Assembly (NCBI GenBank): GCA_024645245.1
Contig: JAHEBN010000025.1
Location: 1 to 33,212 of the forward strand
Source: Jiulongibacter sp.
Lineage (GTDB): Bacteria > Bacteroidota > Bacteroidia > Cytophagales > Spirosomataceae
Direction: 5' to 3'
Length of the DNA: 33,212 nt
The number at the start of each line of letters is the position of its first letter. The first letter of the stretch is position 1. Made by a program: the position numbers and the translations under genes. Below, piece after piece: positions 1-33,212 of this stretch. The notes under the pieces are model-generated. The model made no database searches. It saw only the letters and a list, made by a program, of their open reading frames with translations, and was not told where the DNA came from.

Positions 1-594
1 GCCTGCTGCTTGAAATGGATCGTTACCCTGATAGTTAGAAACCGGTACACCATCTACCACAAAAAGAGGTTGGTTATTACCAGCCAATGAGTTGTTTCCT
101 CTAATAAGGATGTTTGAAGAGCCACCCATTGTTTGGTTTTGACGGATTTGAAGGCCGGCAACTTTACCTGATAATGAGTTAACAAAGTTTTGAGATTTTA
201 CTGTGGTTATGGCATCGCCGCCGATTTCCTGAACAGCATACCCCAAAGATTTTTTCTCGCGACTTACACCTAAGGCAGTAACAACAACTTCAGAAAGTTG
301 GTTAGCATCAGAAGTTAAAGACACATTAATTACATTTGAATTGCCAACAACCAGAGATTGGCTATTCATACCAACAAAAGAGTAAACTAAAGTAGCACCT
401 TTTGTTACTTCAATTTTGTACATACCACTAGCGTCTGTAGTTGTACCACGAGTAGTTCCCTGAATTGTGACAGAAACTCCAGGGAGTTCTAATCCATCCT
501 CAGAAGACGACACTTTCCCCGAAACTTCCATTGATTGGGCATAAGTGAAGATACTCAAGCCAACCATTAGCATGGTTAAGAAAAATTTCTTCAT
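1..594 (-). CDS. SusC/RagA-family TonB-dependent receptor, N-terminal part (runs off the left edge)
   Basis: The frame is open from an ATG at 594 to base 1 and gives the first 198 residues. A signal peptide (MKKFFLTMLMVGLSIFTYAQ) is followed by a carboxypeptidase-regulatory-like beta domain (about residues 22-100, with GVSVTIQGTTRGTTTDASG). Next comes the linker LSEVVVTALGVSREKKSLGY and the start of the plug domain (LSGKVAGLQIRQ, SNILIRGNNSL, PLFVVDGVPV). This order is diagnostic of SusC-like outer-membrane receptors, which import glycans or peptides with TonB energy and a SusD lipoprotein partner. The partner, if present, lies outside the window. Family members are usually about 1000 residues, so roughly four fifths is missing. 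The substrate cannot be told from this part. Identification as SusC-like is near certain. Confidence 0.95.
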   Translation of the reverse strand, partial: MKKFFLTMLMVGLSIFTYAQSMEVSGKVSSSEDGLELPGVSVTIQGTTRGTTTDASGMYKIEVTKGATLVYSFVGMNSQSLVVGNSNVINVSLTSDANQLSEVVVTALGVSREKKSLGYAVQEIGGDAITTVKSQNFVNSLSGKVAGLQIRQNQTMGGSSNILIRGNNSLAGNNQPLFVVDGVPVSNYQGNDPFQAAG

Positions 595-1010
595 ACAGTT
601 TGTTTTTAAGGTTTTTAATTGTTTTTGAAGCCACAAGATATTAACCTTTTTGTAATTGAAGTTAAAAGTTTGTTAAAAAAATCCTAGAAAACACGGAATA
701 GTTATATGTTTTATGAAAAAAACAAAATGTATGCATGCATAACACTTCTATCTTTGAATTAAACATGGGTGTTTTCCGGATGGTGTCAAAACGACATTTG
801 TAGAATATCAGACTGATTATAATTTGAGCGGATAACCAGAATAGCAAGTTTTAATTTGAGCAATATATTTTTGAACCATTTATAATTTGGCAGATTTGTC
901 AAAATGCATTTGGTTTCAAAAATTGAAGGATTTTTAAAAAGATATATTAATTCAAGAAAAAATTTAAAATTACGGTTATTGGGATGATAAGGGATTCTAA
1001 ATGGCTGTAT
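595..1010. other. 416-bp AT-rich intergenic region upstream of the SusC-like gene
   Basis: No gene is supported here. A 61-codon frame on the minus strand (662-847) lacks any recognisable protein character. The region should contain the promoter of the SusC-like gene on the minus strand, but I found no full TTG-N17-23-TANNTTTG match there. It does hold three phased direct repeats (listed separately) and a lone plus-strand TATCTTTG at 749-756 that points toward no plus-strand gene. Confidence 0.7.
817..891. repeat. three short direct repeats, about 31 bp apart
   Basis: TTATAATTTGAGC at 817-829, TTTTAATTTGAGC at 849-861 and TTATAATTTGGC at 880-891 share the core TAATTTG(A)GC. The starts are 32 and 31 bp apart, close to three helical turns, so the copies would lie on one face of the DNA. 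They sit 220-300 bp upstream of the SusC-like gene. They may be a regulator array, but AT-rich chance similarity is possible. Confidence 0.4.
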
Positions 1011-1799
1011 TTATTTAGGGGCTTGTTTTATTATTATTTTATTTAGAAGACCGGGTAAAAACCTTTTCAAATAAATACCAAGTACTTCCTTTCCTCCTAT
1101 ATAGACTTCTGGTTTATTTTTATCTAACGCTTTATATATACGCTTGGCACACTCCTCTACCGGCATACCAGAGTGTTGATTTGAGTCCATTTGACCGTGC
1201 TTGTTGCCATCTGCGGCAAGGGCATTTATGGAAATGTCTGTTTTTATATATCCCGGACAAATAATATTTACGCCAATGTTATAATTTATTACTTCCGCTC
1301 TAAGTGAATCAAAAAAACCATGAAGTGCGTGTTTGGCTGCGGCGTATCCAGATCTGGCCGGTGTGGCCACTTTGCCTGCAACACTACTTGTTACGGCGAT
1401 TTGTCCGCTTTTTTGATTTATCATAATAGGCAAGACACATTTAGTAAGGGCTATTACACTAAGTAAATCTAACCTGATTAATCTTTCATATACACTAAAA
1501 TCTGTATCAATGACTAATCCTCTTTGTGAAATACCCGCATTGTTAAAAAGAATGTCAATCTGTCCGAAATGATTCAAAACTTTTGTGGTTGCAGCTTGGA
1601 AGTTTTCAATTGCCTCCATATCCATTGGTAAAACAAGGACATCTTTATCTGAAAGTCCGGTTAAAGTTTTAACTCTCTGAAGCTCAAATTCTCTTCTAGC
1701 ACTTAATACCAATCTCGACCCGTTTTTGGCAAACTCCAATGCTGTAGCTTCACCAATACCGGATGAGGCACCTGTAATCCAAACAACTTTATCCTTCAT
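1011..1799 (-). CDS. short-chain dehydrogenase/reductase (SDR), classical type
   Basis: This 262-residue protein is a classical NAD(P)-dependent SDR. The cofactor motif TGASSGIG lies at residues 9-16, NNAG at 86-89, the catalytic serine in VTSSVAG near 139, and the YxxxK pair at Y152/K156, followed by the CPG loop at 181-183. A basic residue pair after the second beta strand (SARRE) suggests a preference for NADP(H). The C-terminus carries a hydrophobic/basic tail (LKRFLPGLLNKIIIKQ), as in SDRs that associate with membranes and act on lipids or steroids; that assignment is tentative. The gene starts at an ATG and is separated from upstream secA by a strong terminator, so it should have its own expression signal or depend on readthrough. 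The substrate is unknown. Confidence 0.93.
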   Translation of the reverse strand: MKDKVVWITGASSGIGEATALEFAKNGSRLVLSARREFELQRVKTLTGLSDKDVLVLPMDMEAIENFQAATTKVLNHFGQIDILFNNAGISQRGLVIDTDFSVYERLIRLDLLSVIALTKCVLPIMINQKSGQIAVTSSVAGKVATPARSGYAAAKHALHGFFDSLRAEVINYNIGVNIICPGYIKTDISINALAADGNKHGQMDSNQHSGMPVEECAKRIYKALDKNKPEVYIGGKEVLGIYLKRFLPGLLNKIIIKQAPK

Positions 1800-1820
1800 T
1801 TTTAAGAATTATGAATTTTA

Positions 1821-1851
1821 TAAAAAAAATGCCCCGGTTAAAGGGGCATTT
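1821..1851 (-). terminator. intrinsic terminator of secA
   Basis: A 9-bp perfect stem (AAATGCCCC at 1827-1835 pairing with GGGGCATTT at 1843-1851) has a 7-nt loop. On the minus strand it is followed by an uninterrupted run of eight U residues, just after the secA stop codon. It ends leftward transcription before the SDR gene. Confidence 0.92.
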
Positions 1852-1862
1852 TAAATTATATT

Positions 1863-4800
1863 TTAGTCAACAAGTACGGCATTTCCTGCTACAACATCAT
1901 CTTCTACGAATTTGAATTTTACGTCGCGTTTTATAGAACCATCTTTGTACTGAACGCTTACCCGATCGTTTCGATTGGCTACTTTTTGTGATTTGGCAGG
2001 CTGAAGCATTTGTTTACCTCCTTCCGAATCGCCATCCGATCTATTTGTTTGTAATTTTGGCTTATCGTCTTTTTTGGGAACAACTTGCTGGAATCTTAAT
2101 TCTGAAATCGTGGCTTTCATTAAGAACCCGATCATTTCGGAATTTACTTTATTCAGGAAGTTTTGGAAAAGCTCTACGGCTTCAAATTTATAAATGAGCA
2201 ATGGGTCTTTTTGTTCGTAAGAAGCATTTTGTACCGATTGTTTCAAGTCATCCATATCTCGTAAATGCTCTTTCCATTCCTGGTCAATAACACTTAAGGA
2301 CATGTTTTTTTCCATTTCACTGATCAACTCTCTACCGTTGGTATAAATTGTTTTATGAAGATCGGCATATATGGCCATATTGTGCACGCCATCACTTACA
2401 ATTGTAAGGAAGAGTTCATTTGGTAAAATGCCCCGGTCATTTGCTAATTTTTTAAGGACGTTTACTGTATTCTCCTGAATTGCCTGGTTTTTGGCCTTAT
2501 AATGCAATTCAGCTTTTTGATAATAATCATGAATCAGGGATGAGCCTCCTTTACCATATTGTTCTCGGGTGATATCTGGTTTGAAACCAAGTTTCTGGAT
2601 TGATCTTAACTCAAACTCATCGTAATTGCCATTGGTATTGGTCAGAATATCGTTGCAGGTATCGAATAAGATATTAGCAATGTCAAGAGACAACCTATCT
2701 CCGAAAAGTGCATTTTTTCTTCTTTTGTATATAGTGTCACGCTGAACGTTCATGACGTCATCGTATTCGATCAAACGTTTTCTGATTCCAAAATTGTTTT
2801 CTTCCACTTTTCGCTGAGCCCGCTCGATGGAGTTGGTGATCATAGAATGCTGGATTACTTCACCTTCTTCCATTCCCAGCTTATCCATCATTTTTGCGGT
2901 ACGATCTGAGAAAAACAGACGCATCAGGTTATCTTCCAGACTGACAAAAAACTGGGAACTACCCGGATCACCCTGTCTACCCGCCCGACCCCGAAGCTGA
3001 CGGTCAACCCTGCGGGATTCGTGTCTTTCGGTACCTACTATGGCAAGTCCACCTGCTCCACGGCTCTCGGGTGTTAATTTTATATCTGTTCCACGACCTG
3101 CCATGTTGGTTGCTATAGTAACCGTTCCAGGTTTTCCGGCTTCAGCAACGATTTCGGCTTCTTTGGCATGTTGCTTGGCATTTAATACCTGATGAGGGAT
3201 TTTACGTAGTGTCAACATCCGACTTAATATTTCTGAATTTTCTACAGATGTTGTACCTACCAATATCGGACGGCCCTTTAGTACCAGTTCGTTGATTTCA
3301 TCAACAAGGGCATTGTATTTTTCTCTTACCGTTTTATATACCTTGTCTTCCATATCGGCACGAACCACAGGTTTATTGGTAGGTATAGAAATTACATCCA
3401 ATTTGTATATTTTCCAGAATTCACCTGCTTCGGTTTCGGCTGTTCCTGTCATACCAGCCAGCTTGTGGTACATCCGGAAATAGTTTTGTAAAGTAATAGT
3501 GGCGTATGTCTGAGTTGAATCTTCGACTTTTACGTTTTCTTTTGCTTCAACCGCCTGGTGTAAACCATCGGACCAACGACGACCATCCATTATACGGCCG
3601 GTTTGCTCGTCAACGATTTTTACTTTTCCGTCCATAATTACATATTCCACATCTTTTTCGAATAAGGAATATGCCTTTAATAATTGGTTTACCGCATGAA
3701 TACGCTCCGCTTTGGTGGCGTAATCACGAATCAATTCATCTTTTTTAAGGATTTTATCTTTTTCTTCCAGATCACCCTTGTCGATTTGATCGATTTTTAT
3801 GCTCAAATCAGGAAGTACGAAAAACTCCGGATCTTCATCATGTCCTGTCAGGTAGTCAATGCCTTTGTCGGTTAATTCAATGGTATTGTTTTTTTCTTCG
3901 ATTGTGAAAAACAGAGGCTCATCAGCCTGGGGCATTAATTTGTTGTTTTCTGCCAGATAGATAGCTTCTGTATCCAACAAAACTTTTTTCATTCCGCTTT
4001 CGGAAAGGAATTTGATGAGCGGTTTACTTTTTGGCAAACCTCTGTGTGCCCGGAATAAGGCCAGACCGCCTTCTTTCTTGTCACCGGCAGCAATCAATTT
4101 TTTGGCTTCATTCAAAAAGCCGTTGACAAGGCTTTTCTGTGCTTCTACTACCTGTGCTATTCTGGGTTTTAAAGAATTAAACAATTCTTCGTCCCCTTTT
4201 TTGGCCATTGGGCCAGATATAATTAAAGGAGTACGGGCATCATCTATTAAGACGGAGTCAACTTCATCTACCATTGCGTAATGATGCTTGCGTTGAACCA
4301 ACTCGCTTGGATCGCTTACCATGTTGTCACGCAGGTAATCAAAACCAAATTCATTATTGGTACCGTAACATATACCTGAATTATAGGCGGCTCTACGAGC
4401 TGCTGAACTCGGTTGGTACTTATCTATGCAATCGCAGGTAATGCCGTGAAATTCGAATATTGGACCCATCCACTCGGAGTCACGACGTGCCAGGTAGTCA
4501 TTTACCGTTACTATATGAACTCCTTTGCCAGCTAATGCATTCAGGAATGCAGGTAATGTAGCTACTAAAGTTTTTCCTTCCCCCGTTTGCATTTCGGCGA
4601 TATTACCTTTGTGCAATGCAGCCCCGCCGATGATCTGAACATCGTAATGCAGCATATCCCATTTTAATAAGGTGCCTGCGGCTTCCCATTCGTTTTTCCA
4701 AATTGCTTTATCGCCATTTATTACAATGTGGGATTTTTTCATAGCCAATTCTCTATCGAGATGTGAGGCCGTAACTTCGAGTGAATCATTTTCTTTAAAC

Positions 4801-5174
4801 CTATGAGCGGTTTCTTTTACGATTGCAAAAGCAGTAGGTAATATTTTTAACAATACCTCTTCGAGTACCTCATTGTGCTTTTCATCGAGTTCGTCTATTT
4901 TCTTGAAAATTGCTTCTTTATCATCGATTTCCAAATCCGGATTATCTTCGATTTGTTTTTTAAGAGCAAGTATTTCGTCATCAATTGATTTGGTTGCACT
5001 TTTAATTTCAGCCCTGAGTTCATCGGTTTTTGCTCTGAACTCATCATTTGATAAGGACAACAATTTGGCGTATTCCTCATTGGTACTTTTTACAAAAGGG
5101 CTAAGGCTTTTCACATCCCGATCTGATTTGGTTCCGAAAACCTTGGAAATGCCTTTGGTTATAAAATCTAACAT
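1863..5174 (-). CDS. secA: preprotein translocase ATPase SecA
   Basis: SecA is the cytosolic motor that pushes unfolded preproteins through SecYEG. The 1103-residue length fits Bacteroidota SecA, which is longer than the E. coli protein (about 900). Visible motifs are MQTGEGKT (Walker A, residues 195-202), DEVD at 303-306 with the following DDARTPLIISGP, TGTAETEAGEF, and the C-terminal helicase motif GRAGRQGDPGSSQFF. The N-terminal region near residues 60-105 is a charged coiled-coil-like stretch. The C-terminus lacks the CxCxSGxxxxxCC zinc-binding segment; in its place lies NRND followed by a basic, Cys-free tail, probably the same position degenerated. The gene has a good promoter upstream and a terminator downstream, so it is likely transcribed alone. 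Confidence 0.99.
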   Translation of the reverse strand: MLDFITKGISKVFGTKSDRDVKSLSPFVKSTNEEYAKLLSLSNDEFRAKTDELRAEIKSATKSIDDEILALKKQIEDNPDLEIDDKEAIFKKIDELDEKHNEVLEEVLLKILPTAFAIVKETAHRFKENDSLEVTASHLDRELAMKKSHIVINGDKAIWKNEWEAAGTLLKWDMLHYDVQIIGGAALHKGNIAEMQTGEGKTLVATLPAFLNALAGKGVHIVTVNDYLARRDSEWMGPIFEFHGITCDCIDKYQPSSAARRAAYNSGICYGTNNEFGFDYLRDNMVSDPSELVQRKHHYAMVDEVDSVLIDDARTPLIISGPMAKKGDEELFNSLKPRIAQVVEAQKSLVNGFLNEAKKLIAAGDKKEGGLALFRAHRGLPKSKPLIKFLSESGMKKVLLDTEAIYLAENNKLMPQADEPLFFTIEEKNNTIELTDKGIDYLTGHDEDPEFFVLPDLSIKIDQIDKGDLEEKDKILKKDELIRDYATKAERIHAVNQLLKAYSLFEKDVEYVIMDGKVKIVDEQTGRIMDGRRWSDGLHQAVEAKENVKVEDSTQTYATITLQNYFRMYHKLAGMTGTAETEAGEFWKIYKLDVISIPTNKPVVRADMEDKVYKTVREKYNALVDEINELVLKGRPILVGTTSVENSEILSRMLTLRKIPHQVLNAKQHAKEAEIVAEAGKPGTVTIATNMAGRGTDIKLTPESRGAGGLAIVGTERHESRRVDRQLRGRAGRQGDPGSSQFFVSLEDNLMRLFFSDRTAKMMDKLGMEEGEVIQHSMITNSIERAQRKVEENNFGIRKRLIEYDDVMNVQRDTIYKRRKNALFGDRLSLDIANILFDTCNDILTNTNGNYDEFELRSIQKLGFKPDITREQYGKGGSSLIHDYYQKAELHYKAKNQAIQENTVNVLKKLANDRGILPNELFLTIVSDGVHNMAIYADLHKTIYTNGRELISEMEKNMSLSVIDQEWKEHLRDMDDLKQSVQNASYEQKDPLLIYKFEAVELFQNFLNKVNSEMIGFLMKATISELRFQQVVPKKDDKPKLQTNRSDGDSEGGKQMLQPAKSQKVANRNDRVSVQYKDGSIKRDVKFKFVEDDVVAGNAVLVD

Positions 5175-5214
5175 TATATGGTCTTTATACTTTAATATTC
5201 TAATAAAACGATCG

Positions 5215-5247
5215 CAAATTTACTTAAATCCTGAAGTTTATCATCAA
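5215..5247 (-). promoter_or_regulatory. candidate secA promoter (TTG-N22-TAAATTTG)
   Basis: On the minus strand a -33 TTG (5245-5247) is followed after 22 bases by TAAATTTG (5215-5222). This fits the Bacteroidota consensus TTG-N17-23-TANNTTTG. The predicted start of transcription is near 5210, giving a leader of roughly 35 bases before the secA ATG. Confidence 0.65.
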
Positions 5248-5342
5248 TAATAATGCTCAGTTGAATATTTTAAGGTTAAATGGTCAAAATGGCAGTATGC
5301 GGACATTTAAGATAAAATTTCGCTTAAATTAGGTTTAAAAAC

Positions 5343-5924
5343 CTATTTAAATGATAAAATAATTGTTTTTCCTGTCAGTTTTTCCAGCATAGGCTTGAGA
5401 ATAAGCGAAGCATTTTTTTTAGATGTTTCTAAAATTCCGGAAGAAATAGCTGTTTCACGAAGCTTGACTTCGGCCGATTTAAATGCTTCTTCAAAAAGAA
5501 GAGCCTCATTCATAAAAGCATACTGAGAATCGTATATCCTGGATTTGGAATGATCAATGCTGTATTGGCAAAGCTCGGGATCGGGTAAAATAATTCTTAT
5601 TTTTTTTTCATCAATCAGTATGTCGCTATCCTTTATTTGAGTTAAATCTATACATCCTTTTGCTTCGCCATATACAATTAGCAAAGCTTTAGGGTCGGGT
5701 AACAAATCTATTTCTAATTTTTGCTCAACTATATCCTTAAACGTGTAAGAAGCCAATTCCAGTTTTCCCAGGGTTTTAATATTTTGAAGAACTATATCGT
5801 GTGTGGTTTCCATTTTGGACACACCAAATAAATTACCGATGCTATTTTTGGTTTTTTCCCAAATAAAAATTGCTGCAATAAGCAAGAGAAAGAATGGTAG
5901 GTAACGAAAAATGATTTTTATCAT
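5343..5924 (-). CDS. DUF4230 family protein, membrane anchored
   Basis: A single N-terminal membrane segment (about residues 5-22, IIFRYLPFFLLLIAAIFIWE) is followed by a soluble domain. The pattern LGKLELASYTFKDIVE ... LIVYGEAKGCIDLTQIKD ... IRIILPDPEL is characteristic of the DUF4230 family, whose function is not known. The soluble part probably faces the periplasm. I place the start at the ATG at 5924 (193 residues); the frame is open one codon further to a TTG, which I think is not used. The coding strand has a run of nine A at about 5600-5608. The gene lies upstream of secA on the same strand, but secA has its own promoter. Confidence 0.8.
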   Translation of the reverse strand: MIKIIFRYLPFFLLLIAAIFIWEKTKNSIGNLFGVSKMETTHDIVLQNIKTLGKLELASYTFKDIVEQKLEIDLLPDPKALLIVYGEAKGCIDLTQIKDSDILIDEKKIRIILPDPELCQYSIDHSKSRIYDSQYAFMNEALLFEEAFKSAEVKLRETAISSGILETSKKNASLILKPMLEKLTGKTIILSFK

Positions 5925-6080
5925 CAATTAATAATTTTCCTTGTGTTAATTTTGCGAAAAATATGTAATTTAATTAACTGTAAAGGGTATCCGTTAATTT
6001 TAAAACCATAACATATTTTAATGGAAATTAATTTACCAAGCTTTTCGTTATCAAATTAACCTAATTCAGATTTATTTAAT

Positions 6081-6926
6081 ATGGAACTGTTACCAATAGA
6101 TAGACGAACAGGACTTACCAGGGAAGAATTTATTGAAAATTACCTGAAGCCTAAAAGACCGGTAATTTTTACTGATTTAGTAAAAGACTGGCCTGCTGCT
6201 CAGAAATGGTCTTTTGAGTGGTTAAGAGAAAATCATGGAGAAATAGAGGTGCCTTTAATTGATAAGAATTATCACGATCCCAAAAAGTATTTTCAAATAG
6301 CCAAAACAATGAAGTTTGGCGACTATTTATCTCTTATTGAGAAAAACGAACCATTAGATTTAAGGATATTTTTATTTGATATTTTTAAAAAAGTACCAGA
6401 GCTGGCGAATGATATTATTTTCCCGGATATCATGGACGGTTTTATTAAGACATATAAGTTTGTGTTTTTTGGTGGAAAAGATTCGGTTACCAGTTTGCAT
6501 TACGATATGGATTGCAGCAATGTATTTTTAACGCAATTTCAGACCCGTAAAAAAATAATCTTGTTTTCGCCGGAAGAAAGCGTTAAGCTTTACAAGCATC
6601 CTTACACGGTAATGAGTCATTTTGATCCTGAAAACCCCGATTACGATAAATATCCTGCAGCGAAAAATTTGAAGGGATACGAAGGGGTATTTAGCCATGG
6701 CGAAACCGCATTTATTCCATCGCTTTGGTGGCACCATATACGTTATGTGGACGGTGGATTTAGTCTCGCATTACGTGCTAATGATTCTGTGTTTACGTTT
6801 GTACGTGGTGGTTACCAGTTGGCTCGTCACCAGATTGTTGACCGGGGAATGACCAAGTTACTTGGAGAAAAATGGAAAAACTGGAAAGAAACCAAAGCCG
6901 CTGAAAGGGCGTTAGAAACAATTTGA
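6081..6926 (+). CDS. JmjC/cupin-8-like Fe(II)/2-oxoglutarate-dependent oxygenase
   Basis: The 281-residue protein has the layout of bacterial cupin-8/JmjC proteins related to FIH. The start LTREEFIENYLKPKRPVIFTDLVKDWPA is typical of the N-terminal part. The metal motif HxD is H140-Y-D142, a distal histidine lies in LWWHHIRYVDGG (H218/H219), and a lysine pair (K157/K158 in RKKIILFSP) is well placed to bind 2-oxoglutarate. Such enzymes hydroxylate side chains of proteins or tRNA-modifying bases; the target here is unknown. The protein has no signal peptide and should be cytosolic. It is transcribed away from the DUF4230 gene and ends in a hairpin terminator that touches the next gene. A TAATTTTG box at 5947-5954 is a weak promoter candidate without a -33 element. 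Confidence 0.88.
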   Translation: MELLPIDRRTGLTREEFIENYLKPKRPVIFTDLVKDWPAAQKWSFEWLRENHGEIEVPLIDKNYHDPKKYFQIAKTMKFGDYLSLIEKNEPLDLRIFLFDIFKKVPELANDIIFPDIMDGFIKTYKFVFFGGKDSVTSLHYDMDCSNVFLTQFQTRKKIILFSPEESVKLYKHPYTVMSHFDPENPDYDKYPAAKNLKGYEGVFSHGETAFIPSLWWHHIRYVDGGFSLALRANDSVFTFVRGGYQLARHQIVDRGMTKLLGEKWKNWKETKAAERALETI

Positions 6927-6945
6927 AATTTTAATTCTTATATTT

Positions 6946-6987
6946 AAAGGGTAGTTGAATGAATATAATTCGGCTACCCTTTTTTTA
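6946..6987 (+). terminator. intrinsic terminator ending at the start codon of the next gene
   Basis: GGGTAG (6949-6954) pairs with CTACCC (6974-6979), extended by G-U and G-C pairs inward and A-U pairs outward. It is followed by a run of U up to the ATG at 6987. The element terminates the oxygenase transcript, and on any readthrough RNA it would fold the whole leader of the following gene. Confidence 0.82.
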
Positions 6988-7871
6988 TGAATAGAAGAAC
7001 CATTCTAAAGGCCGGAATTGCCTCTTTTGCAGGTATGTATAATTTGGATTTTAAAAGGCCAAATAAGAAATATTGCTTCAATACACTATCGTGCCCCGAC
7101 TGGACTTGGGAAGAAATTATATTAAATGCCCAAAAAATGGGTTTCTCGGCGGTGGAGGTTCGGGGAATCGGTGCTGAAATTGATTTGAGGAAGTGTCAGG
7201 CTTTTTCGCCTGCAAATATTTTATCTTCTAAAAAAATCGCCGGGGAAAATGGAATTAAGATACTTAATCTCAATAGCTCCGCACATTTACACGAAACAGA
7301 AATTGTGGCAAAGAATAAAAATCTGGATGAGGTAAAAGCCTATATTGACTTGGCGGTGCAATTGGGTAGTGATTTTGTTCGTGTTTTTCCTGAAAAATTT
7401 GTTTTTGAAAATGAAAAGCAAAAATCCATTGATCTGTTAATTGAAAACCTGGGATTGCTCACGCAATATGCGAATGGAAGTGGAGTGAAAGTGCTTCTGG
7501 ACGCACATGGAGACCTGGTTTGGTCGGCTGATATTCAATATATTATGGAAAATTCGGATCGGGATAATTCAGGCGTAATCTGGGATTATTTTAATATGCA
7601 TTTAAAAACTGGAGAAACTCCTGAGAAAATGCATTCCACACTTAAAGATTACATCAAAATAATTCAGATTAAAGATGGGTTCTTTTTGCCTGACAAAAAA
7701 TATGAATACTGCCTCACAGGAAAAGGGGAGGTGCCTATCAGCAAAATTCTGGAGTTGGCTAAAAAGGATAAATTTGCCGGCTATATCAGTTTTGAATGGG
7801 AAAAACGCTGGCACCCTGAATTACCAAATCCGGAAATTGCCTTGCCTCAATTTATGAAATTTATGAGTTGA
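6987..7871 (+). CDS. sugar phosphate isomerase/epimerase-type TIM-barrel protein with Tat-like signal
   Basis: The 294-residue protein belongs to the xylose isomerase-like TIM-barrel superfamily (AP endonuclease 2 fold). Its start MNRRTILKAGIASFAG carries a twin-arginine motif with a short hydrophobic stretch, so export by Tat is likely. Barrel signatures include GFSAVEVRG (53-60), GSDFVRVFP (127-135), VKVLLDAHGD (168-176, candidate ligands D172/H174), WDYFNMH (199-205), IQIKDG (226-231) and GYISFEWE (265-272, candidate ligand E270). The usual Glu of strand 5 appears replaced by Asp, so metal binding needs checking. The ATG at 6987 lies directly after a terminator U-run; the next in-frame ATG (residue 17) would lose the signal. 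The 3' end overlaps the convergent LytTR gene by 11 bp. Confidence 0.8.
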   Translation: MNRRTILKAGIASFAGMYNLDFKRPNKKYCFNTLSCPDWTWEEIILNAQKMGFSAVEVRGIGAEIDLRKCQAFSPANILSSKKIAGENGIKILNLNSSAHLHETEIVAKNKNLDEVKAYIDLAVQLGSDFVRVFPEKFVFENEKQKSIDLLIENLGLLTQYANGSGVKVLLDAHGDLVWSADIQYIMENSDRDNSGVIWDYFNMHLKTGETPEKMHSTLKDYIKIIQIKDGFFLPDKKYEYCLTGKGEVPISKILELAKKDKFAGYISFEWEKRWHPELPNPEIALPQFMKFMS

Positions 7872-8247
7872 TTTCCTGATCAACAACCGGACGTATATTA
7901 TACATGTTTTTAAAAACCGTTTTAAAGCTTTTGTTTTTTCTTCTGGAGACTAGAAAGCTTTTATCTCTGAAAAAAATCATCTTATCTGTCAAAGAAAATT
8001 CCTGAGTGAAAAACAGATCTACATTGATGATGTACTTCCGGTTTATGCGGATAAAATTTGGCTTGGTGATTAGTCTTTCACCCAGTTTAGCAAGGGATGT
8101 TGAAACAAAGACCTTTTCCCCGCTTCTAAAAAAAATGTGGGTATATGAACCCTGTGCCTCCATTAAAGCAATATCTTCAAAATCGGCAATTTTCCAACTT
8201 CCTATGTGAATTGAACGCGATTGTTCTAATTCTTTTATTTTTTTCAT
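7861..8247 (-). CDS. stand-alone LytTR DNA-binding protein
   Basis: Almost the whole 128-residue protein is one LytTR domain (about residues 13-110). The pattern IALMEAQGSYTHIFFRSGEKVFVSTSL, followed by FIRINRKYIINVD, is the usual LytTR strand pattern; the latter segment recognises DNA. There is no receiver domain, so control must come from the gene's expression level or from a partner. Its tail is convergent with, and overlaps by 11 bp, the TIM-barrel gene. It lies downstream of the two-component operon on the same strand, 178 bp away, with its own possible -7 box. Targets are unknown. Confidence 0.88.
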   Translation of the reverse strand: MKKIKELEQSRSIHIGSWKIADFEDIALMEAQGSYTHIFFRSGEKVFVSTSLAKLGERLITKPNFIRINRKYIINVDLFFTQEFSLTDKMIFFRDKSFLVSRRKNKSFKTVFKNMYNIRPVVDQEINS

Positions 8248-8298
8248 TTTCGTATAAAATGGATAAAGCTTGATGGCTTCTTCTCAGAAAAAACCGAT

Positions 8299-8306
8299 CA
8301 AATTTA
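8299..8306 (-). promoter_or_regulatory. possible -7 box (TAAATTTG) for the LytTR gene
   Basis: A perfect TANNTTTG match on the minus strand lies about 50 bp upstream of the LytTR start, but no TTG lies at the proper -33 distance. It may depend on an activator. Support is weak. Confidence 0.35.
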
Positions 8307-8425
8307 CATGAAATACGAAAATTTAAATGCGTTGTAAACTTATTTTTTACGAACGGTATTTGGTTTTGAATTGGCTTATTTAATGAATGTGTAGAATTAA
8401 AATGCAAGACTGTAATAAGCGAATA

Positions 8426-10369
8426 TCAAAGCTTAAAATGTATAGAATATAAGCTTTTCGTAAATTTTATGGAGGTTCCTTCGGGGCTGCTATTTATTTC
8501 TAATACACCACCTATTTCTAAGGCTCTGGACTTCATATTATTCAAACCAAAAGAATTCTGAGAATTAGATTCAGCGGAACTGAAACCTATACCATTATCT
8601 ATTATTTCAAGGGTCAAATTTTCTTTTTGAAAATTACCGGATATTATTACTAAAGTTGCTTTTGCGTATTTCTGCACATTATTGAAGGCTTCCTGAACAA
8701 TTCTGAAGAGATTTAAACCTTCTATGGGGTTCAGAACTAAATCGTCACCCTTGAAATGAATTTCTGTTTTGAAAGAATTTCCAACTTCAAATTTTTTTAT
8801 AAACTCCTGTATTCGGGATTTCAGATCACTTGCTGTTATTTCCGAATTATAAGTCGCCCATATGGTATCGCGAAGACTTTGAGCCGCGAGCCTCACCTCA
8901 CCTGAAATGTTTTCCAGTTTTGCTGAAACCAACTGTTTGTTTTCAAAAAGATAAAAGGCGTTGTCTAAACTGGTGCTCACTACTGTCAATTGGGAGCCAA
9001 CACTGTCGTGCAACTCTTTGGCAATTCGTTGCCGTTCAATTTCGCGGGCTGAGATTAATTTTTTCTGGTTTTCTATTTCAAAATTTTTCAATCTTTCCGT
9101 TTCTGCAGCTTTATTTTTGATATTTCTGATTCTCCAGAATAAAGTACCGGCAACTGAAATGATTATCAAGCCCATAGCCATGCCAATAATCCAATTTTTT
9201 TTTTGAGCAATTTCTAATTTTGCTTCCCTGAGTTGGGCTTCTTTTTCAGCATTTTTATATTTGGCATCAAATCCCGCCAAAAGTTCATTGCTTTCCTGAG
9301 TATAAAGGGAGTCACGCATTTGCAGTATCAGTTTCTGATACCTATCCCCTTCGGCAAAATCGTTTTTTACATAGTAAAGCCGTTCTAATGTATAATAACT
9401 TTTAATGATATCACTGTCGCTTTTAAACTCTTTCGCAAGTTCAAGTGATTTTTTCAGGTATTTTTCAGCCGGAATCAGCCTTTTTTGCTCGGTATAAAGC
9501 ATTCCTAAAAACCGGGATGATGTAAGTTGATTCCAGGTGTCGTTAATGGTATCCTGAATATGATAAGCCTCAAGCAAAGGTTTTTCGGCTTTTTCACTTG
9601 CATTTAGGCGTCTGTAAAGATTTCCTCCAGTAGCTAAATAGTTAGCATATTCAGAAAATTTGTTCTGTTTTTTGTAAAATTCGGCGGCAGCGAGATAGAT
9701 ATTTTGAGCCTCCTGATAATTCCCTTGTGCAATGTGGTTGTTTGCTATATTGACATTTATACCAAATGCCCGGTCGTTTAACTTTTCTTTTTTGGCCAAA
9801 TCAATGGCTTGTTGGTTGTACTGATTGGATAATTTATAATTGCCCATATAATGATATAGCCAGCCCAGGTATTCTAATGAATTAATTTCGTAGGGTTTGT
9901 TTTTAATTTGACGTGCTAATTCCAGGGAGCGAACAAGGTGTTTTTTTGATTCGGGGAAGTTATGGTTTTCATAAAAATTAATACCCGCAATCAAGTTTTG
10001 ATATGAAGCACTTTTGTAATCCTTTATTTTTTCAAAAAGTAATATGGCATTTTGCCGGTAAATTGAAGCGGAATCTTTCGCATGACTATCGTAATGTAAA
10101 TTACTTATTTCAACAGCTGCCAGGGCTTCTCCTTTTGTCCAATTTAACTTTTTTGATACCCTTAAAGCTTCATAAAGCTTTGGTTTTGACAAGTCGTGTT
10201 TTTTGTTCGTGCTATATAAATTAGCTAATGCTAATAAGTTAATTACTTTGGAAGTGTCTGATTTGGATTTGCTTATTACGTTTAGCAAACTATCGGTTTT
10301 TGTGTTTTGAGCAAAAGCTTGCTTAAGGGGAAATAATATTAAAAGAGAATGAAGCAAGAAAATTCTCAT
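8426..10369 (-). CDS. TPR-containing sensor histidine kinase (HisKA_3 type)
   Basis: I choose the ATG at 10369 (647 residues) because it overlaps the response regulator stop as ATGA; a GTG two codons upstream is less likely. Order of parts: signal peptide (1-20), helical TPR repeats over about 35-380 (for example YLGWLYHYMGNYKLSNQYNQQAI), a charged coiled coil, one membrane helix (about 394-413), a second coiled coil, a HisKA_3 dimerisation helix with phospho-acceptor H454 in KELHDSVGSQL, and a HATPase_c domain with N-box QEAFNNVQ and G1 box DNGIGF. The periplasmic TPR part would sense a protein or peptide partner. The kinase should phosphorylate the adjacent NarL-type regulator. A run of ten A in the coding strand lies just before the membrane helix. 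Confidence 0.94.
   Translation of the reverse strand: MRIFLLHSLLILFPLKQAFAQNTKTDSLLNVISKSKSDTSKVINLLALANLYSTNKKHDLSKPKLYEALRVSKKLNWTKGEALAAVEISNLHYDSHAKDSASIYRQNAILLFEKIKDYKSASYQNLIAGINFYENHNFPESKKHLVRSLELARQIKNKPYEINSLEYLGWLYHYMGNYKLSNQYNQQAIDLAKKEKLNDRAFGINVNIANNHIAQGNYQEAQNIYLAAAEFYKKQNKFSEYANYLATGGNLYRRLNASEKAEKPLLEAYHIQDTINDTWNQLTSSRFLGMLYTEQKRLIPAEKYLKKSLELAKEFKSDSDIIKSYYTLERLYYVKNDFAEGDRYQKLILQMRDSLYTQESNELLAGFDAKYKNAEKEAQLREAKLEIAQKKNWIIGMAMGLIIISVAGTLFWRIRNIKNKAAETERLKNFEIENQKKLISAREIERQRIAKELHDSVGSQLTVVSTSLDNAFYLFENKQLVSAKLENISGEVRLAAQSLRDTIWATYNSEITASDLKSRIQEFIKKFEVGNSFKTEIHFKGDDLVLNPIEGLNLFRIVQEAFNNVQKYAKATLVIISGNFQKENLTLEIIDNGIGFSSAESNSQNSFGLNNMKSRALEIGGVLEINSSPEGTSIKFTKSLYSIHFKL
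9195..9204 (-). repeat. A10 homopolymer inside the sensor kinase gene
   Basis: Ten consecutive T on the plus strand read as A10 in the coding strand (codons for Gln-Lys-Lys-Asn before the membrane helix). Runs of this length are prone to slippage during replication or transcription. A one-base shift would remove the membrane anchor and kinase domains. Confidence 0.6.
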
Positions 10370-11028
10370 ACCCACTTATTTTTTTGTGCCATGGCCACAG
10401 CGTCTAATTTAGAATGCACCTGCAGCTTTTGATAAATATTTTCTATGTGTTTTCTGGCTGTTTTAGCTGAAATAAAAAGTTGGTCGGCAATCTGATTATA
10501 GGTGAGACCTGCTGCAATTTTTTCCAGAATTTCAATTTCTCTTTTTGTAAGATTGAAATCGTCCGGGCTTTTATAGACTTCTGTCTTTTGGCCTGCCACT
10601 TCCTGTTTACGAAGTATTTGCAAAGTTTTCATGGCTATTGCAGGTGACATAGGAGCACCGCCTTCCATCAATTCTTCGATAGCCGCTACAATTTTTGACG
10701 GTTTCTCATCTTTGGTAAGATATCCCGAAGCACCGGCTTTTATGGCTTCAAATATTTTATCTTCTCTATCCAGTACGCTAAGCATCATTATTTTGATGTT
10801 CGGGAAAAGCTCTTTTACTCGTCTGGTGGTTTCTATTCCATCCATTTCGGGCATTTCGATATCCAACAGAAGCATGTCCGGATGGTGATTATTGAGCTTA
10901 TTTATGGCATCGTATCCACCATTGGCTTGAAACAATATGCCTATCTCGTCAAATATCGAAAGATTCTGGCTGATATTTCGCAGTAAAGTGGGGTTGTCAT
11001 CTACCAGGCCAATTGTAATCATCGACAT
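10366..11028 (-). CDS. NarL/FixJ-family response regulator (receiver + LuxR HTH)
   Basis: The 220-residue protein has a receiver domain (residues 3-120) with acidic pair D10/D11, phospho-acceptor D56 (LLLDIEMPEMDG), S84 and K106. A LuxR-type helix-turn-helix follows (about 155-216; LTKREIEILEKIAAGLTYNQIADQLFISAKTARKHIENIYQKL). It is transcribed first in a two-gene operon with the sensor kinase, linked by an ATGA overlap that implies translational coupling. A strong promoter match lies just upstream, so close that the leader would be only about 5-8 bases; the ATG at residue 3 is an alternative start. Two palindromes in the divergent spacer are possible binding sites for this protein. Confidence 0.95.
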   Translation of the reverse strand: MSMITIGLVDDNPTLLRNISQNLSIFDEIGILFQANGGYDAINKLNNHHPDMLLLDIEMPEMDGIETTRRVKELFPNIKIMMLSVLDREDKIFEAIKAGASGYLTKDEKPSKIVAAIEELMEGGAPMSPAIAMKTLQILRKQEVAGQKTEVYKSPDDFNLTKREIEILEKIAAGLTYNQIADQLFISAKTARKHIENIYQKLQVHSKLDAVAMAQKNKWV

Positions 11029-11039
11029 TTGTTTTTACA

Positions 11040-11071
11040 CAAATGTATGATTTAATGTATTCTAAATACAA
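11040..11071 (-). promoter_or_regulatory. candidate promoter of the two-component operon (TTG-N21-TACATTTG)
   Basis: On the minus strand TTG (11069-11071) and TACATTTG (11040-11047) are 21 bases apart, a perfect fit to the Bacteroidota consensus. The expected transcription start is near 11035, only a few bases before the ATG at 11028. Palindrome A (11070-11089) overlaps the -33 element. Confidence 0.72.
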
Positions 11072-11089
11072 TAGGGCATTTGACGTATT
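11070..11089. promoter_or_regulatory. candidate operator A (imperfect 20-bp palindrome)
   Basis: AATAGGGCATTTGACGTATT is an imperfect inverted repeat that shares its left half (AATAGGGCA) with operator B 65 bp away. It overlaps the -33 element of the response regulator promoter, the position expected for a repressor or for autoregulation. Confidence 0.5.
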
Positions 11090-11134
11090 TTATTATTCCT
11101 AATTCATTTTTTGCAAAAAGATTAATAACATGGA

Positions 11135-11154
11135 AATAGGGCAAATGCCTTATT
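11135..11154. promoter_or_regulatory. candidate operator B (near-perfect 20-bp palindrome)
   Basis: AATAGGGCAAATGCCTTATT is a palindrome with one mismatch per arm around the centre GGCAAATGCC. It lies about 55 bp upstream of the divergent LytTR gene and 65 bp from operator A, measured centre to centre. Confidence 0.55.
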
Positions 11155-11208
11155 GATTTAATTTTTAAACGCTCTCATTTTTGTCTATCAAATTTTAACT
11201 ATTCGGAT

Positions 11209-11538
11209 TTGGAAAATCTAAAATTTATCAGAAACATAGAATTGCTGGCGGACGAAATCCTGATGTTTGAGTCTGATGTCAACTATTCTCAGATTTGGTT
11301 AAGCAATGGCAAAAAAGTGATAGTGGCTAAAACGCTAAAGCAAAAATCGGAAATAGTAAAAAATTCTCCTTTTGTGAGGGTCAATCGCCAAATAATGCTC
11401 AATGCCAACTATGTAAAAAGCCTAGGAAATGAACAAACAAAACAAACTGCAGAACTTACCAATGGATTAAAAATCACTTTCTCACGTCGACGAGCTGCTC
11501 AAGCTCACAATGATATTAAAAACTATTTAATTAATTGA
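11209..11538 (+). CDS. stand-alone LytTR DNA-binding protein, TTG start
   Basis: The 109-residue protein is a bare LytTR domain: ADEILMFESDVNYSQIWLSNGKKVIVAKTL (14-43), then FVRVNRQIMLNANYV (55-69) and a basic end FSRRRAAQAHNDI. The frame has no ATG before a stop at 11137-11139. The first internal ATG (residue 19) would cut off the first beta strand, so the TTG at 11209 is the likely start. It is divergent from the two-component operon across a 180-bp spacer with two palindromes. It lies 19 bp upstream of the beta-helix gene and is probably cotranscribed with it. It may regulate that surface protein unit; this is inference. Confidence 0.85.
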   Translation: MENLKFIRNIELLADEILMFESDVNYSQIWLSNGKKVIVAKTLKQKSEIVKNSPFVRVNRQIMLNANYVKSLGNEQTKQTAELTNGLKITFSRRRAAQAHNDIKNYLIN

Positions 11539-11557
11539 TATTTAACTATTTAATAAA

Positions 11558-12643
11558 ATGAAAACAAAAATTTTACTTCTTACTTTTTTTATACTTTCGG
11601 CAAGTTTATTGAGCCGAGCGGCTATAATTTCTGTGGTTAACGGAGATAATTTACAGACAAAAATCACGAATGCTACTGCTGGTGATGTGCTCAAGGTGGC
11701 TGCTGGTAATTATGCTTCCATTGTGATTGACAAGCAACTTACGTTTATTGGTACGGGTTATTTTTTACCTGCAGGTGGGCCAGGTGTTGGGCCTGCAATT
11801 ATCAATGGAAATGTCGAATTTACGGATGGTTCAGCCAACTCAATGATGAGCGGATTTCAAATAAGTCAATATGTTTATATAGGAGCTTCAAATATAGTTT
11901 TTTCAAGGAATTTCGTAAATGCCGTAGGGTATACTTTTTATGTTGGACAAAATAGTACTGCGAATAAAACGGTTCAGAATGTAGTCGTGAAGCAGAATTA
12001 TATGGTTTTATCCAATATTCAATTCAATGGTTCTTTCAGTTTTCCAAACTCTAATTTTAGTTTCAAAAACAACATAGTAGTTGGTAGTTTTTATTTAAAT
12101 TATGGTTCCGAATCTTCGGGTGTTTATGTAAACAATACTTTCGGTGCCGATATAAATGCAGGTTATGATTTTTTTCAAATGAATGCTGGTTCTGCAACCA
12201 ACACTTCGTTCTACAATAATATTTTTTGTAAAGCAATTTACAATAGCTCAAATTATTTGTTGGGTAGTGGCTCCAACATACCTCAAAACTTTTTATATAA
12301 TATTTTGAGTGGAAACGGCACTCCTGAACTTAATGCACCCAACACAAACCTGATTAACCAGGACAAAAGCACGTTTTTTATTGGATATCCTTCAAATACA
12401 GCAGGCGTAACAACTGATGCCAAAAATATCCTTTTGCCAGGATCGCCAGCATCAAGTTTTGGTAAACTGTCTCCATATGACCAAAATGCTGTGAATACCG
12501 ATGCGGGGGCATTTGGGGGTGAAGAGCCTTATGTGCAGTCAGGAATACCGATAGGCCCATACGTTTACAAGTTGGTGGTGCCAACAGTAGCAGCCAATAA
12601 TAGTACAATTCAGATTCAGGTGAAGGCTAAAACTAATAATTAA
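11558..12643 (+). CDS. secreted right-handed beta-helix repeat protein
   Basis: A signal peptide (MKTKILLLTFFILSASLLSRA) leads into a 361-residue protein with the rhythm of a parallel beta helix. An opening NGDNLQTKITNATAGDVLKVAAGNY is typical of pectate-lyase-like and DUF1565-like solenoids. Rungs repeat N-N motifs (FKNNIVVGSF, VNNTFGAD, YNNIFCKA, LYNILSGN). The end DAGAFGGEEPYVQSGIPIGPYVYKL is a common closing segment of such proteins in this phylum. No catalytic residues can be assigned, so it could be an adhesin, a polysaccharide-binding protein or a lyase. It is followed after one base by the next secreted protein gene, and the two are very likely made together. Confidence 0.82.
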   Translation: MKTKILLLTFFILSASLLSRAAIISVVNGDNLQTKITNATAGDVLKVAAGNYASIVIDKQLTFIGTGYFLPAGGPGVGPAIINGNVEFTDGSANSMMSGFQISQYVYIGASNIVFSRNFVNAVGYTFYVGQNSTANKTVQNVVVKQNYMVLSNIQFNGSFSFPNSNFSFKNNIVVGSFYLNYGSESSGVYVNNTFGADINAGYDFFQMNAGSATNTSFYNNIFCKAIYNSSNYLLGSGSNIPQNFLYNILSGNGTPELNAPNTNLINQDKSTFFIGYPSNTAGVTTDAKNILLPGSPASSFGKLSPYDQNAVNTDAGAFGGEEPYVQSGIPIGPYVYKLVVPTVAANNSTIQIQVKAKTNN

Positions 12644-12644
12644 A

Positions 12645-14117
12645 ATGTATAAAAGAATAGTTACCTCAATTATTATCTTCTTTTTTGCCTTTAAAGTTAA
12701 TGCTCAGGCAGAATTAGAATTGGGAGAATTTTATTGGGATTCCGACCCCGGATTTGGCAACGGTCTTGTATTGGCCAATTTAATAACCAAAAATTTGACC
12801 AGTTTAGATTCCACACTACTAATAAATGTAAACAGTCTTACACCCGGTAATCATATACTTTATGTTAGGTTTAAAGACAAAGATGGAAATTGGTCACAGC
12901 CAGCCAGTTATTTTGTGATGATTGCACCTGAGCAAAAAAATTTAGGAGAAGATCCTGCAGATGTAAGAAAATTGGAATATGCCTGGGATGAAGGTACAGT
13001 TTCAGAATTAAATATTAACGGAATACAGGATTTTGAGTTTGAGAAAAGCATACCTACCTCCGGGCTGGGTATTGGTTTTCATCAATTAAGTGTCCGTTTT
13101 AAAGACCCATACGGTTATTGGAGTATCTGGCATAAAAAGGGTGTTTTTATTGAAAATGAATCGCCAGGTTCTAACATCACTAGAATTGAGTATTTCCTTA
13201 ATACCGACCCTGGTCTTGATATGGCTACTTCGGCGACTTTTACTCCAGCCGTTGGCAATGATGTAGAATCCAATTTTGAGCCTTCTACTTCTGGCTTGCA
13301 ACAAGGTTTAAATTTACTAACATTCAGGGCCAAAGATGCTTCCGGAAATTGGTCTGCCTTTTACACCAAGCCCTTTATAAATGATAATTCTTTTACACTA
13401 TCTGCTGGTAATGTTAACCCGATCGCTTTTTGTGAAACGGTGGAAATTCCTGTTCCATTTACTACTACGGGAGTTTTTCCAAATGAGAACACTTTTAAAT
13501 TACAGCTGAGTGATATCAATGGCCAAAATTTTGTGGATTTGTCCACTATTCGGATAGGTAATACATTGAAAGCGAATATACCAACGGGTTTAGCCGGAGG
13601 TTTTGGGTATCGTATCAGAGTATTGAGTTCGCTCCCACTTATGAGAAGTATTTCTGCAACAGTAATCACTGTAAAAACCAAACCTTATGTAAGTTTGTAC
13701 GGAACACAAACGATCAATTTTGAGCAATCTTCCGATTTAACAGTTACAGCATCAGGTACATTGCCAATTACCTATACCTTGAATGAGGAGAGTTTTATGG
13801 CAAACTCTTCAACAAGCACACGTACAGTCGCTCCTACAATAACCACTTATTATACTCTGACATCTACTCAAAATGAGTGCGGTGCTGGCACCGTAAATTC
13901 AGCTCCTGTGGTCGTAACAGTAATTTGCCCAGCAAACATTGTACATTCTACTGGCACATTACCAGCTACTATTTATCAGGCTTCTTCAACCATCATAAGT
14001 CAGAAAAAAGCAATAAATAGCCCACTTAGTTATAGGGCAGGAGGAAGTATAAGTTTGGAGCCTGGATTTGAAGTTTCAGGAAATGTATTTAGGGCACAAA
14101 TTGGGGGTTGTTTATAG
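12645..14117 (+). CDS. secreted repeat protein with GCX-type C-terminus
   Basis: A signal peptide (MYKRIVTSIIIFFFAFKVNAQ) precedes 490 residues with three imperfect repeats of about 75 residues (about 25-92, 105-172, 178-245). Each begins with a motif like EYFLNTDPGL and ends with a motif like LSVRFKDPYGYWS. An Ig-like beta region follows (about 350-425, LPITYTLNEE ... TTYYTLTSTQNECG). The last 65 residues (YRAGGSISLEPGFEVSGNVFRAQIGGCL) end in Gly-Cys-X, as in the GCX-COOH putative sorting regions of secreted Bacteroidota proteins. It is probably exported by Sec and anchored or processed at the surface. The gene starts one base after the beta-helix stop codon, so the pair likely forms one surface system. 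A bidirectional terminator follows. Confidence 0.8.
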   Translation: MYKRIVTSIIIFFFAFKVNAQAELELGEFYWDSDPGFGNGLVLANLITKNLTSLDSTLLINVNSLTPGNHILYVRFKDKDGNWSQPASYFVMIAPEQKNLGEDPADVRKLEYAWDEGTVSELNINGIQDFEFEKSIPTSGLGIGFHQLSVRFKDPYGYWSIWHKKGVFIENESPGSNITRIEYFLNTDPGLDMATSATFTPAVGNDVESNFEPSTSGLQQGLNLLTFRAKDASGNWSAFYTKPFINDNSFTLSAGNVNPIAFCETVEIPVPFTTTGVFPNENTFKLQLSDINGQNFVDLSTIRIGNTLKANIPTGLAGGFGYRIRVLSSLPLMRSISATVITVKTKPYVSLYGTQTINFEQSSDLTVTASGTLPITYTLNEESFMANSSTSTRTVAPTITTYYTLTSTQNECGAGTVNSAPVVVTVICPANIVHSTGTLPATIYQASSTIISQKKAINSPLSYRAGGSISLEPGFEVSGNVFRAQIGGCL

Positions 14118-14238
14118 AATAATGTAACAACATAGCTTTTTTAAACTGTTTATTTTTCTCGAGATTGAGTATCTGTATTATACAGTCTACAAATTCATTT
14201 AATAACTGATTTTTAAAATAAGGATTCATTAATACCTA

Positions 14239-14278
14239 AAAAGCCCGAAGTCTCTATAAGGTGAAACTTCGGGCTTTT
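14239..14278. terminator. bidirectional intrinsic terminator
   Basis: A 13-bp perfect stem (AAAAGCCCGAAGT at 14239-14251 with ACTTCGGGCTTTT at 14266-14278) has a 14-base loop. It lies between convergent genes and has T-rich ends in both directions, so it serves both the GCX protein and the TIM-barrel isomerase transcripts. Confidence 0.92.
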
Positions 14279-14300
14279 AAATATTCAGGAAAATCAATTT

Positions 14301-15197
14301 TTACACATCACAAATCTGAACGCAACGCTTCAGCGAAGCCAACATGCCTGCCTTATCTTTTGGAGTAGGGATAAACTCCTGACCAAGGTATCCTTTATAA
14401 CCTGTTTCTATCAAAGCTTTAATAACTGCAGGATAATAAATTTCCTGCGTTTCGTCTATTTCCTTACGGCCGGGCATGCCACCTGTGTGATAATGATTGA
14501 TGTATTTGCCGAATTTCCGTATGTTACGTATGTGGTCGCCGTGCATGCTTTGCATGTGGAAAATGTCGTAAAGCAATTTGAAATAATCTGAATTTACCAT
14601 TTCGCATAAGCTTACACCCCAATCTATGTGATCACACATGTAATCGCGGTGGCTGTCGCGAGAACTCAATAATTCCATCGAAAGTACCACATCGTATTTT
14701 TCACATGTTGGAATCAGGCGGCGGATAACCTGAGCACAGTTGATCATACCGGTATAATCATTCATCCCGTTTCTGTTTCCGGAAAAGCAAATAAGCGTTT
14801 TAATGCCGTTTGCTGCTGCAGTTGGAATCAAATCTTCGTAAAATGCCACGAGGGTATCGTGGTTTTTCGGTTCATTGAAGAAGTTATTCAAACCCATGCC
14901 TGCTGGCCAGGTGCCCCAGCCCATACCTGCTGTAAGGCCGTATTTTTTAAGAATCGGCCATTCTTCGGGTCCGGTAAGTTCTATAGACGCCATTCCGATG
15001 TTTTTTACACCCTGACACAATTCTTCGAATGGAATACTTTGGTAACACCAGCGACATACCGAGTGCTTGATATTATTTTTAAGTTTGACATCTGTATTTC
15101 CAAGTGCTTCCACTGCAAAAGCAGAGGAGCTAAGTGAAGTGGCAGCAACTGTGCCCAAGGCTTTTAGTGCATCTCTACGGCTTGAGGTTGGTTTCAT
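14301..15197 (-). CDS. Tat-exported sugar phosphate isomerase/epimerase (hydroxypyruvate isomerase-like TIM barrel)
   Basis: I choose the ATG at 15197 (298 residues). The longer frame from a TTG at 15221 is unlikely because a perfect promoter places the RNA start near 15219. The start MKPTSSRRDALKALGTVAAT holds a Tat motif, and the mature protein begins after about residue 30. The fold is a xylose isomerase-like TIM barrel. Candidate metal ligands are E175 (LSMELLSSR), D211 and H214 (LYDIFHMQ), H237 (INHYHTGG) and E274 (LGQEFIP), the set expected for hydroxypyruvate isomerase-like enzymes. Export to the periplasm argues against a cytosolic sugar-phosphate substrate and for a free sugar or keto-sugar. 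It follows NIPSNAP and dienelactone hydrolase genes on the same strand. Confidence 0.88.
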   Translation of the reverse strand: MKPTSSRRDALKALGTVAATSLSSSAFAVEALGNTDVKLKNNIKHSVCRWCYQSIPFEELCQGVKNIGMASIELTGPEEWPILKKYGLTAGMGWGTWPAGMGLNNFFNEPKNHDTLVAFYEDLIPTAAANGIKTLICFSGNRNGMNDYTGMINCAQVIRRLIPTCEKYDVVLSMELLSSRDSHRDYMCDHIDWGVSLCEMVNSDYFKLLYDIFHMQSMHGDHIRNIRKFGKYINHYHTGGMPGRKEIDETQEIYYPAVIKALIETGYKGYLGQEFIPTPKDKAGMLASLKRCVQICDV

Positions 15198-15223
15198 TGT
15201 ATAAATTAAGGTTGTTATCAAGT

Positions 15224-15254
15224 CAAATGTAAAAAGATATTTGACTTAGCTCAA
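15224..15254 (-). promoter_or_regulatory. candidate promoter of the Tat TIM-barrel gene (TTG-N20-TACATTTG)
   Basis: On the minus strand TTG (15252-15254) lies 20 bases before TACATTTG (15224-15231), a perfect consensus match. It overlaps the 3' end of the dienelactone hydrolase gene and predicts a leader of about 22 bases for the ATG at 15197. Confidence 0.7.
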
Positions 15255-16103
15255 TGTTTCTTTAAAAAGATTTAAGGTTCTTTCCCAAGCCAATTTTGCT
15301 ACTTCGGGATTATAACGTGCTTCAGAAGTATCGTTATTAAAAGCATGCTGTGCACCTTCGTAAACAAAAAGCTGGTAATCTACTTTGCTCTCTTTCAAGG
15401 CAGCTTCAAAAGCGGGTATTCCTTCATTTATTCGCGTATCCAGTCCCCCGTATTGAATGAGCATTTTGGCTTTTATTTTGGCCACATCTTCGGTATCCGG
15501 TTGGCGACCATAGTAGGGGACGGCGGCATTTAATAGTGGGTCATGCACGGCCATCTGATTGGCGAAACCTCCACCCCAGCAAAATCCGACAGTTCCCGTT
15601 TTTCCGTTACTTTTTTCGTGATTTCTTAAGTAAACGAGCCCGGCAAGCAGGTTTTGGCGGGTTTGTTCCACATCCAATTTGCCAAACAAACCGCGGGCTT
15701 CGTCTTCGTTTTCTGGAGTTCCACCCAATGGCGATAGTGCGTCTATTCCCAGCGAAAGATATCCGGCTTTTGCCACCCGTCTGGTTACATCCTTGATATG
15801 TCCGGTGAGTCCCCGGTTTTCGTGAATAACCATTACTCCGCCAGTTTTGCCGGAAAGATTTTTAGGCATGGCCAAATATCCTTTTACGGTACAATCTTTT
15901 CCCGGAAAGCTTACTTCCATTATATCGAGGTCATTGTCGTTTTCAGGTACCATGGCATGGGCGTATCCACCTTCCAGTAGGGGAAGAATCGCCATTGCCG
16001 CCGCTGTTCCACCCGCCAGTTTTGCGAGTTTTTTCATGAATACCTCACGGCTCAGAGGAGCGTGGGTGTATTCGTCAAAAAGATTTATAATTCGCTGATC
16101 CAT
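15246..16103 (-). CDS. dienelactone hydrolase family protein
   Basis: This is an alpha/beta hydrolase of 285 residues with the dienelactone hydrolase triad: C175 in GFCWGGG, D222 in YGGLDTRI and H253 in GAQHAF, plus E95 in VIHENRG. The N-terminus LSREVFMKKLAKLAGGTAAAMAILPLL looks like the export signal of relatives that carry SRRxFL, but the second Arg is Glu here, so Tat export may be lost or weakened. Related proteins hydrolyse lactones or esters in the periplasm or cytosol. It begins two bases after the NIPSNAP stop codon, so the two are cotranscribed. The substrate is not known. Confidence 0.92.
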   Translation of the reverse strand: MDQRIINLFDEYTHAPLSREVFMKKLAKLAGGTAAAMAILPLLEGGYAHAMVPENDNDLDIMEVSFPGKDCTVKGYLAMPKNLSGKTGGVMVIHENRGLTGHIKDVTRRVAKAGYLSLGIDALSPLGGTPENEDEARGLFGKLDVEQTRQNLLAGLVYLRNHEKSNGKTGTVGFCWGGGFANQMAVHDPLLNAAVPYYGRQPDTEDVAKIKAKMLIQYGGLDTRINEGIPAFEAALKESKVDYQLFVYEGAQHAFNNDTSEARYNPEVAKLAWERTLNLFKETLS

Positions 16104-16105
16104 AA

Positions 16106-16861
16106 TTACTTAATTTTGGAGAATGGTAGTGGTTTTAGCATAACCGAGACAACTTTTTCCACTATTTTACCACTTTCTTCTGAAGCTTTTTGGGCTGCTT
16201 TCCATTTTGGGTCATTTCGGAACGCATCCCAACTTGCTTTTGCACCTTCGGCATCTTTGTGGGCAATTATGTAAACCAAATGGGACTGGGCATTGTCTTT
16301 TTCGATACTACCCCAGTAGGCAATGTTTTCCATTCCGTGAGACTTAAATAAAGCACGGGTATGATCGCGAAAACGAGCTACAATATTCGGGTATCTGCCA
16401 GGAAGGCAATAATAACTCCTTAATTCAAACAGCCGCTCAGGATTAGCAATGGAGTTTTTTAGTTTTTTAGTTAATTCCGGTTCCATTTTCATAAAAGTAC
16501 TTTCTACTGAAGCTACGATTTTGCCATCGGCTTCAGACTCACTCGCCACTTTTTTCCATTCGGGATCACTTCCAAAAGCTTTCCAACTTTCATTGCGTGC
16601 CTCCATGGAAGGATAAGCCAGAATATAGTATAAATCATTGCTTTTTTCGGGATCTGTGGGTAACCAATAGCCCACATTTTCCATATTGTGTTTTTCAAAA
16701 ATACCGGTAGTATGATTTTGAAAACGGGCTATGAGTGCATTAAGGCGACCCGGATGGCAGTGATAAATTCGGAGTTCGTAGACCTTGGTATCTGTTTTTT
16801 TGGCGAACGAAATAGATGATACAATCATCAATAATAAGAGCGAAAGGATGCTTATTTTCAT
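16106..16861 (-). CDS. secreted tandem NIPSNAP domain protein
   Basis: A signal peptide (MKISILSLLLLMIVSSISFA) is followed by two NIPSNAP domains in tandem within 251 residues: about 26-125 (VYELRIYHCHPGRLNALIARF ... NVGYWLPTDP ... YILAYPSMEAR) and about 143-245 (LFELRSYYCLPGRYPNIVARF ... NIAYWGSIEK ... YIIAHKDAEGA). The domains are dimeric alpha/beta barrel folds of uncertain function, often found next to metabolic enzymes in environmental Bacteroidota. Each half keeps Cys-x-Pro-Gly in the first segment, a shared feature of this duplication. It is first in a unit with dienelactone hydrolase. The divergent neighbour is the OmpA gene, with 229 bp between. Confidence 0.9.
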   Translation of the reverse strand: MKISILSLLLLMIVSSISFAKKTDTKVYELRIYHCHPGRLNALIARFQNHTTGIFEKHNMENVGYWLPTDPEKSNDLYYILAYPSMEARNESWKAFGSDPEWKKVASESEADGKIVASVESTFMKMEPELTKKLKNSIANPERLFELRSYYCLPGRYPNIVARFRDHTRALFKSHGMENIAYWGSIEKDNAQSHLVYIIAHKDAEGAKASWDAFRNDPKWKAAQKASEESGKIVEKVVSVMLKPLPFSKIK

Positions 16862-17090
16862 TTTTAATTGGGGTTTTTAGTAAAAATAGTACTTTACTTT
16901 AGAAGATATATCCTTTGAACATAAAAGAAAAGGCATTTCTTGTTTTTTTGATTACCAAAAGGCTTTTTTAGTCAATAACTGGATTGCACTGAAGCTCTTT
17001 CAAAAGGAAAACTCAGATTTTGTAATACCATGTGAATATGCTCGTTTTTCTTAAGAAATAATTAAATTACCAATCCAAAATAGTTTTCTA

Positions 17091-18326
17091 TTGAATCGAG
17101 TATTTTTTTTTATTTTTATAAGTGTTGCGGTTTATGGACAGCCTGAATATTCCCGAATTAGTTTGCAACCGAGTTTGGGCATTGGTATGAACTTACCCGG
17201 GTCGCAGATTGCTAATTCCGGGAGAGAATGGATGACATACATGTGGAATTTCTACGATATCGGGACTTCAATTGATGCCAGAGGGGTAAGCAGTACAAAT
17301 GTAAATTTTACCAAAAAGTTGGGTTTAGATATTTTATATAAATTATCCAACAAATTGGAAATAATGGCTGGTGCAAAAAGAATCAACCTGATTTCGACCT
17401 ACAAGCCTTCGCTTGATTACGATTTTCAAGGTGTAAGGATTAACGGTGTAAACGACAATTTTGTGTTTTATGCTTTAAATTTTGGAGGAAAGTTTCATGC
17501 AAATAGCCTGTATTATACTGCAAGTGTAAATTACTACCCAAATATTTTCGCTGAAAGAAAAAGAAAAAATGACTCCAGACCTGCCGGCTTTGATTATGGT
17601 AGCTTTATCAATGAAAATGGGACAGGAATTCGTTCTGAAATTTCACGGCTAAATGAAATTAAATATGGCTTTTATTTAGGAATCGGACAGGAGGTTTATC
17701 TGATGGATAGCCCGGTAGACTTAGAAATAGGATTTAATTTTTCCCCTGAATTTCTTTATCAGGAAAAAGTAATTTTTCAGGAAAACAGAGCGATAATTGG
17801 CGAAAATCTTGTCAATCGTAACATTAACTCTATTTTTATTTCACTGCATAAAACTCTTAATTTTAAGAAGAAGAAGAAAGTTGTTAAGGAAAAAGTTCTT
17901 AAAGCCAAAAAAGAGAAACCTGAAAAAATTAAAGATAAAAAAACTCCTTTAGTCAAGGAGAAAATTGATGTTGGACAAAGGAAAATTGAAATCGGAGAAA
18001 ATTTAGTATTGAATGATATTCAGTTTGAGCAAACCAAAGCCACGCTGGATGCGGCTGGAATGATGGAATTGGATGAAGTTTTCGAAATGCTAAGAAAATT
18101 TCCTGATTCGCGGATTGCCATTACCGGACATACCTCATCTGAGGGATCGAGGAGCGGAAATATCGAGCTTTCACGCCAACGTGCAGAGGCTTGTAAGTCT
18201 TATCTTGTAAAAAAAGGTATCAAAGCAAACCGCATAAATGCTTATGGCTTAGGGCCCGATAGACCCGTATCCGACACCGATCAGGAGTTGAACAGAAGGG
18301 TGGAGCTAAAAGTTATTTCCCTGTAA
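17091..18326 (+). CDS. OmpA-family outer membrane protein, TTG start
   Basis: The frame has no upstream ATG before a stop at 17052-17054, and the TTG at 17091 directly precedes a signal peptide (MNRVFFFIFISVAVYGQ), so TTG is taken as the start. The N-terminal half (about 20-255) is a predicted beta-rich, barrel-like domain. A strongly basic linker of about 45 residues follows (263-305, KKKKKVVKEKVLKAKK). The C-terminal OmpA domain (about 305-411) has the peptidoglycan-binding signature: TGHTSSEGSRSGNIELSRQRAEA ... YGLGPDRPV ... LNRRVEL. It should tie the outer membrane to the cell wall. The gene ends 7 bp from the convergent cytochrome gene without a clear hairpin between. A T9 run lies in the signal peptide codons. 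Confidence 0.9.
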   Translation: MNRVFFFIFISVAVYGQPEYSRISLQPSLGIGMNLPGSQIANSGREWMTYMWNFYDIGTSIDARGVSSTNVNFTKKLGLDILYKLSNKLEIMAGAKRINLISTYKPSLDYDFQGVRINGVNDNFVFYALNFGGKFHANSLYYTASVNYYPNIFAERKRKNDSRPAGFDYGSFINENGTGIRSEISRLNEIKYGFYLGIGQEVYLMDSPVDLEIGFNFSPEFLYQEKVIFQENRAIIGENLVNRNINSIFISLHKTLNFKKKKKVVKEKVLKAKKEKPEKIKDKKTPLVKEKIDVGQRKIEIGENLVLNDIQFEQTKATLDAAGMMELDEVFEMLRKFPDSRIAITGHTSSEGSRSGNIELSRQRAEACKSYLVKKGIKANRINAYGLGPDRPVSDTDQELNRRVELKVISL

Positions 18327-18333
18327 ATTACTT

Positions 18334-21333
18334 TCAATTTTCCCCCTTAATCAAAGCCAGTAAATCGGCCATTTCCTGTACATTGATATTGTTTTCAAAT
18401 CCATTTGGCATGGCCGATGTTTTTAATGCAATTCTGGATTTAATATTGGATTTGGCTATTTCCATTTCATTTCCTGCCGCTAATCGTAAATTTATAGACT
18501 GATCGCTCTCGTGCGTTATTAAGCCTGTAAATTGGCTTTCATCTTTTATCACTATTTGCCATTGACCGTATTTATCGGCAATGGAATTATTCGGATTTAT
18601 GATTTCTGTAATAATCGAGTGTTTATTTCTACTTTTTAAAGTAGCCAGATCCGGACCGAAAACTTTTCCATCTTTACCATTAATCTGGTGACAAATGCTG
18701 CAATTGGCTTCGAATATTTTTCGCCCGTTTTGTGCATTTCCTATCTTTTCTGCAGCTGGCAGGTAATTCTGGAGAACAGCTTTGCGATCTTCATTTATAG
18801 CAAATACTTCGCGTGCATAATTTCGGATATCGGTGTCGTAATAATTCATCAAATGCACAATCTGCGGCCATTCCAGATCGGCAACAAGTATTTTTTCATC
18901 TTCCACCTGATGAAGTAATGAAGGAATGTATTCTTTCTTATTTGTCAGGTATTTTATCCATACTTTTTTTGACTCAGCCGACATTTCGGAGTATACGGCA
19001 TGTATACTTTCCATCTCTTTTTTAGATATGCTTTGCGGTAAAGCTTTTAAAGCGAGCGTTTGGTATTCTTCGTTTTGAGGATTTAATACCATAGAGAATA
19101 CCTTTTTCTCAATACCCGGATCTTTCACTTTGGAAAGTAAAGCCAGTGCATCTCCGGTAAAGTTTGCCTCATTAATCTTATCCATCATTTGGTGAATTTC
19201 TTTCACCTTACCTGCCTGATAAGGATTTTTTTCTGTGGCGAGTATTTTAATAATTGATTTACGCAGCGGACTGTCATTTATCGAAATAAACTGATCATAT
19301 AACTGGCTTATATCGGATGAATTTAATTCAATTATCGAAGGATAGTATTGTTTTATTTGAGCCAGACCATCCAAAAGGGCGGTTTTGCACCAATCGTATT
19401 TGGATGAATAAGAAAGAATTTTGGGAATAAGACCCGGTGTATTGCCTTTTACCAGGGTTGCTCCTAATTGTTTGAAAAATTGTACTTTTCCTTCCGAAAA
19501 ATCTCCCCCTAAATCCTTTATGGTATTATCCAATAATTCCGTTTCCTTCTTAGCAGAAGCCGCTATGGCAGCTGTACCTACCCATTTATCTTCAAAATCT
19601 TTATTCAGGATTGCGGATTTTAAAGCAGAGGCTTCCGGAAAATCAAAATAGGAAGAGGAGCAAAGCCATTGAAATCTTACTCTCGGGTTTTCATCCTCTG
19701 CCAAATTTATCAGTGCTTTCGAAAGAAAAGCCTGTTTTTCAGCATTTAAGGTATGCCAAATCCGGTCGGTTATTTGGAGGGCATTTTCACGAACTCCGGC
19801 ATCTTTTGAATTCAAAGCTGTTTCTAATACTTCCGGTGTAATCGTTTTCCAATCAAAAAGCAGCCAAAGAGACGGAATCACAGATAGCTGGTTATCCGTT
19901 TTTATTTTTTGCACCAGTAATTTGGAGACAGATTTATCGCCTTTTTGAAAAAGTAACCTTTGAACTGTACGTCGATACCAGGCATTAGAATGATCTAATA
20001 ATTCAACCCATTCTTCGGTAGTTTTTTTTGATAAATCCAAATGCTGCAGCCAGTTCATAGGCAAGCCACTTTTCGGAGTTATCCGGTATATCCGGCCTTT
20101 GCTTGTGCCTTCATAAAGTGCCCCGCTTTGGTTTACTTCGTCGCTCATCCATTCCGGGTGCTCCACTATTTGTCTGTAATAATCAATCACGTAAAGTGCA
20201 CCATCGGGCCCGACATAAAAATTTACAGGCCTGAACCAGGGGTCTTTCGAAGCCAGAAATTCTTTATTTTCCAAAACTCGTTTTGCAGTAAAAGTGGCTC
20301 CATACGCTTCCACATTGTCTATATGCACCAGGTTGTGAACGGGCTCGCCGATAAGGGTTCTGTTTTCCCATTCAGGGCCAAAAGCTCCGCCATCGTACCA
20401 GGTGACACCACAGCTGGAAGTTACCACGCCCACATCGGTAAGCAGTTGGTGATTTGGGTTTTCGGTAATAGGAAAAACCTCGCAGGCATCACCGTGATCC
20501 GGAATTTTTTCCATGGCATCGGCAATGGCCAGATTCGGGTTGGCTTTAACGTACCTTTCGTCTATTACTTCGTGAAAAAGGTGATTGGCATTGTCGGTAT
20601 AAAAACGGTGTCCGTAAAGGTCGGTGGTATGTCCGTATTGGGTTTCGCCCGACAGATTTTCTAATTCATACGAATCCGGCTTGAAACGTACATTACGGCC
20701 ATCTGCATTATTCTCCAGTTTTGGTGCATTCTCATTATCCGGAAATCTTACGTCGGATCCTTTATCTCCAAATACATTTTCATAGGCAAAGGAGTTGATA
20801 GCTCCGGAATGTCCCACATATATCCAATTGTCTACCCCAAATTTCGGGGTGTTCATATTATGCTGCGGATTGGATAAGGAAAAACCCGTGAGCATGGCTA
20901 TTTTCTTATCTGCCTTGTGGTCGCCATCTGAGTCTTCGAGGTAGAAAATATTTGGCGAGTCGGACACTAAAATACCGTTTTTCCATTTCATTAATCCCAT
21001 CGGGAGGGTAAGGCTATCTGCGAAAATCTCGCTCTTATCGGGCAGGCCGTCGCCATTGGTATCTATCAGTTTTTTGATTTTACCTGTTTTGGATAAATCG
21101 AGGGGGTAACCGGGCATTTCGGCTACGTACCAATTGCCATCTTCATCAATTTCCATGGCCACTGGGTCAGAAATCAGGGGCTCTGCAGCTACCAATTCAA
21201 TTTGAAAACCATCCATTATTTCGAAATCGGCCAAAGCTTTTTCCAGCTCCGGAGAAAGCGGATATTTCGCATTAGGTTTTTCTTTTTGGCAGGAAAATAA
21301 AATCAGTATAAAAAAGGCAAGGAATTTATTCAT
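18334..21333 (-). CDS. PVC-type heme-binding lipoprotein (membrane-bound dehydrogenase-like domain, HEAT repeats, cytochrome c)
   Basis: A lipoprotein signal (LILFSC, Cys15) starts a 999-residue protein. Residues about 40-450 form a beta-propeller of the Pirellula/Verrucomicrobium-type dehydrogenase family (FQIELVAAEPLISDPVAMEIDEDGNWYVAEMPGY; GPDGALYVIDYYRQIVEHPEW). A helical HEAT-like middle (about 460-850) follows. The C-terminus has a cytochrome c domain with heme motif CSICH (878-882) and closing DLLALIKG. Such proteins are thought to oxidise sugars or polyols at the cell surface and pass electrons to heme c, though few have been tested. A terminator lies between it and the upstream cytochrome gene on the same strand, so it is probably transcribed separately. 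Confidence 0.93.
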   Translation of the reverse strand: MNKFLAFFILILFSCQKEKPNAKYPLSPELEKALADFEIMDGFQIELVAAEPLISDPVAMEIDEDGNWYVAEMPGYPLDLSKTGKIKKLIDTNGDGLPDKSEIFADSLTLPMGLMKWKNGILVSDSPNIFYLEDSDGDHKADKKIAMLTGFSLSNPQHNMNTPKFGVDNWIYVGHSGAINSFAYENVFGDKGSDVRFPDNENAPKLENNADGRNVRFKPDSYELENLSGETQYGHTTDLYGHRFYTDNANHLFHEVIDERYVKANPNLAIADAMEKIPDHGDACEVFPITENPNHQLLTDVGVVTSSCGVTWYDGGAFGPEWENRTLIGEPVHNLVHIDNVEAYGATFTAKRVLENKEFLASKDPWFRPVNFYVGPDGALYVIDYYRQIVEHPEWMSDEVNQSGALYEGTSKGRIYRITPKSGLPMNWLQHLDLSKKTTEEWVELLDHSNAWYRRTVQRLLFQKGDKSVSKLLVQKIKTDNQLSVIPSLWLLFDWKTITPEVLETALNSKDAGVRENALQITDRIWHTLNAEKQAFLSKALINLAEDENPRVRFQWLCSSSYFDFPEASALKSAILNKDFEDKWVGTAAIAASAKKETELLDNTIKDLGGDFSEGKVQFFKQLGATLVKGNTPGLIPKILSYSSKYDWCKTALLDGLAQIKQYYPSIIELNSSDISQLYDQFISINDSPLRKSIIKILATEKNPYQAGKVKEIHQMMDKINEANFTGDALALLSKVKDPGIEKKVFSMVLNPQNEEYQTLALKALPQSISKKEMESIHAVYSEMSAESKKVWIKYLTNKKEYIPSLLHQVEDEKILVADLEWPQIVHLMNYYDTDIRNYAREVFAINEDRKAVLQNYLPAAEKIGNAQNGRKIFEANCSICHQINGKDGKVFGPDLATLKSRNKHSIITEIINPNNSIADKYGQWQIVIKDESQFTGLITHESDQSINLRLAAGNEMEIAKSNIKSRIALKTSAMPNGFENNINVQEMADLLALIKGEN

Positions 21334-21404
21334 AATCTTCGGGCTAAACTTTTATGAAATTAAGGAATGATTGTTAAACAAGGTTTTATTTGCCAATAAA
21401 AATA

Positions 21405-21436
21405 AAAAAGGGTCACAAAATTTTTTTGTAACCCTT
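21405..21436 (-). terminator. intrinsic terminator between the two cytochrome genes
   Basis: A long hairpin (arms around GGGTCACAAAA and TTTTGTAACCC, one C-A mismatch) is followed on the minus strand by TTTTTTATTTTT. It ends the transcript of the upstream DUF1080/cytochrome unit, 21-25 bases after the stop codon. Confidence 0.85.
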
Positions 21437-21458
21437 TCTCCAAAATTATGATTCTTAC

Positions 21459-23390
21459 TTACCTCAATCCATTGATATAAGATGCAATCTTCAAAGCATC
21501 TTTCTTAGGTACCTGTGGCATTGGAGCCATAGCAGATGAATAGTCCGGCCAGTTTTGTGGCTGCGGGTTATAAATTAACTGCACAATTTTATCGTCGCTG
21601 TATTTTCTTTTGGCGATATCCTTAAAAGCCGGGCCTACCACTTTTTTGCCTTCGGCATGACAGGCCAGGCAGGTATGTTTTTGTAAAAGTGGTTTCACAT
21701 CTTCAAAACCTAATTTGGCTGTAGCCTTCGCATTTGTGGTAGTTTTTTTTCCATCCGGAGATTCTACTTTTTTTGCATTGGCAGATACGGAAGCCGGTTT
21801 GGCTTTTCCGCTATCCATCACTTTCATGTCGGAGCTACTTACCTTTTCACCTGTCGGGATATTGTTTAAGGTATAGTAAACCACAGGATGCACCAGCGAC
21901 CAGGAATTCGTGGCAGCTCGTATGCCATCCAGATTCAGCTCGTGGATGTAATATTTACGCAGACCGTCCATAATCAATCTTACTTTTTTGCCATCAGCTG
22001 ACACTTTTATGCCTTTAATTGCCAATTCTTCCCTATTAATTGGTGGTGAACCATAAACAGGATGGTGTTTATATAAAAAACTGGCAGCCGAATAAGAAGC
22101 CAGGTCTTCCGCCGATTTTTTATCTACCGGCATGGTAAATTCAATTTCAAAACCATCAGGCATGGCATGTACAGCCAGCATTTCGAAAGGCAATTTGCCG
22201 TTCCACACCAACCTTTGCAATCCCTGATTGGCGTCTCCGGCCGATCCCCAGCCGCGGTTGGTTTCACCTACAAAAAGGGAACCATCTTTAGCCCAATCCA
22301 TACGCATTACGCCCGATTGAAATCCGGAACGAAAATCCCATGCTGCACCCTGGTATTCGCCGTTTATTTTTTCCATAAATACCCGCATGATTTTAGACTG
22401 ACCCTGATCACCCACGAATAATTGCCCGGAGAAAGGTCCGAAAATGCCTTTTGTGCCATCCTGTATTATTTCAGAATTAGAAATTCCGAAAATACCGTGT
22501 GGCAACCATACGGCCGGTGTTTGCACCATCGGGTATTTTTCCTTCAATTGCCAAAGCATATCGGGGGTTTCGTCTACTACATTTTCAGGTTTTATGTAGT
22601 TTCCGGCCTCATTTTTTACTTTTCTGTTATCCCTTTCTGCGTAAAATTGTTCTTCTGAAAGTTTAACGGGGGAATCTTTGACTACCCATTTCAAACTGGC
22701 CGGGTGGCCCATAAAGGCTCCTTTTTTTACGTGCCAAACTCCGCCAGAGCCCATCCAGTCACCCTGATTATCGGCGTAGAACAATTCACCATCCACCATT
22801 CCAAGCCCTGCCGGCGAACGCATCCCTGCTGCCCATTCTTCGCGGTGACCATCGGGGAATACTTTGAAAATAGTACCTCTGGTTGGTACCCGTGCTTCAC
22901 CTCTCCACCATTCTTCATTTCCAAAAGCCACATTGCCACTCACGAAAAAGCTGCCATCCGGTGCCAGTTTTGGACCAAAAGAATATTCGTGGTAATGTCC
23001 CGATACAGGCCAGGCATTTACAGTTTCAAAAAGATCGGCTTTGCCATCGCCGTTGGTATCTGCTACTTTGGTGAGTTCTCCACGCTGAGCACAATAGAAG
23101 GCACCTTCTTTGTATTCCAGACCCAGAATTTCGTGCAATCCGGAAGCAAATTTGCGAAAATAAGGCTGCCGGCTGGTTGGATTTTCCATGATCCAGATAT
23201 CTCCCCGACGGGTGGAAATTCCCAGTGAGCCGTTGGGTAAAGTACAAAGTCCACCTACTTCGAGCAAAATGCCTTCAGGAACCGGCGGAGTTACAATTTT
23301 GTAAAAATCTTCTTCTTTTGGCGATTCCTGACCGTAGGTCAATGTCACGGAGAAAAAGGTGAAAAGTATATATTTAAATGTATTCTTCAT
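21459..23390 (-). CDS. secreted beta-propeller protein with C-terminal cytochrome c
   Basis: I use the ATG at 23390 (643 residues; signal MKNTFKYILFTFFSVTLTYG) rather than the TTG two codons upstream. Residues about 35-400 form a sugar-dehydrogenase-like six-bladed propeller with calcium-type loops (VADTNGDGKADLFETV) and motifs such as AAGMRSPAGLGMVDGELFYAD and LFVGDQGQSKIMRV. A beta domain (about 400-500) and a Ser/Lys-rich linker lead to a cytochrome c domain with CLACH (574-578) and a likely axial Met in the MAPMP segment. It probably oxidises a sugar-like substrate outside the cytoplasm with heme as acceptor. The gene starts 12 bp after the stop of the DUF1080 protein, so they act together. 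Confidence 0.92.
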   Translation of the reverse strand: MKNTFKYILFTFFSVTLTYGQESPKEEDFYKIVTPPVPEGILLEVGGLCTLPNGSLGISTRRGDIWIMENPTSRQPYFRKFASGLHEILGLEYKEGAFYCAQRGELTKVADTNGDGKADLFETVNAWPVSGHYHEYSFGPKLAPDGSFFVSGNVAFGNEEWWRGEARVPTRGTIFKVFPDGHREEWAAGMRSPAGLGMVDGELFYADNQGDWMGSGGVWHVKKGAFMGHPASLKWVVKDSPVKLSEEQFYAERDNRKVKNEAGNYIKPENVVDETPDMLWQLKEKYPMVQTPAVWLPHGIFGISNSEIIQDGTKGIFGPFSGQLFVGDQGQSKIMRVFMEKINGEYQGAAWDFRSGFQSGVMRMDWAKDGSLFVGETNRGWGSAGDANQGLQRLVWNGKLPFEMLAVHAMPDGFEIEFTMPVDKKSAEDLASYSAASFLYKHHPVYGSPPINREELAIKGIKVSADGKKVRLIMDGLRKYYIHELNLDGIRAATNSWSLVHPVVYYTLNNIPTGEKVSSSDMKVMDSGKAKPASVSANAKKVESPDGKKTTTNAKATAKLGFEDVKPLLQKHTCLACHAEGKKVVGPAFKDIAKRKYSDDKIVQLIYNPQPQNWPDYSSAMAPMPQVPKKDALKIASYINGLR

Positions 23391-23402
23391 GTTCAATAAG
23401 TA

Positions 23403-25220
23403 TTAGAATATGATGCTGTAATTAAGGTTTTGTCCGAAATCATTGGCTATTAACTCTTGACTGCCATTGGTGTTTCGGATACTCAGGTTGGCTTTTCCAT
23501 CCGTTTGGATGTAATAGCTTTTATCATCGATGGCATATAGGTTTTCACTAATTTTTTCAATTGATTTTCCTTCTGCCAATCTTGCCGTAAGTTTTTTGGT
23601 ACCGTCCAGCAGAATGCTTCTGCTAAACATTTTTCCTTCTACCGGAGTCATTTTGTCTTTAATATCCATACCAAATACTTTGTAATGAAATTCGGGCAAA
23701 TCGTTTTCATCGAGCTTGTATCCCATTGGGCGGTATGAGCTACCGGTTGTATCTTTTGCCCAATTTGCGTTATTGTTTTGTGAAAAAAGAAGGTCATGAT
23801 TCAGTAAAGTAATGCTACCCATCGGGCGGGAAGAGCCGTCGCCGCGGTCATTCCACATGGGTGTGGTATTCAGGAATTTACCCCGCCACACTTGCAAAAT
23901 GGCACCTTTGTCCAGATCGTAAGTGTAGTGTATGTTTTGTGGTGTACCCACTGACACGGCGTGAACAATTCGGGTTTGATCATCTCCTTTTTTAAAATCC
24001 ATAAAACTACGCAAAACTGTGTTTGTGTTTGCCTCCACCATTATCGGATCGGATGCTTTATTGCCTATCATGGAACTCATCGCGTGCATGGGTGTTTCGC
24101 GGAAACCCGGACCCGAAATATAGAGCCCGAGAGCGGGCTGCATCCATCCATCGTATTTGGCATTTTGGAATTCTAATTTATGCGTTCCTTTTGTTAGTTC
24201 AACAGAACCTGTGCGGGCGTCATTAGAGCCGGTATATTGATTTGGTATTACCTCCTTGCCATCGATTTTCAACAAATTATTTGAAGAGGAATAGAGGGTG
24301 AAATAATATATACCAGAATTTGGAGCTTCCAGATCACCCAGAATTTTAAAGGAATATTCATTAGGTTGTTTCAGGAATTCCCAGGTTAAGCCTTCTAAAG
24401 TTCCTTTTTCTTCTGCCGGAAGTGTAAAAGCATTTTTTGAAGGGTCATAGGCTTGATAATTAGCCTCATAAGTAAGATTTTTTAAAGAAGCGGCGGGTTT
24501 ATCAAAATTGGAAATTACGATATTCCGGAAGGCAAGTGATCCGTGATCGCCCTGAAAGCGTAGCGGCCCTTTTGCCACTTCTTTTTGCGTTAAAGCACCG
24601 CGGGTTACGCCGGAAAGTTCTACATTTTCATGCAAAATCATACCGTTCAGGTAAAGTGAAATCACTTTGGCATTCGCGATTTTGTTACCTGCTGCATCGA
24701 ATCTTGGAGCTTGAAATGAGATTCGCATGTGTTGCCATAGACCAGGAGCTTTTGACGCATTTACTCTTGGAGCGGTACCTTCATACCCTTTTTGGCCAGT
24801 TGGGCGGCTTTCATCCCAACGTTCGTACAAGCCACCGCAATCGTCGTATTTTACATTTTTCTTTCCCCAGCTGTCGTACAATTGAATTTCATAATTGCCT
24901 TGCATGTAAATTCCGGAGTTGGACTCTTTGGCCATCATAAAATCAAACTCGATATCTAAATCGCCGTGTTCGAAATCACTCACTAGCTCGTATTGTGGTC
25001 CATAGGTACCTTGCTTGTGGGAACAGGCCAGTACACCTGTGCCAGGAGTGGTATTTAAACTATTTTTTTCGACAATGTCGGCGTTTGCATCGCCCACAAT
25101 GGACCAGTTTCCTGCCGGATTTTTAAATCCGCTTAGGTCTTTTAAGGGTAACTTCTCCTGGCCAAGACACACCAGATGGATGATCAGGGCTGCAAGAAGC
25201 AAGGTTGTTTTTTTGAACAT
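23403..25220 (-). CDS. secreted DUF1080 (3-keto-disaccharide hydrolase family) + PA14-like protein
   Basis: After a signal peptide (1-20) come three parts in 605 residues. The first is a DUF1080 jelly roll (about 25-240; DFEHGDLDIEFDFMMAKESNSGIYMQGNYEIQLYDSWG is the family signature; ends GSLAFRNIVI). The second is a PA14-like domain (about 255-370; SGIYYFTLYSSSNNLLKIDGKEV). The third is a C-terminal beta domain (about 380-605; VLRSFMDF ... ILQVWRGKFLNTTPMWNDRG), as seen in cytochrome-associated surface proteins. DUF1080 proteins have been linked to the cleavage of 3-keto-glycosides, and PA14 domains bind glycans. The gene is followed by the propeller-cytochrome gene with a 12-bp gap, which makes a coupled oxidation/cleavage unit plausible. 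No clear promoter was found in the 76-bp upstream spacer. Confidence 0.88.
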   Translation of the reverse strand: MFKKTTLLLAALIIHLVCLGQEKLPLKDLSGFKNPAGNWSIVGDANADIVEKNSLNTTPGTGVLACSHKQGTYGPQYELVSDFEHGDLDIEFDFMMAKESNSGIYMQGNYEIQLYDSWGKKNVKYDDCGGLYERWDESRPTGQKGYEGTAPRVNASKAPGLWQHMRISFQAPRFDAAGNKIANAKVISLYLNGMILHENVELSGVTRGALTQKEVAKGPLRFQGDHGSLAFRNIVISNFDKPAASLKNLTYEANYQAYDPSKNAFTLPAEEKGTLEGLTWEFLKQPNEYSFKILGDLEAPNSGIYYFTLYSSSNNLLKIDGKEVIPNQYTGSNDARTGSVELTKGTHKLEFQNAKYDGWMQPALGLYISGPGFRETPMHAMSSMIGNKASDPIMVEANTNTVLRSFMDFKKGDDQTRIVHAVSVGTPQNIHYTYDLDKGAILQVWRGKFLNTTPMWNDRGDGSSRPMGSITLLNHDLLFSQNNNANWAKDTTGSSYRPMGYKLDENDLPEFHYKVFGMDIKDKMTPVEGKMFSRSILLDGTKKLTARLAEGKSIEKISENLYAIDDKSYYIQTDGKANLSIRNTNGSQELIANDFGQNLNYSIIF

Positions 25221-25296
25221 GTATTATAAAGGTTTAAAATTTAGGTCGAATTTAAAATCTTATTTATACTGAATGATTAATTTTTGATTAATCGAA

Positions 25297-27663
25297 TTAT
25301 TTATCCTCCAAATATAAACGATAAGTCAAACATTCCTGAATTACCATTTTTTCGTATTCTGTATCGGCGTATTTATCGTGTAAAAGCTGGAAATACTGTT
25401 GAAATGGCTTACGCTTTACCCTCATTTCGGCCCGGTATTTTATTAATTCTGCTTCGTCATACGGCTCATCCTGATTTCTGTATTTGTAGTAAAACTGGTT
25501 TCTTTCGCATAGAGCAGCTAAATAAATAATCCGGGCACCCAATTCTTTATCCGGATTTAAGCTAAGTGCTTTTTTTAGCATTTCCAGAGCATTCTCCCCA
25601 TTAAAATAGCCCGCTGGGAAATTTTTGTTGTAGTCCAGATCGTAAGTTGACCATTCTCTTTTTGCCAAAATCCAGGCATTGCCAAACCAGCCCAAGTTAT
25701 AACTCATTTCGGCCATTTGATACCAATCTTCCGGATTTTTGCTCCCTTTATTTGTTTTTAGCTCTAAATCAGAAAGTCTTTTCATGTAGCTTAATACATC
25801 TTCTGATCTTTTTTCAGAACCCGGTATCTGATCGGGAATATTTTCAAAATAAGAATCAAAGTTTTCGTTTTTGAAAACAATCGGATTTACTTTTTGCAAA
25901 TACGTATTCGCGTCTTGAAATTGATAATTGGAATTAAGTTTTCGGGCACATTCCAGATTTAAGAAATCGGAATTCAATCCGGAAAGTTGAATTAATTTTT
26001 TATCAGAACCGGATAGTTTTTTCTTTTCAGTAAATGCAATTACCCGTTTAAGTAAATCGGTTGAAGTTTTGTCAATCAAATCGCCCCGGCCGTATCCGTA
26101 GCCATAACCTTCATCAATGGCCTGGTATTCCATGTTTTGGGCCAGAAATGCCCGTATGGAATCTTTTTGAGTTGAGATTTCGCTTTTGGAGGAAGTACAG
26201 GCTGAAAGCCAGCCGCCTGATGGTTTTACCTGTTCACTTATTTCACCTGAGCTAAGTTTTTGTGTAAGCTTGGACGATAAGTATTTGGTAATGGAAAACT
26301 CACGAAACTGATCCAGATTTTTTAATTGCAAAAGCTGTTCAAAAAGTTGATCCTTTTCTTTTTCCTTCTGAGGATCCAGCTTATTTATGTCTAAAACGGC
26401 ATCCAGAAATGTTATTTGCCTGCTTCTGTAATCGTTTAATTGAGTGGATTTTTTGGCCTCCTTCAATAATTTATCGGTTTCATCGAATCTATTGACTAAA
26501 AGATTGAGATAAGCGGCTGAGATTTGCCAAAATGCCTGATCAGCCGTTTTGTTTTGCGAAATAATAGTTTGATTAAATGTAAGTAATTGCTCGAAATAGG
26601 CAGAAGTTGTCTGTCTCAATTTGTCTACCTTATCGCTGTCTATTTCGTAGTCATCGTTTAAAATATCCGCTTTTACGTCATAGGGCCAGAATTGATTGGC
26701 AGCAAAGAAATCCATTTCATTTTTATTGATTTCCCGGGTCATTACCAGCTGCAGCATGGGATTTTCAGGCTCAATTTCATAGATTTTTTTCATCAGGTCT
26801 AATCCATCTTTTCCAGGCTGAATGGCCAGTAGTGCATATAGTGCCACTTTTTCCTGATCATTTTTGCAGAATTGTAAGGCTTTATCGGTATCACTGAATT
26901 CCAGACGGCGAATGCTGAGGTCGGCTTCGCGGCGGCGGGTTGGGCAGTCGTGAAATACCTGAGCCCATTGGTACACGGCTCTTGCTTTATCCCCTTTTTT
27001 TAGCCAGGCCGCTGCCATGCGACTCCTGGCCCAATCCGCAATCATGGATTTCTCGGAAACAGGTAAAATGTATTTTTCATAATCAGCTATGGCCTGCTCG
27101 TACTTCTCGGTCATCATATCTAGCTTGATGGCCTGGAAAGCGTATCTTTCTGTTATGAAATCAGATTTTTTGGTCGATAGTTTCTGAATTATTTCTGAGT
27201 AAAGCGTATTTAATAATTCGATGTCCGGTTTTTCGGGTGTTTCCCAATATGCTACAGGTGCGGGTGTGGCAGCTTCAATCTTAAACGCCAGTTCGAGGTA
27301 TTCGGCTGCCGATTCCTGATTGTTGTTTTTTAAATCAGCTATTAGTTTTTCTCTGTTTTCATTGGAGATAAGTGCCGCTTTAAATTCCGAATACGAGATT
27401 TTCGCCAGCGTAATTTCTGACCAGGCCAGGCAGTTTAAGGAATCGGCCAGACTGGTGGAGTTTTGTTCGGCAAAATAGGTGTCTTCATTCAAAAAATTGG
27501 GAGAGAAAAAGTAGGCATCGGTTCGGGTTGGTATGCTGGCGGTTTGTGGATAGAAAAGACTGAAAAACTCACCCATTTCGAGCGGACCCGGGCCGCAAGC
27601 AATTGAAAAAATAACAAGCCAGGATAGTATCTTTTTACTATTTATTTTTTGTTTGAATGGCAT
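25297..27663 (-). CDS. TPR-like lipoprotein of unknown function
   Basis: I recognise no named family. A lipoprotein signal (WLVIFSIAC, Cys23, followed by GPGP) starts a 788-residue protein that is almost entirely alpha-helical. Many helical-hairpin segments have the TPR feel (YEQAIADYEKYILPVSEKSMIADWARSRMAAAWLKKGDKARAVYQWA; DWYQMAEMSYNLGWFGNAWILAKRE). A short Gly/Tyr tract (YGYGYGRG) sits in the middle. The C-terminus (FQQYFQLLHDKYADTEYEKMVIQECLTY) looks like a conserved end helix pair. It should be an outer-membrane-anchored scaffold. It follows the gene of another lipoprotein (173 bp upstream) and may share its process. Confidence 0.75.
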   Translation of the reverse strand: MPFKQKINSKKILSWLVIFSIACGPGPLEMGEFFSLFYPQTASIPTRTDAYFFSPNFLNEDTYFAEQNSTSLADSLNCLAWSEITLAKISYSEFKAALISNENREKLIADLKNNNQESAAEYLELAFKIEAATPAPVAYWETPEKPDIELLNTLYSEIIQKLSTKKSDFITERYAFQAIKLDMMTEKYEQAIADYEKYILPVSEKSMIADWARSRMAAAWLKKGDKARAVYQWAQVFHDCPTRRREADLSIRRLEFSDTDKALQFCKNDQEKVALYALLAIQPGKDGLDLMKKIYEIEPENPMLQLVMTREINKNEMDFFAANQFWPYDVKADILNDDYEIDSDKVDKLRQTTSAYFEQLLTFNQTIISQNKTADQAFWQISAAYLNLLVNRFDETDKLLKEAKKSTQLNDYRSRQITFLDAVLDINKLDPQKEKEKDQLFEQLLQLKNLDQFREFSITKYLSSKLTQKLSSGEISEQVKPSGGWLSACTSSKSEISTQKDSIRAFLAQNMEYQAIDEGYGYGYGRGDLIDKTSTDLLKRVIAFTEKKKLSGSDKKLIQLSGLNSDFLNLECARKLNSNYQFQDANTYLQKVNPIVFKNENFDSYFENIPDQIPGSEKRSEDVLSYMKRLSDLELKTNKGSKNPEDWYQMAEMSYNLGWFGNAWILAKREWSTYDLDYNKNFPAGYFNGENALEMLKKALSLNPDKELGARIIYLAALCERNQFYYKYRNQDEPYDEAELIKYRAEMRVKRKPFQQYFQLLHDKYADTEYEKMVIQECLTYRLYLEDK

Positions 27664-27836
27664 GTTTTCAGAAAATGGGTTTGAATGATGATTTTCTTTT
27701 CAAAATTGATCATTTTTCTTGATTTTTATTGCTTCTAATCGGGATTTCGAAAGAAAATGCCGTGAAATTAATGAGGAACAGGTTTGTTTAATCAGGTATA
27801 TTTTCCTGCTTTTTTTTAAAGAAAATGTGCATTTTA

Positions 27837-28844
27837 TTACAATTCAATGGCTTTTTGAAGGTCGCCGAGGCAGTCTTTATGCAAATGAAAATAGATAATT
27901 TCCACTTCTTTGTTTTTCAACCTGGCCAAAATGGCTTGTTTTATTAATTTCATTTCCTGAAAATCAGGAGATTCATACCTTAGTAAATCGCCTTTGCGAA
28001 AGGAGAAATCGTGTAAGGTACTATCTTTCAGGCAAATAAACGTGTTGAATTTGTCGGTCAATTCAAAAATTGTAATTTGTTGTAATTCGCTTTTCGTGAA
28101 GTCTTTCAGAAAAGTTACAAATTTATTGTTTCGGTAAATCAGGGTTTGATCAAAAACAGGAAAAGCAATATCAAGCGGCAGCGGATAGACAGGAAGGCGA
28201 TCGATGTATTGGTCAATAATATCTGCATCGAAAAGTGAATTTTTGGTTTCGGTATATTTCCAATCGCCCACATTGTACAGCATTAAAGTGCCCCTTTTTA
28301 CGGGAGGAACGCCTGTTTGCTCCATAAATTTCACCTGATGCAGGCGTATGGTAGCAGATAGGGTCATTTTGCGATGAGAAGTTTCTTTCATGTACCTCAA
28401 CATTTCAAAATATCGGGCTCGCGTGGTTTTTGTCCAGTCGCAGTCCAATTGAATTTCCTGCCATTCCAGGTCATTTTTTTTGGCCAGCTCTTTTACTTTT
28501 TTTAAAATCAGGATACCCAATTGTCGGGATTGTTCCAGGTTTAAATTTTCAAAAGTACGATTGGTGATAAAAACCACCGGAATAAGTTCTGAATTGGGTT
28601 TTTCTTTGAATCTTACAACAGATTTAGGTATCGGGGATTTGGTATTGGGATCATAATCGACATCAAAAAACCGGATGTATTGTTTGTCAATATTTAATTT
28701 TTTTAGCGTGGAATTGGTTAAAGAATCGGGTTCATAGGCTCCTTTCCAATGGTAAATACCCTGTGATATCAGGTGTTCTTCCTGCCTGTTTTCGCAGGAA
28801 AAGAGCACTATTAAAAACAGGAATGGGAATAATCGTTGATACAT
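27837..28844 (-). CDS. TIM-barrel-like lipoprotein, possibly DUF3142-related
   Basis: A lipobox (LFSC, Cys17) begins a 335-residue protein. Several segments resemble glycoside-hydrolase-like TIM barrels: IPVVFITNRTF (88-98), EIQLDCDWTKTTRARYFEMLR (130-150, with D134 and D136 at the end of a strand), KMTLSATIRLHQ (159-170), GTLMLYNVGD (185-194) and LPLDIAFPVF. This order recalls the DUF3142 family, but the match is from memory and tentative. No catalytic residues are assigned. It is read away from the ABC transporter across an 89-bp spacer with a palindrome, and upstream of the TPR-like lipoprotein on the same strand. Confidence 0.7.
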   Translation of the reverse strand: MYQRLFPFLFLIVLFSCENRQEEHLISQGIYHWKGAYEPDSLTNSTLKKLNIDKQYIRFFDVDYDPNTKSPIPKSVVRFKEKPNSELIPVVFITNRTFENLNLEQSRQLGILILKKVKELAKKNDLEWQEIQLDCDWTKTTRARYFEMLRYMKETSHRKMTLSATIRLHQVKFMEQTGVPPVKRGTLMLYNVGDWKYTETKNSLFDADIIDQYIDRLPVYPLPLDIAFPVFDQTLIYRNNKFVTFLKDFTKSELQQITIFELTDKFNTFICLKDSTLHDFSFRKGDLLRYESPDFQEMKLIKQAILARLKNKEVEIIYFHLHKDCLGDLQKAIEL

Positions 28845-28895
28845 GTCATGTCAAAGTAAAAGGTTTTCGCCAAATTTGCATGCGTTTTGGCTCAT

Positions 28896-28915
28896 AAATC
28901 AAAAAGTTTTGATTT
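28896..28915. promoter_or_regulatory. 20-bp perfect palindrome in the divergent spacer
   Basis: AAATCAAAA and TTTTGATTT are perfect inverted 9-bp arms with a 2-bp spacer. They sit 18 bp upstream of the ABC transporter start, in a spacer that also holds the self-complementary CAAATTTG at 28871-28878, one base off the -7 consensus on both strands. A shared operator is a reasonable guess. Confidence 0.45.
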
Positions 28916-28933
28916 TCCCAAAGCATTGAATAC

Positions 28934-30757
28934 ATGAAGATTTATTTCAGACTACTCTCATTTGCCGGCAACCTCCGAAAATTCATCGGGCCATTCCTGT
29001 TTACCTCCTTAATTGCAGCGGTTTTTGGGGTGTTAAATCTGGTTTTGCTCAAACCCTTGCTTGATATTCTTTTCGGGCAGGTAAGTGAGGAGGCTTTAAA
29101 AAATATGTTGATTCAGCCTTCCGGCTTTAATCCTTTGGCCTGGTTCAATTATTATTTTGCCCATTTTTTAAGCACTGCCGGCAAGGCGGGAGCCTTAAAG
29201 TTTGTATGCGGTGCCTTGGTTATCGGAATACTTATCGGGAATTTTTTCCGGTACCTGAGTTTGCGACTATTAGAGGGATTTAAGGTAAATATGGTGGCCA
29301 ATTTACGTCAGGCTATTTTTGATAAATCGCTGGGCATGCACCTTGGTTTTTTTAATAACGAAAGAAAAGGTAACCTGATAAGCCGCATCACTACCGACGT
29401 GCAGGAGGTGGAAAACAGCATTGCCAATACCTTTTCGGCGGCCATAAAGGAGTTGCTTCTGTTGATAGGTTACCTGGCGGCCTTGTTTTATATGTCGGTG
29501 CCTTTGACCTTGTTTTCATTGATTGTGATTCCCTTAACCGGAGGTTTTTTGGGGGTTATTCTAAAAAGATTGCGACAAGATGCCGGAGAAGGGCAGCAGC
29601 GGTTGAGCAATATCCTGAGCATTATGGATGAGACTTTTGGCGGCATGCGGGTGGTGAAGGCTTTTGTGGCCGAAAAATTTATCAGTGAAAAGTTCCGGAA
29701 TGAAAATCAATCGTATAAAAGGTCGATATTTTCTTATGCAGCCCGCCGTGAGCTGGCCAACCCTTTTTCTGAAGTGATTGCCGTGAGTATGGTGGCCTCG
29801 CTTTTGCTTTATGGGGGCAGCCTTATTTTATCTTCCGAAAGCTCGCTCGATGCCTCTACTTTTATGGCCTACATCGCCTTGTTTTCTCAGGTTGTGCGAC
29901 CCGCAAAGGAAATCGCTCAGGCCTTTTCTTCCTCGCAAAGGGGTATAGCTTCGGGTGAAAGAATTTTGTCGGTTTTGGATCAAATGCCGGAAATAAGAGA
30001 TGAACCAAACGCTCAGCCAATTTCTGGTTTTGAAAATGAGATAGTTTATGAAAAGGTAAGTTTTGGCTATAATGAAGATCAGCTGGTTTTAAATCAAATA
30101 GATTTTAAGCTGGAAAAAGGGAAAACGCTTGCCCTGGTGGGTAGCTCTGGTGGAGGTAAATCTACCATTGCCGATTTGTTACCACGGTTTTACGATCCCG
30201 TTTCCGGAAAAATCACGCTGGATGGGCAGGATATTCGCCAAATAAAGCAAGCTGGCTTGCGTGGACTGATGGGAATTGTAACCCAGGAGCCGGTACTTTT
30301 CAACGACAGTATTTTTAATAATATCGCTTTTGGCGAAAATGTTAGCAAAGAGCAAGTAGAAGAAGCGGCCAAAATTGCCAACGCTCATGCCTTTATTCTA
30401 CAACAACCGAATGGCTATGAGACTGTGATTGGCGACAGGGGAACCAAGCTTTCCGGCGGGCAGCGTCAAAGAATTTCTATTGCCCGGGCCATACTTCAAA
30501 ACCCACCTATATTGATATTGGATGAGGCCACTTCGGCTTTAGATACCGAATCGGAAAAGCTGGTGCAGGATGCTCTTACGCATTTGATGCAAAACCGCAC
30601 CACACTGGTAATTGCCCACCGACTAAGTACCATTCAACAAGCCGATGAAATACTGGTGATTCAAAATGGCGAAATAGTGGAGCGGGGAAACCACGTAAAA
30701 CTCTATAATTTAGAAAAAGGCATCTACCGCAAACTGGTGGATTTGCAGGAGATTTGA
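28934..30757 (+). CDS. ABC exporter, MsbA-like fused membrane and ATPase domains
   Basis: The 607-residue half-transporter has a six-helix membrane domain (about 1-340; includes FNNERKGNLISRITTDVQEVENSI, the usual coupling region) and an ATPase domain. The ATPase has Walker A GSSGGGKST (403-411), the Q-loop VTQEPVLFND, the signature LSGGQRQR, Walker B ILILDEATSALD and the H-loop IAHRLSTI. It should work as a homodimer in the inner membrane. The closest described type is MsbA, the lipid A-core flippase, but lipid, peptide and drug exporters share this form, so the symbol is withheld. It is a single gene, divergent from the TIM-barrel-like lipoprotein. Confidence 0.95.
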   Translation: MKIYFRLLSFAGNLRKFIGPFLFTSLIAAVFGVLNLVLLKPLLDILFGQVSEEALKNMLIQPSGFNPLAWFNYYFAHFLSTAGKAGALKFVCGALVIGILIGNFFRYLSLRLLEGFKVNMVANLRQAIFDKSLGMHLGFFNNERKGNLISRITTDVQEVENSIANTFSAAIKELLLLIGYLAALFYMSVPLTLFSLIVIPLTGGFLGVILKRLRQDAGEGQQRLSNILSIMDETFGGMRVVKAFVAEKFISEKFRNENQSYKRSIFSYAARRELANPFSEVIAVSMVASLLLYGGSLILSSESSLDASTFMAYIALFSQVVRPAKEIAQAFSSSQRGIASGERILSVLDQMPEIRDEPNAQPISGFENEIVYEKVSFGYNEDQLVLNQIDFKLEKGKTLALVGSSGGGKSTIADLLPRFYDPVSGKITLDGQDIRQIKQAGLRGLMGIVTQEPVLFNDSIFNNIAFGENVSKEQVEEAAKIANAHAFILQQPNGYETVIGDRGTKLSGGQRQRISIARAILQNPPILILDEATSALDTESEKLVQDALTHLMQNRTTLVIAHRLSTIQQADEILVIQNGEIVERGNHVKLYNLEKGIYRKLVDLQEI

Positions 30758-30848
30758 TTGGTGTTGTTAAAAGGCTTATTTGCAGGTATAGCTTTCAAAA
30801 TACAATTAATTGAACGGTGATTGGTGGCTGGGGTGTGTGTTATTTGGT

Positions 30849-30868
30849 GTTCTTAGAATACTCTGAGG
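30849..30868 (+). repeat. inverted repeat, left copy
   Basis: GTTCTTAGAATACTCTGAGG is the reverse complement (19 of 20 bases) of the right copy at 31867-31886. The pair flanks the unknown lipoprotein gene at about 1.04 kb outer distance. Confidence 0.65.
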
Positions 30869-30911
30869 ATACGTAAATCCAAAGGTTCCTATTGAGACGG
30901 ATGGGCTTTTA

Positions 30912-31628
30912 TTATTGCTCTATATTGCAATTTATTTTGGGTATAGGATCCCCTACATTCGCCCAATCTGTTACTGAAAATTGAACATCTGCAGTACTGT
31001 CGGGATATAATAAGGTTTTGGCCCCGAAAACATCAAAAGTCATAACCGCCGCCCGGTTTGTGCTTATATTCTTAAAAACAATTCTATATCCTGAGCCGAT
31101 CGGTAAATATCGGTTAGTAAAATCGGGATGATTATTCCCGCGTAAGTTTGCCTCGTAGTTAGGATGATAGCCTCCTTTGGTATCTTTTACGTAAGCAATT
31201 AGATTGCCATTTGGGGCAAAGATTCTATATTCAATAAAACCAATTACCCCGGGCTTTGCGTTTCCATTTACCACATTTACGGAATGACTAGGGAAAAAGC
31301 ATTCTTGGTATCCATTTGCCCCGTATCCGCTTTCCGGGTATGCGTTGCCGTTGCTGTATCCGTACCAATAAAAGGCACTTTCCCCGGGCATTTCATTTAA
31401 TAATGCGAAATAATTCGAACCGTATTTATTACCCGATTGCCCTATCCATAAATTACCCGGGGTTGTGATTCCGGCGGGGATAGTAACTAAGGGCGGGTTA
31501 AGATTGTTTATTAATGTATCTGTAATTGCATTATTAGGGGCGGGTAAAAGATTTGAAGCTGTTTTTTGTATGCAACTGCAAGTATACAAGCCCAAACCTA
31601 ATAAAATAAATTTCCCATTAGTAGTCAT
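30912..31628 (-). CDS. unknown lipoprotein
   Basis: I do not recognise this 238-residue protein. It begins with a lipoprotein-like signal (FILLGLGLYTCSC, Cys17 or Cys19). It then shows a beta-rich mature part rich in Gly, Asn and Tyr (NYFALLNEMPGESAFYWYGYSNG, GYHPNYEANLRGNNHPDFTNRYLPIGSGYRIVF, AVMTFDVFGAKTLLYPDST). The composition suggests a secreted jelly-roll or binding protein. The gene is alone: convergent with the ABC exporter, about 320 bp from the ATPase gene, and enclosed by a 20-bp inverted repeat. The surroundings look like accessory DNA. Confidence 0.7.
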   Translation of the reverse strand: MTTNGKFILLGLGLYTCSCIQKTASNLLPAPNNAITDTLINNLNPPLVTIPAGITTPGNLWIGQSGNKYGSNYFALLNEMPGESAFYWYGYSNGNAYPESGYGANGYQECFFPSHSVNVVNGNAKPGVIGFIEYRIFAPNGNLIAYVKDTKGGYHPNYEANLRGNNHPDFTNRYLPIGSGYRIVFKNISTNRAAVMTFDVFGAKTLLYPDSTADVQFSVTDWANVGDPIPKINCNIEQ

Positions 31629-31947
31629 ATTGATTTGCTGATTATTAACACGAATACGATTGCAAAGCCAAGATCGTATGCCTAGTTAATATTAATTTAC
31701 TCTTAAACGCTTAAATTTTAGTAAAAATAATCATGGTTTACATTATAGAAGATTTTTGTTCCTGTTTTCAAAACTACCCCCTCTCCATATTAATGTCTCC
31801 TCATAATCAGCGAAGGTACTCTGATTTTGGACGAAAGCCCAATGGGAAATTGTAAAATCAACTTCACCTCAAAGTATTCTAAGAACTGATAATATCCAAT
31901 TTCAGGCATTATTTAGTCCATCCAAAGGCTTCTTCACAGATTTTTGT
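31629..31947. other. 319-bp intergenic region without a gene
   Basis: No frame of note is present. It should hold the promoter of the unknown lipoprotein gene, but no consensus TTG-N17-23-TANNTTTG was found. It contains the right inverted repeat (31867-31886). About 50 bp before that lies TACTCTGA (31818-31825), which is partly complementary to TCAAAGTA inside the repeat, so a local stem is possible. Confidence 0.65.
31867..31886 (-). repeat. inverted repeat, right copy
   Basis: CCTCAAAGTATTCTAAGAAC on the plus strand matches the reverse complement of 30849-30868 at 19 of 20 bases. The flanks beyond the 20 bases do not match. Confidence 0.65.
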
Positions 31948-33108
31948 TTAAGACTCCAAATTCAAATCCCGCCAATTGAAAGTGTTGCAATCGTAACGCA
32001 CGCCCGGCTTCTCTTGAGCGATGTGTATCAGGTTTTTTGATAGGGTGGGGTCAGTGCTTATTTGTTCAAATTTTAGAAGTCCTTCAAATTTATCGCGACT
32101 TAAGGTCTGGCTTGATTTTATTTCGTAAATGGTATTTCCCAGGCTTTTGGGTATTAGTACGTCAATTTCGGTTTGGTGCGATTCTTTCCAAAAATAGAAA
32201 TCGTTGAATTGGTTGGTGTGATAATTTTGTTTTATCATCTCCGCCACCACCAGGTTTTCAAACAAGCTTCCTTTGTTTCTATAATTTTTCACTTCTTTAG
32301 CATTTTTTAGTCCCAGCAATTGGCAAGCCAAGCCGGTATCGTAGAAATACAGCTTTGGACTTTTAATTAATCTCTTATTGTAGTTTTTAAAATAGGGCGG
32401 TAGCCGAAATACCAAGTAAGAGGTTTCTAATATGGAGAGCCAGTTTTTGGCTGTGGTATGGCTTATCCCTGTTTGTTTCGAGATACTGTGGAGGTTTAGC
32501 TCCTGACCGATATGTGTGGCCAATATTCCCAAAAATAATTTAAACTGGGCTTCATTTTGAATATTAATTAACTCATATACATCTCTTTTTACATAGGTGT
32601 CGATGTAATTACGGTAATAAATTTCGGGTTTGAGAGATGGGTTTTTATACAGTTCCGGGTAAAATCCACGGAAAATTTGCTCCCATGGATCGGGGTTTAG
32701 TTGATCTGTAATTTCATTATTCTGGAATGGCAAAAGTCTTAGAATTCCCACTCTGCCCGCCAGACTTTGGGATATATTTCTGGATAGCAGAAAGTTTTGT
32801 GATCCGGAAAGTACAAACTGACCGTTTTTATTGTTTTCGTCTACTATACCTTGCAAATAAGAGAAAAGTTTAGGTACTTTTTGTGCTTCATCAAAAATCA
32901 CCTGGTCATTGTATTCTGCCAAAAATCCTTTGGTGTCATTCTCTGCATATTCAAGAATTTCCGGATTTTCTAAAGATACATACCTGTAGTTTGGCAACGA
33001 CTCTTTCAGGAAGGTTGTTTTGCCTGATTGTCGTGGCCCGGTTAAGGAAACTATACAAAAACTGGTGAGCATTTCATTCCAGGCGTCCTGGATTTTTCTG
33101 GTAATCAT
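31948..33108 (-). CDS. AAA_14 / DUF4143 ATPase
   Basis: The 386-residue protein has the AAA_14 domain (about 15-145) with Walker A GPRQSGKTT (24-32), Walker B QVIFDEAQ (69-76) and sensor LSGSQNFLL. A winged-helix-like region follows (HSISKQTGISHTTAKNWLSILE), then the DUF4143 domain (about 190-340). The last carries GSLFENLVVAEMI ... EIDVLIP ... YEIKSS, which resembles a PD-(D/E)XK nuclease core. Such ATPases are abundant, scattered and often horizontally moved in Bacteroidota; their role is not settled (toxin-antitoxin-like and regulatory roles have been suggested). The reading frame is intact. It lies directly downstream of tandem repeats that may control it. Confidence 0.93.
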   Translation of the reverse strand: MITRKIQDAWNEMLTSFCIVSLTGPRQSGKTTFLKESLPNYRYVSLENPEILEYAENDTKGFLAEYNDQVIFDEAQKVPKLFSYLQGIVDENNKNGQFVLSGSQNFLLSRNISQSLAGRVGILRLLPFQNNEITDQLNPDPWEQIFRGFYPELYKNPSLKPEIYYRNYIDTYVKRDVYELINIQNEAQFKLFLGILATHIGQELNLHSISKQTGISHTTAKNWLSILETSYLVFRLPPYFKNYNKRLIKSPKLYFYDTGLACQLLGLKNAKEVKNYRNKGSLFENLVVAEMIKQNYHTNQFNDFYFWKESHQTEIDVLIPKSLGNTIYEIKSSQTLSRDKFEGLLKFEQISTDPTLSKNLIHIAQEKPGVRYDCNTFNWRDLNLES

Positions 33109-33137
33109 AATTTGCTATTTACCAGACAAATATCGAT

Positions 33138-33212
33138 AAAATATTCAAATTGCACAAGAAAAATATTCAAATTACACTGAAAATATATTTAAATTGCACA
33201 AGAAAAATATTC
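33138..33212. repeat. tandem repeats of 21-23 bp upstream of the ATPase gene
   Basis: Three copies and the start of a fourth follow the unit AAAATATTCAAATTGCACAAG: at 33138-33158, 33160-33179 (ATTACACTG variant), 33180-33202 (with a 2-bp insertion) and 33203-33212, where the window ends. The copies begin 30 bp upstream of the ATPase ATG and repeat at about two helical turns, so they may be operators or iteron-like sites. The array probably continues past the edge. Confidence 0.85.

Follow-up and report, generated by a model that had tools for sequence, protein, structure and literature searches.

A predicted self-operator of 22-bp direct repeats upstream of a PDC-S01 ATPase-nuclease gene

PDC-S01 is listed by PADLOC as a phage defence candidate. 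A 2026 survey, which describes it as a fusion of an ATPase with a PD-(D/E)XK member and identified it through guilt-by-embedding, ranks it fourth by frequency among defences across prokaryotes, most candidates of this kind still awaiting validation; promoters, operators, palindromes and direct repeats are never mentioned in the main text of that survey (PMC12988326). Despite this abundance, neither the function of PDC-S01 nor its silencing is established in the open-access papers searched. A Thermus AAA_14/DUF4143 gene, a distant relative, is upregulated 6.6-fold when a plasmid is present (PMC4406477), an induction that fits a regulated response. Promoter direct repeats that control a phage-defence island have been described together with a separate small repressor, RptR (PMC12255303). 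The site of RptR is the 6-bp TAGCTA, whereas at the locus described here the predicted reader is the ATPase-nuclease itself and the half-site measures 17 bp.

Direct repeats are known both as cooperative operators and as iterons. Iterons with their Rep proteins, and DnaA or Orc1 boxes, are tandem sites of about 22 bp with a winged-helix or AAA+ reader encoded adjacent to them. The present array resembles them in repeating its site about every 22 bp (two turns), a layout that suggests cooperative binding; unlike iterons, its predicted reader lacks a Rep domain and carries a nuclease domain, and the -7 box of the promoter falls in the register of the repeats. That reader belongs to the same family as PDC-S01 (AAA + PD-(D/E)XK, COG1373-like), the gene being a lone one of patchy distribution and often found on plasmids. 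In the open-access literature we found no description of a PDC-S01 self-operator, of its two layouts or of a two-domain code that includes the nuclease domain; the predicted self-operator and the residue-to-base recognition code are what is new here.

The analysed DNA (the window) is the entire 33,212-bp contig C107 of a draft genome of 4.55 Mb in 315 contigs and, because it is one whole contig of a draft assembly, the array is cut by the contig end. Tandem Repeats Finder assigns the array a period of 22 and 3.4 copies, counted inside the contig, with a score of 113; the runner-up in the 33 kb scores 40, and no second array of period 15–60 was detected in the window. The array reaches a direct-repeat score of 27.8, whereas none of 20 dinucleotide shuffles exceeds 9.6. 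The repeat units finish in TTGCACAAG or TTACACTG, and 29 bp separate the array from the start codon (ATG, read as CAT at 33106–33108, - strand), which confirms the original prediction of three or more copies of a 21–23-bp unit with fixed ends close to a start codon. The 22-bp unit is absent elsewhere in the source genome, even with up to three mismatches allowed, and no other contig has it. Half-sites with at most one mismatch are confined to the array; outside it the genome holds 15 scattered half-sites with two mismatches and none with fewer, and these were judged not meaningful as targets in trans.

Table 1. Positions of the predicted operator, the promoter box and the ATPase-nuclease gene with its domains in the window.
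Feature	Position	Strand	Basis or remark
22-bp direct-repeat operator array (predicted), cut by contig end	33138..33212	.	Repeat finding, shuffles
Half-site 1, AATATTCAAATTGCACA (inner to outer)	33140..33156	+	PWM 11.7 bits; exact match
Half-site 2, 22 bp from site 1	33162..33178	+	2 mismatches in 16-base core (33163-33178)
Half-site 3, TATATTTAAATTGCACA	33184..33200	+	PWM 8.8 bits
Fourth half-site, beginning only (contig end)	33206..33212	+	In register with the 22-bp period
-7-like promoter box GATATTTG, beside the last repeat	33127..33134	-	One mismatch to TAnnTTTG
ATPase-nuclease gene, 386 aa, AAA_14 + DUF4143, PDC-S01	31948..33108	-	Pfam, PADLOC
AAA_14 ATPase domain, residues 19-133	32710..33054	-	Walker A GPRQSGKT, Walker B VIFDE intact
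HTH, residues 206-229	32422..32493	-	S216, H217, T218 covary with operator bases 5 and 7
PD-(D/E)XK core, residues 305-331	32116..32196	-	Catalytic E314, D316, E329, K331

The protein encoded next to the array matches AAA_14 (7e-28) and DUF4143 (1e-47) in Pfam, both well over the cut-off, and the PADLOC profile of PDC-S01 over residues 1–357 (1.6e-98); no second DUF4143 gene occurs in the source genome. A PDB sequence search with the protein gave no match, and NCBIfam has no model for it. Its structural model has a pLDDT of 90.2. Residues 1–266 find their best solved folds in the archaeal ATPases PABY2304 (2qen, Z 15.1) and SSO1545 (2fna, Z 13.8), followed by STAND/NB-ARC proteins, with CED-4/NLR folds at a Z of about 12 over residues 1 to about 266, so that the AAA core and the winged helix of a STAND/Orc-like ATPase are both present by fold match. 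The two archaeal proteins share with the window protein the combination of ATPase and winged helix, although the match ends before the PD-(D/E)XK domain and the identity is 16–17%. Because the ATPase part filled the fold match lists of the full model, the nuclease part (residues 262–386) was modelled and searched alone (pLDDT 92.9). It shows the alpha-beta-beta-beta-alpha-beta core with D...ExK typical of the PD-(D/E)XK fold, and its best matches are PD-(D/E)XK nucleases, among them the domains of Can2/Card1 and McrC (Z up to 10.4, with McrC at 9.9), FokI-type nucleases appearing further down. Identity to Can2/Card1 and McrC is 11–14%, and the window protein differs from them in having no CARF domain and in joining its nuclease to an ATPase and an HTH. 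The Walker A and B motifs and the E314-D316-E329-K331 set are conserved across the aligned homologues. Profiles and folds thus bear out a winged-helix HTH and a PD-(D/E)XK domain where a winged-helix-like segment and a nuclease-like domain had been proposed.

The array is a conserved feature of the family. Most of the 29 close homologues from the family of the source organism (44–51% identity) carry a tandem array of period 22 or 23 that ends about 20–50 bp upstream of the start codon, and all 14 homologues from other families of the order have period-22 arrays. Locus DNA totalling 276 kb contains 40 arrays of period 20–24 within 60 bp upstream of an ATPase-nuclease gene (39 loci); only four occur elsewhere, two of them further upstream of such a gene. 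Of 176 full-length homologues, the scoring assigns 45 to arrays and 85 to palindromes; degenerate palindromes are visible in most of those left. ORFs called by a simple rule in the same loci served as controls and gave direct repeats in 3 of 179 cases, one being a divergent neighbour that uses the common array, and palindromes (score of at least 12) in 9 of 179, some of which are probably terminators of the upstream gene. Since the loci were picked by similarity to the window, Bacteroidota dominate the sample. The objections foreseen at the outset, that homologues lack such repeats upstream or that the array is confined to this strain, fail because the upstream regions of the DUF4143 homologues carry repeats, which are not strain-specific; this conservation, together with the shuffles, rules out chance or local duplication as the source of the array. 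In one locus (L011) the array is common to the gene and to a divergent 314-aa ORF (start MKILTFLLTFISLIAMAQPK), and it may control both. A further pair of 21-bp tandem arrays in L129, with 4.7 and 7.9 copies, bears no relation to the operator and lies over 1.3 kb downstream from where the gene starts.

More distant homologues, found in Bacteroidota generally, Treponema, Moraxella, Azotobacter and phage contigs, carry, in place of an array, a single palindrome at the promoter, often adjoining the ATG, with arms that reach 21 bp in Moraxella and 30 bp in L160. Copies on Alphaproteobacteria plasmids (about 31% identity) show direct repeats again: L258, L260, L265, L267 and L269 keep the exact 22-bp spacing of sites in the orientation opposite to that of the Bacteroidota arrays, and 11 of the 13 plasmid loci outscore at least 99 of 100 shuffles. 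The two-turn spacing noticed in the window is therefore kept across phyla, in Bacteroidota and Alphaproteobacteria. A motif model fitted to all upstream regions, with no rule on spacing, yields a 17-bp half-site whose sequence, from the dyad outward, is AATTTTGAATTTGCATA. Direct pairs of this motif are spaced by 22 bp in 103 cases and by 23 bp in 10, and inverted pairs by 18 bp, start to start, in 63, with almost none at other spacings; arrays and palindromes are therefore two arrangements of one and the same half-site, as far as the sequences tell. In the protein tree, 41 of the Cytophagales-type arrays group in a single clade, and one further case stands apart. Some arrays (L130–L137) terminate in an inverted half-site, which therefore connects the two layouts. 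About one quarter of the homologues, many of them on viral contigs or more distant, have no clear site by this motif, in part because their sites are too different for a single model.

The protein that reads the half-site was sought by covariation. Across 133 loci, the divergence of the half-site was compared with that of successive windows along the protein, controlling for the rest of the protein, and the top windows cover residues 209–224, the recognition helix of the HTH. The partial correlation there is 0.37 with 12-residue and 0.40 with 8-residue windows (z 4.2), against 0.21 for the best window elsewhere, and it persists in arrays alone and in palindromes alone. Single residues follow single bases closely. 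Residue 218 pairs with base 5 (Lys with C in 33/33, Pro with T in 58/59, Asn with G in 9/12), residue 217 with base 7 (Gln with G in 41/51, His with C in 15/20, Val with A in 12/12), residue 310 with base 15 (Ser, Asn or Ala with A in 94/95, Lys with C in 19/21) and residue 311 with base 16 (Asn with T in 54/55, His with C in 8/8). An earlier test on the tree that used a coarse residue alphabet gave a weak signal (P 0.003, with T218 not the top column), and a direction-aware co-change scan with null controls was used in its place, covering 36,890 residue-base pairs on a tree built without the HTH columns. Its top six pairs include D216/C5 (1.6e-7), K310/C15 (3e-7) and H217/C7 (1.3e-6), p-values that count parsimony branches among related sequences and are therefore approximate, as well as N218/G5 and N311/T16. 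In nulls made from false operators taken at other upstream positions, or from operators shuffled inside local clades, 0–1 pairs fell below 1e-5, against 8 in the real data, and at most 6 of the top 20 pairs (usually 1–4) fell in the two protein spots, against 10.

In the model of the window protein, residues 216–218 form the start of the recognition helix (217–229) and residues 310–311 the turn that precedes the E314/D316 strand; within the PD-(D/E)XK core, this turn, S310-H311, covaries with operator bases 14–16. A code trained on relatives less than 50% identical predicted base 5 in 94% of cases, base 14 in 93% and base 15 in 91%, compared with 58%, 62% and 65% when the nearest relative was used; the gain holds at base 7 (53% vs 22%) and base 16 (61% vs 27%), where accuracy is moderate. 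The five bases of the window (5, 7 and 14–16) fit the code trained with the window left out. Taken together, the covariation, the base prediction and the placement of the residues make it very likely that the ATPase-nuclease reads its own repeats, a possibility that the original prediction had raised for the ATPase and that the covariation now supports; in this family the operator bases covary with the predicted DNA-contact residues of the protein of the adjacent gene, as befits an autoregulatory operator. The HTH would read the inner part of the half-site and the nuclease domain the outer part, about one turn away. Involvement of a nuclease domain in sequence reading would be unusual for a defence ATPase, and the code could predict operators, and possibly other targets, for tens of thousands of copies.

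The position of the sites relative to the promoter points to their role. The box searched for was the Bacteroidota -7 element, TAnnTTTG, with at most one mismatch, and it is found downstream of the last half-site in 39 of 43 array loci; in 32 of these 39 the distance from the start of that site to the box is 21 or 22 bp, which places the box effectively in the next repeat register. Perfect -7 boxes occur in 32 loci, where shuffles give an expectation of 1.7, and in many palindrome loci the box is at the edge of the palindrome or beside it. The sites thus overlap or abut the promoter with a fixed geometry, and are positioned as an operator. Our preferred reading, which we consider probable, is that the repeats are the ATPase-nuclease's own operator, bound cooperatively by the protein so as to repress its own gene. 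Each 22-bp unit would present one 17-bp half-site to one subunit, which would read it through two surfaces, the recognition helix contacting the inner bases and the turn before the PD-(D/E)XK catalytic strand the outer ones, as the covariation suggests. The two-turn spacing would set neighbouring subunits along the same face of the helix, where the STAND/Orc-like ATPase may assemble cooperatively. Because the promoter-proximal site adjoins the -7 box, occupancy of the sites would switch the gene off, an autorepression of a potentially toxic or costly nuclease. Release might follow, more speculatively, when the protein is titrated by invading DNA or switches its nucleotide state. It is the overlap with the promoter that suggests repression as the sign of regulation, and activation would be possible too; this sign and a role in defence draw on the listing of the family and on one expression study of a distant relative. 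The arrangement suggests an effector that is its own repressor and, with a predicted site before most copies and a code at hand, short DNA oligonucleotides could be used to test binding, regulation and nuclease specificity.

The array-bound protein might instead act as an activator or as a platform for nuclease assembly, a filament on the 22-bp sites recruiting the polymerase or loading the nuclease for use elsewhere. The sites do extend upstream from the promoter, the last one lying at the position of the -33 element as with many activators, and the closest folds include oligomerising STAND ATPases. In many relatives, however, the palindrome covers the transcript start or adjoins the ATG, which is where a repressor would sit, and autoactivation of a nuclease would be risky, so that we regard this reading as unlikely. 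An addition to the self-operator reading is that the operator doubles as the nuclease's address, the PD-(D/E)XK domain nicking or cutting at the half-sites under some condition, for instance an ATP state or an invader that alters the assembly. The idea arises because the turn of the nuclease domain appears to read bases beside the catalytic residues, and we hold it to be rather doubtful. If it were true, one of the most common defence candidates would be a nuclease that silences itself and is addressed by sequence, and its own promoter would disclose the sequence it recognises.

The repeats might also mark one end, or the target, of a mobile element that consists of a single gene and is moved by its ATPase-nuclease product. 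Copies of the gene vary in number between genomes and lie in unrelated flanks, and in several Runella pairs the homology on the left stops near the operator; the Runella copies, 94–97% identical with exchanged flanks, show horizontal movement, as judged by sequence comparison. The right ends, in contrast, are inconsistent, junctions differing from pair to pair and L081 and L139 having 2.3 kb in common past the gene, and no target duplication was seen. In genus g8, of the same family as the source organism, the array-type gene occupies a fixed chromosomal place with upstream DNA conserved across species, and 19 g8 genomes without a close gene mostly retain both flanks there. About ten of these gene-less loci keep a recognisable array of 2–4 sites; L281 and L282 also retain the apparent last codons of the gene, and L283 its 3' half. 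Where the gene is present, the 77 half-sites average 0.38 mismatches; where it is gone, the 32 remaining ones average 1.19. By these comparisons, the g8 gene is one that has been lost repeatedly by deletion, with the array eroding afterwards; the array is therefore tied to the gene, which argues against its being the end of a mobile unit. The suggestion of a mobile unit made in the original prediction is thus not supported: the g8 locus is syntenic and its gene-less forms resemble deletions that leave the array behind, in place of a precise two-ended unit with empty sites, and we consider such an element, or a transposon, very improbable. Orphan 22-bp arrays stand at the syntenic g8 locus in L281–L287, L291 and L295, and in L284 and L287 the orphan array lies directly before the next gene, which could thereby remain under leftover control. 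The PDC-S01 gene of L139 (G162:C48, 943–3481) is itself split by a 2.5 kb insertion, its halves overlapping by 6 bp as from an insertion sequence. A plasmid iteron replication origin was also rejected, the AAA_14/DUF4143 protein having no Rep domain in a Pfam scan and many relatives being chromosomal.

Binding of the operator by a separate host regulator, with the gene merely downstream, would have a precedent in the defence-island promoter repeats bound by the small repressor RptR (PMC12255303); yet no conserved regulator gene adjoins the ATPase-nuclease gene, and the operator tracks residues 216–218 and 310–311 of the ATPase-nuclease even at less than 50% identity, which leaves such a regulator highly improbable. 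Control at the RNA level, with the palindromes as 5'UTR hairpins and the arrays incidental, is hardly credible as a common explanation although many palindromes adjoin the start codon, because the arrays, being upstream of the -7 box, are outside the transcript, and such hairpins cannot form from direct arrays, some palindromes also lying upstream of the box.

Several observations concern the surroundings of the gene. In the window, short ORFs resembling LytTR-type regulators (7861–8247, - strand; 11209–11538, + strand) flank a two-component-like pair (8426–11028, - strand). A homologue in a contig binned as Desulfocapsa (L006, JANTGG010000098.1) is 48% identical to the window protein, as close as those of Bacteroidota, and reflects either a recent transfer or a binning error. 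On a Roseivivax plasmid (L258, 2658–4149) the gene overlaps a restriction endonuclease gene and has qatA, a gene of the Qat anti-phage system, downstream of it. Finally, three distant copies (L085, L086 and L089) have a cas4-like gene downstream, as read from the sequence, which suggests a recurring place beside CRISPR loci.
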